DNA from: Thiohalocapsa sp.
GTDB taxonomy: Bacteria > Pseudomonadota > Gammaproteobacteria > Chromatiales > Chromatiaceae
NCBI GenBank assembly: GCA_021736785.1
Contig: JAIPFF010000028.1
Location: 1-64,000 of the forward strand
DNA: 64,000 bases
Reading direction: 5' to 3'
The notes under the pieces are model-generated. The model saw nothing but the letters and a program-made list of their open reading frames with translations. It did no database searches and was not told the DNA's origin. Position numbers and translations under genes: made by a program. Of the stretch, positions 1 through 64,000 are shown piece after piece. The first letter of the stretch is position 1. Each line of letters begins with the position of its first letter.

Positions 1-139
1 CGCCGAAGCGGGCTTTCGCGAGCGCAACGAGCGCACGCACGTCGCCCGCCCTGCCGGGGCGCACGGCAATATCCGCCGTCGGCGCGGCGGCGGGCGGAGA
101 CGCCGGCGAATCCGGCAGCGGAAGCGGTGGCTGTGACAA
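1..139 (-). CDS. Possible GNAT acetyltransferase, N-terminal fragment
   Basis: An open frame runs off the left edge on the minus strand. After a proline/alanine-rich leader of about 20 residues it reads IAVRPGRAGDVRALVALA, which resembles the first strand and helix of GNAT N-acetyltransferases (the I-R-P-A-x-x-x-D pattern). A TTG at 139 is a possible start, but no clear ribosome-binding site precedes it and the frame stays open further upstream, so the start is unsettled. It would be divergent from argE. Only about 46 codons are visible and the family call rests on one short motif. Confidence 0.3.
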   Translation of the reverse strand, partial: MSQPPLPLPDSPASPPAAAPTADIAVRPGRAGDVRALVALAKARFG

Positions 140-326
140 CGGGGATCGTGTGCCCGGATAGCGACTGGCGGGACGAGCGCGGAACGAAGTAGTCTGACGG
201 AAATCTACACCAGAATTCGGCAAATGGCACCCGCACGACGGGGCCTTGCCCGCAACCCGACAGCCGCACCGGCCCGCACCGCGCACGCCGGAGCTCGCTC
301 GGACAGCACAGCCATCGGAGCACCGT

Positions 327-1499
327 ATGTCACTTCTTCCGAGCACCGAAGCCCCGAGCCTGCGCCACATGCTGGAGGGCCTGATCGCCACCCCGTCCGT
401 CAGCAGCGTGAAGCCGGATTGGAACCAGAGCAACCGCCCGCTGCTGGCCCTGCTCGCGGACTGGCTCACCGACGCCGGCTTCGGCATCGAGATCCTCGAT
501 ATCCCGGGCCATCCGGACAAGGCCAATCTGGTCGCTACCCTCGGCAGCGGCCCGGGCGGGCTGGTACTGTCGGGACACTCGGACACCGTCCCCTTCGATG
601 CACACCTGTGGCAGCACGACCCGCTCAAGCTGACCGAGCACGACGGCCGCTACTACGGCCTCGGCACGTCGGATATGAAGGCGTTCCTCGGCCTCGCGAT
701 CGAGGCCGCGCGAGGTCTGTCGGCGGCCGACCTGAAGCGTCCGCTGATCATCCTCGCCACCGCCGACGAAGAATCGGCGATGCACGGTGCGCGCGCCCTG
801 GTCGACGCCGGGCGCCCCCTGGGGCGCTACGCCGTCATCGGCGAGCCCACCGGCCTGCGGCCAGTGCGCATGCACAAGGGCGTGATGGGCGAGGCGGTGC
901 GGCTCATCGGGCAAAGCGGCCATGCCAGCGATCCGCGGCTCGGCAACAATGCGCTGGAGGGCATGCACGAGGTGCTCACCGCGGTGCTCGCATGGCGCGA
1001 CGAGTTGCAGCGGACCTACAACAATCCGGCCTTCCCGGTCAGCTTCCCGACCATCAATCCGGGCCACATCCACGGCGGCGACAACCCGAACCGCATTTGC
1101 GGCCATTGCGAGCTGCACTTGGATCTGCGCGTGCTCCCCGGACTCGACCCTGACGGGCTGCGCGAGGAGCTGCGCCGGCGCGTCGCCGCCGTGGCCGAGC
1201 GCCGCGGCCTCGGTTTCGAAGTCGCTCCCCTATTCGACAGCATCCCGCCTGCGGAGACGGCCGCGGGCTCGGCCATCGTGCAGGCCACCGAAACCCTGAC
1301 CGGCCATCGTGCGGAAGCGGTCAGTTTCGGAACGGAGGCGCCGTTCTTCAACCGGTTGGGGATGGAGACCGTCGTACTCGGTCCCGGTGATATCGCCCAG
1401 GCCCACCAGCCGGACGAGTACTTGGCGCTCGAGCGCATCCCGCCCGGCATCGACCTGCTGCGCCGGCTGATCCGGCAGTTCTGTATCGACGCCGAATGA
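327..1499 (+). CDS. argE: Acetylornithine deacetylase (M20 family)
   Basis: A 390-residue M20 metallopeptidase that hydrolyses N-acetyl-L-ornithine to ornithine and acetate in cytoplasmic arginine biosynthesis. Visible family features are SGHSDTVPFD (metal ligand His84, with Asp86), GTSDMKAF (bridging Asp116), TADEES (catalytic Glu148 and ligand Glu149) and a C-terminal HQPDEY that supplies the last ligand His. A dimerisation domain lies between about 180 and 290. Length matches ArgE (about 380). The ATG at 327 is chosen because GGAG ends 6 bases upstream; the frame stays open to 246, but those 27 residues are low-complexity and do not resemble ArgE. Related M20 amidases are possible, but the ArgE-type motifs and length fit best. 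Confidence 0.92.
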   Translation: MSLLPSTEAPSLRHMLEGLIATPSVSSVKPDWNQSNRPLLALLADWLTDAGFGIEILDIPGHPDKANLVATLGSGPGGLVLSGHSDTVPFDAHLWQHDPLKLTEHDGRYYGLGTSDMKAFLGLAIEAARGLSAADLKRPLIILATADEESAMHGARALVDAGRPLGRYAVIGEPTGLRPVRMHKGVMGEAVRLIGQSGHASDPRLGNNALEGMHEVLTAVLAWRDELQRTYNNPAFPVSFPTINPGHIHGGDNPNRICGHCELHLDLRVLPGLDPDGLREELRRRVAAVAERRGLGFEVAPLFDSIPPAETAAGSAIVQATETLTGHRAEAVSFGTEAPFFNRLGMETVVLGPGDIAQAHQPDEYLALERIPPGIDLLRRLIRQFCIDAE

Positions 1500-1626
1500 C
1501 GCGTCGCCGCTTCGCCGGCGGCGCGCTACACTGCGCCCGCCGGAGGCTCCGTATGGCGCGGAGCAGGCGCCGCGCGTGCGCCTCGAGCGCAGCGCAGGCC
1601 GGGGCAACGAGAACGGAGATCAGTCC

Positions 1627-2109
1627 ATGAACGAGGTGAATAAATCGGACGTGCTGGCGGGCTCGAAACTGGGCACCGAGCTCGACGAGACCGAGCGCGC
1701 ACTGCTGGCGGAAAAGATGGGGGTCATATCGCTCGCGACCTCGGAGACGCTGATCCGCGAAGGCGAAGACAGGCGCACCCTGTTCTTGCTGGCCAGCGGC
1801 CGGCTTTGCGTCTGCAAGCGCGTCGGCGACGCCGAGGAGGCGGTCTATCAGATGCGTCCGGGAGAAACCGCCGGCACCCGGGCGTTTATCGACGGCTCGC
1901 CGCGCAAGGCCGAGCTGCGCGCCGACACCGACAGTATCGTGCTGACCCTCGAGCCCGCCGACTTCGAAGCACTGGTCGACAGCCAGCCGCGGCTGGTCTA
2001 CAAGGTCATGCGCGCGATCTTCCGCATAACCCACGGCAACCTGATGCGCATGAACCTCGAGACGGCGGAGATGCGCAACTACATGCTGCGCAGCGGCGGG
2101 CGCTACTGA
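1627..2109 (+). CDS. Cyclic-nucleotide-binding (CRP-like) domain protein
   Basis: A 160-residue protein made almost entirely of one cNMP-binding beta-roll domain. A central glycine-rich segment (LLASGRLCVCKR, then a GETAGTRAF turn) stands where CRP-type proteins bind the phosphate of the ligand, followed by a C-terminal helix (DFEALVDSQPRLVYKVMRAI). No helix-turn-helix follows, so it is unlikely to bind DNA by itself and may act as a stand-alone sensor. Start ATG 1627 is preceded by GGAG at 1615-1618. It sits 127 bases after argE on the same strand. Ligand and partner cannot be read from the sequence. Confidence 0.85.
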   Translation: MNEVNKSDVLAGSKLGTELDETERALLAEKMGVISLATSETLIREGEDRRTLFLLASGRLCVCKRVGDAEEAVYQMRPGETAGTRAFIDGSPRKAELRADTDSIVLTLEPADFEALVDSQPRLVYKVMRAIFRITHGNLMRMNLETAEMRNYMLRSGGRY

Positions 2110-2479
2110 GCGGCGCATTCCCGAGTCCGCGCCGCGACCCGGGATCCGGCGCCGCAAACACAAAGCCGGGCCGGTGCGCGGCGGCGGCGCGGCAACGCGC
2201 AGGCCGCGGCACAGCTTGACGCGATCGGCGCATGAGACCGCTCGCGCGCCGCTGCGCCGAGCACTTCGCCCGAGCACTTCGTATGGAAACCCCCGGCGAT
2301 CGGACCGCTTTGCGGCCGTCCCTGGCCCCGGGGGTCCCTGCCCTGCAGCCGCCGACCCGGAGTCTCGCTGACCCGGAGTCTCGCTGACCCGGAGTCTCGC
2401 TGACCCGGAGTCTCGCTGACCCGGAGTCTCGCTGACCCGGAGTCCCTGACCCCGGAGTCCCTGACCTGCAGCCCCCGAC
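2110..2479. other. Intergenic region with minisatellite
   Basis: A 370-base gap between two convergent genes. Its right third is the 16-bp tandem array listed separately. The left part is GC-rich (runs such as gcggcggcgcggc) with no convincing gene. The array is framed by similar ctgcagcc..ccgacc words at about 2344 and 2466. Confidence 0.7.
2355..2463. repeat. Tandem array, 16-bp unit, 5 perfect plus 2 degenerate copies
   Basis: The unit acccggagtctcgctg occurs five times without a mismatch or spacer (2355-2434), followed by a 14-bp and a 15-bp variant that keep the cggagtccctg core. The array ends 16 bases from the stop codon of the minus-strand phosphodiesterase gene. There are no spacers, so this is a minisatellite, not a CRISPR array. 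Confidence 0.95.
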
Positions 2480-3742
2480 CTAGAGCCCCTTGCAGTTGGC
2501 GTAGTAGGTCACGGTGGCCGGCCAATCGGAGAAGATGCCGATGATGCCGACCTCCTGCGCCAGGACGTCCAGCGTGGTCATGATGTCGCCATCGTTCTCC
2601 AGCGCGTCCAGCGTCGTGCTGAAGTAAAAGGACGGACTACCGGTACCCTTCGTGGGCAGCACGTCCTCGACGATGCGCCCGGAGCGCTCCAGCGTCCAGG
2701 TGATGACGTCGAAGCGAAGCCGGCGCAGCCAGTAGGCGTAAGGCGAGCGCTTGATCTGCCCGTCTTTCACCGTCAGCAGCGCGGGCAACGGCGGCGCGAT
2801 GATGTTGACGCCGGCGGCTTTCAGATCGCGCAGCAGTTTGACCGGCGGATTCACGGCCGTGACGGCGGGGTCGCTGCCGTCGAGATAGACCGCCTGCTTG
2901 CCGAAGCGACGATGATTGTTGAACCAGAACAGCACGTCGTCGATGTTGAACGATTGCAGCCAGACGTCTTCCGCGGGAATGCCGGCACGCTTGTATTCCA
3001 GCACCAGCTTGCGGGCATACTCCTCCTGGCTACCGAAGACGCGGGCAATATCCTCGGCATTACCGCCCTTGAGCTCCGGCGTGAACTTCGCGCCGAGGGC
3101 CCGGATCAGCTCGATGCTCTCGGCGTGAGTCAGCAGCGTCGCGCCGGTCGCATACAAGTCGGTGCGCCAATCGGCGGTGCCGCCGAGATATTCCTCGACA
3201 GTGCGCGCGCCGCGGTCTGCCGCATCCATCTTTCCCTTCAGGCTCTTGAACTCCGCCAGCGTGATGTCGCTGGCGCAGCAGCGTGCGGACGCGGGTTTCA
3301 CCAGATTGCCGTCGACGTCGTATTCGGCGGGGCTGAAGGGCTCGCTGCACTTGGCCGCCAGCTCGGTGGCGAGAATGTTTGTCGTGGTGTGCAGGTCGCA
3401 TTGGGCGTGACGGCAAACCAGCTCGCCGTCAGCGGTGAACGTCACGTCGCATTCGATGATGCCGGCGCCCATGCGCGCGGCGGCCTCGTAAGACTCTTTC
3501 GTATGCTCGGGAAACTGCAGTGGAGCGCCGCGGTGACCGATAGAGAAATCGGTCTTGAAGAAGGGTCCTTCGGAGCAAGCCTTCAGCTCGTCCTTGAGCT
3601 TGCCTTCCGTCATTTGGTCGACGAGATAAAACGGTCGCGGGCCAAGCTGGATATTTTCCGGGGCTTCGGCAAAGGCGGCGCCTGTCGGGATCGAAAGCAG
3701 TGCCGCCAGCGCGGCGGCGGACATCATCGAGTGGGAACGCAT
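2480..3742 (-). CDS. Periplasmic glycerophosphodiester phosphodiesterase
   Basis: A 420-residue exported enzyme of the GDPD (TIM-barrel) family, expected to split glycerophosphodiesters into glycerol-3-phosphate and an alcohol. It has a cleavable signal peptide (hydrophobic core about 8-25, AAFA cleavage). Catalytic motifs seen are IGHRGA (His70, Arg71), a Glu/Asp metal pair in IIECDV (Glu97, Asp99) and the second His in VCRHAQ (His112). The ATG at 3742 is favoured because GGAGG lies 6 bases upstream and a signal peptide follows directly; the open frame continues upstream to 4357 without family similarity. It is longer than GlpQ (about 358) and has extra paired cysteines (CSEPF, RCCAS) consistent with periplasmic disulfides. 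A 16-bp minisatellite follows the stop. Confidence 0.9.
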
Positions 3743-3780
3743 CTGCGCCTCCAAATCGGTCGTGGAACCAGGGTTTTTGG

Positions 3781-3800
3781 GCGGACCGCGGGCGGTCCGC
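3781..3800. other. Perfect inverted repeat upstream of the phosphodiesterase gene
   Basis: gcggaccgc and gcggtccgc form a 9-bp perfect stem around a 2-base centre, flanked by outer gggttt..aaaccc complementarity. It lies 38 bases upstream of the phosphodiesterase start. No T-run follows on either strand, so a regulator-binding dyad or 5' leader hairpin is more likely than a terminator. Confidence 0.55.
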
Positions 3801-4023
3801 GCAAACCCTACTCCCCGTTGATGGAGGTTATATGGTGTACGGATTGCAATCCCATGAAGCTTTTGCGGCCGACTCCGGGGCAGCTTTCCCGGGCCGCGCC
3901 GCGACGGCGGCCGTTGCGCGCCGTCGTCATCGCGCCGCGGCCGCCGCCTGGATCGATCTGCGCCCGTGCCGCCCCGCGGCCGCGCGTCGGGATCGGCCGA
4001 GCCGTCCGGAGCCTGTCCAAATG

Positions 4024-4272
4024 CTAGCGCGCATGCGGCCGTGCGGCGGAGCCGCCGTCTCCGTGGGCAGTGCGCAGATAGGTGGTCACGAGGATAAAGG
4101 GCACGAACAGCAAAAGGAGCCCGCCCAGCGCCTGTACCACGGTATCGAGATGCGCGATGGGCGGCACAAGGAACTTGCCCGCCACCAGCATGGAAACGGC
4201 GGCCGCGAGAAAGACGGCGGAGACAATGATGCCGTCTCGCATGGTGCGGCAACCGATACGGAACTCTTTCAT
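4024..4272 (-). CDS. Small inner-membrane protein, two helices
   Basis: An 82-residue protein with two predicted transmembrane helices (about 14-36 and 42-64), separated by a short polar turn (PPIAHLDT), and a charged C-terminal tail. I do not recognise a family. Start ATG 4272 has AGGAGA about 6 bases upstream, which supports translation. The next gene downstream on the same strand is the phosphodiesterase, 281 bases away, so the two may or may not be co-transcribed. Confidence 0.7.
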
Positions 4273-4617
4273 GGTGGCTCTCCTGCGGGCAGGCTCGGAT
4301 GCCGCGGTTCGCGGCGATCGGCTCGGGGACGAGCAGCGGCCGCGCGTATCCCGGCATTTTGCGTCATGGCAGGCATCGCTGCATACCACGGCATACTTGC
4401 AATTGTACGGTGCTCGACTCGTTGCCGTCCGCGACCCCCGTCACGGCAAAACGGCCGGTGTTTCGTCGAGTTATGCCGAACTGCCGTGATCTATCACCTG
4501 CTGTTGCTGCGGCTGCTGCTCGCCATTGGCCGGCTGCTCGGCAAAGAACGCGCCCCATCGAACGGCCGGGCGCCTTCATGCAACGCGTCGGCGAAAGTAA
4601 CGCGTCCTTGATCCCGC
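4273..4617. other. Intergenic region, no gene seen
   Basis: A 345-base gap between rluB and the small membrane protein gene, both on the minus strand. Frames on either strand are short and lack ribosome-binding sites or recognisable composition. It should contain the promoter of the small membrane protein gene; tacaat (complement of 4402-4407) is a possible -10 element, but no good -35 element is paired with it. Confidence 0.5.
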
Positions 4618-5490
4618 CTATTTGCGGGGCTTCGCGCTCCTCTGCGCACCCTCTGCCGGCCTGCCTCGGCGCGCGGGACGCTTCGGCCCGCTGCGCGGCA
4701 CCGGCAAACCGGCGAGCTCCAACAGCCCGGCGGTTTCCTCGTCGGTGAGCTCGCGCCACTGGCCCGGCATCGGCCGCGGACCGAGGATGACGTTGCCGAA
4801 GCGCACGCGCTTGAGGCGGCTCACCTCGCAGCCGGCGGCTTCCCACAGGCGGCGGACCTCGCGGTTGCGGCCCTCGCACAAGAGCACGTGAAACCAGCGG
4901 TTGGCGCCGCTGCCGCCGGACTCGACGATTTCCTCGAAGCGCGCCGGGCCGTCTTCGAGCTCGATGCCGTTGACGAGGCGCCGCAGCGCATCATCCGCGA
5001 CCTCGCCATGGATGCGCACGGCATATTCGCGCTCGATGCGGCGCGACGGATGCATGAGCCGGTTCGCCAGCTCGCCGTGGTTGGTCACCAGCAGCAGACC
5101 CGCGGTGTTCAGGTCGAGCCGGCCGACGGCGATCCAGCGCCCGTCGCGGATGCCCGGCAGGCGGCGGAAAATGGTGGGGCGGCCCTCGGGATCGCGGCGG
5201 GTGACGACTTCGCCCTCCGGCTTGTGATAGGCCAGCACGCGCATCTTGGCGTGCCGCGCCGGGCGGCGCTTGATCTCGTTGCCGTCGACGCGGACACGAT
5301 CGGCGCCGGTCACCCGGTCGCCGAGCTTGGCGAGCTGGCCGTTGACGCGGACACGCCCGTCGCGAATCCAGCTCTCGATCTCGCGGCGCGAGCCGAGGCC
5401 GGCCTCGGCCAGCGCCTTCTGCAGCCTGATCGGCTCGCCATCCTGAGCCGCCGCCGAGCGGCGCTGCGACGGGTTACGACGATTGACCAT
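4618..5490 (-). CDS. rluB: 23S rRNA pseudouridine synthase, RluB/RsuA family
   Basis: A 290-residue RsuA-family enzyme that isomerises a uridine in 23S rRNA (U2605 in E. coli for RluB). An S4 RNA-binding domain occupies about 20-60 (RLQKALAEAGLGSRREIE). The catalytic domain follows with the signature GRLDLNTAGLLLVTN, whose Asp is the nucleophile, and a late GRNREVRR motif. The C-terminal tail is basic (RRGRPAEGAQRSAKPRK). Start ATG 5490 overlaps the scpB stop by 17 bases, with AGGAG about 10 bases upstream, giving coupling to scpB. The scpA-scpB-rluB order is a common proteobacterial arrangement and favours RluB over RluE or RluF. Confidence 0.93.
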   Translation of the reverse strand: MVNRRNPSQRRSAAAQDGEPIRLQKALAEAGLGSRREIESWIRDGRVRVNGQLAKLGDRVTGADRVRVDGNEIKRRPARHAKMRVLAYHKPEGEVVTRRDPEGRPTIFRRLPGIRDGRWIAVGRLDLNTAGLLLVTNHGELANRLMHPSRRIEREYAVRIHGEVADDALRRLVNGIELEDGPARFEEIVESGGSGANRWFHVLLCEGRNREVRRLWEAAGCEVSRLKRVRFGNVILGPRPMPGQWRELTDEETAGLLELAGLPVPRSGPKRPARRGRPAEGAQRSAKPRK

Positions 5491-6340
5491 CTCGATCGTC
5501 TCCTGGTATCGGGCCGGCATCGTCGCCCGCCTCGTCATTCGACACGCCGCCGCCCTCGGAGGCACTGTTGGCTTGCGCGGCCGTGCCGCCCGGGGGAATC
5601 GGGGGGATCGGGGGCGGCAGACCGGTCTGATCATCGGCCCGATCATCGGCGGGCTTATCGACCAACTCGCCGCCACGCCCGCCGCCGTCCAGGTCCAGTT
5701 CGTCGCCGAGGAAGGCCGGATCGCGAATCTCGGCCAGCGTCGGCAGATCGTTGAGGGAGCGCAGGCCGAAATAGTCCAGGAAACGGCGCGTCGTCGCGAA
5801 CAGGGCCGGACGCCCGGGCACGTCGCGATGGCCGACCACGCGCACCCAGTCGCGCTCGGTCAGCGTTTTGACGATCTGGGTGCTGACCGACACGCCGCGG
5901 ATCTCCTCGATCTCGCCGCGGGTGATCGGCTGGCGGTAGGCGATCAACGCGAGGGTCTCGAGCAAGGCGCGGGAATAGCGCGCCGGCTTCTCTTCCCACA
6001 GCCGCGCCACCCGGGGGGCCGCGATGCGTCTCACCTGGACGCGCCAGCCACCGGCGACCTCGACCAGTTCGATGCCGCGCTCGGCATAGTCCTCGCGCAG
6101 GTCGGCGATGGCCTGCTCCACTTCGGCATGGGCGGGACGCTCGTCGTCCGCGTACAGACCGAGGATCTGCTGCACCGTCAGCGGACCGCCGGCGGCCATC
6201 AGCGCAGCCTCGGTGACTTGCTTGACGGTGGGCGGCGTCAGCGACAACGCATTCAGCGGCCGGTCCTGCGGCAGCCCGGCGGCAATACCGACGAAGGAAT
6301 CCCGCGGCGCCTCGCCTTCGCGATCATCGGCAGTGCTCAT
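5474..6340 (-). CDS. scpB: Segregation and condensation protein B
   Basis: A 288-residue ScpB, the kleisin-associated winged-helix partner of the Smc-ScpA complex that compacts and segregates the chromosome. The core (about 38-215) has the two winged-helix halves, including the typical ALLETLALIAYRQPITRGEIE segment region and GRPALFATT. The N-terminus and the last 60 residues are low-complexity; the tail (proline- and Asp-rich, PPPIPPIPPGG) is an extension beyond the conserved domain. Start ATG 6340 shares ATGA with the scpA stop, so translation is coupled. The smc gene lies at 18.7-22.2 kb in this window. Confidence 0.95.
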   Translation of the reverse strand: MSTADDREGEAPRDSFVGIAAGLPQDRPLNALSLTPPTVKQVTEAALMAAGGPLTVQQILGLYADDERPAHAEVEQAIADLREDYAERGIELVEVAGGWRVQVRRIAAPRVARLWEEKPARYSRALLETLALIAYRQPITRGEIEEIRGVSVSTQIVKTLTERDWVRVVGHRDVPGRPALFATTRRFLDYFGLRSLNDLPTLAEIRDPAFLGDELDLDGGGRGGELVDKPADDRADDQTGLPPPIPPIPPGGTAAQANSASEGGGVSNDEAGDDAGPIPGDDRDGQSS

Positions 6341-7164
6341 GCGGCGCACTCCCGCAACCGGACATAGATCGGCGCGAATGGTCCGGATTGCACCAGCTCC
6401 AGGGTCGATGCCTTGATCAGCTCCAGAATGGCCAGGAAACTGACCACCACGCCGGCGCGGCCTTCGGTGATGTCGAACAGCTCGGCGAAAACGACGAAAT
6501 CGCGCCCGCGGGCCCGCTCGAGCACTTGCGACATCCGCTCGCGCAGGGACAGCGACTCGCGCTCCACGCGGTGGCTGGTGAACAGGTCGGCGCGCTTGAG
6601 GACGTCGCGCAGCGCCAGCAGCACTTCCGACAGCTCGACGCTCGGCGGCAGCCGGCGCAGGTGTCCCGGCGGCACATCCGCCTGCACCTCGAAGCAGTCG
6701 CGCTCGAGCCGCGGCAGTGCGTCCAGATCCTGCGCCGCCCGCTTGAAGCGCTCGTATTCCTGCAGCCGCCGCACCAGCTCGGCGCGGGGGTCGGTATCGT
6801 CTTCCTCCGCCGTCTCCGGGCGCGGCAGCAGCATGCGGGATTTGATCTCGCACAGCATCGCGGCCATCACCAGATATTCCGCCGCCAGCTCCAACTTCAG
6901 ATCCTTCATCAGCTCCACATAGTCCATATATTGGCGCGTGATGTCGGCGATCGGGATATCGAGGATGTCGAGGTTTTGACGGCGAATCAGATAGAGCAGC
7001 AGGTCGAGCGGCCCCTCGAAGGCGTCGAGGAACACCTCGAGCGCATCCGGCGGGATATAGAGATCCTCGGGCAGCTTCAGCAGCGGCGCCCCCTGCACGA
7101 TGGCGAAGGGCATCTCCTGCTGGCGTGGCGCCGGCGGCGCGTCGGTGTCCTCGCCAGCGTGCAT
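6337..7164 (-). CDS. scpA: Segregation and condensation protein A (kleisin)
   Basis: A 275-residue kleisin that bridges the Smc heads. The N-terminal domain carries the hallmark FEGPLDLLLYLIRR and NLDILDIPIADIT motifs, followed by YLVMAAMLCEIKSRMLLP. The C-terminal winged helix (VVFAELF through ILELIK) binds the other Smc head. Start ATG 7164 has GGAG in the 14 bases separating it from the trpS stop. It overlaps scpB by 4 bases. Length is typical (about 250-290). Confidence 0.95.
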   Translation of the reverse strand: MHAGEDTDAPPAPRQQEMPFAIVQGAPLLKLPEDLYIPPDALEVFLDAFEGPLDLLLYLIRRQNLDILDIPIADITRQYMDYVELMKDLKLELAAEYLVMAAMLCEIKSRMLLPRPETAEEDDTDPRAELVRRLQEYERFKRAAQDLDALPRLERDCFEVQADVPPGHLRRLPPSVELSEVLLALRDVLKRADLFTSHRVERESLSLRERMSQVLERARGRDFVVFAELFDITEGRAGVVVSFLAILELIKASTLELVQSGPFAPIYVRLRECAA

Positions 7165-7178
7165 CCCGGTCTCCGTGC

Positions 7179-8396
7179 TCAGCCCTGCACCAGCGACATG
7201 GCGTGGCGCACTTCGTCCATGGTCTCGCGGGCCACGTCGCGGGCGCGCTCGCAGCCCTCGTTGATGAACGAGCGCACCACCTCCGGCTGTTCCTCCAATT
7301 CCCGCGCGCGCGATTGAATCGGCGCGAGCTCGGCGCGAACGGCCTCGATCACGGGCTGCTTGCACTCGAGACAGCCGATGCCGGCGCTTCGGCAGCCGTG
7401 CTGCACCCACTCCTTGACGCCGTCTCCGGAGTAGACCTCGTGGAACTGCCAGACCGGGCAGATATCCGGGTTGCCGGCGTCGGTGCGGCGCACCCGTGCC
7501 GGATCGGTGGGCATGGTGCGCAGCTTCTGCTCGACCTCGTCCGGGTCGTCGCGCAGCGCAATGGTATTGCCGTAGGACTTCGACATCTTCTGCCCGTCGA
7601 GCCCCGGCATTTTCGCGGCACGGGTCAGCAGCGGCTGGGGCTCCGGCAGGATTACGCGCCCGCCGCCCTCGAGATGGCCGAACAGGCGCTCGCGATCGCC
7701 CATGGTGATGTTGCCTTGGCTCTCCAGCAGTGCACGGGCCACGTCGAGGGCCTCTTGATCGCCCTGCTCCTGATAGCGGCGCTTGAGCTTATCGAACATC
7801 TTCGCGTTCTTCTTGCCCATCTTGCGCTTGGCCTGCTCGGCCTTCTCCTCGAAGTCGGGCTCGCGGCCATAGATGTGGTTGAAGCGACGGGCGATCTCAC
7901 GCGTCATTTCGACGTGCGCCACCTGGTCTTCGCCCACCGGCACCTGGCCCGCCTTGTAGATGAGGATATCGGCGCTCTGCAGCAGCGGATAACCGAGGAA
8001 GCCGTAAGTCGCCAGATCTTTCTCTTTGAGCTTGTCCTGCTGATCCTTGTAGCTGGGCACCCGTTCCAGCCACCCCAGCGGCGTGATCATCGACAGCAGC
8101 AGATGGAGCTCCGCGTGCTCGGGCACCCGAGATTGGATAAACAGCGTCGCCGCGCCCGCGTTGACGCCCGCGGCCAGCCAGTCGACGACCATGTCGAAGG
8201 TGGCCTGCGGGATGTTGGACGGATCTTCGTAGTCGGTTGTCAGGGCGTGCCAGTCGGCGACGAAGAAAAAGCACTCGTACTCGTGCTGCAGTTCGATCCA
8301 GTTTTTGAGCACACCGTGGTAGTGGCCCAGATGCAGCTTGCCGGTCGGGCGCATACCCGACAGGACGCGGGCGTGTTGAGCGGGGACAGTGGTCAA
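7179..8396 (-). CDS. trpS: Tryptophan--tRNA ligase
   Basis: A class I aminoacyl-tRNA synthetase of 405 residues that charges tRNA-Trp. The HIGH-type motif is GKLHLGHYHG (about 19-28) and the KMSKS loop is intact at 270-274 (GQKMSKSYGN). It is about 70 residues longer than the E. coli enzyme (334); most of the excess is a charged insertion at about 182-247 (KRKMGKKNAKMFDKLKRR and an acidic/Gln-rich part) just before the KMSKS half-domain. Long forms with such an insertion exist in other gammaproteobacteria, so this looks like a lineage variant. It precedes scpA by 14 bases in the same run of genes. Confidence 0.97.
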   Translation of the reverse strand: MTTVPAQHARVLSGMRPTGKLHLGHYHGVLKNWIELQHEYECFFFVADWHALTTDYEDPSNIPQATFDMVVDWLAAGVNAGAATLFIQSRVPEHAELHLLLSMITPLGWLERVPSYKDQQDKLKEKDLATYGFLGYPLLQSADILIYKAGQVPVGEDQVAHVEMTREIARRFNHIYGREPDFEEKAEQAKRKMGKKNAKMFDKLKRRYQEQGDQEALDVARALLESQGNITMGDRERLFGHLEGGGRVILPEPQPLLTRAAKMPGLDGQKMSKSYGNTIALRDDPDEVEQKLRTMPTDPARVRRTDAGNPDICPVWQFHEVYSGDGVKEWVQHGCRSAGIGCLECKQPVIEAVRAELAPIQSRARELEEQPEVVRSFINEGCERARDVARETMDEVRHAMSLVQG

Positions 8397-8480
8397 GGTT
8401 GGCTCGCCTATTTCAGGTCGGAAGGGGTTTGGCTACGCTGTCCGGCGGTCGGTTCGTCGCCCGCGCGGACAACGCAGAGA

Positions 8481-9203
8481 TCAGATCGGGAAGCGCTCGA
8501 GCACCAGCGCCGAGCCCGGCACCAGCAGCAGCGCGCCGTTCACCACCGGGCGCAACACCGTGCCCAGCAGGCCCGGCGGATCTCCGCTCGGCAAGAACAG
8601 CAGCACCAGCAAAATCACGAGTCCGTAAGGCTCGAGACGGGAAAACCGGTACGCGAGCGGCCCGGGCAACATGGCGTTGAGGATACGACCCCCATCCAGC
8701 GGCAGCAACGGGAACAGGTTGAGCGCCATCAGGAACAGGTTGATCAAGATACCGATCACGGCCATCTCGGCGACCACCCGCAGCACCGCGGCGGTTGTCG
8801 GCGCGAGCTCCGGCTGACCGGCGGCGATCCACACAACGACCTGGATCACCAGCCCCCAGGCAACCGCCATGAGCAGGTTGACGCCGGGGCCGGCGGCGGC
8901 GACCCAGGCCATGTCCCGGCGCGGGTTGCGCAGCCGGCGCGCATCGATGGGAACCGGCTTCGCCCAACCGAACAGGAAGGGGACACCGACCATCGATTTG
9001 GACATCAGAAAGATGATCAGCGGCACCGCCACGGTGCCGACCGGATCGACGTGCTTGATCGGATTGAAGGTCACGCGGCCGAGCAAGGCCGCGGTCGGAT
9101 CGCCGAGGCGGCTTGCCACCCAGCCGTGGGCAGCCTCGTGCACGGTGATTGCCAGCACGACGGGCACGGCGAAGACGAAAATCAGCAAGAGTGTATCGAG
9201 CAT
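8481..9203 (-). CDS. Site-2-protease-like metalloprotease (M50B)
   Basis: A 240-residue integral membrane zinc protease of the M50 family. It has five or six hydrophobic segments, the HEAAH zinc motif at 22-26 in the first helix, an NPIKHVDPVGT segment and the second active-site motif LLPLDGGRI in a later helix. It is of the short type without PDZ or CBS domains, commonly found beside trpS in gammaproteobacteria; the substrate is unknown. Start ATG 9203 has only a weak Shine-Dalgarno sequence. A 160-base gap separates it from yciO upstream. Confidence 0.93.
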   Translation of the reverse strand: MLDTLLLIFVFAVPVVLAITVHEAAHGWVASRLGDPTAALLGRVTFNPIKHVDPVGTVAVPLIIFLMSKSMVGVPFLFGWAKPVPIDARRLRNPRRDMAWVAAAGPGVNLLMAVAWGLVIQVVVWIAAGQPELAPTTAAVLRVVAEMAVIGILINLFLMALNLFPLLPLDGGRILNAMLPGPLAYRFSRLEPYGLVILLVLLFLPSGDPPGLLGTVLRPVVNGALLLVPGSALVLERFPI

Positions 9204-9364
9204 TGCTTACATCGGCGATCAATGGCGCCCGCTCGCCGTCCGGCGCTTGCACGTCGGTGCTTTAGGGGCGGGCAATTTCGGGCCGGCTCATGCGCACCGG
9301 CAGGCCGGCGGCGAGCACCGGGTGAATGGCGCACTCGGCCGGCGCCGGCCGGGCAGACGGCGGA

Positions 9365-9988
9365 CTAGGCATCGAACAATGCGCTATCGCCCTTGCCCGC
9401 GCGCACCAGCGCCGGCGGCTCTTGCGTCATGTCGACCACCGTTGTCGGCTCCGTGCCGCACGGACCACCGTCGATGATCAGATCGACGCAATGGCCGATG
9501 GTTTCGCGTATCTCGTAGATATCGTCCAGCGGCAGCTCGTCGCCCGGCATGATCAGCGTCGTACTCAGAATGGGTTGATCGAGACCGGCGAGCAGATCGC
9601 GCACGATGGGCGTGTCGGGCACGCGAATACCGATGGCGCGGCGCTTCGGGTGCAGCAGGCGCCGCGGTACTTGCTTCGTGGCCTGGTAGATCAGCGTATA
9701 GGGCCCCGGGGTCAGTGACTTCAGAAGCCGGTAGTCGCGGTTGTCGATCTTCGCGTAGGTGGCAATCTCCGACAGGTCGCGGCACACCAGCGTGAAATTG
9801 TGCTTGTCGTCCAGGCGGCGGATCATGCGGATGCGGTCGAGCGCCGTTTTCTCGCCGATCTGACAGCCCAATGCGTAGGACGAGTCGGTCGGATAGACGA
9901 CAACGCCGCCATCGCGAAACACGTCCACGGCGCGGGCAATCAGCCGCGCCTGCGGGTTCTGCGGGTGGATCGCGATCAGCTCAGCCAT
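9365..9988 (-). CDS. yciO: Sua5/YciO/YrdC-family protein, YciO type
   Basis: A 207-residue YrdC-fold protein. Family motifs include VVVYPTDSSYALGC near the N-terminus, a K-R/S-type segment (KHNFTLVCRDLSEI), LTPGPYTLI and IGIRVPD. The TsaC/YrdC branch makes threonylcarbamoyl-AMP for the t6A37 tRNA modification; the YciO branch, which this matches in length and in its place next to rnm, has weaker or unproven activity. The assignment of YciO rather than TsaC is therefore partly contextual. It lies between the M50 protease gene and rnm on the same strand. Confidence 0.92.
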   Translation of the reverse strand: MAELIAIHPQNPQARLIARAVDVFRDGGVVVYPTDSSYALGCQIGEKTALDRIRMIRRLDDKHNFTLVCRDLSEIATYAKIDNRDYRLLKSLTPGPYTLIYQATKQVPRRLLHPKRRAIGIRVPDTPIVRDLLAGLDQPILSTTLIMPGDELPLDDIYEIRETIGHCVDLIIDGGPCGTEPTTVVDMTQEPPALVRAGKGDSALFDA

Positions 9989-10081
9989 CGTCGGACATCG
10001 GAGCGAGGCGGAAGAGGCCCGGCCGTACCGCTTACGAGGAGGCGGTGAGCGACGGTGCCGAGGGGCCCGACACCGGGCCGC

Positions 10082-10945
10082 TCAGGCAGCGGCGCGGGCA
10101 CTGAAGCGGCCGAATCCGGGCCGCGTCCAGATCGCTCTGCAGCCTTCCGGCAGCGCCGGCAACCGGCCGAGCTCTATCCAGGGATTCTCCGGGCCGTGAT
10201 AATCGGAGCCGGCGGAAGCGTAGAGCCCGTTCTCGGCGGCATGGCGCGCGAATGTGAAGTAGTCGTCGCGGCTGTGGCTTCCGGACACGACTTCGACGCC
10301 GATGCCCCCGCATTCGCGGTGCTCCGCCAGCAGTCGGCGCATCTTGGTGCGCGTGAACTTATAGCGCGCAGGATGGGCGATGACGGCATGGCCGCCGGCG
10401 GCGCGGATCCAGCCGACCGCCTGATCGAGCGTCGTCCACTCGCCTGCCACGTGCCCCGGCTTGCCGGACACGAGATAGTGCTTGAAAACACTGCGAAGAT
10501 CCGCGGCGGCGCCGCGCTCGACCAGGAAGCGGGCGAAGTGGGTGCGCCCGATCAGCGTACCCTTGGCATGGGACTTGGCACCCTCCAGCGCCCCGTCGAA
10601 GCCGGCCTTGGACAGACGCTGCGCGATCTCCTCGGCACGCCAGACGCGATATTGCTGCAGCCCGTCCAGGCCCCGAAGCAATTCCGGGCAGTCGGGATCC
10701 ACATCCAGCCCGACGATGTGCACCGTCCGCCCGCCCCAGGTGACGGATACTTCGACGCCGGGGATCAGCGTGATGTCGGCGCGCTCGGCGGCGCGGCGGG
10801 CCTCGTCCAGGCCGGCGACGGTATCGTGATCGGTCAGGGCCAATGTGGTGACGCCGGCGGCGGCGGCGCGCAGGACCAAGGCCTCCGGCGTCAGCGTGCC
10901 GTCGGATGCGGTCGAGTGGGAATGGAGATCCGGTGTTTTGTGCAT
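10082..10945 (-). CDS. rnm: PHP-domain 5'-nucleotidase/exoribonuclease (RNase AM type)
   Basis: A 287-residue polymerase-and-histidinol-phosphatase domain protein of the YciV/TrpH family. In E. coli the homologue (Rnm) trims rRNA 5' ends and hydrolyses 3',5'-bisphosphonucleotides. Metal-binding motifs are DLHSHSTASDG (6-16), ALTDHDT (about 36-42), a Glu in PGVEVS, VIAHPARY, GSHS and a C-terminal GSDYHG. These place the full set of His/Asp ligands for a trinuclear site. It is first in the minus-strand run rnm > yciO > M50 > trpS > scpA > scpB > rluB and is divergent from the gene at 11039, with 93 bases between. Confidence 0.92.
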   Translation of the reverse strand: MHKTPDLHSHSTASDGTLTPEALVLRAAAAGVTTLALTDHDTVAGLDEARRAAERADITLIPGVEVSVTWGGRTVHIVGLDVDPDCPELLRGLDGLQQYRVWRAEEIAQRLSKAGFDGALEGAKSHAKGTLIGRTHFARFLVERGAAADLRSVFKHYLVSGKPGHVAGEWTTLDQAVGWIRAAGGHAVIAHPARYKFTRTKMRRLLAEHRECGGIGVEVVSGSHSRDDYFTFARHAAENGLYASAGSDYHGPENPWIELGRLPALPEGCRAIWTRPGFGRFSARAAA

Positions 10946-11038
10946 CCGCCCATTCTAACCGATCGACGGCGCGATAGGCGCGCCGCATACGCGTGATTGC
11001 TACGCGGTTCACGCGATGCCTGCTAGACTTGCTCGCCT

Positions 11039-11767
11039 ATGCTGCCGGTCATCGACCCTATCTCCATCCGCGACGAAATCGAGCGCGCCACCGAACGGCT
11101 GAAGTCCGTTCGCGAAGAGGCGCGCGCCGGGGATATGCCGGATCCCCACGGACTCATCACCGCATTGTCGGATCTGCTCGACATGCTGCAGCAGCGCTGG
11201 CGCTCGGCCGACGACCCCGTGGACGGGCAACCGCCGCTGGGTAGGCTCGGCGATCACGGCATCGACTTGCTGAGCCGCCTTGCCGACGTCGCTCGCCAAT
11301 TACACCTCACCGACGAGGCGGCCGCGCTCGACAAGCTGACGCTGCCGCTGGCCTGCTGCATCGCCCGCGGCGGCGGCGAGCTGACCAATATCGCACCGGT
11401 CGTCGATGCCGCCGCGGCGCTGGCCAACGTGCTGCGCGAGCCGCGCGACATGACGGAGCTCTACCGCATCATGGACGACGTGGCGCTGGGTGTCTCGCCG
11501 CGGGTCACCGAGACGAGCGCGGCCAGCGATTCCGCGCCGGCTTGGCGCCTGCTCGTGATCAACCGCGCCATCGTCGCCACCCGCACGCACGAGCCGACGC
11601 TGATGGAGGCCGCCTTCGACGCGCTACTCGAGCACTGCCCCGGCGAAGCACCGGATTTCTTCCGCGAGGGAATGGGACAAATGGACGCCCTCGATTATCC
11701 GCCACGGGTGCGCGCCGTGATGCTGCGCTACCACAACCTGTTGAGTCAGCCGAAGCGGCTGCACTGA
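11039..11767 (+). CDS. Conserved-looking hypothetical protein upstream of yciB
   Basis: A 242-residue soluble, mostly helical, acidic protein that I do not recognise. It has no signal peptide or transmembrane helix. The N-terminal half is Leu/Asp-rich (DLLDMLQQRWRS), the middle has a CCIARGGGELTN turn, and the C-terminal part (FFREGMGQMDALDYPPRVR) looks like the most constrained region. Codon usage matches the neighbours. No strong Shine-Dalgarno sequence precedes ATG 11039, so the start is uncertain. It lies 74 bases upstream of yciB on the same strand. Confidence 0.72.
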   Translation: MLPVIDPISIRDEIERATERLKSVREEARAGDMPDPHGLITALSDLLDMLQQRWRSADDPVDGQPPLGRLGDHGIDLLSRLADVARQLHLTDEAAALDKLTLPLACCIARGGGELTNIAPVVDAAAALANVLREPRDMTELYRIMDDVALGVSPRVTETSAASDSAPAWRLLVINRAIVATRTHEPTLMEAAFDALLEHCPGEAPDFFREGMGQMDALDYPPRVRAVMLRYHNLLSQPKRLH

Positions 11768-11841
11768 TTCCCCGGCTCGCCGCCCGGGCGCGGACTCGTT
11801 CCGTCGCACCCGCCGGCGCCGCCTACAAGCCTCTGCCGCAC

Positions 11842-12516
11842 ATGAAATTTCTGACCGACTTCTTTCCGATCATCCTGTTCTTCGTCGCCTACAAGCTGTA
11901 CGGCATCTATGCGGCAACGCTGGTGGCGATCGCCGCCTCGGCGGCGCAAGTCGCCTGGGTGCGCATCCGTCACAAGCGCGTCGAGCGCATGCATTTGATC
12001 ACGCTGGCGCTGCTGCTGGTCTTCGGCGGCCTGACGCTGGCGCTGCGCGATCCCATTTTCGTGATGTGGAAGCCGACCATCGTCAACTGGCTGTTCGCGG
12101 CGGTCTTCATCGGCAGCCAATTTATCGGCGAGAAGACGCTGGCCGAGCGGATGCTCGGTTCGGCCATCAATGTCCCGTCCATGGTCTGGCGCCGCCTGAA
12201 TCTCGGCTGGGCCGGCTTTTTTCTGCTCTCGGGGCTCGCCAACCTCTACGTCGTCTACATCGGCAGCGGCTTCTACTCCGCCAAAACCGCGCTGATGGCC
12301 GCCACCGGTACCGGCGAGATCGATCTCGCGCACTGTGGGCAGTCGTTCGCCGGCGCGCAGCTCGCGCTGTGCGAGACGGCGCATGCCGGCGAGTCGCTTT
12401 GGGTCAATTTCAAGCTGTTCGGTATGATGGGTTTGACGATTCTGTTCGTGATCGGTCAGGCTTTCTATCTTGCCCGGTATATTCGCGATCCCGAGCAGCC
12501 GGAGGCCGCCGAGTAG
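11842..12516 (+). CDS. yciB: Inner-membrane septation protein YciB (IspZ)
   Basis: A 224-residue polytopic inner-membrane protein of the YciB/IspZ family, linked in enterobacteria to envelope and septum synthesis. The canonical start KFLTDFFPIILFFVAYK and the motifs KPTIVNWLFA, RLNLGWAGFFLLSGLANLYV and VNFKLFG are all present, with five or six hydrophobic segments. It is about 40 residues longer than usual (about 180). The excess lies between LYVVYI and LWVNFKLFG, where a loop containing two cysteines replaces the few residues seen in E. coli YciB. ATG 11842 is chosen because homology begins exactly there; the frame is open upstream. The next gene is yciI. Confidence 0.92.
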   Translation: MKFLTDFFPIILFFVAYKLYGIYAATLVAIAASAAQVAWVRIRHKRVERMHLITLALLLVFGGLTLALRDPIFVMWKPTIVNWLFAAVFIGSQFIGEKTLAERMLGSAINVPSMVWRRLNLGWAGFFLLSGLANLYVVYIGSGFYSAKTALMAATGTGEIDLAHCGQSFAGAQLALCETAHAGESLWVNFKLFGMMGLTILFVIGQAFYLARYIRDPEQPEAAE

Positions 12517-12538
12517 TCCCCGACCACCGAGCAACCCC

Positions 12539-12571
12539 AGAGGTACGACAGAGGTACGACAGAGGTACGAC
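12539..12571 (+). repeat. Three tandem 11-bp repeats carrying Shine-Dalgarno-like AGAGG
   Basis: The unit agaggtacgac is repeated three times exactly (12539-12549, 12550-12560, 12561-12571) directly before the GTG start of yciI at 12577. Each copy holds an AGAGG that could pair with the 16S rRNA 3' end; the last lies about 11 bases from the start codon. Unit number could alter translation initiation (inference). Confidence 0.9.
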
Positions 12572-12576
12572 CGACC

Positions 12577-12879
12577 GTGCTGTACGCCATTATCGCCACC
12601 GACGCCCCGGGCTCCCTGAGTGCCCGCCGCGCAAACCGTCCGGCGCACCTGGAGCGACTGAGCGCATTGCAGGCCGAGGGTCGGCTGCTGCTCGCCGGAC
12701 CGCACCCCGCCATCGACTCGCCCGATCCCGGCGACTCGGGTTTCAGCGGCTCGCTGGTGGTGGCGGAGTTCGAGGATCTGGAGGCTGCCGAAGCTTGGGC
12801 GGATGCCGACCCCTATGTTGCGGCGGGCGTTTATGCACAGGTCCTCGTCAAGCCTTTCATCAAGGTCTTGCCGGCCTAG
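12577..12879 (+). CDS. yciI: YciI-family protein
   Basis: A 100-residue ferredoxin-like-fold protein of the YciI/YCII family. It matches the family from [14 protein letters not shown] through the [22 protein letters not shown] block (His and Asp near a putative active site) to the [16 protein letters not shown] motif. The biochemical function in this family is largely unknown; some relatives are dehydrochlorinase-like. The start is GTG 12577, preceded by three AGAGG-bearing repeats. It is 60 bases after yciB, the same partnership as in enterobacteria. Confidence 0.92.
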
Positions 12880-13038
12880 CGTGCGCGCCGTGCCGCGCGA
12901 CGGCACGCTCTTTTTCGCGTGGCAAAGGGAACCGCCGCCGCCTATTCGAAATCCCATGCGATTGCCGCCATCGCCGCCGGTCGGGAAGGATCGGCATCGC
13001 GATGAACGACGACCGCAGTCAACCCCAGGAAACGCTTC

Positions 13039-13899
13039 ATGAAACCTCTCTTCCCGATTGCTCTGATACTGAGCGCCGCCATCGCATCCCCGCTCGCTGC
13101 ACAGGAGCAGGCCGAGGCCGGCGACGATACGGTGATGGCCACGATCAACGGCGAGCCCTACTCGCTGGCGACGTTCCGGATGTTCTACGCCGAGCGCATC
13201 CAGCAGACCGGTGCGCAGAATACGCCCGAGTTCCAGCAGCGGGCATTCAACGAGTTCCTGAACCTGGTCGTCGCCGCCCAAGAGGCCGAAAAGCGCGACC
13301 TCGGGCAGTCGGCCGAGGTGCAGCAGGCGCTCGCGCTGCAGAAGATGATGATCATGTCCACCGCCGCGCTGCAGGACATCGCGGAGAAGACGACGCCGTC
13401 GGAAGACGAACTGACCGAGGCATACGAGCGCTTCAAGGAACAATCACGGCGCACCGAGTACAAGGCGCGTCACATCCTGGTCGAGACCAAGGACGAAGCG
13501 GACGATCTGATCAAAAAGCTGGACAAGAAGAAGGGCAAGAACTTCGAAGACTTGGCCAAAGAGCACTCCATCGGCCCCACCGCCGAAAAGGGCGGCGACC
13601 TCGGCTGGTTCGACGCACGCCAAATGGTCAAGCCGTTCTCCGACGCCGTCGGCAGCCTGGAGCCCGGCAGTTACACCGAGCAGCCGGTCCAAACCCAGTT
13701 CGGCTGGCACGTGATCATGCTGGAAGAAACGCGCACCGCCGAGCCGCCGTCCTTCGAAGAGGCGAAGCCGCAGCTCGAGGCATCGATCAAGCGCCAGAAG
13801 GTGACCGAGGCGCTGGGCGAGCTGCGCAGCGAGGCCGATGTCGACCTGAACGAAGACGTGGTTCAGCTAAGGGAAGACGCGCCGGAGGAAGAGAACTAA
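13039..13899 (+). CDS. Periplasmic parvulin-type peptidyl-prolyl isomerase (PpiC/SurA-like)
   Basis: A 286-residue exported foldase. A signal peptide (1-21, ending PLAAQ) is followed by a SurA-like helical N-domain (about 30-130) and one parvulin domain (about 138-235), with the motifs ARHILVETKDEA, FEDLAKEHSIGPTAEKGGDLGWF, MVKPFSDAV and TQFGWHVIMLEE. The C-terminal tail is acidic (REDAPEEEN). The role would be cis-trans isomerisation and chaperoning of exported proteins. ATG 13039 has AGGAAA about 7 bases upstream. It has one parvulin domain, against two in SurA. A 10-bp GC-rich hairpin follows the stop. Confidence 0.92.
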   Translation: MKPLFPIALILSAAIASPLAAQEQAEAGDDTVMATINGEPYSLATFRMFYAERIQQTGAQNTPEFQQRAFNEFLNLVVAAQEAEKRDLGQSAEVQQALALQKMMIMSTAALQDIAEKTTPSEDELTEAYERFKEQSRRTEYKARHILVETKDEADDLIKKLDKKKGKNFEDLAKEHSIGPTAEKGGDLGWFDARQMVKPFSDAVGSLEPGSYTEQPVQTQFGWHVIMLEETRTAEPPSFEEAKPQLEASIKRQKVTEALGELRSEADVDLNEDVVQLREDAPEEEN

Positions 13900-13912
13900 C
13901 AGGCGGCACACT

Positions 13913-13939
13913 GTGCCCGGCCGGGACACGGCCGGGCAC
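13913..13939. terminator. GC-rich hairpin between convergent genes
   Basis: gtgcccggcc (13913-13922) pairs perfectly with ggccgggcac (13930-13939) around a 7-base loop, 14 bases after the parvulin stop and before the convergent carbonic-anhydrase-like gene. No T-run follows on the plus strand, so its role as an intrinsic terminator is plausible but not certain. Confidence 0.5.
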
Positions 13940-14030
13940 GCTGTCTGCTCGGCGGCGCCTCCGCTGCAGATTCCATGGGCGCCCTGCACGGGCGTCGCGT
14001 CCGCGGCGGAGCCGACGGCAGCACCTACGG

Positions 14031-14840
14031 CTACGGCTCGCAGACTTTCGTAATGGCGCGTCCGCTCAAGGCTTGCACCGGACGGGCGTTGGAGCCCGCG
14101 GTCAGCTGGGCCAAACGGCGCAGCTCCGCCGAGTCCACCTCGAGTGCCGTGCGCATGACGTACCAGTGCACGCCCTCGGTGCAGGGCGGGCGCGTCAGCG
14201 AGCCGATGTAGGCGAAGTAATCCTTGCGCGTCGGCAGCAGAAACAACGGATTGAAGCCGACGTTACGCCCATAGTAGCTCTCCCCCACTACGCTCGGCGC
14301 GTGCTCCAGAATTCGCCGCAGCGTCTGATTGGCTCGGCGTCCCGCTCGCAGCGGCACGGCAACGATGGCAATGTCGCCGCGGTTGTTGCCGTGCACCAGC
14401 TGCAGTTCCGCATCCGCCACCGCGCCGTCGATCATATGCTCGGCCGGCACGTGGAAGCGCAGTTCGGCGAGCTCGTAGCTCAACCCTTCGATAACGAGGT
14501 AGCTGCCGCGGTCGTAGCCGAGCCGCAGTGCTCGGCCGTCGTTGTGCACGTAGAGCGAGCTGCTGCGATAGCGAAAGCGCAACGTCTCGCAGGGCGCCGG
14601 GTGGGTGTCGGCAGGATCGATGGCTACCGGGGACTGAAGGCGCCCTGTCTCGCAGACCGAAAACTCCGGCATCAGCCTGCCCCATCGGGCAGGGCCCCGC
14701 TCGCCGTGATAGGTCCAAGGCAACTGCTCGACGGTGTCCGCCGATGCGCTGCCGGCCTGCCACGCCATCGCGGCGGAACATCCAAGCGCCATCAGGATTG
14801 CCGACATGGTCGAACGGCGTCTGACGGATGTACCTGCCAT
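14031..14840 (-). CDS. Exported alpha-carbonic-anhydrase-like protein lacking zinc ligands
   Basis: A 269-residue protein with a signal peptide (about 1-33) and a single alpha-carbonic-anhydrase domain. Fold markers are WTYHGERGPARWGRL, a Cys before GRLQSPVAID, and late SLTRPPCTEGVHWYVM, including the two cysteines that normally form the structural disulfide. Active enzymes have zinc ligands in FHFH and ExHxVH. Here those blocks read LRFHVPAEH and ELQLVH, so the first His is Arg, the second is kept and the third is Gln. It is therefore probably not an active carbonic anhydrase, but a related binding or scaffold protein, or an enzyme with altered chemistry. Start ATG 14840 has GGGAGG about 9 bases upstream. 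Confidence 0.88.
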   Translation of the reverse strand: MAGTSVRRRSTMSAILMALGCSAAMAWQAGSASADTVEQLPWTYHGERGPARWGRLMPEFSVCETGRLQSPVAIDPADTHPAPCETLRFRYRSSSLYVHNDGRALRLGYDRGSYLVIEGLSYELAELRFHVPAEHMIDGAVADAELQLVHGNNRGDIAIVAVPLRAGRRANQTLRRILEHAPSVVGESYYGRNVGFNPLFLLPTRKDYFAYIGSLTRPPCTEGVHWYVMRTALEVDSAELRRLAQLTAGSNARPVQALSGRAITKVCEP

Positions 14841-14910
14841 AGCGTGGCCTCCCATGCGGGCGTCGTTGCGCGGATCGGTCCGCGGATGAGGCGATGGACG
14901 GACGACGGCG

Positions 14911-15192
14911 CTAGTCGCTCTTGTCGCGCGGTTTACCGAGCCCCGTGATCGGCACCACCTGCGCCGACTGGGGCTCGTCGGCATAATAGGGCCGCTCTCC
15001 GCCCCGCCCGTCGGCGTCGGCCAGTTCCTTTTCCCGCGCCGAGATCAACGCCAAGCACTGCCGCACGTCTTGAATGGTCGCCTCCGTCAGCGGGTGCTTC
15101 ATGCCCGGAGGCGGTGTGACGTCTTTGATGATCGCGGCCAGCGTCTTGCGCATCGCGATCAGAATTTGCTGTTCGGTATTGAGCTCGGGCAT
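14911..15192 (-). CDS. Small hypothetical protein downstream of ligA
   Basis: A 93-residue soluble protein I do not recognise. It begins PELNTEQQILIAMRKTL (amphipathic helix), has a PPPGMKHPLTEATI segment and a second helix QDVRQCLALISAREKELA, and ends with a polar tail. There is no export signal. ATG 15192 is strongly supported by GAGGAG about 10 bases upstream; the frame is open to 15291 but loses its sense-like composition. It lies 140 bases after ligA on the same strand, and the carbonic-anhydrase-like gene follows, so it may belong to the smc-zipA-ligA transcript. Confidence 0.75.
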   Translation of the reverse strand: MPELNTEQQILIAMRKTLAAIIKDVTPPPGMKHPLTEATIQDVRQCLALISAREKELADADGRGGERPYYADEPQSAQVVPITGLGKPRDKSD

Positions 15193-15332
15193 CGGAATTA
15201 ACTCCTCGTCGCGAATGGTATCCATGCAGCGGGTCCGCTGCCAGCAGCATCGTCCTCGGCTAATACTTGCCGCCACGGATGATCGGGGCACCGGCGCGAG
15301 AATCCAGTCTCGGCCTCCGTGCCCGAGCGCCC

Positions 15333-18526
<3,194 letters not shown>

Positions 18527-18665
18527 CCGGTTTCTCGGCCCCTGCGGTTGTTTCTCCGGCCAGTATATCAGCGGCATAGGCGACGGACAGGGCTCGGTCG
18601 AGCACACCCGTTCGCTCTTCGGGCGGGTGTCCCGCCACGGGTGCGCTCAACCGGCGACGCTGCCG

Positions 18666-21600
18666 TCAGGACATCGCCACCATCTCGGCGGCCTCGTCCA
18701 CGTCCACCGACACCAGCCGCGAGACGCCGGGCTCGTGCATGGTCACGCCCAACAGGTGGTTGGCGATCTCCATGGTCACCTTGTTGTGGGTGATGAAGAT
18801 GAACTGCACCTGATCCGACATCGAGCGAACCAGATCGCAGAAACGCCCGACGTTGGCATCGTCGAGCGGCGCATCGACCTCGTCGAGCATGCAGAACGGC
18901 GCCGGGTTGAGCTGGAAGATCGCGAACACCAGCGCCACGGCGGTGAGCGCCTTCTCGCCGCCGGAAAGGAGGTGGATACTGGAGTTACGCTTGCCCGGCG
19001 GGCGCGCCATGATGGTGACGCCGGTATCGAGCAAGTCCTCGCCGGTCAGCTCGAGATAGGCGTGACCGCCGCCGAAGACCCGCGGGAAGAGTTGCTGGAC
19101 GCCGTGGTTGACGCGGTCGAAGGTGTCCTTGAAGCGGTTGCGGGTCTCGCGGTCGATCTTGCGGATCGCCGTCTCCAGTGTCTCCAACGACGTGCTGATG
19201 TCCGCATACTGCTGGTCCAGATAGCTCATGCGCTCGGACTGCTCGCGGAACTCGTCGATGGCGGCAAGGTTGATGTTGCCGAGGCGCTGGATGCGCGTGC
19301 GCAATTGCGTCAATTCGCCGTCGCGGACATCCGCATCGGCATCGGCCGCAACGCCCTCGAGCAGGGACTGCGGCGACGCGGCGCGCTCCGTCAACTGTTC
19401 CTCGAAGGTGCGGCGGCGCACCAGTAGCTCCTGGCGCTCGAGCCGCTTGACGTCGAGCGCGGCGCGCGCCTCGGCGACGCCTTGCTCGGTACGCTGGCGG
19501 GCCTGCTCGGCCTCGCGCACGTCGCGGTCGAGCTCCTCCATGCGCCGGCGGGCGCCGGTCAGCTCGGACTCCACGTCGACACGCAGCGCCAGCTGCTCTT
19601 CGAGCTGCTCTTGTTGCTCCGCGACGGGCTCGGCACCGGCCTCGAGCGCTTCCAACAGTTCGTCGCGGCGCGCCGACAAGGTGTTCAGCCGCTCGGCGGC
19701 GCGCTCCAGCGCCGACTGCACGGCATCACGCGACGCGCGCCGGGTCTCGATGCCGAGCTCAAGGCGCTGTCGCTCGTCGCGCAGCCGGGATTCCTCGGCG
19801 CGCGCCGCGTTGACGGCCTCGCGCAGGCCATCGCGCCGCCCGGCGAGTGCGTCGCGCTCGGCAGTGAGGGCCTCGGTGTCCTCGAGCGCCGCATGCAGGC
19901 GCTCTCGGGCGTCTTGCATCCGGGACTCTGCCTCGACGCGGTTCTCGGCCAGTTCCTCGCGCTCCTCGGTCAGCGCGGCGGCGCGCTCGCGCAGATGCTC
20001 GAGGCGCGCTCGCCCGGCGCCGACCTCGGCATCCAACGACGCGTGCTCGCGGCTCAGCCGGGTGACGGTCTCCAGCGCGTCCTCGCGCTCCTGCTCCAGG
20101 GTCTGACGTCGTTCGGTGAAGGCTTCCTGCTGCTCGGCGAGCGCCGCGATGACCTCGTCCAGGTCGTCGGCGGCCGATGCCAGCGCGCGCAGATCCTCGG
20201 CGCGGGCGATACTGCCGGCCACCTGCGGGCCGGCCGACGGCGCCCGCAGCCAGTCGCGGCCGAGCAGCACGCCGTCGCGGGTCACGATGCGCTCGCCGGG
20301 CGCGAGCAGCGAGCGGCGCCCGAGCGCCTCGGGCAGCGTATCCGCAACCGTGACGTGGGCCAGTAGGCTCGCCAGCGGCCATGGGCAGCGCACCCGTGCG
20401 AGCAGGCTGCCCTCGGGGGCAGTATCGAGGGACGGCGCATCCGCCGCGAGCAGCGTCAGCGGACCGCAGTCGAGCCCGCTGGCGTGGGCGTCGAGGCCGT
20501 CGACGCAGAGCGCGCCGAGGGCGTCGTCGAGCACCGTTTCCACCGCCCGCTGCCAGCCTGGCTCCACCTCGATGGAATCCAACAGGCGCGGCACGTTCTG
20601 CAGCTCCCGGCCCTCGATCCAGGCGCTGACGGCATCGTCGGCGTTCTCGAGCGCGGCATCCTGCAATGCCTCCAGCGAGGCTTGGCGCCCGCGGCAGGTC
20701 TGCAGCTCGGTGCGGGCCGCGTCCAGGCGCCCGGCGACGCCATGGCGGTCTTCATCGAGGGCTCGCAGCGCGTCGGCGGCGGCGGCTTGCGCATCGGCCG
20801 CGGCGGCGATGCGCTCGTCGAGTCCCTCGGCGCGCTCGGCGAGCGACTCGAGGCGCGCTTCCAGCTCCGCGGTTTCGAGCCGGGCAAGCTCCTGCTCGAC
20901 GCGCCCGGCGCGCTGGTCGTACTGCAGCACGCGCTGCTCCAGGCTGTTGATCAGCCCGCGCTCGATCTGGGCCTGCTCCGAGGGCCCGGCGAGGCGCTCC
21001 TGCAGCGTGTCCCAGGCCGCCTGCCATGCGTCGAGCCGCGCCTCGGCCTCGGCCAGCCCTTCGCCGGCGGCCTCGAAACGCTCGGCGACCTCCTCGAGCA
21101 ACGGCGCATCGCGCGCCAGCGCCTCGTCGAGCTCCGCGAGCCTGGCTTGATCGCGCTGCAGATGGGCTTCGGCCTCCTGCAACTCGCCGCGGGCGCGGCC
21201 GAGCTCGGTCTCCTGCCGCGCACGGTTCTCGGCCGAGAAACGGATGGCCTGCTCGAGCCGCGCGATTTCGGAGCCGACCGCGTAGTAGCGGCCTTGCACC
21301 GCGTTGAAGGCCTCGGAGGCGTCGGCGTAGGCGTCGCGATGCGCTTCGATGCGGGTCTCGATGGCGCGCTGCTCGGCGATCTGTCTCTCCAGGTCGGTCT
21401 CGAGGCCGGCGATCACGCGCTCGCGCTCGCCGATATCGCGATCGAGATCGCGCCAGCGCAAGGCAGCCAGCTCGTCTTCGAGGCGTCGCTCGTCGGCCTT
21501 CAGCGCGCGGTACTTCTCCGCCGTCGCGGCCTGACGCTCCAAGTGCTGCAGTTGCTTGCCGACCTCGTCGCGCAGGTCCGCAAGCCGCTCCAGGTTCTCG

Positions 21601-22163
21601 CGCGTGTGACGCATGCGGTTCTCGGTCTCGCGTCGGCGCTCCTTGTACTTGGAGATGCCGGCAGCCTCCTCGATGAACAGCCGAAGCTCGTCGGGCTTGG
21701 CCTCGATGAAGCGCGAGATCATGCCCTGCTCGATGATGGCGTAGCTGCGCGGGCCGAGGCCGGTGCCGAGGAAAAGATCCTGGATATCGCGGCGGCGGCA
21801 GCGTGAGCCGTTCAGGAAATAGGCGGACTGGCCGTCGCGGGAGACCTGACGCTTGACGGCGATTTGGTTGAACGCGGCATACTCGCCGCCTGCGCCGCCG
21901 TCTGCATTGTCGAACAATAACTCGATGCTGGCGACGCCGACGGGCTTGCGCCCGGAGCTGCCGTTGAAGATGACGTCGGCCATGGATTCGCCCCGCAGCA
22001 TCTTCGCGGAGCTCTCGCCCATGACCCAGCGCACGGCATCGATGACATTCGATTTGCCGCAGCCGTTGGGACCGACGACGCCGACCAGGTTGCTTGGGAA
22101 CAGCACCGTCGTCGGATCGACGAAGGATTTGAACCCGGCCAGCTTTATTTTTTCGAGCCGCAT
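18666..22163 (-). CDS. smc: Chromosome segregation ATPase SMC
   Basis: A 1165-residue SMC protein that works with ScpA and ScpB (both encoded here) to extrude and organise chromosomal DNA loops. The N-terminal head has Walker A GPNGCGKSN (about 32-40). Two long coiled coils rich in Glu/Arg/Ala flank a hinge at about 500-640. The C-terminal head has the ABC signature LSGGEKAL (about 1066) and Walker B CMLDEVDAPLDDAN (Asp/Glu about 1094-1095). Length and layout are standard. Start ATG 22163 begins RLEKIKLAGFKSF as in other SMCs; the Shine-Dalgarno sequence is weak. First gene of smc > zipA > ligA. Confidence 0.97.
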   Translation of the reverse strand: MRLEKIKLAGFKSFVDPTTVLFPSNLVGVVGPNGCGKSNVIDAVRWVMGESSAKMLRGESMADVIFNGSSGRKPVGVASIELLFDNADGGAGGEYAAFNQIAVKRQVSRDGQSAYFLNGSRCRRRDIQDLFLGTGLGPRSYAIIEQGMISRFIEAKPDELRLFIEEAAGISKYKERRRETENRMRHTRENLERLADLRDEVGKQLQHLERQAATAEKYRALKADERRLEDELAALRWRDLDRDIGERERVIAGLETDLERQIAEQRAIETRIEAHRDAYADASEAFNAVQGRYYAVGSEIARLEQAIRFSAENRARQETELGRARGELQEAEAHLQRDQARLAELDEALARDAPLLEEVAERFEAAGEGLAEAEARLDAWQAAWDTLQERLAGPSEQAQIERGLINSLEQRVLQYDQRAGRVEQELARLETAELEARLESLAERAEGLDERIAAAADAQAAAADALRALDEDRHGVAGRLDAARTELQTCRGRQASLEALQDAALENADDAVSAWIEGRELQNVPRLLDSIEVEPGWQRAVETVLDDALGALCVDGLDAHASGLDCGPLTLLAADAPSLDTAPEGSLLARVRCPWPLASLLAHVTVADTLPEALGRRSLLAPGERIVTRDGVLLGRDWLRAPSAGPQVAGSIARAEDLRALASAADDLDEVIAALAEQQEAFTERRQTLEQEREDALETVTRLSREHASLDAEVGAGRARLEHLRERAAALTEEREELAENRVEAESRMQDARERLHAALEDTEALTAERDALAGRRDGLREAVNAARAEESRLRDERQRLELGIETRRASRDAVQSALERAAERLNTLSARRDELLEALEAGAEPVAEQQEQLEEQLALRVDVESELTGARRRMEELDRDVREAEQARQRTEQGVAEARAALDVKRLERQELLVRRRTFEEQLTERAASPQSLLEGVAADADADVRDGELTQLRTRIQRLGNINLAAIDEFREQSERMSYLDQQYADISTSLETLETAIRKIDRETRNRFKDTFDRVNHGVQQLFPRVFGGGHAYLELTGEDLLDTGVTIMARPPGKRNSSIHLLSGGEKALTAVALVFAIFQLNPAPFCMLDEVDAPLDDANVGRFCDLVRSMSDQVQFIFITHNKVTMEIANHLLGVTMHEPGVSRLVSVDVDEAAEMVAMS

Positions 22164-22547
22164 CGCGGAAAGATACTGAAGCCGAATACACCGGACAAGC
22201 GCGGGTTTAAGGGACAACAGCGGGCCGCATGTCGCTGCCGGCGTGCGGCGCGCGCGGCGAAGGCTGAATGCGCGCATCCGGCATCGGGCATCGGACATCG
22301 GACATCGGGCATCGGGCATCGGGCGGCCGGCGCCGCGCTCGGTATAAACTGCCGGTCCGCGTGATGACGGAACGCCGGGCTCGGCGACCGGTCTGCGGAT
22401 AGTGATCGACAAGCGAGCACGGCGCCCGGAACCGCCGGCGCCGAAGCGGCGCGGCGGGCGCGCTCGACATTCCACGTCGACCCGGCTCTGAAGACGGCCC
22501 CGCCGTGATCCGAGCGCAATGACCCAACACCAGGAGACCCCGACCCG
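22164..22547. other. Divergent intergenic region between smc and queF
   Basis: 384 bases separating divergent smc and queF. It holds a seven-copy heptamer repeat (listed separately) and otherwise GC-rich sequence with no supported gene. It should contain promoters for both flanking genes; I could not identify convincing -35/-10 pairs. Confidence 0.5.
22275..22323. repeat. Heptamer tandem repeat, 7 copies
   Basis: Seven consecutive 7-bp units of the form catcggg/catcgga, the first being catccgg, fill 22275-22323. The repeat is a simple-sequence tract in the smc-queF promoter region and could expand or contract by slippage (inference). Confidence 0.9.
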
Positions 22548-22937
22548 ATGAGCACGGCCCCGAGCAAGACGCTCGAAACCTTCCCCAACCCGCAGCCGCA
22601 GCGGGATTACACCATCCGCATCCGCGTCCCGGAGTTCACCTGCCTGTGCCCGAAAACGGGCCAGCCGGACTTCGCCGAATTGACGCTGGAGTATGTCCCG
22701 GAGGCGCGCTGCGTGGAGCTGAAATCGCTGAAGACCTACGTCTGGTCCTTTCGCGACGAGGGCGCGTTCCACGAGGACGTGACCAACCATATGCTATCGG
22801 ATCTGGTTGCCGCGACTTCGCCGCGCTTCATGCGGCTGACAGCCGACTTCAACGTCCGCGGCGGCATCTACACCACGATCGTCGCCGAGCACCGCGCCGA
22901 CGGCTGGCGGGCGCCGGAGCACGTGCGCCTGCCGTGA
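22548..22937 (+). CDS. queF: NADPH-dependent preQ0 reductase (7-cyano-7-deazaguanine reductase)
   Basis: A 129-residue QueF of the short single-domain (B. subtilis-like) type, reducing preQ0 to preQ1 for queuosine tRNA modification. Key motifs are [14 protein letters not shown], with nucleophile Cys34 and acid Asp41, and the QueF signature [23 protein letters not shown] for substrate and NADPH binding. ATG 22548 is preceded by CAGGAGACC. The stop overlaps the start of the downstream kinase by 4 bases (GTGA), so the two are translationally coupled. Confidence 0.96.
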
Positions 22938-24283
22938 AGCCGGTCTGCTTTATCGGTGTCGACGTCGGCACCTCCGGCTGCCGGGCGGGTGCCGTCGACG
23001 GGCACGGCAAGCGCTTGGCGGGTGCCGCGGCGACGCTGCCGGCGCCGCTGCGCAAGCCCGGCGGCGCCGTCGAGCAAGACCCGATGCACTGGCTGGGCGC
23101 GGTACTGGCCGTGCTGCGCGAGTTAAGCGCGGCCGTGACCGCGTATCATCCCCGGGCCCTGTGCCTCGACGCCACCTCGGCGACACTGCTGCTGTGCGCG
23201 CCGGACGGCACGCCGCTCGGCCCGGCACTGATGTACAACGACAGCAGCAGCCGCGCGCAAGCGGCGGTGGTGGCCGACGCGGCGCCGGCGGACGCTCCCG
23301 CGCGCGGCGCCAGCGCCAGCCTGGCCAAGCTGTTGGCGCTGGCTGAGCGCCACGCGCCGGCCGGCCCCGCCTTGGCGCTGCACCAGGCCGACTGGCTCAT
23401 CGGCCGACTGCGCGGGCGCTGCGGCGACAGCGATTGGAACAATGCGCTGAAGCTCGGTTTCGATCCGGCCGCGGGGCCGGTCGCAGGCGCGGCCGCGGAC
23501 CGGATTGCAACCCACGCCGCCGGGGCCTGGGGCGGCTGGCTGGAGCGCTTGCTGCCGTCCGCGATCCAATTGCCGCGGGTGCATGCACCCGGCACAAGGC
23601 TCGGTCCCATCAGCCGCGAGATGGCGCAAGCGACCGGCCTGCCGGCGGACCTCGCCGTCTGCGCAGGCACCACCGACAGCACCGCCGCCGTGATCGCGGC
23701 AGGCGCCGTCTCGCCCGGCGATGCGGTCACCAGCCTCGGCAGTACACTGGTGCTGAAAGTCATCGGCGAGCGGCCGATCGCCGCGCCCGCACTCGGCGTC
23801 TACAGCCACCGGCTCGGCGATCACTGGCTCATCGGCGGCGCCTCCAACAGCGGCGGTGCCGTGCTGCGCGCCTATTTCGACGCCGAGACCATCGCCGCAT
23901 TGAGCGAGCGCATCGACCCCGGCGCCGACAGCGGCCTCGACTACTACCCGCTGACGGAGCCCGGCGAGCGCTTTCCGGTCAGCGACCCGACGCTGGCCCC
24001 GCGCCTGACGCCGCGCCCCGCCGACGACGCCCTGTTCCTGCACGGGCTGCTGCAGGGCATCGCCGCCATCGAGCGCGACGGCTATCGCTTGCTGGCCGAG
24101 CTCGGAGCGCCGCGGCCCCGGCGCGTGCTCACCATCGGCGGCGGCGCCGCCAACCTCCGCTGGACGGCAATGCGCGCCCGCATGCTGGGCATCGATGTTG
24201 TCCCTGCGGCACAACAGGAAGCCGCTTACGGCGCGGCCCTGCTGGCGCTTCGCGCAGAGGACGCCCGTACCGCCGACGCCTGA
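22934..24283 (+). CDS. FGGY-family carbohydrate kinase (ribulokinase/xylulokinase-like)
   Basis: A 449-residue sugar kinase of the FGGY/actin-ATPase superfamily. The N-terminal phosphate loop is [15 protein letters not shown]; the middle motif [17 protein letters not shown] includes the catalytic Asp, and [20 protein letters not shown] near the C-terminus is the adenosine motif. It resembles the branch that includes cyanobacterial and plant D-ribulose kinases more than classic XylB, but the substrate is inferred only. Start GTG 22934 overlaps queF by 4 bases; coupling a sugar kinase to queF has no obvious metabolic logic. Confidence 0.88.
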
Positions 24284-24435
24284 TTCCGGCCCCCTGGCAT
24301 GCGTCGGCACGCCGGCCCCGCGGTCGCCAATACACAACCGCAGTGATAGGATCGCGGCTCGGCCGCGGCACGGTCTATGGGGCATCTCACCCGTCGTGGC
24401 ATCGCAATCGAGACGCCTGCCAGGAAGGAAAAAAC

Positions 24436-25725
24436 ATGACGGCCCCGCTACCGGACATCGATCGCTTGCGGATCGGCATCATTGGCCTGGGCTACGTCGG
24501 ACTGCCGCTGGCCGTCGCCTTTGGCGAGCGCTTCGAGACCACCGGTTTCGACATCAACCACGCGCGCGTCGAAGAGCTGCGCGCCGGGCACGACAGCTCG
24601 CTGGAAGTCGATGACGACGAATTGGCCGCCGCGACCCGGCTCACCTGCACCCACGAACCGGCCGACCTCGCCGACTGCAACTTCTACGTGGTCACGGTAC
24701 CCACGCCGATCACCGTCAACAAGACGCCGGACCTGCGCCCGCTGATCGGCGCCAGCGAGACACTGGGCAAGCTGATCGCTTCGGGCGATGTCGTCGTCTA
24801 CGAATCCACCGTCTATCCCGGCGCCACCGAAGAGGTCTGCGTGCCGCTGTTGGAAGCGGGCAGCGGGCTTGTCTTCAACCGCGATTTCTACGTCGGCTAC
24901 AGCCCCGAGCGCATCAACCCCGGCGACCGCGAGCACCGGCTTCGCACCATCAAGAAGGTCACCTCCGGATCGACGCCGCAGGCCGCCGAGCTGATCGACC
25001 GGCTCTACGCCAGCGTCGTCGAGGCCGGCACCCACCTGACCAGCAGCATCCGTGTCGCCGAGGCGGCCAAGGTCATCGAGAACACCCAGCGCGACGTCAA
25101 TATCGCGCTGGTCAACGAGCTGGCGCTGATCTTCAACCGGCTCGACATCGACACCGAAGAGGTGCTGATCGCGGCGGGCACCAAATGGAACTTCCTGCCG
25201 TTTCGCCCGGGCCTGGTGGGCGGGCACTGCATCGGTGTCGATCCCTACTACCTGACCCACAAAGCCCAGGAGATCGGCTATCACCCGGAGATCATTCTGG
25301 CCGGCCGGCGGCTGAACGACAGCATGGGCGCCTTCGTTGCCTCCCGGGTGGTCAAGCTGATGGCGGCCAACGGCGGCTTCCCGGCCCATGCCCGAGTCCT
25401 GTTGCTGGGCCTGACCTTCAAGGAAAACTGCCCCGACCTGCGCAATACCCGCGTCGTCGACATCGCCGCCGAGCTGCGCGACTACGGCATCCACTGCGAT
25501 GTCTGGGATCCCTGGGCCAATGCCGAAGAAGCAAGGCGCGAATACGGGGTAGAACTGATCACGCCGGCGCCTGGCGACGACTACGATGCCGTGATTGTCG
25601 GCGTCGCGCACCGGCAATTCGCCGAGCTGGGCATCGACGGTGTTCGCGCGCTGGCGAAGCCCGGCGCCGTGGTTTACGACGTCAAGCATGTGTTCCCGGC
25701 ACAGCTGGTGGACGGACGGCTCTGA
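24436..25725 (+). CDS. UDP-N-acetylhexosamine 6-dehydrogenase (WbpO/TviB type)
   Basis: A 429-residue nucleotide-sugar dehydrogenase that oxidises the C6 hydroxyl to a carboxylate with two NAD+. Rossmann motif [17 protein letters not shown] at 14-30; central [10 protein letters not shown] and [20 protein letters not shown]; catalytic Cys265 in [13 protein letters not shown]-terminal [17 protein letters not shown]. These match the Vi-antigen TviB/WbpO group (UDP-GlcNAc or UDP-GalNAc) rather than UDP-glucose dehydrogenase. ATG 24436 has AGGAAGGA upstream. Together with the next gene it suggests synthesis of an acidic (amino)sugar nucleotide for a surface polysaccharide; no glycosyltransferases are in this window. 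Confidence 0.92.
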
Positions 25726-25996
25726 TCGCCCCGTTGCTCGCTGCGGCACACGGCGAACCGCAGCTCGCCCTGCGCATCGCCGCGCGCACGACAACGCGCG
25801 GTATCGGCGCCCCGCGGCGGCCTCGGCTCGGCCGCTGCACGCGCGTCGACATCGACGGTCCCCATGTCCGGCCGTCGCGGGGCACCCGGCACGACCGCCG
25901 ACGCAACGCAAGCGTTTGCCGCGGCGCCGGTCCTCGCGACATGCCGCGCCGTCCGATCCAAGCAAAATCATTCGATCATCCCAAGGAACAGAAAGC

Positions 25997-27004
25997 ATGA
26001 AAGTTCTGATCACCGGCAGCGCGGGCTTTATCGGCTCGGCCCTGTCCCTGCGGCTACTCGAGCGCGGCGACGAGGTCATCGGCGTCGACAACCTGAACGA
26101 CTACTACGACGTGAGCCTGAAGGAGGCGAGGCTCGCCCGCACCCGCGACCACGCCGCCTACACCGACCTGCGCCTGGACCTGGAAGACCGCGCCGGCATG
26201 GCCGCCGCCTTCGCCAAGCACCAACCGCAGCGGGTCGTAAACCTGGCCGCCCAGGCCGGCGTGCGCTACTCCATCGAGAACCCGCTGGCCTATGTGGACA
26301 GCAACCTGGTCGGCTTCGCCCACATCCTCGAAGGCTGCCGCCACAACGGCGTCGAGCACCTGGTCTACGCCTCCAGCAGCTCCGTCTACGGCGCCAACAC
26401 CACCATGCCCTTCTCGGTGCACGACAACGTGGACCATCCGCTCAGCCTCTACGCGGCGAGCAAGAAGGCCAACGAGCTGATGGCCCACACCTACAGCCAC
26501 CTGTACCGGATCCCGACGACGGGCCTGCGCTTCTTCACCGTCTACGGCCCCTGGGGCCGCCCGGACATGGCGCTGTTCAAGTTCACCAAGGCCATCATCG
26601 CGGGCGAGCCCATCGACGTCTTCAACTACGGCAAGCACCGGCGCGACTTCACCTACATCGACGACATCGTCGAAGGCGTCATCCGTGTCCTCGACAACGT
26701 CCCCGAGCCCAATCCGGACTGGACCGGCGCCGCACCCGACTCCGCCAGCAGCAGCGCCCCCTACCGCCTGTACAACATCGGCAACAACCAGCCCGTCGAG
26801 CTGATGCGCTACATCGAGGTGCTGGAGCAATGCCTCGGCCGCGAGGCCGAAAAGAACATGCTGCCGCTGCAGCCAGGCGACGTGCCCGACACCTACGCCG
26901 ACGTCACCGACCTGGTCGAGCGGCTGCACTACAAGCCGGACACCTCGGTCGAGGACGGCGTCGCGCGGTTCGTGGAGTGGTATCGGGAGTATTTCGGGGT
27001 TTGA
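25997..27004 (+). CDS. NAD-dependent nucleotide-sugar 4-epimerase (UDP-uronate type)
   Basis: A 335-residue extended SDR enzyme. GSAGFIG at 7-13 binds [19 protein letters not shown] is typical of UDP-glucuronate 4-epimerases (CapI/LpsL type). The catalytic Ser is in ASSSSVYG (about 127-132) and Tyr152/Lys156 in [15 protein letters not shown]-like [11 protein letters not shown] follows. It probably interconverts glucurono- and galacturono-type UDP sugars made by the preceding dehydrogenase. Start ATG 25997 with AAGGAA upstream. The 271-base gap after the dehydrogenase gene shows no gene. One copy of a 25-bp repeat starts 15 bases after its stop. Confidence 0.92.
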
Positions 27005-27018
27005 CGGTGCGGTGTTGC

Positions 27019-27043
27019 GGGGACGATCGAGTCCGCAAACGAA
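27019..27043. repeat. 25-bp direct repeat, left copy
   Basis: A perfect 25-bp repeat beginning ggggacgatcgagtcc and ending gcaaacgaa, identical to 27883-27907. The two copies bracket the first toxin-antitoxin pair. Both continue into similar gaxxacxgaxaaa sequence, so the homology is slightly longer but imperfect. Confidence 0.9.
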
Positions 27044-27210
27044 TACGGAGAAACGCGGATCGATCGATAGGCGTTACGCAGCATGCACGCACTTTCCGCC
27101 AACGCCTCGCCGGTATGCTCGATTCAGGGGTTGGGATTGGGCTCGGGCTCGACATGCCGATCCAGAGTTAGTACCCGCAGCGCCCGGACGCGCCCGCAGA
27201 GCCCCGCGCC

Positions 27211-27525
27211 TTACTCCGGGCGCTCTTCGGGGGGAAGTCTCAAGAGGCGCTCGGCCCGCCAGACTCGGACAATGCGCACAACCTCTCGGTCGTGTCGATA
27301 AACAATCCGAAAGGGCGGATGGATCAGTTCCCGTAGCCACGGCCGGCCGATCTCCGGCACGATGCGGCCGATCTCCGGAAATGCCTGCAGCGCCTCGATC
27401 CGCTCGATGATCTCGAGGAGATAGCGCTCGCCGATGTCGGCAACCCCTTGCTCGGCATACCACCGTTTGATCCCCTCGAGGTCCTCGAGCGCCGATACGG
27501 CGAAAGTGATCGCGATCGCCGGCAC
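27211..27525 (-). CDS. ParE/RelE-family toxin
   Basis: A 104-residue RelE/ParE-superfamily toxin. Typical features are the FAVSALEDLEGIKRWYAEQG first helix, GERYLLEIIERIEALQAFPEIGR, a REL-IHPPFRIVYR strand block and the C-terminal VVRIVRVWRAERLL. ParE members poison gyrase and RelE members cleave mRNA on the ribosome; this sequence is nearer ParE. It starts with GTG 27525, immediately after the antitoxin TAG stop (no intervening base), as expected for a coupled toxin-antitoxin pair. Confidence 0.88.
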   Translation of the reverse strand: MPAIAITFAVSALEDLEGIKRWYAEQGVADIGERYLLEIIERIEALQAFPEIGRIVPEIGRPWLRELIHPPFRIVYRHDREVVRIVRVWRAERLLRLPPEERPE

Positions 27526-27798
27526 CTACGGCTTGAGCCCCAGCCGCGCCTTCGCGTCCGCAAGGGATACCTCTCGGCCTGCCTCCAGATCGGCCAGCCC
27601 GGTGACGACGGCGCGCAGGAACTCCCGTTCTTCCTCGGCTTGCTCGTAGTCGGAAACCGACTGAATGACGGCGACGCCGCGCCCCCGGCTGGTCAACAGC
27701 ACCGGTCGATGCGAATCCGCCGCATGCCTGACGACTCGTCCGGGATTGACCTTCAGGTCGGAGACGGGCACAACGTCCTCGGAAAACTTGATCGTCAT
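27526..27798 (-). CDS. Phd/YefM-family antitoxin
   Basis: A 90-residue Phd/YefM-type antitoxin, cognate to the downstream toxin. The N-terminal DNA-binding half reads FSEDVVPVSDLKVNPGRVV with SHRPVLLTSRGRGVAVIQSVSDYE, the usual Phd core. The C-terminal half (EEEREFLRAVVTGLADLEAGREVSLADAKARL) is the toxin-wrapping helix. It would autorepress the operon. ATG 27798 is preferred because homology begins there; the frame is open for 21 more codons. Confidence 0.87.
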   Translation of the reverse strand: MTIKFSEDVVPVSDLKVNPGRVVRHAADSHRPVLLTSRGRGVAVIQSVSDYEQAEEEREFLRAVVTGLADLEAGREVSLADAKARLGLKP

Positions 27799-27882
27799 AG
27801 CGCGAGCGCAACAGTAGGTTGAGAGGTCCGAATATAGCACCGGTTGATTGGTCTTTCGCACGCATCATTTTACGCAAGCTGG

Positions 27883-27907
27883 GGGGACGATCGAGTCCGC
27901 AAACGAA
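27883..27907. repeat. 25-bp direct repeat, right copy
   Basis: Identical to 27019-27043 over 25 bp, with centres 864 bp apart. It lies upstream of the antitoxin gene of the first toxin-antitoxin pair and 188 bases from the end of the second pair, so it may mark module boundaries. Confidence 0.9.
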
Positions 27908-27971
27908 GACCGATAAAAGCAAACCGGGTCTCGGGAGGCGAAGTGCCCGTCGCCGCGGCACGCGGGCAGAC

Positions 27972-28094
27972 ATGCGATACCTGCAATACCTGGCTTTTGC
28001 CGTGATGGTCGGCGGCGGATTGTACCTGCTGTTGTCGATCGCCTTTGATTCCGCCTATGCCGCCAAAATCGCCGCGGCCACGGCACCGCTGGCG
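27972..28094 (+). pseudogene. Possible truncated small membrane protein
   Basis: From ATG 27972 a frame encodes two hydrophobic segments (RYLQYLAFAVMVGGGLYLLL and AAKIAAATAPLALW), then runs into the antisense strand of the second toxin gene, where it loses sense-like composition. No good ribosome-binding site is present. It may be the 5' part of a small membrane protein gene cut by arrival of the toxin-antitoxin pair, or chance. Confidence 0.22.
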
Positions 28095-28442
28095 CTATGG
28101 ACGGGGCGGCTGATCACCGCCTATCGAACCAGCGTTATCACCCGGCGCATGCCGATGCTCGATGGCGGCCCGACACGGGCGGGCGCCTTGGTAGACGCGC
28201 AGGATTTGCAGTTGCTCGCCGCTGACCCGATAAGGAACGATGTAAGCGGTCCCGAGCATGACCAGCTCGCGGGTACCGGGAATCCGCCCCGGCCTGCCGA
28301 GGTGGGGAGCGTCGCGAAGATCGGTGATGCGGCTGCGGATACGCTCGAGCACGGCGCGCGACGCGTCCGGATTGTCGCCGGCGATGTAGAGGACGATGTC
28401 GCGGAGATCGTCGCGCGCCTGCGGCGAGAAGACGATCCTCAT
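28095..28442 (-). CDS. ParE-family toxin with C-terminal extension
   Basis: A 115-residue ParE toxin. It has FSPQARDDLRDIVLYIAG, SRAVLERIRSRITDLRDAPHLGRPG and a VPYRVSGEQLQILRVYQGAR ending that normally finishes the protein. About 25 more residues follow (through GGDQPPRP) that look like read-through of flanking DNA, so the original stop may have been lost. It overlaps the antitoxin stop by 4 bases (ATGA). Confidence 0.87.
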   Translation of the reverse strand: MRIVFSPQARDDLRDIVLYIAGDNPDASRAVLERIRSRITDLRDAPHLGRPGRIPGTRELVMLGTAYIVPYRVSGEQLQILRVYQGARPCRAAIEHRHAPGDNAGSIGGDQPPRP

Positions 28443-28708
28443 TCGGAGGCTGCTTTCCGCCCCTGGGCCTCTTGCTCGATCAGCGCGCCCGTTTCCGCCA
28501 TGACGTCATCGAAAGCGATGTCTTCGCCGCGCGCCAAGGAGGCCTGAGCCTGTTTGATCGCTTCGATCTGCCAGGACTGGATCTCGATGTACTGCTTGAG
28601 CGCCTCTTCGATCACCCAGTTTCGTGAACGATCCATCGCCTCCGCGAGAAACGCAATCTGCGCCGCGACTTCCGGGTCGGTTCTGACTGTAATGGTGCTT
28701 CCCGCCAT
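28439..28708 (-). CDS. Ribbon-helix-helix (CopG/ParD-type) antitoxin
   Basis: An 89-residue ribbon-helix-helix protein. TITVRTDPEVAAQIAFLAEAMDRSRNWVIEEALKQYI is the DNA-binding RHH dimer unit (about 4-41); the remaining helix neutralises the ParE toxin encoded downstream. ATG 28708 is preceded by GGGAG about 8 bases upstream. This is the second toxin-antitoxin pair in 1.5 kb, with an antitoxin of a different family from the first (Phd). Confidence 0.88.
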   Translation of the reverse strand: MAGSTITVRTDPEVAAQIAFLAEAMDRSRNWVIEEALKQYIEIQSWQIEAIKQAQASLARGEDIAFDDVMAETGALIEQEAQGRKAASE

Positions 28709-28822
28709 GTTGAAACTCCCGGTGATTGCACTGCACTCACTTGCAAGCTTTGCGTGGAGTGCCGCACGGACGCAAGAAAGCGAAAGGGGCCGGGAGCTTC
28801 GCCCCCCATGGGGCCTCACATT

Positions 28823-31800
28823 TCAAGCGGGTTCCTCAGACAACTTGCGGCGTGCCCCCGGACGCGCCGCCGCCGCCACCGCTGCCGGACCTGTTTCCGC
28901 CCGCAAGTCGTTCCGACCCGCGACGATTCGGTAGACGGCCGGCGTAAAGATCAAGCCAAGCGTCGCGCTCAGCCCGACCCCGCCGGCGATGACAACGGCC
29001 AGCGGCGGCCAGAAGTCGCCGCCGGAGAAGAGCAGCAACGGCAGGAAGCCGGCGACGGTGGTGAGCGTGGTGGCGACGATGTGGCGCGTCGCGCCGAGGG
29101 TCTCGCGGGCGATGGCATCCGGGTCGCCGGCGCGGGCGTCGGGTGCGGCGCGGATCGCGGTGAGCACGACGATGCTGGCGTTGATGGCGATGCCGACGAG
29201 GCCGGCGGTGCCGAGCAGCGGGTTGAAGCCCAGCGGGTAGCCGCCGGCCCACAGGGACAGCATGCCGAGCCCGACGGACAGCGCGGCGACGGCGCCGACG
29301 ATGCCGGCCATCCGGAAGCTTCGGAACGTCAGCACCAGCGAGGCCAGCATCAGGCTCGCGAGCAGCGGCGCGTAGGCGAGCAGCAGGCGGACGGCGGTGC
29401 CCTGCTCCGCGCTGTCGCCGGCGAGCTCCAGCCGGTAGCCGGGGGCCATGCGGAAGCCCGAATCGGCGAGCCGCTGCTGCAGCTTTCGGGTCACCTCGAT
29501 CGGCAGCGCGTCCGGGCGGATCCAGGCCTCGATGCGGTTGATCCGCTCGCCGTTGCGCCGGGTGATGCTCGCCGCCTCCGGGCGCAGCCTGAGCTCGCCG
29601 AGCGCCTGCGCCGGCACCCAGCCGTCCGGCGCCGCGACGGCGACCAGATGCGTCGACGCGAGCCGCGCGGTGTCGCCGCGCTCCGCGTCGCCGTAGCGCA
29701 CGCGCACGGGCAGGTCTTCCAGGTCTTCGAGCACCAGGCCGCCGGCGACGCCGTCGAGGACGCCGCGGAGCTGCTCGGCGACGGCGCCCTCGGTCAATCC
29801 GGCCAGGCGCGTATCGTCCTCGCCGAGGTCCAGCCAGAGCTTGGGCTCGCCGCCCGCGATGCTGGCCGCGGTGTGGGTGACCTCCGCCAGCCCGTGCAGG
29901 ATGCGGCGCACCTCGTCGCCGTAGGCGCGCAGCCGATCGCTGTCCGGCCCGACGAGCCGCAGGCTGACCGGCGCGGCGATGGGCGGGCCCTGCCCGAAGG
30001 CGCGCACGACGACCCGTGCGCCCGGGAAGCGGTCCGACAGCACCGGCTGCAGGTCGCGCACGAGGCGCTTGGCCTCGGCCGGATCCGCGGCGAGCACGGT
30101 GGCGCGCGCGTAGGCGGGGTTGTCGTCTTGGTCGCGCGGCTGGTTGTAGTAGACGGGCGGCGAGCTCCCGCCCGCGACCCAAGTGACGCCGCGCACCCCG
30201 CCCGCGTCGCGGATCGCTGCCTCCATGGCCTTCAGCGTCTCGGTCGTGCGCGCGAGCGAGGCGTCCGGCGCCAGCCAGAACTGCACCTCGAACTGATCCC
30301 GGTCGGCGGGCGGAAAGAACTGGCTCGGCAGCGCGCTCGCGGCGACGAAGCCGGCCAGCGGCGGCAGCAGGCACAGCGCGGCGCTCGCCAGGGGACGCCG
30401 CACCGCGGCCGCGAGCAGGCTGCGGTAGGCGGACGCGAGCCCCGAGTCGGTCCAGCCCTCGGTCCAGCCGTCGGTCCGGCCATCAGTCCATCGGCGCCCG
30501 GCCGCGCCGGGCCTCGCCAGCAGCGCGGCCAGCGCCGGGATGACCGTCATCGCGATCGCGAACGAGGCCAGCAGGGCCAGGATCACGGCCACCGCGATCG
30601 GGCGCACGAAGTCGCCGACATTGCCGGGCAGCAGGAAGATCGGCATGAAGCCCATGACCGTCGTGAAGGTGGACGCGCCGAGCGGCGCCGCCAGGTAGCG
30701 GACCGCGCCCCCCGCGGCGGCGGCCGGGGCCGCACCCCCGCCGAGCCGCTTGCGCACCTCGTCGGTGACAACGATGGCGTTGTCGATCAACAGGCCGATC
30801 GCGATGATCATGCCGAAGATGGACATCTGATGGATCTGCTGACCCGCGACGTCGAGGCCGAACAGCGTCACCGCCGCCGACAGCGGCAGCGCGGCACCGA
30901 CCACCAGCGCCGAGCGCCAGCCCATCGCGACCCAGACCACGAGCATGACGCTGACGGCGCCGGCCGCCAGATTGCCGCCGAGCTCGGCGAGCCGGGCGTT
31001 CGTGTAGGCGCTCTGGTCGAAGACCACCTGCACGTCGACGCCGCTGCCCGCGGCCGCCGCGAAGTCCGCCACCTGCGCCCGCGCCCGCGCGGCCCAGTCG
31101 TTGAGGTGCACCGCTTCCTCGGTGCGCACGCCGAGCAGCACGGCACGCCGGCCGTCGGCGAAGGCGGCGGCAGCGGGCGGATCCTGCCAGGCGCGGCTGA
31201 CCCGGGCCACGTCCGAGAGCCGCACGACGCCGCCCTCGCCGGCCGTCAGCGGCACGGATGCGACCCGCGCGACCGCGTCGAGCTCGCCGCCCACACCGAG
31301 CCCGATCCGCCGCTCCCCGGTGCGCAGCGTGCCGGGGGTGGCCTTCGCGTCCGCCGCGGACAAGCGCTCGGCGACGTCCGAGGCGCGCAGGCCCAGCGCC
31401 GCCAGCTCGGCCGGCTCCAACTCGACCCGGATCTCCTCGTCGACGCCGCCGAAGAGCACCACCCGCTCGGTGCCGGGCAGGTTGCGCAACCGGTCGGCCA
31501 ACTCCTCGGCCAGGCGGTTCAGGATACCGAGGCCGGGCGCGTCCCCGCTGTCGCGGCGCACGGCAGCGACCAGCGAATAGGCGACGGCACCGCGCAGCTC
31601 GTCCAGTTCCGGCTTGCCGGCCCCGGGCGGCAACAGGCGTTCCGCGGCGGCCAGCTTGTCGCGGATCTTCGAGAAGACCTGCTCATTGGTTTCCGCGTCC
31701 ACCGCGTCCTCCAGCTCGACGCTCATCACCGAGATGCCCGTGCGCGACGTCGATTCGATGGTCTTGATCTCCGGCACCTCCCGCAGCGCGTCCTCCAGCG

Positions 31801-32002
31801 GCTTCGTCACCAGGGCCTCGACCCGCTCGGCGCCCGCGCCGGGCAGCGGCGTGATGACGGTGGCGTTGCGCGTCGTGATGCGCGGATCCTCGATCCGGGG
31901 CAGGCTCTGCCAGGCCGAAACCCCGGCCAGCAGCAGCAGGGACACGACGAGGACAAGCAGGCGGCGGTCGGCGAGCAGTCGCGTTGCGAGCCGGGGAGTC
32001 AT
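28823..32002 (-). CDS. RND-family efflux permease
   Basis: A 1059-residue resistance-nodulation-division inner-membrane proton antiporter. It has the standard duplicated plan: TM1 (about 14-30), a large periplasmic loop, TM2-6, then TM7, a second periplasmic loop and TM8-12. The GMIIAIGLLIDNAIVVTDEV segment carries the Asp pair of TM4 used for proton relay, and FNPLLGTAGLVGIAINASIVV is the corresponding second-half motif. Residues near the TM6-TM7 cytoplasmic loop form a short repeat WTDGRTDGWTEGWTD. Divergence from AcrB suggests the HAE-like group of unknown substrate. It is 1 base downstream of its membrane-fusion partner. No outer-membrane factor gene is adjacent, so a shared TolC is likely. 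Confidence 0.93.
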   Translation of the reverse strand: MTPRLATRLLADRRLLVLVVSLLLLAGVSAWQSLPRIEDPRITTRNATVITPLPGAGAERVEALVTKPLEDALREVPEIKTIESTSRTGISVMSVELEDAVDAETNEQVFSKIRDKLAAAERLLPPGAGKPELDELRGAVAYSLVAAVRRDSGDAPGLGILNRLAEELADRLRNLPGTERVVLFGGVDEEIRVELEPAELAALGLRASDVAERLSAADAKATPGTLRTGERRIGLGVGGELDAVARVASVPLTAGEGGVVRLSDVARVSRAWQDPPAAAAFADGRRAVLLGVRTEEAVHLNDWAARARAQVADFAAAAGSGVDVQVVFDQSAYTNARLAELGGNLAAGAVSVMLVVWVAMGWRSALVVGAALPLSAAVTLFGLDVAGQQIHQMSIFGMIIAIGLLIDNAIVVTDEVRKRLGGGAAPAAAAGGAVRYLAAPLGASTFTTVMGFMPIFLLPGNVGDFVRPIAVAVILALLASFAIAMTVIPALAALLARPGAAGRRWTDGRTDGWTEGWTDSGLASAYRSLLAAAVRRPLASAALCLLPPLAGFVAASALPSQFFPPADRDQFEVQFWLAPDASLARTTETLKAMEAAIRDAGGVRGVTWVAGGSSPPVYYNQPRDQDDNPAYARATVLAADPAEAKRLVRDLQPVLSDRFPGARVVVRAFGQGPPIAAPVSLRLVGPDSDRLRAYGDEVRRILHGLAEVTHTAASIAGGEPKLWLDLGEDDTRLAGLTEGAVAEQLRGVLDGVAGGLVLEDLEDLPVRVRYGDAERGDTARLASTHLVAVAAPDGWVPAQALGELRLRPEAASITRRNGERINRIEAWIRPDALPIEVTRKLQQRLADSGFRMAPGYRLELAGDSAEQGTAVRLLLAYAPLLASLMLASLVLTFRSFRMAGIVGAVAALSVGLGMLSLWAGGYPLGFNPLLGTAGLVGIAINASIVVLTAIRAAPDARAGDPDAIARETLGATRHIVATTLTTVAGFLPLLLFSGGDFWPPLAVVIAGGVGLSATLGLIFTPAVYRIVAGRNDLRAETGPAAVAAAARPGARRKLSEEPA

Positions 32003-32003
32003 G

Positions 32004-33194
32004 TCAGCGCCCCTCCATCACGATGCCGGCGATCTCGGCGCCGGCCGACGGCAGCGCCCGCACCAGCTGGCCGGGGACCACCCGGTGCAGCCCGCCGGCG
32101 ACCACCGGCGTGCCGGCCGCGAACGGTCCGCGGACATAGGCCCGATCCCCGTCCTGATGCAGAACCTCGACCGGCACCGGCCTGATGCGGTGGTCGGCGC
32201 CGATATCGTCCGGGGCGCCGGCGGCAAGCGGCTGGAGCGCGTAGGCCTGCCACAGCCCCCGCACGCCCTCGGCCAGCGCGGAAAGCGGTAGCCAGACGCC
32301 GGGCTCCGGGACGTGCTCGGAGAGCCGCAGCTCCACCAGCTCGCCGGGCCGCAGCCCGTCCGGCGCCTGAAGCGGCACGAACAGGGCGTCGACGGTGCGG
32401 GCCCGCGCGGCGCGCACCGGCAGCAGGGTGCGCAGCCGCGCCGGAATCACCTGTTCGCGCCAGCGCAGCTCGTAGGTCGCGCCGGCCGTCAGCCCGTCCG
32501 CGACACGCGCCGCCAAGCCGACACGCACCTCCGGCGTGGACAGCGCTTGCAGCTCGATCACCGGGCTGCCGGCCGCGAGCACCCGGCCCTCGTCTGCAGC
32601 GCGGGCAATGACCACACCGGCGAAGGGCGCCGTCAGCTCGGACTTCGCGAGATCCACGTCCACCGATGCGATCCGCGCCCGGGCCAATGCCGACGCGGCC
32701 TCCGCGGCACGCTCACCGGCACCGGCCTCGTCGAGCGCCTGGCGGGTCACCGCGCCCCGATCGACGGAGCCGCGGTAGCGTGCGAGCGTCGCCCGCGCCA
32801 GCGCCAGATCGGCCTCGGCCGCGTCCAGCACCGCCTCGAGCTCGCGGCGACGCGCCTGCAGCAGCGCCGTGTCCAGGCGCGCGAGCACCTGCCCTGCGGC
32901 CACGCGATCGCCCTCGGCAACCCGCACCTCGCGCAGCAGTCCCGAGCGCTCGAAGCCCGGGCCGCTGCTGCGCTCCGCCTCGACGCGGCCGGTGAAAATA
33001 CGGCGCAGGTCGTAGCCGTCCGCGAGCGCGATCTCGATGACGCGAACCGCCAGCGCGGGCGCAACGGTTTCGGCGATGGGGGTGTCCGAGCCGCGATCCC
33101 CCGCGAGCAGCCCCGCAGCCGGTATGGCGAGCATCGGGGTCAGGACAAGGACGGCGAATGACAGCAGAACCTTGGGATTGCGCGCGGGTGTCAT
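32004..33194 (-). CDS. RND efflux membrane-fusion (periplasmic adaptor) protein
   Basis: A 396-residue HlyD/AcrA-family adaptor. An N-terminal membrane anchor or signal segment (about 9-32) precedes a barrel-sandwich half (FTGRVEAERSSGPGFERSGLLREVRVAEGDRVAAGQVLARLD), an alpha-hairpin (about 110-190), the second lipoyl half (SELTAPFAGVVIARAADEGRVL), and the beta-barrel and membrane-proximal domains. It links the permease to an outer-membrane channel. Start ATG 33194; a GGAG lies upstream. It is first in the operon and faces the divergent TetR gene across 117 bases that hold two operator-like dyads. Confidence 0.92.
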   Translation of the reverse strand: MTPARNPKVLLSFAVLVLTPMLAIPAAGLLAGDRGSDTPIAETVAPALAVRVIEIALADGYDLRRIFTGRVEAERSSGPGFERSGLLREVRVAEGDRVAAGQVLARLDTALLQARRRELEAVLDAAEADLALARATLARYRGSVDRGAVTRQALDEAGAGERAAEAASALARARIASVDVDLAKSELTAPFAGVVIARAADEGRVLAAGSPVIELQALSTPEVRVGLAARVADGLTAGATYELRWREQVIPARLRTLLPVRAARARTVDALFVPLQAPDGLRPGELVELRLSEHVPEPGVWLPLSALAEGVRGLWQAYALQPLAAGAPDDIGADHRIRPVPVEVLHQDGDRAYVRGPFAAGTPVVAGGLHRVVPGQLVRALPSAGAEIAGIVMEGR

Positions 33195-33241
33195 GGTGCG
33201 GATCTCCGGGCCGCGGATTGGCGCGGCCGCTCAAACAAGAT

Positions 33242-33294
33242 AAACTAGACCGTATGGTTTGATATTAGACATAGTAAACTGGACTGTCTAGTCT
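33242..33294. promoter_or_regulatory. Two operator-like dyads between the efflux operon and TetR gene
   Basis: Two 19-bp imperfect palindromes, 33242-33260 and 33276-33294, both start AAACT(A/G)GAC(C/T)GT and lie 34 bp apart centre to centre in an AT-rich island. This spacing and symmetry fit binding of a TetR-family dimer pair that represses both divergent promoters. The second dyad ends 11 bases before the TetR Shine-Dalgarno sequence. Confidence 0.6.
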
Positions 33295-33311
33295 TGTTTT
33301 TTTTAGGAGCC

Positions 33312-33956
33312 ATGACGCAACCTCCCACGACGGCAAAGCCGGGCCGCCCCAAGAGCACGGAGAAGCGCGCCGCCATCCTGGAAGCGGCGAGCACCCTCTT
33401 CCTCGACAACGGGCCGCAGGGCACCAGCATGGACGCGGTGGCCAAGGCGGCGGGGGTCTCGAAGCAGACCGTCTACTCGCACTTCGAGAACAAGGAGGCG
33501 CTGTTTCGCGCCTGCATCCAAGGCAAGATCGCCGATTACGGCTTCGCCGAGGACGCACCGGCGGCAGACAGCGACGCGCCGGAGCTGCTGTTTCGGCTCG
33601 CGCGGCGGTTCATGGACCTGATCTGCGACCCGGACGTGGTCGCGATGCACCGCCTAGCCGCAGCCGAAGCCGGCACCCACCCGCGCATCGCCGCGCTGTA
33701 CTTCGACGCCGGCCCCGCCGCGACCAAGCGCGCCGTCGCGGCGATGCTGAAAGCACTCGTGGCACGCGGCGAGCTGCGCATCCCGGACCTCGACTATGCG
33801 GCCTGGCAGCTTGCGAACATGGCCTTCGGCGAGTTCCACATGCAGTTGCAGTTCGGGCTGATCGAGCAGGTTCCGGACGACCGGCTGGACGCCCATCTGC
33901 GGCAAGTGGTGGCGGACTTTTTGCGGCTTTACGGCGCGGGGCGAGCAACACGCTGA
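33312..33956 (+). CDS. TetR/AcrR-family regulator of the efflux operon
   Basis: A 214-residue TetR-family repressor. The N-terminal helix-turn-helix (about 18-65) includes KRAAILEAASTLFLDNG, TSMDAVAKAAGVSKQTVYSHF and NKEALFRA. The C-terminal ligand and dimerisation domain is of the AcrR/TetR_C AefR-like sort (RRFMDLICDPDVVAMHRLAAAEA, FGLIEQVPDDRLDAHLRQVV). ATG 33312 has AGGAG (33305-33309) upstream. It is divergent from the membrane-fusion and RND genes and probably represses them and itself through the dyads at 33242-33294; the inducer is unknown. Confidence 0.94.
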   Translation: MTQPPTTAKPGRPKSTEKRAAILEAASTLFLDNGPQGTSMDAVAKAAGVSKQTVYSHFENKEALFRACIQGKIADYGFAEDAPAADSDAPELLFRLARRFMDLICDPDVVAMHRLAAAEAGTHPRIAALYFDAGPAATKRAVAAMLKALVARGELRIPDLDYAAWQLANMAFGEFHMQLQFGLIEQVPDDRLDAHLRQVVADFLRLYGAGRATR

Positions 33957-34031
33957 ACCGTGGCGTGCCGGCGCGTTTCCATGCAGCCCAGCGCCAGGCA
34001 GACCCGCGATGCGATCGTTGCGCAGGTCGCT

Positions 34032-35519
34032 CTAGCCGCGCTCGCCCCCGTCTTCTCCTTCCCCGGCTTCGCCCGGCTCATCGGCGCCATCATCACCATG
34101 GGCGTAGTCGGAAGCCGCGCGGCGCTTCCCATTGTCGTCTCCGGTCAGTGTCGCCGCCGCCGGGCTCGTAGCCTTTTCGCTGTCGGTCACGTGCAGGTGC
34201 ATATCCGTCTGCGGGAACGGAATCGAGATTCCGTTGGCGTCGAACGCCTCCTTCACGGCGCGCTGGAGGTCCCAGTAGACCGTCCAGTAATCAGCGGTCT
34301 TGGTCCAGGGGCGCACGATGAAGTTGACCGAGCTGTCCCCCAGCTCGCTGACCCGGATATTCGGAGCCGGGTCTTCCAGCACCAGCGGATGGTTGGTGAC
34401 CACGTCTTCCAGCACCTGCTGCGCCTGCTCGATGGAATCGTCATAGCCGATGCCGAAGACGAGATCGACGCGGCGGGTTTCCGATGCGGTGACATTGGTG
34501 ATGACGTCGCCCCAGACCTTGGAATTCGGGATCGTGATCACCTGGTTGTCGGGCGTGGTCACCGTCGTGGACATGATGGAGACGTGCTTGATGGTGCCGC
34601 CGAGACCGGCGACCTGCACATAGTCGCCTTCGTCGAAGGGGCGGTTGATCATGATCATCAGGCCGGCTGCGAGGTTGCCCAATGTCTCCTGCATCGCGAA
34701 CGCGAGGATGAAGGAGGCGCCGCCCACCAACGCGAACAGCGGCGTGATGTTCACCCCCAGCAGCGCGAGTACGAACATCAGGCCGAAGGCGATGGTGAGC
34801 CAGTACACCAACATGACCAGGAAGCCACTCAGCAGATTGGAGAGCTGCGGGGTGCGGTCGACGGCGCGGCGCACCCAGGCGCGCACGATCCTGGCGACGA
34901 TGAGCAGGACGAAGAACGAGCCGACGATGACGGCGATGCGAAAGCCGACCGCCACGCCGCCCTCCGGTGAGACCAGCCACTTCAGGACACCGTCGGTGAA
35001 CTCCTGCAGCGTCAGCTGCGAGCGCCCGGCGTCGATGACGGCGGACAGGTAGCGCCGCATGGACTCGACCTCCGCCGGGTCGCCCCCCTTGGACTCGAAG
35101 CTCGCGATGACGGCGGTGGCCTTCTCGAAGATGCGATCGCGCTCCTCCACCAGCGCCAGTCGCTCCGCGCGCAGCGCTTCGGCCTCGGTGCCGTCGGCGG
35201 CGCGGATCTCGAGGCTCTTGTCGATCACCGTCTGCGCAGCGGTGCGCGCCCGGTCCTGCCAGGCCGCGGCGAGCGGGGCGAGCTCATCGGCGGTGAGCGG
35301 AACGAGCCGCAGTTCCAGCACTTCGAGCGCGATGGCCGGATCATCCAGGCCCGCGGGATAGGCCGGCGCCGCGTCTTCCGTATCGGCGCCTACCGCAGGT
35401 TCTTCAGCGGTCGTATCCTGCGCCCAGCCGACGCCCGTCGCCAGTGCGCACAGCATCACGACGACGGCGAGGCCGGCGCTGATCGTCGTTGTTTTCCCAA
35501 GCTCGAAACGCGTCGTCAT
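34032..35519 (-). CDS. MscS-family mechanosensitive channel
   Basis: A 495-residue small-conductance mechanosensitive channel relative. It begins with a signal peptide (about 10-33), then a roughly 130-residue helical extracytoplasmic domain with a Glu/Arg-rich coiled coil (about 100-150), three or four transmembrane helices, and the MscS core. The pore helix and beta domain read FALVGGASFILAFAMQETLGNLAAG, NRPFDEGDYVQVAG, GTIKHVSIMSTTVTTPDN and IPNSKVWGDVI. The C-terminal tail is long, acidic and basic in patches. Expected to open under hypo-osmotic stress. Confidence 0.93.
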   Translation of the reverse strand: MTTRFELGKTTTISAGLAVVVMLCALATGVGWAQDTTAEEPAVGADTEDAAPAYPAGLDDPAIALEVLELRLVPLTADELAPLAAAWQDRARTAAQTVIDKSLEIRAADGTEAEALRAERLALVEERDRIFEKATAVIASFESKGGDPAEVESMRRYLSAVIDAGRSQLTLQEFTDGVLKWLVSPEGGVAVGFRIAVIVGSFFVLLIVARIVRAWVRRAVDRTPQLSNLLSGFLVMLVYWLTIAFGLMFVLALLGVNITPLFALVGGASFILAFAMQETLGNLAAGLMIMINRPFDEGDYVQVAGLGGTIKHVSIMSTTVTTPDNQVITIPNSKVWGDVITNVTASETRRVDLVFGIGYDDSIEQAQQVLEDVVTNHPLVLEDPAPNIRVSELGDSSVNFIVRPWTKTADYWTVYWDLQRAVKEAFDANGISIPFPQTDMHLHVTDSEKATSPAAATLTGDDNGKRRAASDYAHGDDGADEPGEAGEGEDGGERG

Positions 35520-35718
35520 ATCTCCCCCTATCGGATTGTGATTGAGAATGGAGATCGCTCAATGGTCATGCAACGTGGAGGCCTTTGAAGCGCTCGCGAC
35601 GGACCGGCATGTCAGGCGCAGACATCGTAAGCATGCCCGCAGACAATGACCCGAGATCAGCGAGTCCCGCCGCTTGCAGGCTTGCGCTTCGCTGCCGGGT
35701 TGAGTCCTGATGAGGCGA
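35520..35718. other. Intergenic region upstream of mscS-like gene
   Basis: About 200 bases with no supported gene, containing the 5' flank of the MscS-family gene on the minus strand and the end of a decayed porin-like gene. Confidence 0.5.
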
Positions 35719-36117
35719 TCACTGTTGAGTGCGTCGGTGGCTCTCCATGATGGTCATGTAATTCACCACCGCTGCGACGAAGCCGGCAACCAGACCCGGG
35801 ATGATCACGGCCACAGCGATCGTCCGTTGCAGACTCACCCCGGCGACATGCGTATTGTCCTCGATGGGCTCGTACGCGTTCGAGTCCAGCCAAAAGGCCT
35901 GCGCCGACCAGCGGCCGAGCCGCCCGGAGCCGAGAAACGCGAAGTCGTGCGGTGCGCGACGAGATGTACACGCCTTGCCCGGGACCGGCGTTCCATTGGG
36001 AGCCGAACTGGGAGATCAGAAAGCCGCTGTTCAACGTGAAGTTCTGGCGCCCGGCGGAGACGTTGAAGCGGTGCCCCTTATCCTGCGGGGCATAGAGGAG
36101 GCGCGAGTACGCAGGCT
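35719..36117 (-). pseudogene. Decayed outer-membrane porin fragment fused to a membrane-protein tail
   Basis: Reading leftward from 36117 a beta-barrel-like stretch is clear (EPAYSRLLYAP, then RFNVSAGRQNFTL and ISQFGSQWNAGPGQGVYISS). At about 35949 the sense continues in another frame (HDFAFLGSGRLGRWSAQAFW, then EYEPIED-like AYEPIEDNTHVAGVSLQR), as if two bases had been lost from accgcac(ac)gac. The second frame then passes directly into an unrelated hydrophobic segment (AVAVIIPGLVAGFVAAVV) and stops at 35719. It has no start codon of its own. This is interpreted as a porin remnant joined by deletion to the 3' end of another gene. Confidence 0.55.
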
Positions 36118-36360
36118 CTAGGTCGAAGTTGGCGCGGGCTCGTCATCCGGCCGTTCGAGCGCATTGAAGTTGTCGTAGGACATCCCCTCGATGCGCCCCC
36201 GCGAGATGGTCCGGGAGCCGATGATGGCGAGCACCAGCATGCGGTCGAGATCGCCGCCGAACTGCCGACGGAGCACCAGCATCAGCTCGCAGAAGGCGTC
36301 GTTGTGAATGGGCCAGATGCGACCGAAGTGTGTTTTGAGGGCATCTTCGTTGAACGACAC
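36118..36360 (-). pseudogene. Truncated regulator-like protein, N-terminal part
   Basis: An 80-codon frame from GTG 36360 (SFNEDALKTHFGRIWPIHND, then AFCELMLVLRRQFGGDLDRM and LVLAIIGSRTI). I recall similar N-termini before a helix-turn-helix in some proteobacterial proteins, but here the frame ends at 36118, where porin-like sequence begins, so the C-terminal half is missing. The family assignment is weak; the truncation is inferred from the abrupt change. Confidence 0.35.
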
Positions 36361-36398
36361 GGCCGTTGCTCCCGGGATGGCTCCCCGTCGGCCCGAGA

Positions 36399-36892
36399 CG
36401 TCACACCACGGTGTCGATGCACCGCTCGTTCCAGATAGTCGTCGAGGAATGTCCAGATCGGGCTCGTCGACTCACGGACGAGGCCCCGCTCCTCCGGCGC
36501 CAAGTCGTAGCGCAGGGTCAGGATCAGATCGCTGGACTGGTAGAGCGTCAGTGCCTTGGGCACGCGCAACGCCCCATCGAGCAGATAGCCGCCGAGCACG
36601 TCGCGGTCGATCTGTAGGCGATGAAGGCGCCGTCGTTACCCAGGAAATGCCACAACTCGCCAGCCACCAGCACCGGATTCTCGTAGTCCACCTTGTAGCC
36701 GTGAACGTAGATGTAGACATCCTTGGTGGCAGCGACGGCAAGGCGGGCATCGAGCGCGGCGGCGAAGCGTTCGCCAGGCAATGGAGAGCGCGCCACTCCG
36801 GCAGCGAAGTGAGCGCCCCCGGCAGCTCGGGGGACCGTGCGAGGCCGGCGGTCCGCAATCGAGGGAGATCGGGGCCGACGGTCGAATAGCAC
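36399..36892 (-). pseudogene. DUF900-like alpha/beta hydrolase remnant with internal deletion
   Basis: The right part (36892 to about 36620) encodes FAAALDARLAVAATKDVYIYVHGYKVDYENPV with GELWHFLGNDGAFIAYR, the oxyanion-hole HGY region of DUF900-type alpha/beta hydrolases. The reading then resumes in another frame (IDRDVLGGYLLDGALRVPKALTLYQSSD), which fits the later Asp-containing part of that fold. The segment expected to hold the nucleophilic GxSxG Ser is absent, so about 80-100 residues seem deleted. It ends just upstream of the universal stress gene's 3' end. Confidence 0.5.
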
Positions 36893-36893
36893 C

Positions 36894-37751
36894 TCAGTGC
36901 AGCATGAATACCGGCATCTCTGCCGAGGTCATGACATGCTCGGTGACGCCGCCCAGGATCAGTTGGCGCAGGCGGCTACGGCTATAGGCGCCGACGATCA
37001 GTAGATTGATTTTGTCCTCGGTCGCGCTGGCGAGTAACGCCTCGCCGACGTGCGGATCATGGGCTTGGACGGTCTTCATCCGCGCCGTGACCCCATGCCA
37101 GCCCAAATATTTCACAAGCTCCGCGGGGGTCGGCTCCGTATGCTGGTGATGCTGGCAGGTGTAGACGATCACCTCCTCGGCTTCTTTCAGATAGGCCATT
37201 GCGGCACCGACGGCATGAGCCGCCTGGGCGCTGCCGTTCCAGCCGATGCCCACCCGGGAGCCAATCGTCGGCTCCACTCGTCGCGGCATGATCAGCACCG
37301 GCCGTCCGGTGGATTTCAGCGCGGCTTCGGCCACGGCCGGAGGCGGCGCAACCGGGATGGGTCCGGGAAGGATGATCAGGTCCGACAGTCGTCCACGCAC
37401 CGCCAGGGTAGAGTCTGCCCGGCTGATCACCTGTTGCCAGGCGGCGGACACGTGGCCGCCAACCTGCGCTTCAACGATCGGAATCCCCGACTCCGCACAG
37501 TAGAACTCGAACAGCTCCCGTGCGTGCCCGGCCTTGGTGTCGACGTTGCGATCGTCGGCCTTGAGGACAGTCTGGCGCAGATGTTTCGACAACCCCAGGT
37601 GCGCCAGGTGGAGGTTCTGGCTCGGGTTTCGCATCACATAGAGGATATCCAAATGCGCATCGAAACGTTGTGCCACACCGAGCGCCATCTCGAGCGCCGG
37701 ACCAGGGTTGTCGGTCTCGCACAACGACAACAAAATGGTCTTGACAGGCAT
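36894..37751 (-). CDS. Universal stress protein, two Usp domains
   Basis: A 285-residue tandem universal stress protein. Domain one is about 1-150 (KTILLSLCETDNPGPALEMAL, DLIILPGP). Domain two is about 165-285 (RVGIGWNGSAQAAHAVGAAM) and ends with the nucleotide-binding motif GAYSRSRLRQLILGGVTEHVM, matching G-x2-x-G-x9-G(S/T). Only the second domain has a complete ATP-binding motif. Such proteins help survival under stress or energy limitation. The gene lies downstream of the large redox fusion on the same strand, with 231 bases between, including two dyads. Confidence 0.93.
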   Translation of the reverse strand: MPVKTILLSLCETDNPGPALEMALGVAQRFDAHLDILYVMRNPSQNLHLAHLGLSKHLRQTVLKADDRNVDTKAGHARELFEFYCAESGIPIVEAQVGGHVSAAWQQVISRADSTLAVRGRLSDLIILPGPIPVAPPPAVAEAALKSTGRPVLIMPRRVEPTIGSRVGIGWNGSAQAAHAVGAAMAYLKEAEEVIVYTCQHHQHTEPTPAELVKYLGWHGVTARMKTVQAHDPHVGEALLASATEDKINLLIVGAYSRSRLRQLILGGVTEHVMTSAEMPVFMLH

Positions 37752-37813
37752 AGGTCACGGCTCCAAAAGACATCTCGCCGGTTGGTCGGCGTATAAGCTG
37801 CGAAAACGAATAC

Positions 37814-37863
37814 TTGCCGAACGGCAAAAACCCTATTATCGAAGGATTATTGGAATCGTTCCA
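37814..37863. promoter_or_regulatory. Two short dyads upstream of the universal stress gene
   Basis: ttgccg-aa-cggcaa (37814-37827) and tggaa-tcg-ttcca (37851-37863) are perfect short palindromes in the AT-richer leader upstream of the Usp gene on the minus strand. They could be regulator sites; neither matches an operator I can name, and no T-run supports a terminator. Confidence 0.35.
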
Positions 37864-37982
37864 CACAATATCAGCAAGTTTTCAGGCCGAGGCTGCTGTA
37901 TCGACGCCGTTCGATAGGCCCGTCCACCCTCGGCGCCGGCGCCGCTCTCGCGGCGACCAACCGGGAAAGTCCGACCGCGCCG

Positions 37983-40900
37983 TCAGGCAGCGTTGATGCC
38001 GAAGCTCATGCCGGGCTTGCCTTGGTTCCAGCGCTCCAGTTCGGTCATCAACATGCCGATGTGCGCGTGCTCCTCGGCCCGCAGCATCTTCAACAGCTTG
38101 CGCTCTTGCGTTCCGTCCTCGGCCACGGCAAGCCGTTCATCCAGTTTCTCCAGCGCCCGCTGCTCGAAGGCAATCGCGAGTCGAAGCAGATTATGCGGAT
38201 CCGCGGGATGCTGCTCGACATGTGCGAACTGGGCCGCACGTGCGAGACGAATCTCGGCCGAGTCATCCGGCGGCGTCGTGTGGAATCGTTTCGCCAACGT
38301 CTGCATCTGGCTATGCTCCAGCTCGGCAAAATGGTTGAACATGGCTCGGAGTACAGGGTCGTCCGCCTGCGGTGCGGCGCCGCGATAAAAGGCGTGCGCA
38401 CCGAGCTGGATTTCGAAAGCCGCGCGAATCGTGGCAATCGCCGCGGCGTTCTCCAGCGGCTCCGGTTCCACCATCGCGAGTTTGCCCCCGCAAAGCGCAC
38501 AGCGCCCGTAGGGCATGGCGACCCCCTCGCTGACCTTGCCGCAATCACTGCATTCCCAATGCACGGTTTGATCGCCGAGATGCACCTCGGAGCCCTGCTC
38601 CTCGAAGCGATGCTCCGCCTCCCCGACGCGGGCCATCGCCTCTGCCGGAGGCGCCGGCAGATTCGGCAGCGGGTGGGGCGCAACGAAGGCGTCCACCGCT
38701 TCTCGAGTCGGCGGCCAGACGGCACGGTTGCCGGACAACCAGCAGGCAATTGAGCGTGCCGCCCGGCGCCCGGCAGCCATCGCTAGGATCACCGTGGCGC
38801 CGCCGGTGACGATATCGCCGCCGGCAAACACCGCGGGCTTGGTGGTGGTCTGCAGCTTGTCGTCGGCGATGATATAGCCCCAACGGTTGCAGCCCAGATC
38901 GGCCGTGGTTTCCGGAATGATCGGATTCGCCCGCGTGCCGAGGGCGACGATGACGCTCTCGCAGTCGATTTCGCTGATGTCGCCGGTGCCCACCGGCGCG
39001 CGGCGCCCCCGCTCGTCCCGATCACCCAGTTCCATGCGTTCGACGCGAAGGCCGATCACATCGCCCTGGTCGTCGGTTATGACGGCCTTCGGCGCATGCA
39101 GGAAATAGAACTCGATGCCTTCCTCCTTGGCGTGGCGCAGCTCTTCCAGCCGGGCCGGTGCCTCCGCCTCGCTGCGCCGATAAACACAACGCACACGCTT
39201 TACACCTAGACGCTTGGCCACCCGCAGGCAGTCCATCGCGGTGTTGCCGGCACCGATGACCACGACGCTGTCGCCGAGCGCGACCGGCGTGTCTCTGTAG
39301 GGAAACTGATCGCCGCCCATCAGGTTGACGCGGGTCAAGAACTCGTTGGCCGAGTAGACCTGTCCGGCGGACTCGCCCGGAATGCCGAGCAAACTCGGCG
39401 CACCGGCGCCGACGCCGATATAGACGGCATCGAAACCACGCTCGACCAGCAACTGATCGATGCTGAACGTCTTACCGACGACTTTATTCGTTTCGAACTG
39501 CACACCCATGTCGCGCAGCACCTCGACCTCACGATCGATGATGTCCCGCGGCAGGCGGAACGGAGGTATGCCGTATTGCAGCACGCCACCGATCACATGC
39601 AGCGCTTCGAACACCGTCACCTCGACACCGCAGCGCACCAGATCAGCGGCGGCGGCGAGCCCGGTAGGCCCGGAACCGACGATGGCAACGCGGCCGAGGC
39701 GCCTTTCGAACATCGGCCGTTGAACGGTCTTTTGCGTGGCATTGTCGCCGACGAAGCGTTCCAGACGACCGATCGCAACCGGCTCCATCTTTGCGATCAG
39801 CACGCAGTGGCTCTCGCACTGGCTCTCCTGCGGGCAGACCCGGCCGCAAACGGACGGGAACAGATTGTTCTCGGTGATCACATCGCGCGCGCCGTCGATG
39901 TCGCGGACCAACAGGTGGCGAATGAACCGGGGGATGTCGATCTCGACCGGGCAACCGGCGATGCAGGTGGGGTTCTTGCACTGGATACAGCGCTCGGCTT
40001 CCTCGATGGCATCATCGATGGCGAAGCCGAGGTTGACCTCTTTGAAATGCCTGACGCGGCTCGCGGCGGGACGTTCCGGCATCGGCACCTGGGTCGGCAG
40101 CAGCGTCTTCAGCTTTTTGTAACTGCGCTTTTCTTCTTCGAACAGCAAGCGCTCGATATCGCAGAGGTGCGTGAACTCGGCATTGGCCTTGGCTTCCTGC
40201 GCCTTGAAGCGGCGCTGTCGTGCGAGCAACTCTTCGAAGTTGACCAAGTGACCGTCGAAATCCGGCCCCTCCACGCACGCAAAGCGCACCTTGCCGTCCA
40301 CCGTGACGCGACAGGAACCGCACATGCCCGTCCCGTCGACCATAATCGCATTCAGCGAGACCATGGTTTTGACGCCGAACGGGCGGGTGGTCTCGCAGCA
40401 GGCATGCATCATCGGGAGCGGACCGATCGCAATCGCCAGATCGGGTTGATCCTCCCGCATCAGATCGCGCAGCGCGTCGGTGACGAAGCCCTGGCGCCCG
40501 TAGCTGCCGTCGTCGGTGCAGACGATGAGGTCGTCCGTATATCGACGAAAACGGTCGAGCCAGAACATCAGCTCGCGATTGCGAAAGCCAACGATGGCGG
40601 TGACCCGATTACCCGCCTCCTTGAAGGCACGTAGTTGCGGGTAGATGGGCGCAATACCGAGTCCGCCGCCGACCAAGACGACATGACCCACCTTCGAGAT
40701 ATGCTGCGGCCGGCCGACGGGGCCGACGAAATCCTTGAAATAGTCCCCGGTCTTATAGCGGGTCATCATTTCCTTGGTCGACTTTCCCAGGGCCTGTATC
40801 ACCATGGTGACGATACCGGCCTCTCGATCGAAGTCTGCCACGGTGAGCGGAATACGCTCGCTGCCCTCGTGCAGACGCAGCATGACGAATTGGCCGGGTT

Positions 40901-40985
40901 GTGCGGCGCGCGCAATATCCACGGCTTGAACGTCCCACTGGAACACGATATCGGACAGAGTTTCGCTGCGGACGATTCGGTACAT
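37983..40985 (-). CDS. Nfn-like NAD(P)H:ferredoxin oxidoreductase fused to a rubrerythrin-like domain
   Basis: A 1000-residue multidomain redox protein. Residues 1-280 are NfnA/sulfide-dehydrogenase-beta-like: an FAD barrel, an NAD-binding GGGLGIAPIYPQL and a [2Fe-2S] site DGTGMCGSC (Cys222, Cys225, Cys237). Residues 310-790 are NfnB/GltD-like, with two [4Fe-4S] motifs (Cys333/336/341/345 and Cys380/384/390/394), an FAD site GSGPTGLAAAADL and an NADP site GAGNTAMDC. Residues 809-832 form a rubredoxin-like CxxC..CxxC ribbon. Residues 845-985 are a ferritin-like diiron domain, with Glu858, Glu888/His891, Glu941 and Glu972/His975. NfnAB normally bifurcates electrons; the appended rubrerythrin unit suggests NAD(P)H-driven peroxide reduction (inference). 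AGGAGG precedes ATG 40985. Confidence 0.93.
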   Translation of the reverse strand: MYRIVRSETLSDIVFQWDVQAVDIARAAQPGQFVMLRLHEGSERIPLTVADFDREAGIVTMVIQALGKSTKEMMTRYKTGDYFKDFVGPVGRPQHISKVGHVVLVGGGLGIAPIYPQLRAFKEAGNRVTAIVGFRNRELMFWLDRFRRYTDDLIVCTDDGSYGRQGFVTDALRDLMREDQPDLAIAIGPLPMMHACCETTRPFGVKTMVSLNAIMVDGTGMCGSCRVTVDGKVRFACVEGPDFDGHLVNFEELLARQRRFKAQEAKANAEFTHLCDIERLLFEEEKRSYKKLKTLLPTQVPMPERPAASRVRHFKEVNLGFAIDDAIEEAERCIQCKNPTCIAGCPVEIDIPRFIRHLLVRDIDGARDVITENNLFPSVCGRVCPQESQCESHCVLIAKMEPVAIGRLERFVGDNATQKTVQRPMFERRLGRVAIVGSGPTGLAAAADLVRCGVEVTVFEALHVIGGVLQYGIPPFRLPRDIIDREVEVLRDMGVQFETNKVVGKTFSIDQLLVERGFDAVYIGVGAGAPSLLGIPGESAGQVYSANEFLTRVNLMGGDQFPYRDTPVALGDSVVVIGAGNTAMDCLRVAKRLGVKRVRCVYRRSEAEAPARLEELRHAKEEGIEFYFLHAPKAVITDDQGDVIGLRVERMELGDRDERGRRAPVGTGDISEIDCESVIVALGTRANPIIPETTADLGCNRWGYIIADDKLQTTTKPAVFAGGDIVTGGATVILAMAAGRRAARSIACWLSGNRAVWPPTREAVDAFVAPHPLPNLPAPPAEAMARVGEAEHRFEEQGSEVHLGDQTVHWECSDCGKVSEGVAMPYGRCALCGGKLAMVEPEPLENAAAIATIRAAFEIQLGAHAFYRGAAPQADDPVLRAMFNHFAELEHSQMQTLAKRFHTTPPDDSAEIRLARAAQFAHVEQHPADPHNLLRLAIAFEQRALEKLDERLAVAEDGTQERKLLKMLRAEEHAHIGMLMTELERWNQGKPGMSFGINAA

Positions 40986-41328
40986 AACAGGGTCCTCCTG
41001 TTGGTTTTCCCGACTCCGGCGGAATTATTTTTATAGCCGAGAAGTCGAGTGAAGCAATGCGTCACTCGGTGTTGTTACGGCAATTAAATGGCATCTAAAC
41101 CAGGCACGCCAAAGACGCGCGTGGACGCTGCGGATACGTATTACTAGACTGCCAAAAACTAATGGATGGGAAATCCACGCCACCCTGAGAGCTCAGGTAT
41201 GGTCTGACATCGAAGGCTAGCCGGGGCGGGATGTTCGGTCAACATAAAGCAGCGCGGCCGACGCATTTCGCGCGCGGCGCAAGAACGCGAATTCCCGGGC
41301 GCCCGAGTCGGAATCCAGGCTATAGCGG

Positions 41329-41352
41329 ATCGGCGGAACATGCTCCGCCGAT
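41329..41352. other. Hairpin, 9-bp perfect stem
   Basis: atcggcgga (41329-41337) pairs with tccgccgat (41344-41352) around a 6-base loop. No T-run follows, so its function (terminator, operator or mobile-element relic) is undetermined. Confidence 0.55.
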
Positions 41353-41388
41353 GAATGGCACGCGGGCATTGATGGTTGTCGCGGAGCT

Positions 41389-41408
41389 GCGCGATCCCGG
41401 GATCGCGC
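41389..41408. other. Perfect 20-bp palindrome
   Basis: gcgcgatccc immediately followed by its reverse complement gggatcgcgc, with no spacer. Such a spacer-free palindrome resembles a protein-binding site or the relic of an inverted duplication rather than an RNA hairpin. Confidence 0.55.
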
Positions 41409-41512
41409 GATGCGATGACGTTCGACTCGCAGGTCAGCGCAGATCACGACCGGGCGCCGATGTCGAGCGCGCGCCGACCGTCGTCATCGGTCAAGCCGTG
41501 CGCCTCGCCCGG

Positions 41513-41850
41513 GAGCAGCGCCACTCGGGGCAGGCGCCGGACTACGACCGGCACCGTGCCAAGGCGTGGAAAGCGCTCTACCTCGATCCGCCGTCCACCG
41601 TGGCCACCCACGTCATGGATGCCCTGATGTTCCTGCTTGACGGCAGTGCCGGGGTCGCTGACGTCAAGCTGCCGCCTCCTGCCGATGAGGGCCCGGTCAC
41701 GTCGGAGGCCAGGCGCTGGGTCATGGAGACCGAATCCGACGTGTTGAGCACCGAGATCAAGCTGTTCGATCAGGATCTGCTGAGTCAGCCGGCGCGGGTC
41801 GACCTGCTGAAGGCCAAGCTCGACAACCGTGGGTTACGGAGCCTAAGCTT
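41513..41850 (+). pseudogene. Unrecognised gene remnant upstream of the BLUF gene
   Basis: One frame reads as natural protein for about 110 codons: REQRHSGQAPDYDRHRAK, WKALYLDPPSTVATHVMDAL, then a Glu/Asp-rich helical stretch (SEARRWVMETESDVLSTEIK and SQPARVDLLKAKLDN). Before and after, the same frame becomes Arg/Ser/Pro-rich with no sense-like pattern, and no start with a ribosome-binding site is found. I do not recognise the family. A decayed gene is more likely than an active one. Confidence 0.3.
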
Positions 41851-42008
41851 TGTTTTCGCTCATAGCCGACGACCGGCAGTGTCCAGCGCGTCTCCGAAGA
41901 CAAGTGTCAGCGCCGTCATTCCGCCGTGTTCGCCGCTCGAGTCTCTCGTCTGCGCGATGGGTCAGCGTGCGGCTGGACTTATACATCCCAACGAACATGA
42001 GTAATCCG

Positions 42009-42623
42009 ATGATACAAGTCTCCTATGTCAGTACCGTCGCTAACCCGATCTCTGCGGAGCAGCTGCTGGCCCTGCTCATGCAATGCCGCAAGAATAACGC
42101 CGCTCAGGATGTGACCGGCATGCTGCTCTATGGCAACGGCACGTTCCTACAAGCAATTGAAGGCGACGAGCAGGTGATTGACGATTTGGTCGAGACGATC
42201 TGGGCCGATCCGCGACACGAGAAGATCAAGCTCCTGAGCCGCCGATCGATATCACGTCGGGAGTATGCGGATTGGAGCATGGCCTTCGAGCGAATTTCGG
42301 ACGAAGGTAACTGGAAGGTAGAGGGGCTGAAGAGCTTCGCTGCGTCCGATTTCAACTACGACTACCTGGTGGGTCATGAACCGGTCGTCACGGCGCTGAT
42401 GGACCGATATCGCGAACCGCACTTCGACCAACTTATCGGCGAGATCAATGCGAAAGACAAGGTAATCGAGCACCTCAAGGCGGCACTGGCGCAGGTGCAT
42501 GACCGGGCGCAGGTCACGCGATTGGCGCTCGAGAGTCTCACGGAGGCGGCGCGGCGCGGAGAGTGCAGCGACGCGCTGTTGGACATGTGTAATACCACCA
42601 TTGCGAGTGTGCGCCCGAAATGA
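42009..42623 (+). CDS. BLUF-domain blue-light sensor protein
   Basis: A 204-residue protein with an N-terminal BLUF (FAD-binding blue-light sensing) domain, about 1-95. All photocycle residues are present: Tyr6 in QVSYVS, Asn30 in CRKNNA, Gln48 in TFLQAIEG, and Trp89/Met91 in ADWSMAF. The remaining 110 residues are helical with a charged coiled-coil-like region (NAKDKVIEHLKAALAQVHDR) and no recognised output domain. ATG 42009 is chosen because it aligns residue for residue with the paralogous BLUF domain at 45155; ATG 41997 four codons upstream is an alternative, and neither has a strong Shine-Dalgarno sequence. It faces the second BLUF gene across the fasciclin gene. Confidence 0.92.
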   Translation: MIQVSYVSTVANPISAEQLLALLMQCRKNNAAQDVTGMLLYGNGTFLQAIEGDEQVIDDLVETIWADPRHEKIKLLSRRSISRREYADWSMAFERISDEGNWKVEGLKSFAASDFNYDYLVGHEPVVTALMDRYREPHFDQLIGEINAKDKVIEHLKAALAQVHDRAQVTRLALESLTEAARRGECSDALLDMCNTTIASVRPK

Positions 42624-43288
42624 CGGCGCAGCGACAACTGTCTTGCCGCTGACGTCTTGCGTCAACGTTGACCGGCATCGTCCGAACCGGAACGGCCGGT
42701 TTGCGTCTCCGCGGTTGAGACCGAGATTCTGCGACTTTGGCCCGGGCAATCCCCGGTGTGCCCTGGCTTCGGCGGCAACCGTCTGACTCCGACGGTGGTC
42801 CTATGTTTACGCGGCAAGCGGTTTTGGCTGTCGTAGTTGCAGAAAGACCGTTGCTTTGCCAAATCGATTGATCACTGCATGGCGGACGTCGAGGGGGGGT
42901 CGGCATAGAGCCGGACGTAGACGGACCCGAGACCGCTCTGCTCGATCGACGCCACCCACTGCGCGATCTGTGGCTCGAAACCCGTTACCGTCTCCAAGGA
43001 GTGACTGTTGTGGCCGGGAAGGCAGACCGTTTCGATCGGCAGGTTCAGGCTCCCCGGCCTCGGGGTCGGAACGGAAACTGCCACGCGTGGGACGGCTTTG
43101 CTTAGAGAGACTTTGCTCGACTAGCGTTTGCCGCGGCCCAGAGGCGCGTCGCCATTCTCAATCGCCTCAAGCAACCGAAAATGAAGGCTTTCGGAAACGG
43201 TATTTTCGAAAGCCGTACTGATTTTGGCAGCATGGCAAGAAACTTACGTCCCTAGGACCCCCGCGCCACGAGCGCGGCTAGTCCGCCC
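42624..43288. other. Long intergenic region, no supported gene
   Basis: 665 bases between the convergent BLUF and fasciclin genes. GC content is lower than in flanking DNA towards 43100-43250. A minus-strand frame at 42872-43084 (includes ETVTGFEPQIAQWVASIEQ) has a protein-like stretch but no good start signal and no family that I recognise; it may be a remnant. A hairpin at 43186-43214 is listed separately. Confidence 0.45.
43186..43214. terminator. Hairpin near the 3' end of the fasciclin gene
   Basis: ggctttcg (43186-43193) pairs with cgaaagcc (43207-43214) around a 13-base AT-rich loop, about 75 bases beyond the fasciclin stop and 560 bases beyond the BLUF stop. It could terminate either transcript; T content after the stem is modest. 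Confidence 0.35.
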
Positions 43289-43906
43289 CTACAACAAGCG
43301 ATCGATAACGTGCACGACCCCATGCTCAAACTCTGCGGTGCCGATAACGGCTGCGCCATTGACTGACCGGGTTCCGCTCCAGTCGGCAGCAATCTTGGTG
43401 CCGCTCCAGGACAGGAACGTTGCGCCAGGCCGGAGCTCTGGTCCGGTCAGTCTGCCGGAGACCATGTGCGCGCCAACTAATGACCGCAATGCCTTGGGGT
43501 TATGGACCAATGCGTCAATCTCCTCTCCGGAGCGTCGCGAAAAGGCGCTGTCGACCGGAAGGAAGAGCGTATAGGGCCCATCGTCGCGCGGTATCGAGCC
43601 CCAACTGTTTGCCCGGAAAAGACTCGTGAAGAATTCAACGGAGACGCGTTCGTCGACCGTGCTGGTCAGCCGATTGCCGAGCACCTCCGCAACGAAGCCG
43701 TTCCAGGTAACGCCTTTGGTCTTGACGGCAGACCCTTGGTTGGCGACTGGCGTTTGCCCCGGAACCTGCGCCGTGCTGTTGGACGAACCGACGGCTTCGG
43801 TGCGTGGCCCGGTTTCCAAAGACAGGGCCACGGCTGGGGCGAACAGGGCCGCGACGATGATCAGGATCTTCGTGTTCGACGGACGAAATGCTTTGACAAC
43901 CTGCAT
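43289..43906 (-). CDS. Exported fasciclin-domain protein
   Basis: A 205-residue secreted protein. An N-terminal signal peptide (core about 13-28, ALS cleavage) and a short Ser/Thr-rich linker precede one fasciclin (FAS1) domain, about 80-205, with the family markers GPYTLFLPVDSAFSR, LVGAHMVSGRL, and an H2-type ending VVHVIDRLL. FAS1 domains mediate adhesion or binding in the periplasm or extracellular matrix. Start ATG 43906 has GGAGAAA about 6 bases upstream. It stands alone between two BLUF genes; a functional link to light sensing is suggested only by position. Confidence 0.92.
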   Translation of the reverse strand: MQVVKAFRPSNTKILIIVAALFAPAVALSLETGPRTEAVGSSNSTAQVPGQTPVANQGSAVKTKGVTWNGFVAEVLGNRLTSTVDERVSVEFFTSLFRANSWGSIPRDDGPYTLFLPVDSAFSRRSGEEIDALVHNPKALRSLVGAHMVSGRLTGPELRPGATFLSWSGTKIAADWSGTRSVNGAAVIGTAEFEHGVVHVIDRLL

Positions 43907-44243
43907 GTGCTTTCTCCGAGTGCAGCTGGGCCGGCCGGAACCAGAGTAACGCGCATCGAGTCAGTCTGGAGCGGGGCCAGGGTCCGCCGCTGGCTCGACC
44001 GGCTTCGCGGCTTTTTACAAAGAGTAGAGATGGCGCGAACGGCAAGCCGCTGGTGCCGATGTCAGACAGATGCTGTTCGAAGCAGACGAAGGCAATGGGC
44101 AAAAAACGCGCAGGGCGGTTGAAAAACCGCTCGGTTCTTGCGTGAGCGTCGATTGCCGGTGCGACGCTCCGGCACAGATCGGCATCAATTTACGCAGGCG
44201 TCTATTGGCCTATCGGGGCATGTGTTTGCGTCAGCCTTTGCGC
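43907..44243. other. Intergenic region, no gene seen
   Basis: 337 bases between the BLUF-PsiE gene end and the fasciclin gene start, both on the minus strand. Frames here are short and have no supporting signals. It should hold the fasciclin promoter. Confidence 0.45.
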
Positions 44244-45155
44244 CTAACTTCCGTTGCCAGCGGCGTTATCGGGTCGCTGGAAACGTGCACCGAGGACCGT
44301 CTTGCGGTCCATCAGCCAATAGACAATGCCAAGCGCCAAGACGACCGCCGCAGTGGCTAGGATATACATCGGCTGCAGCTTCTCGAAGTCGAAGACGATG
44401 ACCTTCCGGGCGATTGCCATGAGGGCCGTCGCGATCACCAGTCGCACATGTACCACATCATCCCGCAGGTACAGGGTGATGTTCATAAAGATCTCGATCG
44501 CGATCAGCACCGCCAGGAAGGCGCCGAAGGTCACGACGATCTCACGCACGCCGAAGTCTTGGATCGCCGGCATGAAGAGTTGACGGTAGAGCGATTCGCC
44601 GACGTCGACCACTCCCCAAAGGATCGTGATCACCATGAATACCGCAAGGACCCGGACTGCGCCGCGGATGATCCGATGCAGGATATTCATCATCCGGTCC
44701 TCTTCGTCCACACCGAGCTCGCTCTGGCCGATGGTCTTCAGGCGCTGGCGCCGAAAGTGGTCCATCAGGCTCTGCACGATCGCGGTCTGCCGACCGAGGT
44801 AGTCGGCATTGAAATCCTCCTCACTGAAATTCCGCAGCCCTTCGATATGCTGAAGGTCTCGCTGCGAGACACGCTGGAAACCCATGCTCCAGTCTGAATA
44901 CTCGCGGTGTTGGATCGCCTTGCGTTGAATGACCTGCATGCCCGCGTGGCGAGGATCTTGCTCGATGATGTCGAGCAATTCATCAATCACACGTTCGTCG
45001 CCTTCCAAGACCTGCAGGAAGGTTCCGTTGCAGTAGAACAGCATCCCGGTGACCCCCCTGTCGGCGTTGTGCTCTCGGCAGCTTTGCAACAAGGCGAGCA
45101 GCGCCTGCTGCGACATGGGCTCAGTGGCAGAGCTGATGTAGGCGATCTGAATCAT
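44244..45155 (-). CDS. BLUF photoreceptor fused to a PsiE-type membrane domain
   Basis: A 303-residue protein. Residues 1-95 are a complete BLUF domain: Tyr6 in QIAYIS, Asn30 in CREHNA, Gln48 in TFLQVLEG, Trp89 and Met91 in SDWSMGF. A linker (about 96-155) leads to four predicted transmembrane helices (about 165-290) resembling PsiE (phosphate-starvation-inducible E) proteins, with VLAVFMVITILWGVVDVG, GAFLAVLIAIEIFMN and the YLRDDVVHVRLVIATALMAIARKVI block. A flavin light sensor would thus be hard-wired to a membrane domain of unknown activity. ATG 45155 is where BLUF similarity begins; the frame remains open for 145 codons upstream but looks non-coding. Confidence 0.93.
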   Translation of the reverse strand: MIQIAYISSATEPMSQQALLALLQSCREHNADRGVTGMLFYCNGTFLQVLEGDERVIDELLDIIEQDPRHAGMQVIQRKAIQHREYSDWSMGFQRVSQRDLQHIEGLRNFSEEDFNADYLGRQTAIVQSLMDHFRRQRLKTIGQSELGVDEEDRMMNILHRIIRGAVRVLAVFMVITILWGVVDVGESLYRQLFMPAIQDFGVREIVVTFGAFLAVLIAIEIFMNITLYLRDDVVHVRLVIATALMAIARKVIVFDFEKLQPMYILATAAVVLALGIVYWLMDRKTVLGARFQRPDNAAGNGS

Positions 45156-45754
45156 GGCATTCTCAGAACGAAAGGGTGTCGGCACTGGCTTGTGGGCAGA
45201 GAACGCGTTGATGCTTCTCGGTCGGCATCGATTATGCGTCGAAACTCCCCCACCATTCATCTGGGAAATACGTGAGAACGGCGGCAATGGCCGCTGGGGG
45301 ATTCTGCCCGCCGATCGTGCAGATGGGATATTTCCGCCGCCTAGGCCTGCCGTGTCGCTGATGTCACAGTGCAAGCCTCCGAGAAATCCGGTGCGGTTCA
45401 CGCCGAGATATGTCGGCACTGTTGGGCGAAGGCGACTCGCCAGATGCCGATTAGGTTGGGCCGACGCAAGGAGGCCCGACAAGAGGGTGGGACCGGCACC
45501 ACTGCCGGTAGACTCGTCATTCCGGTCAGGCAAACCCCAAAGGCTCGACCCGCCGGCGTCGTTGCGGTCCGTCCGGATGCGTCTCGTCACGGCGGCGCGG
45601 ATTCGGCTCGATCCAGCGCCGCCCCGGCGCGCTGGCGGCGAAGGGGTCGATCAAGGCCGCCACGAGGCGTCGGCGGATGGCGCGCTGTTTTGCTTGAGGA
45701 TTCGCCCCCCCATGGCAGTGCATTGGCCTTACCATACGCACCGGTAGCCATGCC
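45156..45754. other. Intergenic region, no intact gene seen
   Basis: About 600 bases between divergent BLUF-PsiE and the hsd locus. It contains a 7-bp hairpin accggca/tgccggt with a 4-base loop at 45492-45509. A minus-strand stretch at about 45540-45700 reads RRRLVAALIDPFAAS and could be a gene relic, but it has no start, stop context or recognised family. Confidence 0.4.
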
Positions 45755-45947
45755 ATGCCGCGCACCAAGAACGAAGTCCTCACCATCCGCACAACCACCG
45801 AGGTCAAGGCGCTGCCGACACTGGCCGCCGAGCGCGAGCCCCGCTCCGCCGCGTCCATGGTCGAGGTGCCGGGGCAGGACTACGCGACGCCATGGCCTTG
45901 CCGACCCGCTGCGCCCCGTGCGCAGGGGCGCCCCCAAGGACCAATGA
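45755..45947 (+). pseudogene. Ribbon-helix-helix (antitoxin-like) gene, apparently frameshifted
   Basis: From ATG 45755 the frame reads [19 protein letters not shown], then [16 protein letters not shown], a ribbon-helix-helix pattern. After about 45885 the natural continuation ([18 protein letters not shown], ending at TGA 45945-45947) is found in another frame, while the original frame turns Pro/Ala-rich and overlaps hsdM. This implies one small indel. If intact it would be a small DNA-binding regulator or antitoxin just upstream of hsdM. Confidence 0.45.
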
Positions 45948-45960
45948 GTACGCCAAGACA

Positions 45961-48314
<2,354 letters not shown>

Positions 48315-48318
<4 letters not shown>

Positions 48319-48485
48319 AAGCGTTTGAGCCGCGGAAAGTGCGGAAAGACGCAGAACTGCTTCAGCGTTTTTCTGCGACTTCAGCGGCTAAAAATTCGGA
48401 AGAGTTGCCGCAGAAAACGCAGAAAGACGCAGAAAATGGAGACGGTTACAGTCTCATGGAGACGTTGCGGGAGGTTCATTCGTGA
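48315..48485 (+). CDS. Small open frame in the hsdM-hsdS junction insert
   Basis: A 56-codon frame starting at GTG 48315, which overlaps the hsdM stop as GTGA. It encodes a charged peptide ([18 protein letters not shown] and [14 protein letters not shown]) and ends with LREVHS, the same ending as HsdM. Its stop overlaps the hsdS GTG start in the same GTGA way as the presumed original hsdM-hsdS junction. It probably serves to keep translation coupled through the insert; an independent function is unproven. Confidence 0.4.
48456..48485. repeat. hsdM 3'-end duplication, right copy
   Basis: Second copy of the hsdM terminus (28/30 identical to 48289-48318), placed directly at the hsdS start. Confidence 0.88.
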
Positions 48486-49822
48486 GTGGTCGGTACGCAG
48501 CTCATTCCAGCTATCAGGACTCAGGACTCGACTGGCTGGGGCGCATCCCGCAAACTTGGAAATTGCGACGGCTAGGCACCTACTTCCGGGAACGAAGAAC
48601 TAAGGTCAGTGACGCCGAGTACTCGGCACTGTCAGTCACGATGCAGGGCATAGTCCCGCAGCTAGACACCGCCGCTAAGACGAACGATGGCGACAGCAGA
48701 AAGCTGGTGCGTGCTGGCGACTTCGTGATTAACAGCCGATCTGACCGAAAGGGCTCCTCAGGAGTCTCTCCCTTCGATGGATCGGTGTCCCTTATCAGCA
48801 TCGTTCTAGAGCCACTCGGCATCCAATCGCGATTCGTGCACCACCTCCTGCGGAGCAACGCCTTCCAGGAAGAATTTTACCGCTTTGGCAAAGGCATTGT
48901 TGCCGATCTGTGGAGCACGAACTACGCCGCGATGAAGAACATCGTCATTCCAGTGATGTCGTGGCAAGAACAAACCCAAATCGCCAAGTTCCTCGACTAC
49001 GAGACTTCGAGGATTGATGCGCTGATCGAGAAGCAGCAGCAGCTCATCGCCTTGCTCAAAGAGAAACGTCAGGCCGTCATCAGCCATGCAGTCACCAGAG
49101 GCTTGAACCCCGACGCCCCCATGCGCGATTCCGGCGTCGAATGGCTGGGCGACGTCCCGGCGCATTGGGAGGTGAAGCGGCTGAAGCATCTCTTCACGGA
49201 GCCGTTGCGCAACGGTGTCTCTCCTCAAGCAGCGGAAACCGGCGGAAGCCCGACATTCTCGATAGCTGCTGTACGGGATGGCGTTGTTAACGTCCGATCT
49301 CATGTGAAGTATGCCGACATCTCCGGACATACCGCCCACCCCTATAGAGTGCAGCAGGGCGATGTAATGATGATGCGCGGAAACGGAAGCCGAGATCTCG
49401 TTGGATCTGTTGGAATCGTTGACGCACAGCCCCCAGACGGCTGCATCTACCCTGATATCCTCATTCGACTGCGCTTTTCCAAAGAGATCGACGCGCAACT
49501 GGCTGTACTGTTTTTGAACAGCACGATATCCCGCCCCCAGGTGGTGATGGGGGCGAAGACTGCGGCTGGTATCTGGAAGGTGTCCGGGGCAACGGTAGCC
49601 GAATTCGCGATCACGGTTCCGCCGCAGGGCGAGCAAGCAAGAATACTCGACTACCTGAATGCCGAGCTACAGAAGGCGGACGACCTCGTGGCGCTTGTCG
49701 AGTCGCAAGGGACTTTGCTCCAAGAACGCCGCACCGCCCTCATCTCCGCCGCCGTCACCGGCAAGATCGACGTGCGCGGCTGGAGGCCTCCCGACTTCGC
49801 GGCCGAAGCGGAGGTCGCATGA
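48482..49822 (+). CDS. hsdS: Type I restriction-modification system, specificity subunit
   Basis: A 446-residue HsdS that recognises a bipartite DNA sequence through two target-recognition domains. The two halves each begin with the same signature: DSGLDWLGRIPQTWKLRRL (about 13-31) and DSGVEWLGDVPAHWEVKRL (about 216-234). Each TRD is followed by a conserved helix, EQTQIAKFLDYETSRID and EQARILDYLNAELQKAD, which set the spacer length. Start is GTG 48482 in a GTGA overlap with the preceding frame. Its stop overlaps ATG 49819 of an hsdR remnant (ATGA). The recognition sequence cannot be predicted by eye. Confidence 0.96.
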   Translation: MSGRYAAHSSYQDSGLDWLGRIPQTWKLRRLGTYFRERRTKVSDAEYSALSVTMQGIVPQLDTAAKTNDGDSRKLVRAGDFVINSRSDRKGSSGVSPFDGSVSLISIVLEPLGIQSRFVHHLLRSNAFQEEFYRFGKGIVADLWSTNYAAMKNIVIPVMSWQEQTQIAKFLDYETSRIDALIEKQQQLIALLKEKRQAVISHAVTRGLNPDAPMRDSGVEWLGDVPAHWEVKRLKHLFTEPLRNGVSPQAAETGGSPTFSIAAVRDGVVNVRSHVKYADISGHTAHPYRVQQGDVMMMRGNGSRDLVGSVGIVDAQPPDGCIYPDILIRLRFSKEIDAQLAVLFLNSTISRPQVVMGAKTAAGIWKVSGATVAEFAITVPPQGEQARILDYLNAELQKADDLVALVESQGTLLQERRTALISAAVTGKIDVRGWRPPDFAAEAEVA

Positions 49823-49929
49823 GCGCCGACGCCAAAGAAGCCGCCTTCCAGCAGGACATCATCGACCCGATGTGTGATGCCGACTGGCAGCTCTCGCCGT
49901 CCGCACCCCGCACGGAGGCCACTGGATGA
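49819..49929 (+). pseudogene. Duplicated 5' fragment of hsdR
   Basis: A 36-codon frame starting ATG 49819 (SADAKEAAFQQDIIDPM, and so on) that copies the first 18 codons of hsdR (SDSKEAAFQQDIIDQM) before diverging and stopping at 49929. A block of 35 bp (49833-49867) is identical to 50957-50991 in the intact hsdR. It overlaps hsdS and the next gene by ATGA on both sides. It marks the original hsdS-hsdR junction, now separated by a 1.1-kb insert. Confidence 0.8.
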
Positions 49930-50474
49930 GTGCCGAGTTTTCCAAGTCCGCGCCCTTGTTCGAGGACATCCAATCGCTGATCGATTCCGCCCGTCAGCGG
50001 GCGACCGTGGCGGTGAATGCGGAGCTGACCTTGCTCTATTGGCAGGTGGGTCAGCGGATACAGACGGAAGTCTTGCGCGGCGAGCGGGCCGAATATGGCA
50101 AGCAGGTGATCGCGGGACTTGCCGAACGGCTGACCGCCACCTACGGCAAAGGCTGGAGCCGCAAGCAGTTGCATCATTGTCTCCGCTTTGCGGAGACATT
50201 TCCCGACCGCCAGATTGTCTCCGCGCTGCGGAGACAGTTGAGCTGGACACACATCAAAGCGCTGATTTATATAGAAGACCCCCTCAAGCGCGACTTCTAC
50301 ACCCAGATGGCGCAACTCGAAGGCTGGTCTATCCGCACGCTGAGCGAACGCATCAGGAAGATTGGAAACTACGAAACACGCAAAATGCGCGAAAGAAGAG
50401 TGGAGGCTTCCGTGTGGATCGAGTTTTTTCGCGCTTTTCGCGTGTTTCGTAGTTCAAACAAAATGTGCGACTAG
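49926..50474 (+). CDS. Truncated DUF1016 (YhcG-like) protein, N-terminal domain only
   Basis: A 182-residue protein matching the N-terminal helical domain of DUF1016/YhcG proteins: LFEDIQSLIDSARQRATVAVN, LLYWQVGQRIQ, YGKQVIAGLAERL, WSRKQLHHCLRFAETFPD and LEGWSIRTLSERI. Full-length members (about 340-375) continue with a PD-(D/E)xK nuclease domain. Here the sense ends near residue 146, exactly where a 15-bp repeat starts, and the last 35 residues are Arg-rich filler. It is probably a truncated, possibly inactive gene carried by the insert between hsdS and hsdR. Confidence 0.82.
   Translation: MSAEFSKSAPLFEDIQSLIDSARQRATVAVNAELTLLYWQVGQRIQTEVLRGERAEYGKQVIAGLAERLTATYGKGWSRKQLHHCLRFAETFPDRQIVSALRRQLSWTHIKALIYIEDPLKRDFYTQMAQLEGWSIRTLSERIRKIGNYETRKMRERRVEASVWIEFFRAFRVFRSSNKMCD
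50367..50381. repeat. 15-bp repeat, inverted copy
   Basis: aactacgaaacacgc, the reverse complement of the repeats at 50440-50454 and 50900-50914. It sits at the point where DUF1016 similarity stops. Confidence 0.85.
50436..50454. repeat. 19-bp repeat, direct copy 1
   Basis: tttcgcgtgtttcgtagtt, identical to 50896-50914. It lies just before the GxxExxY gene; with 50367-50381 it can form a long stem. Confidence 0.88.
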
Positions 50475-50501
50475 TCCTTGAACGCGAAAGGCACGAAGAC
50501 G

Positions 50502-50912
50502 ATGACCGGAGAAATCCTTTTCAAAGAACAAAGCTATCGCATCGTCGGAGCTTGTTTCGAGGTCTACAAAGAGAAAGGCAACGGCTTCTTGGAAGCGGTG
50601 TATCAAGAATGCCTGGCTCGCGAGCTGCACGAGCAAGAGATTCCGTTCGAAGAAAAGCCTCGGCTTCGACTCGAGTACAAGGGCCACGCGCTGCGGCAAG
50701 AGTACCAGCCAGACTTTGTCTGTTACGGCGAGATCATTCTCGAAATCAAGGCGGCCAAGCAGTTGACCGACGAGCACCGGGCGCAAGTGATCAACTACCT
50801 GAAGGCAACAGGTAAGCAGCTTGGCTTGCTAGTCAACTTCGGCCACTACCCGAAGATCGAGCACCAACGCTTCGTCAATCAACGCCTTTCGCGTGTTTCG
50901 CGTGTTTCGTAG
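50502..50912 (+). CDS. GxxExxY protein
   Basis: A 136-residue member of the GxxExxY family (signature GNGFLEAVY), with ARELHEQEIPFEEKP, YQPDFVCYGEIILEIKAAKQL and HRAQVINYLKATGKQLGLLVNFG. The D..ExK arrangement in the second half resembles a PD-(D/E)xK nuclease-like core, though activity is not established. The last residues (RLSRVSRVS) are encoded by the flanking repeat. Start ATG 50502 is preferred; a TTG at 50478 is possible. It is framed by 19-bp direct repeats (50436-50454, 50896-50914), as if it were a small mobile cassette. Confidence 0.93.
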   Translation: MTGEILFKEQSYRIVGACFEVYKEKGNGFLEAVYQECLARELHEQEIPFEEKPRLRLEYKGHALRQEYQPDFVCYGEIILEIKAAKQLTDEHRAQVINYLKATGKQLGLLVNFGHYPKIEHQRFVNQRLSRVSRVS

Positions 50913-50914
50913 TT
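50896..50914. repeat. 19-bp repeat, direct copy 2
   Basis: Identical to 50436-50454. It overlaps the last codons of the GxxExxY gene and includes its stop codon. Confidence 0.88.
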
Positions 50915-50942
50915 GCAAAAAATGACCGGCAAGAGAACGCTG

Positions 50943-53900
50943 ATGACCAGTGACAGCAAAGAAGCCGCCTTCCAGCAGGACATCATCGACCAGATGATCG
51001 CGGGCGGCTGGCGGCTCGGCGAACCCGCCGGCTACGACCGCGAACGGGCGCTGTATACCTCTGACTGCCTGGCCTACGTCAAGACGACTCAGCCGAAGGC
51101 TTGGGAGAAGTACCAGAAGCTCTACCCGAGCAACCCCGAGCAGGCGTTTATCGACACGCTCGCCGCCCAGCTCGGCAAGGCCGACCCGCACGCATCGGAC
51201 AAGAGCCTGCGCACCTTCGGCACCCTGGGGGTGCTGCGCCACGAGCTGCGCGACAAGTCCGCCGCCTTCAAGCTCTGCCAGTTCAAACCCGAGCATGGCC
51301 TGAACCCGGATACCCTGGCCATGTACGCGGGCAACATCCTGCGCCTGGTGCCGGAGCTCGTCTACAGCCCCTATGCCACCGCGGCCCATCTCGTGGACAC
51401 CGGTAGCAAGTCCAAGGCCTGGCGCATCGACCTGGTGCTGTTTCTCAACGGCATCCCCGTCGTCACGCTGGAGCTGAAGAGCGAGTTCAAGCAGGCGGTC
51501 GACAACGCCATCAGGCAGTACAAGAAGACCCGCCTGCCGAAAGACCCCGCGACCAACAAGCCCGAGCCGCTGCTGACCTTCAAGCGCGGCGCGCTGGTGC
51601 ACTTCGCCGTCAGTCAGTACGAGGTGTACATGACGACGAAGCTGGCGGGCTCCGAGACGCGCTTCCGCCCCTTCAACCGCGGCACCGCGGACGGCGGCGC
51701 GGGCAACGACCTGCCCGAAGACGTCGACACCCATGCCACCGCCTACCTGTGGAATCAGGTGCTGGCCCCGGCCAACCTCCTGCAGATCATCGGGCGCTTC
51801 ATCCATCTGGAGATCGAGACCGAAGAGGCCTGGGACGGGCGCAAGACCAAGAAGGAGAACCTGATCTTCCCCCGCTACCACCAGTGGGATCTGGTCACCC
51901 GGCTGGTGCAGGCCAGCCGCGAGGAAGGCCCCGGCCATAAGTACCTCGCCCAGCACAGCGCGGGCTCGGGCAAGTCCAACTCCATCGCCTGGACCGCGCA
52001 CCAGCTCGCGTCGCTCTACGACAACTCTCCAGGAAAAGGGGGCGAGAAGGTGTTTCACTCGGTCATCGTGGTGACCGACCGCACCGTGCTCGATGACCAG
52101 CTGCAGGACACGATCTACCAGTTCGAGCACGCCGATGGCGTGGTCGGGCGCATCAACCGGGACGAGGGCCAGGGCTCCAAGTCCGAGAAGCTGGCGCACG
52201 CGCTGGAGCACAGCCAGCCGATCGTCATCGTGACCATCCAAACCTTTCCCTATGTGCTCAAGGCCATCCAGGACAGCGTCAGCCTCAAGGAGCGCCGCTA
52301 CGCGATCATCGCCGACGAGGCGCACTCGTCGCAGTCCGGCCGCACGGCGGGCAAGCTGAAGGCGGTATTGACCAGCGAGGCCCCGGATGACCCGGATGAC
52401 CCGGATGAGGCCAGTGTCGAAACAAGCGCCGAGGACATGCTGGCGGCCAGCGTCGCATCACGCCGCGCCTCGCCCAACCTCAGCTACTACGCCTTCACCG
52501 CCACGCCCAAGAGCAAGACGCTGGAGCTGTTCGGGCGCTTGCCCAATCCCGACGAGCCGCCCTCGAAGACGAACAAGCCGCGGGCGTTTCACGTCTACAG
52601 CATGCGCCAGGCGATCGAGGAGGGCTACATCCTCGACGTGCTGAAGAACTACACCAGCTACAAGGTGGCCTACAACCTGGCGCAGAAGGTCGCGGCGGCA
52701 GACACCGAGGTCGACAGCAAGAAGGCCAAGGTCAAGCTCAACCAGTGGGTGCGCCTGCACGACTACAACATCGCCCAGAAGGTGATGGTGATCGTCGAGC
52801 ACTTCCGCGGCACGGTGCTGGGGCTGCTGGGCGGGCACGCCAAGGCGATGGTGGTGACGGGCTCACGTAAAGAGGCGGTGCGCTACAAGCTGGAGTTCGA
52901 CAAGTACATCCAGAAGAATGCCTATAGCCAGTTGCGGGCGATGGTGGCCTTTTCCGGTGACGTCAGCTTCAACGCCGCCGACCCGCACAGCCAAGACCTG
53001 CTCGGCGAGACCTTCACCGAGACCGGCATGAACCCCGACCTCAAGGGGCGGGATCTGCGCAAGGCCTTCGACACCGACGACTATCACGTCATGATCGTCG
53101 CGAATAAGTTCCAGACCGGTTTCGATCAGCCCAAGCTCTGCGCCATGTACGTGGACAAGAAGCTCGGCGGTGTGGACTGCGTGCAAACCCTGTCGCGCCT
53201 GAACCGGATCTACCCCGGCAAGCAGGAGACCTACGTCCTCGACTTCTTCAACGAGCCCGCCGATGTGCTGGCGGCGTTTCAGGAGTACTACCAGACCGCG
53301 CAACTGCTCGATGTGTCGGACCCGAACCTGATCTGGGACCTGTTCGAGAAGCTGCGGGGCGCCGGCATCTTCCTGTGGACCGAGGTCACGCAGTTCAGCG
53401 AGGTCTTTTTCACCAAGAGCAAGAGCAACGCCGCCATCGGCAATCTGTGCAAGCCGGCAGTGCAACGCTGGCAGGCGCGCTACGCCCGGGCGCAGGCCGA
53501 CTATGCCAAACACAAGAAGCTATTCGACCACGCCAAGTCGCTGAACGATGCGACCTTCATCGCCAATACCGAGACGGACATGCAGGCGTCCAAGCGCGAG
53601 CTGGACGGGCTTGGGCTATTCAAGACCGACCTGGTGGCGTTCACGCGCTACTACGAGTTCATGTCCCAGATCGTCGATTACGACAGCCACGACCTGGAGC
53701 GGCTGAGCCTCTACGCGAGACATCTCGCCCCGTTGCTGCGGGAGAAGGCGCCAAATGAAGATCCCATTGACCTGAGTTCCGTGGAGTTGAGCCACTACCG
53801 CCTGTCGAAGCTCAAGCAGCAGGATCTGCTGATGGTCAAGGACGTTGAGGGGGGCCTGTATTCGGGCGGGGACCTGGGCACCGGCAAGCCCAGGAACAAA

Positions 53901-54242
53901 GAAGACGCATGGCTCTCACAGATCATTAGCCGTCTCAACGAGCTGTTCGTGACCGACGGGCTGACCGACAAGGATCTGATCAACTACGCGCGCACGATCC
54001 GCGACAAGGTCCGTGAAAACCAGCGGGTCATGCACCAGATCGCCAATAATTCCCGAGAGCAGGCGTTGCTCGGCGACTTCCCCGGCGCGCTCGACGACGC
54101 CGTAATGGAAAGCGGCGAGGCGCACCAGAACCAGATGATGCAGTACCTCAACAGCAAGGAGCTGCAGGCCGGGTTTCAGAGGGTGGTCTTCGACATGCTG
54201 CTGGCGGGGGAAGCGCCGGCAGCCGGCAATGGCGGTGTGTAA
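50943..54242 (+). CDS. hsdR: Type I restriction-modification system, restriction/translocase subunit
   Basis: A 1099-residue HsdR, the ATP-dependent DNA translocase and endonuclease. The N-terminal nuclease domain has the PD-(D/E)xK set: Asp163 and Glu177-x-Lys179 in ELKS. The SF2 helicase motor follows with Walker A SAGSGKS (about 339-345), DEAH at 458-461, FTATP and the late QTGFDQP and SRLNRI motifs. The C-terminal region would contact HsdM. ATG 50943 is chosen by alignment with the duplicated 5' copy at 49819; ATG 50922 is also possible. A short Asp/Pro microrepeat (DDPDDPDEA) sits near residue 485. The gene looks intact. Confidence 0.97.
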   Translation: MTSDSKEAAFQQDIIDQMIAGGWRLGEPAGYDRERALYTSDCLAYVKTTQPKAWEKYQKLYPSNPEQAFIDTLAAQLGKADPHASDKSLRTFGTLGVLRHELRDKSAAFKLCQFKPEHGLNPDTLAMYAGNILRLVPELVYSPYATAAHLVDTGSKSKAWRIDLVLFLNGIPVVTLELKSEFKQAVDNAIRQYKKTRLPKDPATNKPEPLLTFKRGALVHFAVSQYEVYMTTKLAGSETRFRPFNRGTADGGAGNDLPEDVDTHATAYLWNQVLAPANLLQIIGRFIHLEIETEEAWDGRKTKKENLIFPRYHQWDLVTRLVQASREEGPGHKYLAQHSAGSGKSNSIAWTAHQLASLYDNSPGKGGEKVFHSVIVVTDRTVLDDQLQDTIYQFEHADGVVGRINRDEGQGSKSEKLAHALEHSQPIVIVTIQTFPYVLKAIQDSVSLKERRYAIIADEAHSSQSGRTAGKLKAVLTSEAPDDPDDPDEASVETSAEDMLAASVASRRASPNLSYYAFTATPKSKTLELFGRLPNPDEPPSKTNKPRAFHVYSMRQAIEEGYILDVLKNYTSYKVAYNLAQKVAAADTEVDSKKAKVKLNQWVRLHDYNIAQKVMVIVEHFRGTVLGLLGGHAKAMVVTGSRKEAVRYKLEFDKYIQKNAYSQLRAMVAFSGDVSFNAADPHSQDLLGETFTETGMNPDLKGRDLRKAFDTDDYHVMIVANKFQTGFDQPKLCAMYVDKKLGGVDCVQTLSRLNRIYPGKQETYVLDFFNEPADVLAAFQEYYQTAQLLDVSDPNLIWDLFEKLRGAGIFLWTEVTQFSEVFFTKSKSNAAIGNLCKPAVQRWQARYARAQADYAKHKKLFDHAKSLNDATFIANTETDMQASKRELDGLGLFKTDLVAFTRYYEFMSQIVDYDSHDLERLSLYARHLAPLLREKAPNEDPIDLSSVELSHYRLSKLKQQDLLMVKDVEGGLYSGGDLGTGKPRNKEDAWLSQIISRLNELFVTDGLTDKDLINYARTIRDKVRENQRVMHQIANNSREQALLGDFPGALDDAVMESGEAHQNQMMQYLNSKELQAGFQRVVFDMLLAGEAPAAGNGGV

Positions 54243-54285
54243 GGCGTGCAGGTGGACCTGGATCTAGCGAATTTGTTCGACTAGA

Positions 54286-54411
54286 TGTCAGGTCCCGCCA
54301 GCACATGACGAGTATGGCGACAACTCCGAAGTTTCCCGCCTTTTGGTCGACGCCCGTGATCTGCTCGAGCTTCACGCCGATATGGACGGGGCTGGGATCG
54401 AGGGCAGATCG
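54286..54411 (-). pseudogene. Possible remnant of a neurotransmitter-gated-channel-like domain
   Basis: In the gap after hsdR one minus-strand frame reads SPVHIGVKLEQITGVDQKAG, then NFGVVAILVMCWRD, resembling the first strands of Cys-loop-type ligand-binding domains (V-x-V-x-L-x-Q-I-x-x-V-D then W-x-D). No signal peptide or transmembrane part follows; the frame becomes arbitrary. It is offered as a remnant only. Confidence 0.3.
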
Positions 54412-54471
54412 GCCCGCCCCATGCCTCTCATCGCGCTTCCTCCAACTTAGGCAGCCGCTCCGCCGGCGCGG

Positions 54472-55407
54472 TCAGGCGGCGGCCGTCGCCCGCCCCTCCC
54501 TGTCCCCGGCACCATCCACCGCGAACTCCGATGTCAGCCGCTCCAACAGCTTCCGCAACTCGCCGGTCATGATGGTCAGCTCGGCATCGAGACGGGCGTT
54601 CTCGTCCTCGTTGCCCTCGTCGACGGCGTCTTCGATCAGCTCGTCGGCGAAGCGCAGGCGCTTCAGGCCCAGGTCTTCGTCCAGCACCAGCGAGAGGTGG
54701 TCGTTCCAGGTCAGGCCCAGGGCGACGACGTGCTTGCCGTTGTCCAGGTGGGCCTTGACCTCGGGTACGGTCAGGTCCATGCCGCGGCAGCGGATCACCG
54801 AGCGGCTGTCGGCCGGGTCGCGCAGCTCGCATTGGTCTTCGAGGTCGAGCCCGGTGGCTGCCGAGCCCGTGGTCACCCAAGCGCTCAGGCGCTCGGCCAC
54901 CGACACCGTCGGCGTCAGCGGCTTGGCCGGGAAGGTATCCAGGCTCTTGCGCAGCAGCGACAGGATCTCCTCGGCCACCTTGTCGCTGGACGCATCGACG
55001 ACGGCCCAGCCGCCGGCCGGGTCGATATAGGCGCGAATCAGCCGCGAGCGGGTGAAGGCCTGCGGCAGCATCTGGGTGAGCAGATCCTCGCGCAGTTGGG
55101 TGCGCTCGCGCCGGGAGACCTCGCGCAGCTCTCCCTGCTCGATCTCGGCGACGCGCTCGGCGACGGCCTCGGCGACGACGGAGGCCGGCAGCAGCCGCTC
55201 CTGTCGCCGGGCGGCGATCAGCAAGCAGCCATTGATCGGGTGCACCAAATCGTCGGAATTGGGACCGAGCGGCGAGCCCCAGCCGATGGTGGCGACCTCG
55301 AGCGGTCCGCAAGGCCGAAACCGTTGCGCGGAAAGCCGCTCGTGGAGTTGCATGGAATCCATCTCGAACGGCACGCTGAGCCGAAAGACCTTGGCGTTCT
55401 TGAACAC
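54472..55407 (-). CDS. rdgC: Recombination-associated protein RdgC
   Basis: A 311-residue RdgC, a ring-forming DNA-binding protein that can hold RecA in check and is important in some replication-fork contexts. Family pattern: FKNAKVFRLSVPF at the start, GPLEVATIGWGSPLG, the INGCLLIAARRQERLLPASVV block, LPQAFTRSRLIRAYID, and later LGLTWNDHLSLVLDEDLGLKRL. Start GTG 55407 is preceded by GAGGG about 8 bases upstream and matches the usual N-terminus. It is next to the hsd operon but convergent to it, with 229 bases between. Confidence 0.95.
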   Translation of the reverse strand: MFKNAKVFRLSVPFEMDSMQLHERLSAQRFRPCGPLEVATIGWGSPLGPNSDDLVHPINGCLLIAARRQERLLPASVVAEAVAERVAEIEQGELREVSRRERTQLREDLLTQMLPQAFTRSRLIRAYIDPAGGWAVVDASSDKVAEEILSLLRKSLDTFPAKPLTPTVSVAERLSAWVTTGSAATGLDLEDQCELRDPADSRSVIRCRGMDLTVPEVKAHLDNGKHVVALGLTWNDHLSLVLDEDLGLKRLRFADELIEDAVDEGNEDENARLDAELTIMTGELRKLLERLTSEFAVDGAGDREGRATAAA

Positions 55408-55731
55408 GGGCTGCCCTCGCTGCGAAAAGCCCGCGATTATCCGCACGCGGGCGGGAACCGCAAGGCGGTCCGCCCGACGGCAGTCGGCGCATGGCCGGCG
55501 AGCGCGGGTGAAGCATCGACCGCCGTCAGCCCGCGGAGCTCGATGCGGACCGCCGGACGTGCAAAAGACTTGCGGTGCGCGGGGGTTGGCATACGGCGCC
55601 CGCAATCGCCGCCGCGCCGAATGCCGGGCCCATGCCGCGCCGGGCGTTTGCTCGGCACGGGCGTCCGATCCGACCTGGTCCGGTCCGGCCTGTAACGATC
55701 CGTTGCGATCGCGCTTCCGACCCGCGATCGA
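55408..55731. other. Intergenic region, no gene seen
   Basis: 324 bases between amrS (stop at 55732) and rdgC (start at 55407), both on the minus strand. No supported frame, tRNA or clear terminator. It should include the rdgC promoter. Confidence 0.5.
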
Positions 55732-56850
55732 CTAATCCGCGGCCTCCCCTACAGGCGCATGCACCGTGCGAAGGGGCAGCCGGCGCGAACCCCAATCGCC
55801 GGGAGCGGCCTCGAAGACCCCGGCGCAGGGGGTACCGCAGGCCTCGCATCGCCCGTCGGCCGTCAGCCCCCAGCGTCCGAGCCGATACCAGTCGCGCTCG
55901 ATCAGCAGGTGGCCGCAGTCATGACAGAAGGTGCTGCCGCCGTCGGCGTCTTGCACATTGCCGGTGTAGGCGTAACGCACGCCCTGTTGCGTTGCGATGG
56001 CTCGCGCGCGGGTCAGCGTCGATGCCGGTGTCGGCGGGATGTCGCGCATCTTGTAGTCCGGGTGAAAGGCGCTGAAGTGCATCGGCACGTCCGGGCCCAG
56101 ATGCTCGACCACCCATGCCGCCATGCGCTCGATTTCAGCGTCGCTGTCGTTCTCGCCGGGGATCAACAGGGTCGTCAGCTCAAGCCAGACGTTGGTCTGC
56201 GCGCGCAGATATTGCAGCGTCTCCAGCACCGGGGCCAGGCTGGCGCTGCAGAGCTTTTTGTAGAAGCGCTCGGTGAAGCCCTTCAGGTCAACGTTGGCGG
56301 CATCCATGTCGGCGAAGAAGCGCTCCCGCGCGCCGGCGGAAACATAGCCTGCCGTCACGGCGACATTCTTGATGCCGTGGGCATGGCAAGCCTCGGCCGT
56401 GTCGCAGGCATACTCGAGGAAAATGACCGGGTCGTTGTACGTATAGGCCACGCTGCGACAGCCATGCTCCGCCGCCGTCAGCGCGATCTGCTGCGGCGAT
56501 GCCTCGGACGCAAGCGTGTCCATTTCCCGCGACTTGCTCATGTCCCAGTTCTGGCAAAAGCGGCAGGTCAGATTGCAGCCCGCGGTGCCGAAGGACAGCA
56601 CTGGCGTGCCCGGCAGGAAGTGGTTGAGCGGCTTCTTCTCGATGGGATCGATGCAGAAGCCGCTGGAGCGCCCATAGGTATAGAGCACGACTTCGCCGCC
56701 CTCGCGGCCGCGCACGAAGCACAGGCCGCGCTGGCCTTCGTGCAGGGCGCAGGCCCGCGGACAGACGTCGCAGACGACCCGGCCGTCGTCGAGCCGGTGC
56801 CAGAATTCGGTGGGATGGGAAGCCGGAGCTGCTTTGGCCGGCGCGTTCAT
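55732..56850 (-). CDS. amrS: AmmeMemoRadiSam system radical SAM enzyme
   Basis: A 372-residue radical S-adenosylmethionine enzyme of the AmrS family. The [4Fe-4S]-binding CxxxCxxC appears as CNLTCRFCQNW, preceded by a Cys-rich N-terminal block (VCDVCPRACALHEGQRGLC) and followed by KNVAVTAGYVS and NVDLKGFTERFYKKL. An additional C-terminal pair of CxxC motifs (CHDC..CEAC) suggests a zinc site. The reaction in this system is not established. Start ATG 56850 with GGGAGG about 10 bases upstream. It diverges from amrB and amrA, the two other members of the AmmeMemoRadiSam set. Confidence 0.95.
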   Translation of the reverse strand: MNAPAKAAPASHPTEFWHRLDDGRVVCDVCPRACALHEGQRGLCFVRGREGGEVVLYTYGRSSGFCIDPIEKKPLNHFLPGTPVLSFGTAGCNLTCRFCQNWDMSKSREMDTLASEASPQQIALTAAEHGCRSVAYTYNDPVIFLEYACDTAEACHAHGIKNVAVTAGYVSAGARERFFADMDAANVDLKGFTERFYKKLCSASLAPVLETLQYLRAQTNVWLELTTLLIPGENDSDAEIERMAAWVVEHLGPDVPMHFSAFHPDYKMRDIPPTPASTLTRARAIATQQGVRYAYTGNVQDADGGSTFCHDCGHLLIERDWYRLGRWGLTADGRCEACGTPCAGVFEAAPGDWGSRRLPLRTVHAPVGEAAD

Positions 56851-56964
56851 GGCGGTGACCTCCCGGGTGTGCTGCCCTAGATACATGCCGAGATTCAAAT
56901 CGGCTGCCGCGCTACACTAAAAGCATAGACAGCAAAGCCACCGGAAACACTCGGGGAACCATCG

Positions 56965-57792
56965 ATGACGAAGAACGTGCGACAGCCGTGCGTCGCCGGG
57001 CTCTTCTATCCGGCGGATGCACAAGTGTTGAGGGAGCAGGTCGGCGGACTGCTCGAAGCCGCCGCGACCAGCGCTACAGCGCGTGAAAACGCAGGATCGG
57101 CGCAGGCGCAGCAATCGCAGCCGAAGGCGATCATCGCGCCCCACGCGGGCTACGTGTACTCGGGCGAGATCGCGGCGAGCGCCTACGCACCCATCGCCGG
57201 CAAGGCCGCGGACATCGAGCGGGTCGTCTTGCTCGGTCCGGCCCACCGCCTGCCGTTTCGCGGCATCGCCTATGCCGATGCCGAATACTTCGCCACACCG
57301 CTGGGCGACGTGCCGGTGGATTCGGCAGCCCTCGAGCGGATCGCCGGGCTCCCCGGCGTCCAGCGTCTGGATATGGCCTTCGACGGCGAGCACTGCCTGG
57401 AGGTCCAGCTGCCGTTCCTGCAGACGCTGTTGCGCGACTTCGCCGTCGTGCCGCTGCTGGTGGGCGCCGCCTCCGATGCCGAGGTGGCCGCCGTCATCGA
57501 ACAGCTTTGGGACGGCGACGAGACGCTGATCGTCATCAGCTCCGATCTCAGCCACTATCTGGACTATGCGTCGGCGAAGTCCATCGACCGGCGCACGTCG
57601 GAAGCGATCCTGTCGCTGCGCCCGGAGGCGCTCGGCACCGATCAGGCCTGCGGGCGCACTCCCATCGCCGGCTTGCTGCGGGAGGCACAAGCCCACGGCC
57701 TGCACGCATCGCTGCTGGACCTTCGCAACTCGGGCGATACCGCCGGACCGCGGGATCGGGTCGTGGGCTACGGTGCCTATGCCTTCGGCTGA
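56965..57792 (+). CDS. amrB: AmmeMemoRadiSam system protein B (Memo-like)
   Basis: A 275-residue Memo-family protein. The fold relates to extradiol dioxygenases and the motifs are complete: VRQPCVAGLFYPAD, IIAPHAGYVYSGEIAA, LGPAHR, the DGEHCLEVQLPFLQ block and ISSDLSHY. The three metal-binding histidines of Memo (in HAGY, EHC/LEVQ context and DLSH) are in place, so a copper- or iron-dependent function is possible; the substrate is unknown. ATG 56965; it overlaps amrA by 14 bases, so they form an operon. Confidence 0.94.
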   Translation: MTKNVRQPCVAGLFYPADAQVLREQVGGLLEAAATSATARENAGSAQAQQSQPKAIIAPHAGYVYSGEIAASAYAPIAGKAADIERVVLLGPAHRLPFRGIAYADAEYFATPLGDVPVDSAALERIAGLPGVQRLDMAFDGEHCLEVQLPFLQTLLRDFAVVPLLVGAASDAEVAAVIEQLWDGDETLIVISSDLSHYLDYASAKSIDRRTSEAILSLRPEALGTDQACGRTPIAGLLREAQAHGLHASLLDLRNSGDTAGPRDRVVGYGAYAFG

Positions 57793-58378
57793 TTCGCCGG
57801 CGCCGCCGGCCGCAAACGCGCTGCTCGAGCCGGACCATCGCCTGGCCCTTCTGACGCTGGCACGCGCGTCCATCACCCATGGGCTCGAAACGGGCCGGCC
57901 CGCCGAGGTCGTGCTGGACAAGCAGCCCCCGGCCCTGTGCGTCCCGCGGGCTGCCTTCGTCACGCTGCACCGCGACCGCGAGCTGCGCGGCTGCATCGGC
58001 CACTTGGAGGCCGTCCACCCGCTGGTGATCGACGTCGCCGAGAATGCCTTCGCCGCCGCCTTCCGCGATCCGCGCTTCCCGCCGGTCTCCGTGCCGGAGT
58101 TGGGGCTGCTGCGAATCTCGCTGTCGGTGCTGACACCGGCGGAACCGATCGGCTTCGGCTCCGAGGCCGAGTTGCTCGCGGCGCTCGAGCCCGGCGTCGA
58201 CGGCGTCATTCTGGGCGAGGATGGCCGGCGCGGCACCTTTCTGCCGTCGGTGTGGGAGCAATTGCCGCGGCGCGAGGACTTCCTGCGCGGGCTCAAGCAT
58301 AAGGCCGGGCTCTCCGCGGATCACTGGAGCGAGCGTATACGCGCCTGGCGCTATCGCACCGAGTCGTTCGGTGAATGA
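57779..58378 (+). CDS. amrA: AmmeMemoRadiSam system protein A (AMMECR1-like)
   Basis: A 199-residue AMMECR1-domain protein. Conserved blocks are CVPRAAFVTLHRDRELRGCIGHLEAV, with the LRGCIG signature of the family, AENAFAAAFRDPRFPPV, ISLSVLTPAEPI and GTFLPSVWEQLPRREDFLRGLKHKAGL. The molecular role is unknown in bacteria. Start ATG 57779 lies inside the end of amrB (14-base overlap), showing coupled translation. With amrB and divergent amrS it completes the AmmeMemoRadiSam gene set. Confidence 0.93.
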   Translation: MPSADSPAPPAANALLEPDHRLALLTLARASITHGLETGRPAEVVLDKQPPALCVPRAAFVTLHRDRELRGCIGHLEAVHPLVIDVAENAFAAAFRDPRFPPVSVPELGLLRISLSVLTPAEPIGFGSEAELLAALEPGVDGVILGEDGRRGTFLPSVWEQLPRREDFLRGLKHKAGLSADHWSERIRAWRYRTESFGE

Positions 58379-58516
58379 TCCCGCGGCGCTCGGGAATGGA
58401 TCATGTTTTCTCGCCTTCTCCGGCGCCGCCGATGCCCTCCATTCGCTATCGAATGAACGAGCGATAATGAACCGGCTCGGTCAACGCGATTTGCGGATGC
58501 ATGCGTTTTTTCGCGC

Positions 58517-58541
58517 GGACGCCCAATCGATCGGGGCGTCC
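58517..58541. terminator. Hairpin between amrA and the CNNM-family gene
   Basis: ggacgccc (58517-58524) pairs with gggcgtcc (58534-58541) around a 9-base loop, about 140 bases after amrA. A T-run precedes rather than follows it on the plus strand, so terminator function is uncertain. Confidence 0.35.
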
Positions 58542-58634
58542 ACGGGAATTGCCTTATGATGCGGGCTGCGCGGACTTCCTGATTGCAACGCCTTCACTCC
58601 ATCGCTTTCCCTGACTCATCGGACCCTATTCATC

Positions 58635-59900
58635 GTGGACGAATTCCCGCTCACCGAGTTCCTTTCGCTGATTGGCCTGTTGGTGCTGTCCGGCTTCTTC
58701 TCGGGGTCCGAGACAGCACTGATGACGCTCAACCGCTACCGGCTGCGCCATCGGGCCGAGCAGGGCCACCGCGGCGCGATCCTGGCGCGCCGCCTGCTGG
58801 AGCGTCCGGACAAGCTGATCGGACTGATTCTGCTCGGCAACAACTTCGTCAATATCCTCGCCTCGTCGCTGGCCACCGTGATCGCGCTCAAGCTGGGCGG
58901 CGAAGGCGCCATCGCTATCGCCGCCGGACTGCTGACACTCGTCATCCTGATCTTCGCCGAGGTGACGCCGAAGACGATGGCCGCGCTGCATCCGGAGCGC
59001 ATCGCCTACCCGGCGGCGTTCGTCTACACGCCGCTGCTGAAGATCCTGCAGCCGGTGGTCTGGTCCGTAAACATCATTACCAACGGCCTGCTGCGGGCAC
59101 TCGGCGTACGTCCCGAGGATCAGCAAGGGCACGCGCTCAGCCAGGAAGAACTGCGCACCGTGGTCAACGAGGCCGGCGCCATGATCCCGGAGCGCAGCCG
59201 CGACATGCTGCTCGCGATTCTGGATCTGGAGAATGCGACGGTGGAAGACATCATGATTCCCCGCAACGAGGTCGAAGGCATCGATCTGGCCGATCCGGAA
59301 GAGGACATCATCAACGACCTCAAGCGCTCCAACTACACGCGGCTGCCGCTGTTCGACGGCGGCCTCGACAACGTGATCGGCGTCTTCCACGCCCGCAACA
59401 CGCTGAATGTCCTCAATGACCGAGGACAGGTGAAGGAGCACCTGCGCGGCATTGCCCGCACGCCCTACTATGTGCCGGAAGGCACACGTCTCTATCAGCA
59501 ACTGATCAATTTTCAGCGCGCCAAGCGCCGCGTCGGTCTGGTCGTCGACGAATACGGGGATTTTCAGGGCCTGATCACGCTGGCGGACCTGCTCGAGGAA
59601 ATCGTCGGCGAGTTCACCACCGATCCCGCCGACTCCTATCCGGAAATCTACCGCGGCGAAGAAGGCAGCCTGCTGATCGATTGCGCCATCAGCGTGCGGG
59701 AATTGAACCGGGCCATGCACTGGAAGCTGCCGACCCGTGGCCCGAAGACCCTGAACGGGCTGATCATCGACTACTTGGAGACCATCCCCCAGCCGGGCAC
59801 CAGTCTGAAGCTCGACGACCATCCGCTGGAGATCATCCAGACCGACGAGACGGCGGTCAAAACCGTGAAGTACCTCGGCAAGGCGACGCCGTTCGGCTAG
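58635..59900 (+). CDS. CNNM/CorC-family membrane protein (DUF21-CBS-CorC_HlyC)
   Basis: A 421-residue inner-membrane protein with an N-terminal DUF21 (CNNM) transmembrane region (about 1-180; includes GFFSGSETALMTLNRYRL and ILIFAEVTPKTMAALHP), a CBS-domain pair (about 205-335; DIMIPRNEVEGID, VGLVVDEYGDFQGLITLADLLEE) and a C-terminal CorC_HlyC domain. Relatives (YfjD/CorB/MpfA) are implicated in magnesium or cobalt efflux and were once called haemolysin-like. Start GTG 58635. The GSETAL motif in helix 1 and the EVTPK motif are intact. Confidence 0.94.
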   Translation: MDEFPLTEFLSLIGLLVLSGFFSGSETALMTLNRYRLRHRAEQGHRGAILARRLLERPDKLIGLILLGNNFVNILASSLATVIALKLGGEGAIAIAAGLLTLVILIFAEVTPKTMAALHPERIAYPAAFVYTPLLKILQPVVWSVNIITNGLLRALGVRPEDQQGHALSQEELRTVVNEAGAMIPERSRDMLLAILDLENATVEDIMIPRNEVEGIDLADPEEDIINDLKRSNYTRLPLFDGGLDNVIGVFHARNTLNVLNDRGQVKEHLRGIARTPYYVPEGTRLYQQLINFQRAKRRVGLVVDEYGDFQGLITLADLLEEIVGEFTTDPADSYPEIYRGEEGSLLIDCAISVRELNRAMHWKLPTRGPKTLNGLIIDYLETIPQPGTSLKLDDHPLEIIQTDETAVKTVKYLGKATPFG

Positions 59901-59987
59901 ACCGGTCTGGAAATGAAGGCGGATCCCCCGAGACAGCCAGGCACATCGAGCGGTCCATGCGCCCGGGTACTCGGTTGCAGCGACCGA

Positions 59988-60359
59988 TCAGCATGATCCG
60001 GACGAGCCGGACGTGCTGCCGTCGCTGTTCTCTTTGAAGCAAGCCACTCCCGAAGCATCGCTGTGGCAAGATGTCGATGGCCCCTTAATGCTGCATTCCA
60101 GCTTCGTTCCGTTCGGGCAGACAACCTCGGCGGAGCAGTCTTCCGTAATGGTAATTGCGGTTAGCGGTAACGTCCGGTTGCCCCTATCCCGCCGCTGAAA
60201 CGCCTGCTGGAATTGTTTCAGTCGCTCGTCGCGCGCTTGGGCTGCGACGGAGAAATTCGAGTTTAGTTGCTGACTCATTCCCGTGGGTTCTTGAGCTGCG
60301 GCAGGGAGCGGGACGATGGGCAGCAGGCCGGCAGTAAGCAAAACCGTTGTTTTACGCAT
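59988..60359 (-). CDS. Small exported cysteine-rich protein
   Basis: A 123-residue protein with a signal peptide (about 1-22, ending AAAQ), a Gln/Arg-rich helical middle (DERLKQFQQAFQRR) and a C-terminal region with six cysteines (CSAEVVCPNGTKLECSI, TSCHSD, VACFKE and a terminal GSC). The pattern suggests a disulfide-bonded periplasmic or secreted domain. I do not recognise the family. GAGAT lies about 8 bases before ATG 60359. It is convergent with the CNNM-family gene. Confidence 0.68.
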   Translation of the reverse strand: MRKTTVLLTAGLLPIVPLPAAAQEPTGMSQQLNSNFSVAAQARDERLKQFQQAFQRRDRGNRTLPLTAITITEDCSAEVVCPNGTKLECSIKGPSTSCHSDASGVACFKENSDGSTSGSSGSC

Positions 60360-60439
60360 ACGCGATCTCGGGTTGCTTGATTGGTCGACGGAAAGCCGGC
60401 GGCCGCCTCCGTCGGGCGGACACGGGCCGGCGTTTCGGA

Positions 60440-60667
60440 TCAGAGTCCGACCATCTCGGCGCGCAGACCATGCGAGCGCACCGCTTGCACCAGTTGGCTC
60501 GGACGCACGCCTTCAGGGTCGAAGTCCACCATCATCAAGTGGCGGCGGCGATCGGGTACACAGGCGGACAGAACTCCGCGGATGTTACCGAGGACGCGCT
60601 GCAAATCGTGAATCCGCTCGTCTTCCAAGTCTTCGTCGATGTGGATCAGAATGTCGCCATACCCCAT
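60440..60667 (-). CDS. Small ferredoxin-fold (HMA-like) protein without CxxC
   Basis: A 75-residue protein with the beta-alpha-beta-beta-alpha-beta rhythm of heavy-metal-associated domains: GDILIHIDEDLEDERIHDLQ, VLGNIRGVLSACVPD, RHLMMVDFDPEGVRPSQLV and VRSHGLRAEMV. The metal-binding CxxC of true HMA domains is absent (only one Cys, in SACVPD). The function is unknown. ATG 60667 has GAGGT upstream; the frame is open for eight more codons. It lies 80 bases from the cysteine-rich protein gene on the same strand. Confidence 0.7.
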   Translation of the reverse strand: MGYGDILIHIDEDLEDERIHDLQRVLGNIRGVLSACVPDRRRHLMMVDFDPEGVRPSQLVQAVRSHGLRAEMVGL

Positions 60668-60773
60668 GGTGCACCTCGCAAAAGGGTTCATGGAACGAGA
60701 CCGACTACAGGAATTACCTTAGTCGAAACCTCGGGCTTTGCAATGTGGTCATACCACGTAACGCAAAGGGGTA

Positions 60774-61331
60774 ATGCGTTGCCGTACCGCCGTCATCCGC
60801 GCGGAAGGCCGGCGGCGCCGGCACATCACGCAACTTCTTGCTATAAGTTGTGGTTCCGGACGATTGCGTACACACACACTCGAGCCAGCGCTTACCGGAA
60901 CTGCCACGGCGGCATCGCTCGAATCGTCGGGCGCGAAGGTGCTCATCGCCGACGATAAGGCAGACGTCGTCGACTCGCTCGCGATGTTGCTGCAGCTCTA
61001 CGGCAACACGGTGCAGACCGCGCGGGACGGCGCCGAGGCGGTCGCCGCCGCGGAGCAGTTTCGCCCGGACCTGATCCTGCTGGACTTGGGTATGCCCGAG
61101 CTCGACGGCTATGCGGCGTGCCGGCGCATCCGCTCCCTCCCTATCGGCGAGCAGGTCAAGATCGTTGCCGTCACCGGCTGGGGGCAGGACGAAGACCGCC
61201 GCCGCACCGCCGAGGCCGGTTTCGATGCGCATCTCGTCAAGCCGATCGGCCCGGAGGAAGTGCTTGCTCTGCTGCGCAACCAAGGCCCCCCATCCCAAGT
61301 CCTGTCATCCCCGGGCACGCCATCCACGTAA
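60774..61331 (+). CDS. Single receiver-domain response regulator
   Basis: A receiver (REC) domain with all acidic and switch residues: ADDKADV near its start, phospho-Asp in LLDLGMPELDGY, and the switch Lys in DAHLVKPIGP. The frame spans 185 residues, but the first 50 or so are Arg-rich without sense-like pattern, so the true start may be an alternative codon further in, or this may be the surviving 3' end of a hybrid histidine kinase, whose receiver domains it resembles. No output domain follows. The ATG at 60774 lies in the arm of a small stem (aacgca/tgcgtt) whose loop holds AAGGGG. Confidence 0.72.
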   Translation: MRCRTAVIRAEGRRRRHITQLLAISCGSGRLRTHTLEPALTGTATAASLESSGAKVLIADDKADVVDSLAMLLQLYGNTVQTARDGAEAVAAAEQFRPDLILLDLGMPELDGYAACRRIRSLPIGEQVKIVAVTGWGQDEDRRRTAEAGFDAHLVKPIGPEEVLALLRNQGPPSQVLSSPGTPST

Positions 61332-61404
61332 AGCGTGCGGGGAAGCCACGGGAGCGGCACTTCTCGTACGGCGACCGGCCGAGGCATCAAGCGCTCGGCT
61401 CCGC

Positions 61405-62772
61405 TCAGAGCCCTTCGATCGCCTCGCGCAGCGACAGCACGGGCTGAATCTCCAGGTCCGGCACCCCGCCCTTGGGCACATTGGCCTTCGGCACGATGGC
61501 ACGGCGCATACCGTGCTTGGCCGCCTCGCGCAGCCGATCGGGGCCGTTCGGGACCGGGCGGATCTCGCCCGACAGGCCGACCTCGCCGAACACGGCGAGG
61601 TCCATCGGCAGCGGTTGGTCCCGATAGCTGGAGAGCACGGCGAGCAGCAACGCCAGGTCGGCGGCGGTCTCGGTGACGCGCACCCCGCCGACGACATTGG
61701 CGAAGACGTCTTGGTCGAACATGGACACGCCGCCGTGGCGGTGCAGCACCGCCAGCAGCATTGCCAGGCGGTTCTGCTCCAGGCCCACGGCGACGCGGCG
61801 CGGGTTGGCCAGCGGGCTCTGGTCAACCAGGGCCTGCACCTCCACCAGCATCGGCCGGGTGCCCTCGCGGGTGATCAGCACGACGGAGCCCGGTACCGGC
61901 CGGTCGTGCCGGGACAGGAAGATGGCAGACGGATTGGTGACCTGGCGCAGCCCCTTGTCGGTCATCGCGAAGACGCCGAGCTCGTTGACGGCGCCGAAAC
62001 GGTTCTTGACCGAGCGCACCAGACGGTGCGGGCTGCCCGGCTCGCCCTCGAAATAGAGCACGGTGTCGACCATGTGCTCGAGCACCCGCGGGCCCGCCAG
62101 CGCGCCTTCTTTGGTGACGTGGCCGACCAGGAACACCGTCGTGTCCGTCTGCTTGGCGTAGCGCACCAGTTGCGCCGCGCTCTCGCGCACCTGGGAGACC
62201 GAGCCCGGCGCCGACGACAATTCCTCGGCAAACAGGGTCTGGATGGAGTCGATGACCAGCACGCCGGGCTTTTCCGCGGCGGCCACACCCAGGACACGCT
62301 CGACGCAGGTCTCGGCCAAGAGTCGGATACGCTCGGCCGCCAGGCCGAGGCGGTGCGCGCGCAGGCTCACTTGCTGCGGAGACTCTTCGCCGCTGACGTA
62401 GAGCACCGACTCATGCCCGCTCAGCGCGGCGCAGGCCTGCAGCAACAACGTCGACTTACCGATGCCGGGATCGCCGCCGATCAGTACCACCGAGCCCTGC
62501 ACCAACCCGCCGCCGAGCACCCGGTCCAGCTCGCCGATGCCCGACGGCGCGCGCACGGTCTGCTCGGGCGAGACATCGGAGAGCACATGTACGCGCGGAT
62601 CGGCACCGCCCGCATAGCCGCCGCGACGGATGGCCGGGGGAACCGGAGCCCTCGTCTCCTCGATGCTGTTCCAGGCGCCGCAGTCGGGGCACTGACCGCT
62701 CCACTTGGGCTGCTGCGCGCCGCAGGCGTTGCAGACATAGCCGGAGCGGGATTTCTTCGCCCGTTGCGCCAT
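61405..62772 (-). CDS. radA: DNA repair protein RadA (Sms)
   Basis: A 455-residue RadA/Sms, a RecA-like branch-migration helicase in recombinational repair. Order: N-terminal zinc finger (CNACGAQQPKWSGQCPDCGAW), RecA-type ATPase with Walker A GDPGIGKST (about 94-102), the RadA-specific KNRFGAVNELGVF motif, and the C-terminal Lon-like domain (LAVFGEVGLSGEIRPV). Length is standard (about 455-460). Start ATG 62772; dnaB lies 46 bases upstream on the same strand. Confidence 0.97.
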   Translation of the reverse strand: MAQRAKKSRSGYVCNACGAQQPKWSGQCPDCGAWNSIEETRAPVPPAIRRGGYAGGADPRVHVLSDVSPEQTVRAPSGIGELDRVLGGGLVQGSVVLIGGDPGIGKSTLLLQACAALSGHESVLYVSGEESPQQVSLRAHRLGLAAERIRLLAETCVERVLGVAAAEKPGVLVIDSIQTLFAEELSSAPGSVSQVRESAAQLVRYAKQTDTTVFLVGHVTKEGALAGPRVLEHMVDTVLYFEGEPGSPHRLVRSVKNRFGAVNELGVFAMTDKGLRQVTNPSAIFLSRHDRPVPGSVVLITREGTRPMLVEVQALVDQSPLANPRRVAVGLEQNRLAMLLAVLHRHGGVSMFDQDVFANVVGGVRVTETAADLALLLAVLSSYRDQPLPMDLAVFGEVGLSGEIRPVPNGPDRLREAAKHGMRRAIVPKANVPKGGVPDLEIQPVLSLREAIEGL

Positions 62773-62818
62773 CAGATGCCTCCTTCGGGCTCGGGAATCG
62801 GCAGCGGCCCGCGCGCCG

Positions 62819-64000
62819 TCATTCGTAGCCGATATCGCTGTAGAGATCGCCGGCCAGATTCTCGAACTTGGTGTACTGGCCGAGGAAGGCGAGCTTAACG
62901 GTGCCGATGGGCCCGTTTCGCTGCTTGCCGATGATGACCTCGGCGACGCCCTTGTCGGGGCTATCCTCGTTGTAGACCTCGTCGCGATAGATGAAGACGA
63001 TCACGTCCGCGTCCTGTTCGATGGCGCCGGACTCTCGCAGGTCAGACATCACCGGGCGCTTGTTCGGGCGCTGCTCCAGGCTGCGGTTGAGCTGCGAGAG
63101 GGCCACCACCGGCACGTTCAGTTCCTTGGCCAGGGATTTCAACGAGCGCGAGATGGCCGAGATCTCGGTGGCCCGGTTCTCGCCTTCGCTCGGCGCCTGC
63201 ATCAGCTGCAGGTAGTCGATGACCACGAGGCCGAGTTCCTTCTCCTCGCGCTTGACCTCGCGCTGCAGCCGGCGCACCCGGGCGCGCAGGTCGGTGGGCG
63301 AGAGCGCCGGCGTATCGTCGATATAGAGCGGCACCTGGGAGAGCATGGTCACCGCCGACGTCAGCCGCGGCCAGTCTTCGTCGCTGAGCTTGCCGGTGCG
63401 CACCCGATGTTGGTCGATTTGGCCCAGCGAGGACATCATGCGCATGGCCAGCGAGTCACCGGGCATCTCCATGCTGAACACCGCGACGCCCTTGCCGGTC
63501 TTGATGGCGACATTCTCCGCCATGTTCATGGCGAACGACGTCTTGCCCATGGACGGGCGGCCGGCCACGATGATCAGGTCCGCCGGCTGCAGGCCCGAGG
63601 TCTTCATGTCGAAGTCGATAAAGCCGGTGGGCATGCCGGTGATCGGCTCATCGCGGTGATAGAGCTCATCGATCTTATCGACCGCCATCGTCAGCAGGTC
63701 TTTGATGGGCTTGAAGCCGCCGCCGCGATTGAGCTGCTCGGCGATCTTGAAGACCTTGGTCTCGGCGGCGTCGAGGATCTCCGCCTCGGAGCGGCCGCCG
63801 GTATCGAAGGCCAGATCGGTGATCTCGGTGCCCGCCTTGACCAACTGGCGCAAGACCGAGTTGAACCGGATGATGCGCGCGTAATGGGCGGCGTTCGCGG
63901 CGGAGGCCGTATTGCGGTCGATCTCGGCCAGGTAATTGATGCCGCCGACGTCATCGAGCAGCTTGCGCTTCTCCAATGCCTCGGAGAGGGTGATGACATC
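62819..64000 (-). CDS. dnaB: Replicative DNA helicase DnaB (5' end beyond the window)
   Basis: The C-terminal 393 residues of DnaB, the hexameric replicative helicase. At the window edge the frame is still inside the N-terminal domain (DVITLSEALEKRKLLDDVGG). The RecA-like motor shows Walker A GRPSMGKTS, GVAVFSMEMPGDSLAMR, the Walker B VVIDYLQLM and PVVALSQLNRSLEQRPNKRP with QDADVIVFIYRDEVY. The gene continues past base 64000, so about 60-70 N-terminal residues are missing here. radA follows on the same strand. Confidence 0.97.
   Translation of the reverse strand, partial: DVITLSEALEKRKLLDDVGGINYLAEIDRNTASAANAAHYARIIRFNSVLRQLVKAGTEITDLAFDTGGRSEAEILDAAETKVFKIAEQLNRGGGFKPIKDLLTMAVDKIDELYHRDEPITGMPTGFIDFDMKTSGLQPADLIIVAGRPSMGKTSFAMNMAENVAIKTGKGVAVFSMEMPGDSLAMRMMSSLGQIDQHRVRTGKLSDEDWPRLTSAVTMLSQVPLYIDDTPALSPTDLRARVRRLQREVKREEKELGLVVIDYLQLMQAPSEGENRATEISAISRSLKSLAKELNVPVVALSQLNRSLEQRPNKRPVMSDLRESGAIEQDADVIVFIYRDEVYNEDSPDKGVAEVIIGKQRNGPIGTVKLAFLGQYTKFENLAGDLYSDIGYE

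Follow-up and report, generated by a model that had tools for sequence, protein, structure and literature searches.

A BLUF blue-light sensor domain joined to a PsiE-type membrane domain in a single protein of a purple sulfur bacterium, with counterparts in distant bacteria

Can a flavin-based blue-light sensor be wired directly to an integral-membrane domain? The question was raised by a gene in a 64,000-nucleotide stretch of Thiohalocapsa sp. DNA (contig JAIPFF010000028.1, positions 1 to 64,000; hereafter, the window). The original prediction, made from sequence alone, held that one 303-residue protein joins a complete BLUF domain to four transmembrane helices resembling PsiE, and that this might constitute a light-controlled membrane device of a new sort. 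Translation of the minus strand (a point on which the prediction was silent) from the ATG at 45155 to 44244 yields 303 residues plus stop, with Tyr6, Asn30, Gln48, Trp89 and Met91 at the positions given. A longer in-frame reading from a GTG start (448 aa) exists; we take the ATG, at which the 21 fusions of our main alignment were started and from which they align without an N-terminal gap. Pfam profiles identify BLUF (PF04940) at residues 1-92 (44880..45155, minus strand; E 5.3e-30, 103.8 bits against a cut-off of 25) and PsiE (PF06146) at residues 167-285 (E 3.8e-36, 124.4 bits against a cut-off of 23.9). The membrane domain as a whole spans residues 166-285 (44301..44660, minus strand), with four hydropathy peaks at 165-183, 206-224, 237-255 and 263-281; loop charges are compatible with a cytoplasmic location of both termini, although this topology is inferred. 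The observation was thus correct. The absence of a significant PsiE match in the C-terminal half had been specified beforehand as grounds for rejecting it, and the opposite was found.

The other outcome that had been set down in advance as fatal to the proposal was a sequencing error joining two genes. To examine this point, we looked for the same one-frame architecture elsewhere and found it in 31 distinct genomes of three phyla, the 30 others being 38-88% identical to the window protein. Among 210 genomes of the same family, 14 (this one included) have one match over both domains, at 64-88% identity for the other 13; the joining of the two domains is not chance. A search of a wider collection of contigs found 99 relatives, of which 80 were kept; 20 of the 80 hold both domains in one frame, nine of them being the same contigs as family genomes and 11 adding to the count. 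The scan relied on only two BLUF peptide patterns and can miss divergent fusions. The 20 comprise Chromatiaceae-type records (Thiocystis, Thiorhodococcus, Thiodictyon, Lamprocystis, Thiococcus and others), metagenome-assembled genomes named Rhodopila (two), Hyphomicrobium and Rhodospira, four Nitrospirales/Nitrospiria, one Nitrospinaceae and two Methylococcaceae. In a phylum sample, 5 of 398 genomes besides the source genome, all in one family (designated f207), carry the fusion at 38-40% identity, and the same 5 were the ones to match among 74 genomes of f207. One more case (locus L148 of genome G457; L and G numbers denote our loci and genomes) came from a survey of PsiE in the class. Carriers include the cultured strains Thiocystis violacea DSM 208, Lamprocystis purpurea DSM 4197 and Thiococcus pfennigii, and a 484,824-base plasmid record of Candidatus Thiodictyon syntrophicum, where the protein is annotated only as a PsiE family protein.

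Sequence comparisons showed the fusion to be conserved as a unit. Against the two nearest named orthologues, dN/dS is 0.06 for BLUF, 0.12 for cap and linker and 0.09 for PsiE (Thiocystis violacea, L060), and 0.07, 0.08 and 0.08, respectively (L061), indicating purifying selection on each part. Values are 0.11-0.13 against L062, and 0.23 for BLUF and 0.15 for PsiE against L064, where the linker is saturated; against L072 synonymous change is saturated throughout. In 21 of 21 aligned fusions the five BLUF residues are invariant, as are Glu146, Leu147, Asp153, His160 and Arg164 in the cap and linker segment (residues 93-165; 44661..44879, minus strand) and Glu221, Arg231, Asp233, Arg250, Lys251 and Asp256 in the PsiE part. 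Across 35 diverse PsiE domains Arg250 is invariant and Glu221 at least 90% conserved; the protein has the four TM helices and the conserved Glu and Arg of the family. In the f207 fusions, which are not among the 21, Glu221 is Asp. A motif resembling that of the linker (acidic, Asp, then LH..IR) is also visible at the N terminus of close stand-alone PsiE proteins. This suggests that BLUF was added in front of PsiE's own cytoplasmic start. A tree of 65 PsiE rows (29 BLUF-fused) requires 2 changes of label (2-4 in bootstraps); one origin is not ruled out, and several rows have long branches. No relative was found in viral contigs with either the fusion alignment or a PsiE alignment, and a fusion query (L078) against phages gave matches over the BLUF part only, in 2 records.

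Structure prediction supported the assignment of the sensor half. The AlphaFold model is good for BLUF (block pLDDT 75-91 over residues 1-90) and moderate for the cap helices (73-81 for residues 91-140), with predicted helices at 98-102, 117-122, 124-143 and 154-194 and low confidence at residues 141-160 (39-41). The best Foldseek matches are BLUF proteins (Tll0078, PixD, BlrB, BlsA and others), headed by Tll0078 (1x0p_H, E 1.4e-11), with a TM-score of 0.83 by target length for 2byc_B. The membrane part was poorly predicted in two runs (mean pLDDT 65.6 for the whole protein and 64.6 for residues 111-303); helix packing, oligomeric state and any pore were therefore not interpreted, and the second model was not searched. 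No PsiE relative has a solved structure in the PDB copy used.

We then asked whether the genes near the fusion point to a function. In the Nitrospirales, loci L072, L074 and L075 have a MerR-B12-type regulator and a 2-thiouracil desulfurase/DUF1722 gene, and L073, L074 and L075 a photolyase (Pfam for the L072 regulator and the L074 photolyase and desulfurase, tblastn for the rest; L072 extends only 1 kb downstream and L073 1.2 kb upstream). In the two Methylococcaceae a MerR-B12 regulator is divergent from BLUF-PsiE, with no photolyase in range; the distance is 156 bp in L078, where molybdopterin-oxidoreductase and ferric-reductase-like genes and a short PAS/LOV-like gene (Pfam PAS; flavin cysteine motif read by eye) are also near. 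Hits of a LOV query in L079, L170, L171 and L199 were weak (24-28% identity) and were not counted; only L078 holds a PAS/LOV-like protein. In f207, L170 reads photolyase, 2-thiouracil desulfurase (by tblastn), an unknown, lipocalin, BLUF-PsiE and ferrochelatase on one strand, the lipocalin and BLUF-PsiE frames overlapping by four bases (ATGA, stop included). This gene run includes a 199-residue protein (L170:5671-6267, plus strand) without Pfam or NCBIfam match at E 0.001. L171 is similar by tblastn, L169 has MerR, glutathione peroxidase and BLUF-PsiE, and L168 and L172 have neither photolyase nor MerR-B12, only weak desulfurase hits.

Overall, photolyase was found in 5 of 35 fusion records (31 distinct; the 4 duplicates have no hits), 1 of 20 PsiE-alone loci and 0 of 60 BLUF-alone loci; MerR-B12 in 5 of 35, 0 of 20 and 0 of 60; the desulfurase in 9 of 35 (two weak), 1 of 20 and 0 of 60; and lipocalin in 5 of 35 (L062 and L178 being one contig), 1 of 20 and 1 of 60 (L118). 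The MerR-B12 query was the B12 half only; the B12 domain of the L072 regulator scores 31.4 bits, just under the Pfam cut-off of 32.1, and the MerR proteins of L169 and L192 show no B12 domain. The BLUF-alone controls are what one pattern scan returned, many of them Burkholderiales, and one (L099) runs off its contig end inside the gene; the PsiE-alone loci were picked by hand from the family, class and phylum surveys. The PsiE-alone locus with photolyase (L192) is a near relative and sits with MerR, lipocalin, cyclopropane synthase and CbiX-like genes. Photolyase or a MerR gene thus lies near 9 of 31 distinct fusions (four Nitrospirales/Nitrospiria, two Methylococcaceae, three of five f207). 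As these derive from three lineages, within which records are not independent, the independent count is small. In the window's own family, none of the 14 loci has photolyase, MerR-B12 or desulfurase in the sequence examined (only 4.0 kb for L063 and 5.4 kb for L071), and one (L062) has a lipocalin; six further fusion loci (L067, L069, L070, L076, L077 and L173) also lack photolyase and MerR-B12. Whether the fusion belongs to a MerR/photolyase photodamage gene group is therefore a point on which the neighborhoods speak both ways. In Vibrio cholerae, MerR (VCA0056) and phr (VCA0057), of one predicted operon, go up in blue light (PMC5241685); no BLUF-PsiE appeared in the text consulted.

Further links between the two domains, and between PsiE and other functions, emerged from the class survey. 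In 369 genomes, PsiE occurs in 144 and BLUF in 48; by comparison of the lists 22 have both, and at least 2 of these are fused (G000 and G457) and at least 1 (G252) has separate BLUF and PsiE genes as divergent neighbors (L190:5535-5945, minus strand, and L190:6224-6715, plus strand). From the same survey we took 11 PsiE places with long open frames, leaving aside a few of similar length. One was BLUF-PsiE, one a TerC family membrane protein fused to PsiE (L150:767-2227, minus strand) and one protoglobin, a haem-sensor family, fused to PsiE in one frame (L153:1557-2750, minus strand); the N-terminal stretches of the other 8 were judged by eye to be upstream non-coding sequence and were not scanned. 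Close stand-alone relatives have a Kef-type antiporter gene (Na_H_Exchanger plus TrkA_N) in 3 of 11 loci, as against 0 of 9 more distant PsiE loci, 0 of 60 BLUF-alone loci and 0 of 35 fusion records, so that the Kef link rests on PsiE-alone relatives. In L183 (4477-6635) the antiporter and PsiE genes overlap by four bases (ATGA), and universal stress protein and P-type ATPase genes lie near this and related PsiE genes. The heat-resistance locus LHR also encodes KefB and PsiE (PMC7010813), and kefB of LHR is needed for survival of alkaline chlorine (PMC8067161). These findings point to envelope ion and stress physiology for PsiE, but only by association.

Taken together, the data are best accounted for if the protein is a membrane-embedded blue-light receptor, an interpretation that we hold with moderate confidence. 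What the analysis establishes is the architecture: a complete BLUF domain, BLUF-type cap helices, a conserved linker and a complete four-helix PsiE domain, in one protein conserved as a unit. The rest is inference. In this view BLUF lies in the cytoplasm and binds FAD; blue light would rearrange the Tyr6/Gln48 hydrogen bonds, and the change would pass through the beta-sheet, the cap helices (about 98-143) and the invariant linker residues (Glu146 to Arg164) into TM1 and alter the PsiE four-helix bundle. The first steps follow from established BLUF chemistry, whereas transfer to PsiE is inferred from linker conservation and the fused architecture. The output is inferred more weakly, from neighborhoods: it may be protection of the cell envelope against light-driven oxidative damage, possibly by acting on ion or proton balance, alone or through a partner transporter. 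We consider blue-light sensing very likely, a photo-oxidative role as likely as not, and a role in ion balance doubtful. Neither flavin binding nor the 10-15 nm red shift in blue light was measured, and no physiology was done. The interpretation put forward in the original prediction is supported, in that a light-controlled membrane device is consistent with the results, but it stays an inference, the biochemical activity of PsiE being unknown. The recurrence in other phyla, the photodamage gene neighborhoods and the other PsiE fusions were beyond its reach.

Among the alternatives, the one that survives best, though it appears unlikely, is that the signal runs the other way or both ways, PsiE sensing a membrane state and tuning BLUF, or BLUF integrating redox or temperature with light. 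BLUF proteins that do so exist (AppA, BlsA), and some carriers belong to groups not known as phototrophs (Nitrospirales, Nitrospinaceae). However, inspection of the PsiE alignment by eye, without a dedicated search, revealed no known ligand or redox motif, and the light-damage genes found near the fusion in three lineages favor light as the input. Somewhat less likely still, PsiE could be only an anchor holding BLUF at the membrane, where it would act on other proteins as a PixD- or BlsA-like partner-binding sensor. Many BLUF proteins have no effector domain and act by binding partners, and a second BLUF protein lies nearby in the window. Against this, PsiE carries charged residues in its helices that are conserved family-wide (Glu221, Arg250), which an anchor would not need, and evolves under constraint comparable to BLUF; it is also fused to protoglobin and TerC and stands beside BLUF as a separate gene in L190. 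A role in phosphate-starvation physiology with light as a co-signal is improbable. The PsiE name comes from a phosphate-starvation-inducible E. coli gene, but the protein scores only 19.9 bits against the NCBI PsiE equivalog model (NF002763; cut-off 138), and thus is not orthologous PsiE. In the frame lists read by eye the only phosphorus-related frame noticed was a PhnD-like one in L079; Pho boxes were not sought and expression was not examined. Finally, an artefactual joining of two genes has nothing in its favor and is refuted by the occurrence of the same frame in 31 genomes.

A more far-reaching possibility, which the data do not rule out but which we regard as unlikely, is that PsiE is itself an ion- or proton-conducting or transporter-gating bundle gated directly by BLUF. 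The protein would then be a natural flavin-based light-gated membrane device unrelated to rhodopsins, used to reset envelope ion balance under photo-oxidative stress, with protoglobin-PsiE as a haem-sensing sister device.

The protein shares its BLUF core and cap helices with short BLUF proteins (PixD/Tll0078, BlrB, BlsA), but these end after the cap helices and are soluble, whereas here the chain continues into a four-TM domain. Like the photoactivated adenylyl cyclases bPAC and OaPAC, which were found by sequence and fold, it has BLUF with a C-terminal output on one chain; the output there is a cyclase. It belongs to the same Pfam family as E. coli PsiE and the PsiE of LHR, but classic PsiE stands alone without a sensor. 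In L153 and L150 PsiE is likewise C-terminal to another domain, with a haem-sensor-type or TerC membrane partner in place of BLUF. NCBIfam has no match above cut-off for the protein. Literature searches on BLUF with PsiE, transmembrane BLUF proteins in purple sulfur bacteria, BLUF with LitR and photolyase, BLUF architectures, BLUF with phosphate starvation and globin-coupled PsiE showed no such protein in titles and abstract openings, a result that falls short of proof given the partial coverage of subscription papers and preprints. What appears to be new, then, is a BLUF receptor with an integral-membrane output. Known BLUF photoreceptors have soluble outputs; a conserved integral-membrane output would add a new kind of light-to-membrane signaling. 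Because the trigger is light, it would also give a handle on PsiE, a widespread membrane family, and it may offer a flavin-based optogenetic membrane tool.

The source genome has three BLUF domains and a single PsiE domain, the one described here. It also has two photosynthetic reaction-centre genes, so the organism is probably a phototroph. Within the window, a second BLUF protein of 204 aa without PsiE (42009..42623, plus strand; PF04940, E 2e-29) is 49% identical to the fusion over residues 1-140 and has a long C-terminal extension; BLUF-only frames of similar length occur in several Burkholderiales loci (for example L087, L089 and L090). A fasciclin-domain protein (43289..43906, minus strand; PF02469, E 2.9e-16) lies downstream of the fusion on the same strand. 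A functional link to the fusion is not shown for either neighbor, and none of the genes around the fusion points to its function. On the other side lies a type I restriction-modification-like block (45892-54242, plus strand), with an hsdM-like frame at 45892-48318 (67 bits, below the cut-off of 242.75), hsdS- and hsdR-like frames recognized by eye, and small frames between. Further away, 37983-40985 (minus strand) encodes a 1000-residue protein resembling the trifunctional flavoprotein/glutamate synthase beta/ferritin-like family (NF009413, 1631.9 bits, below the cut-off of 1895).
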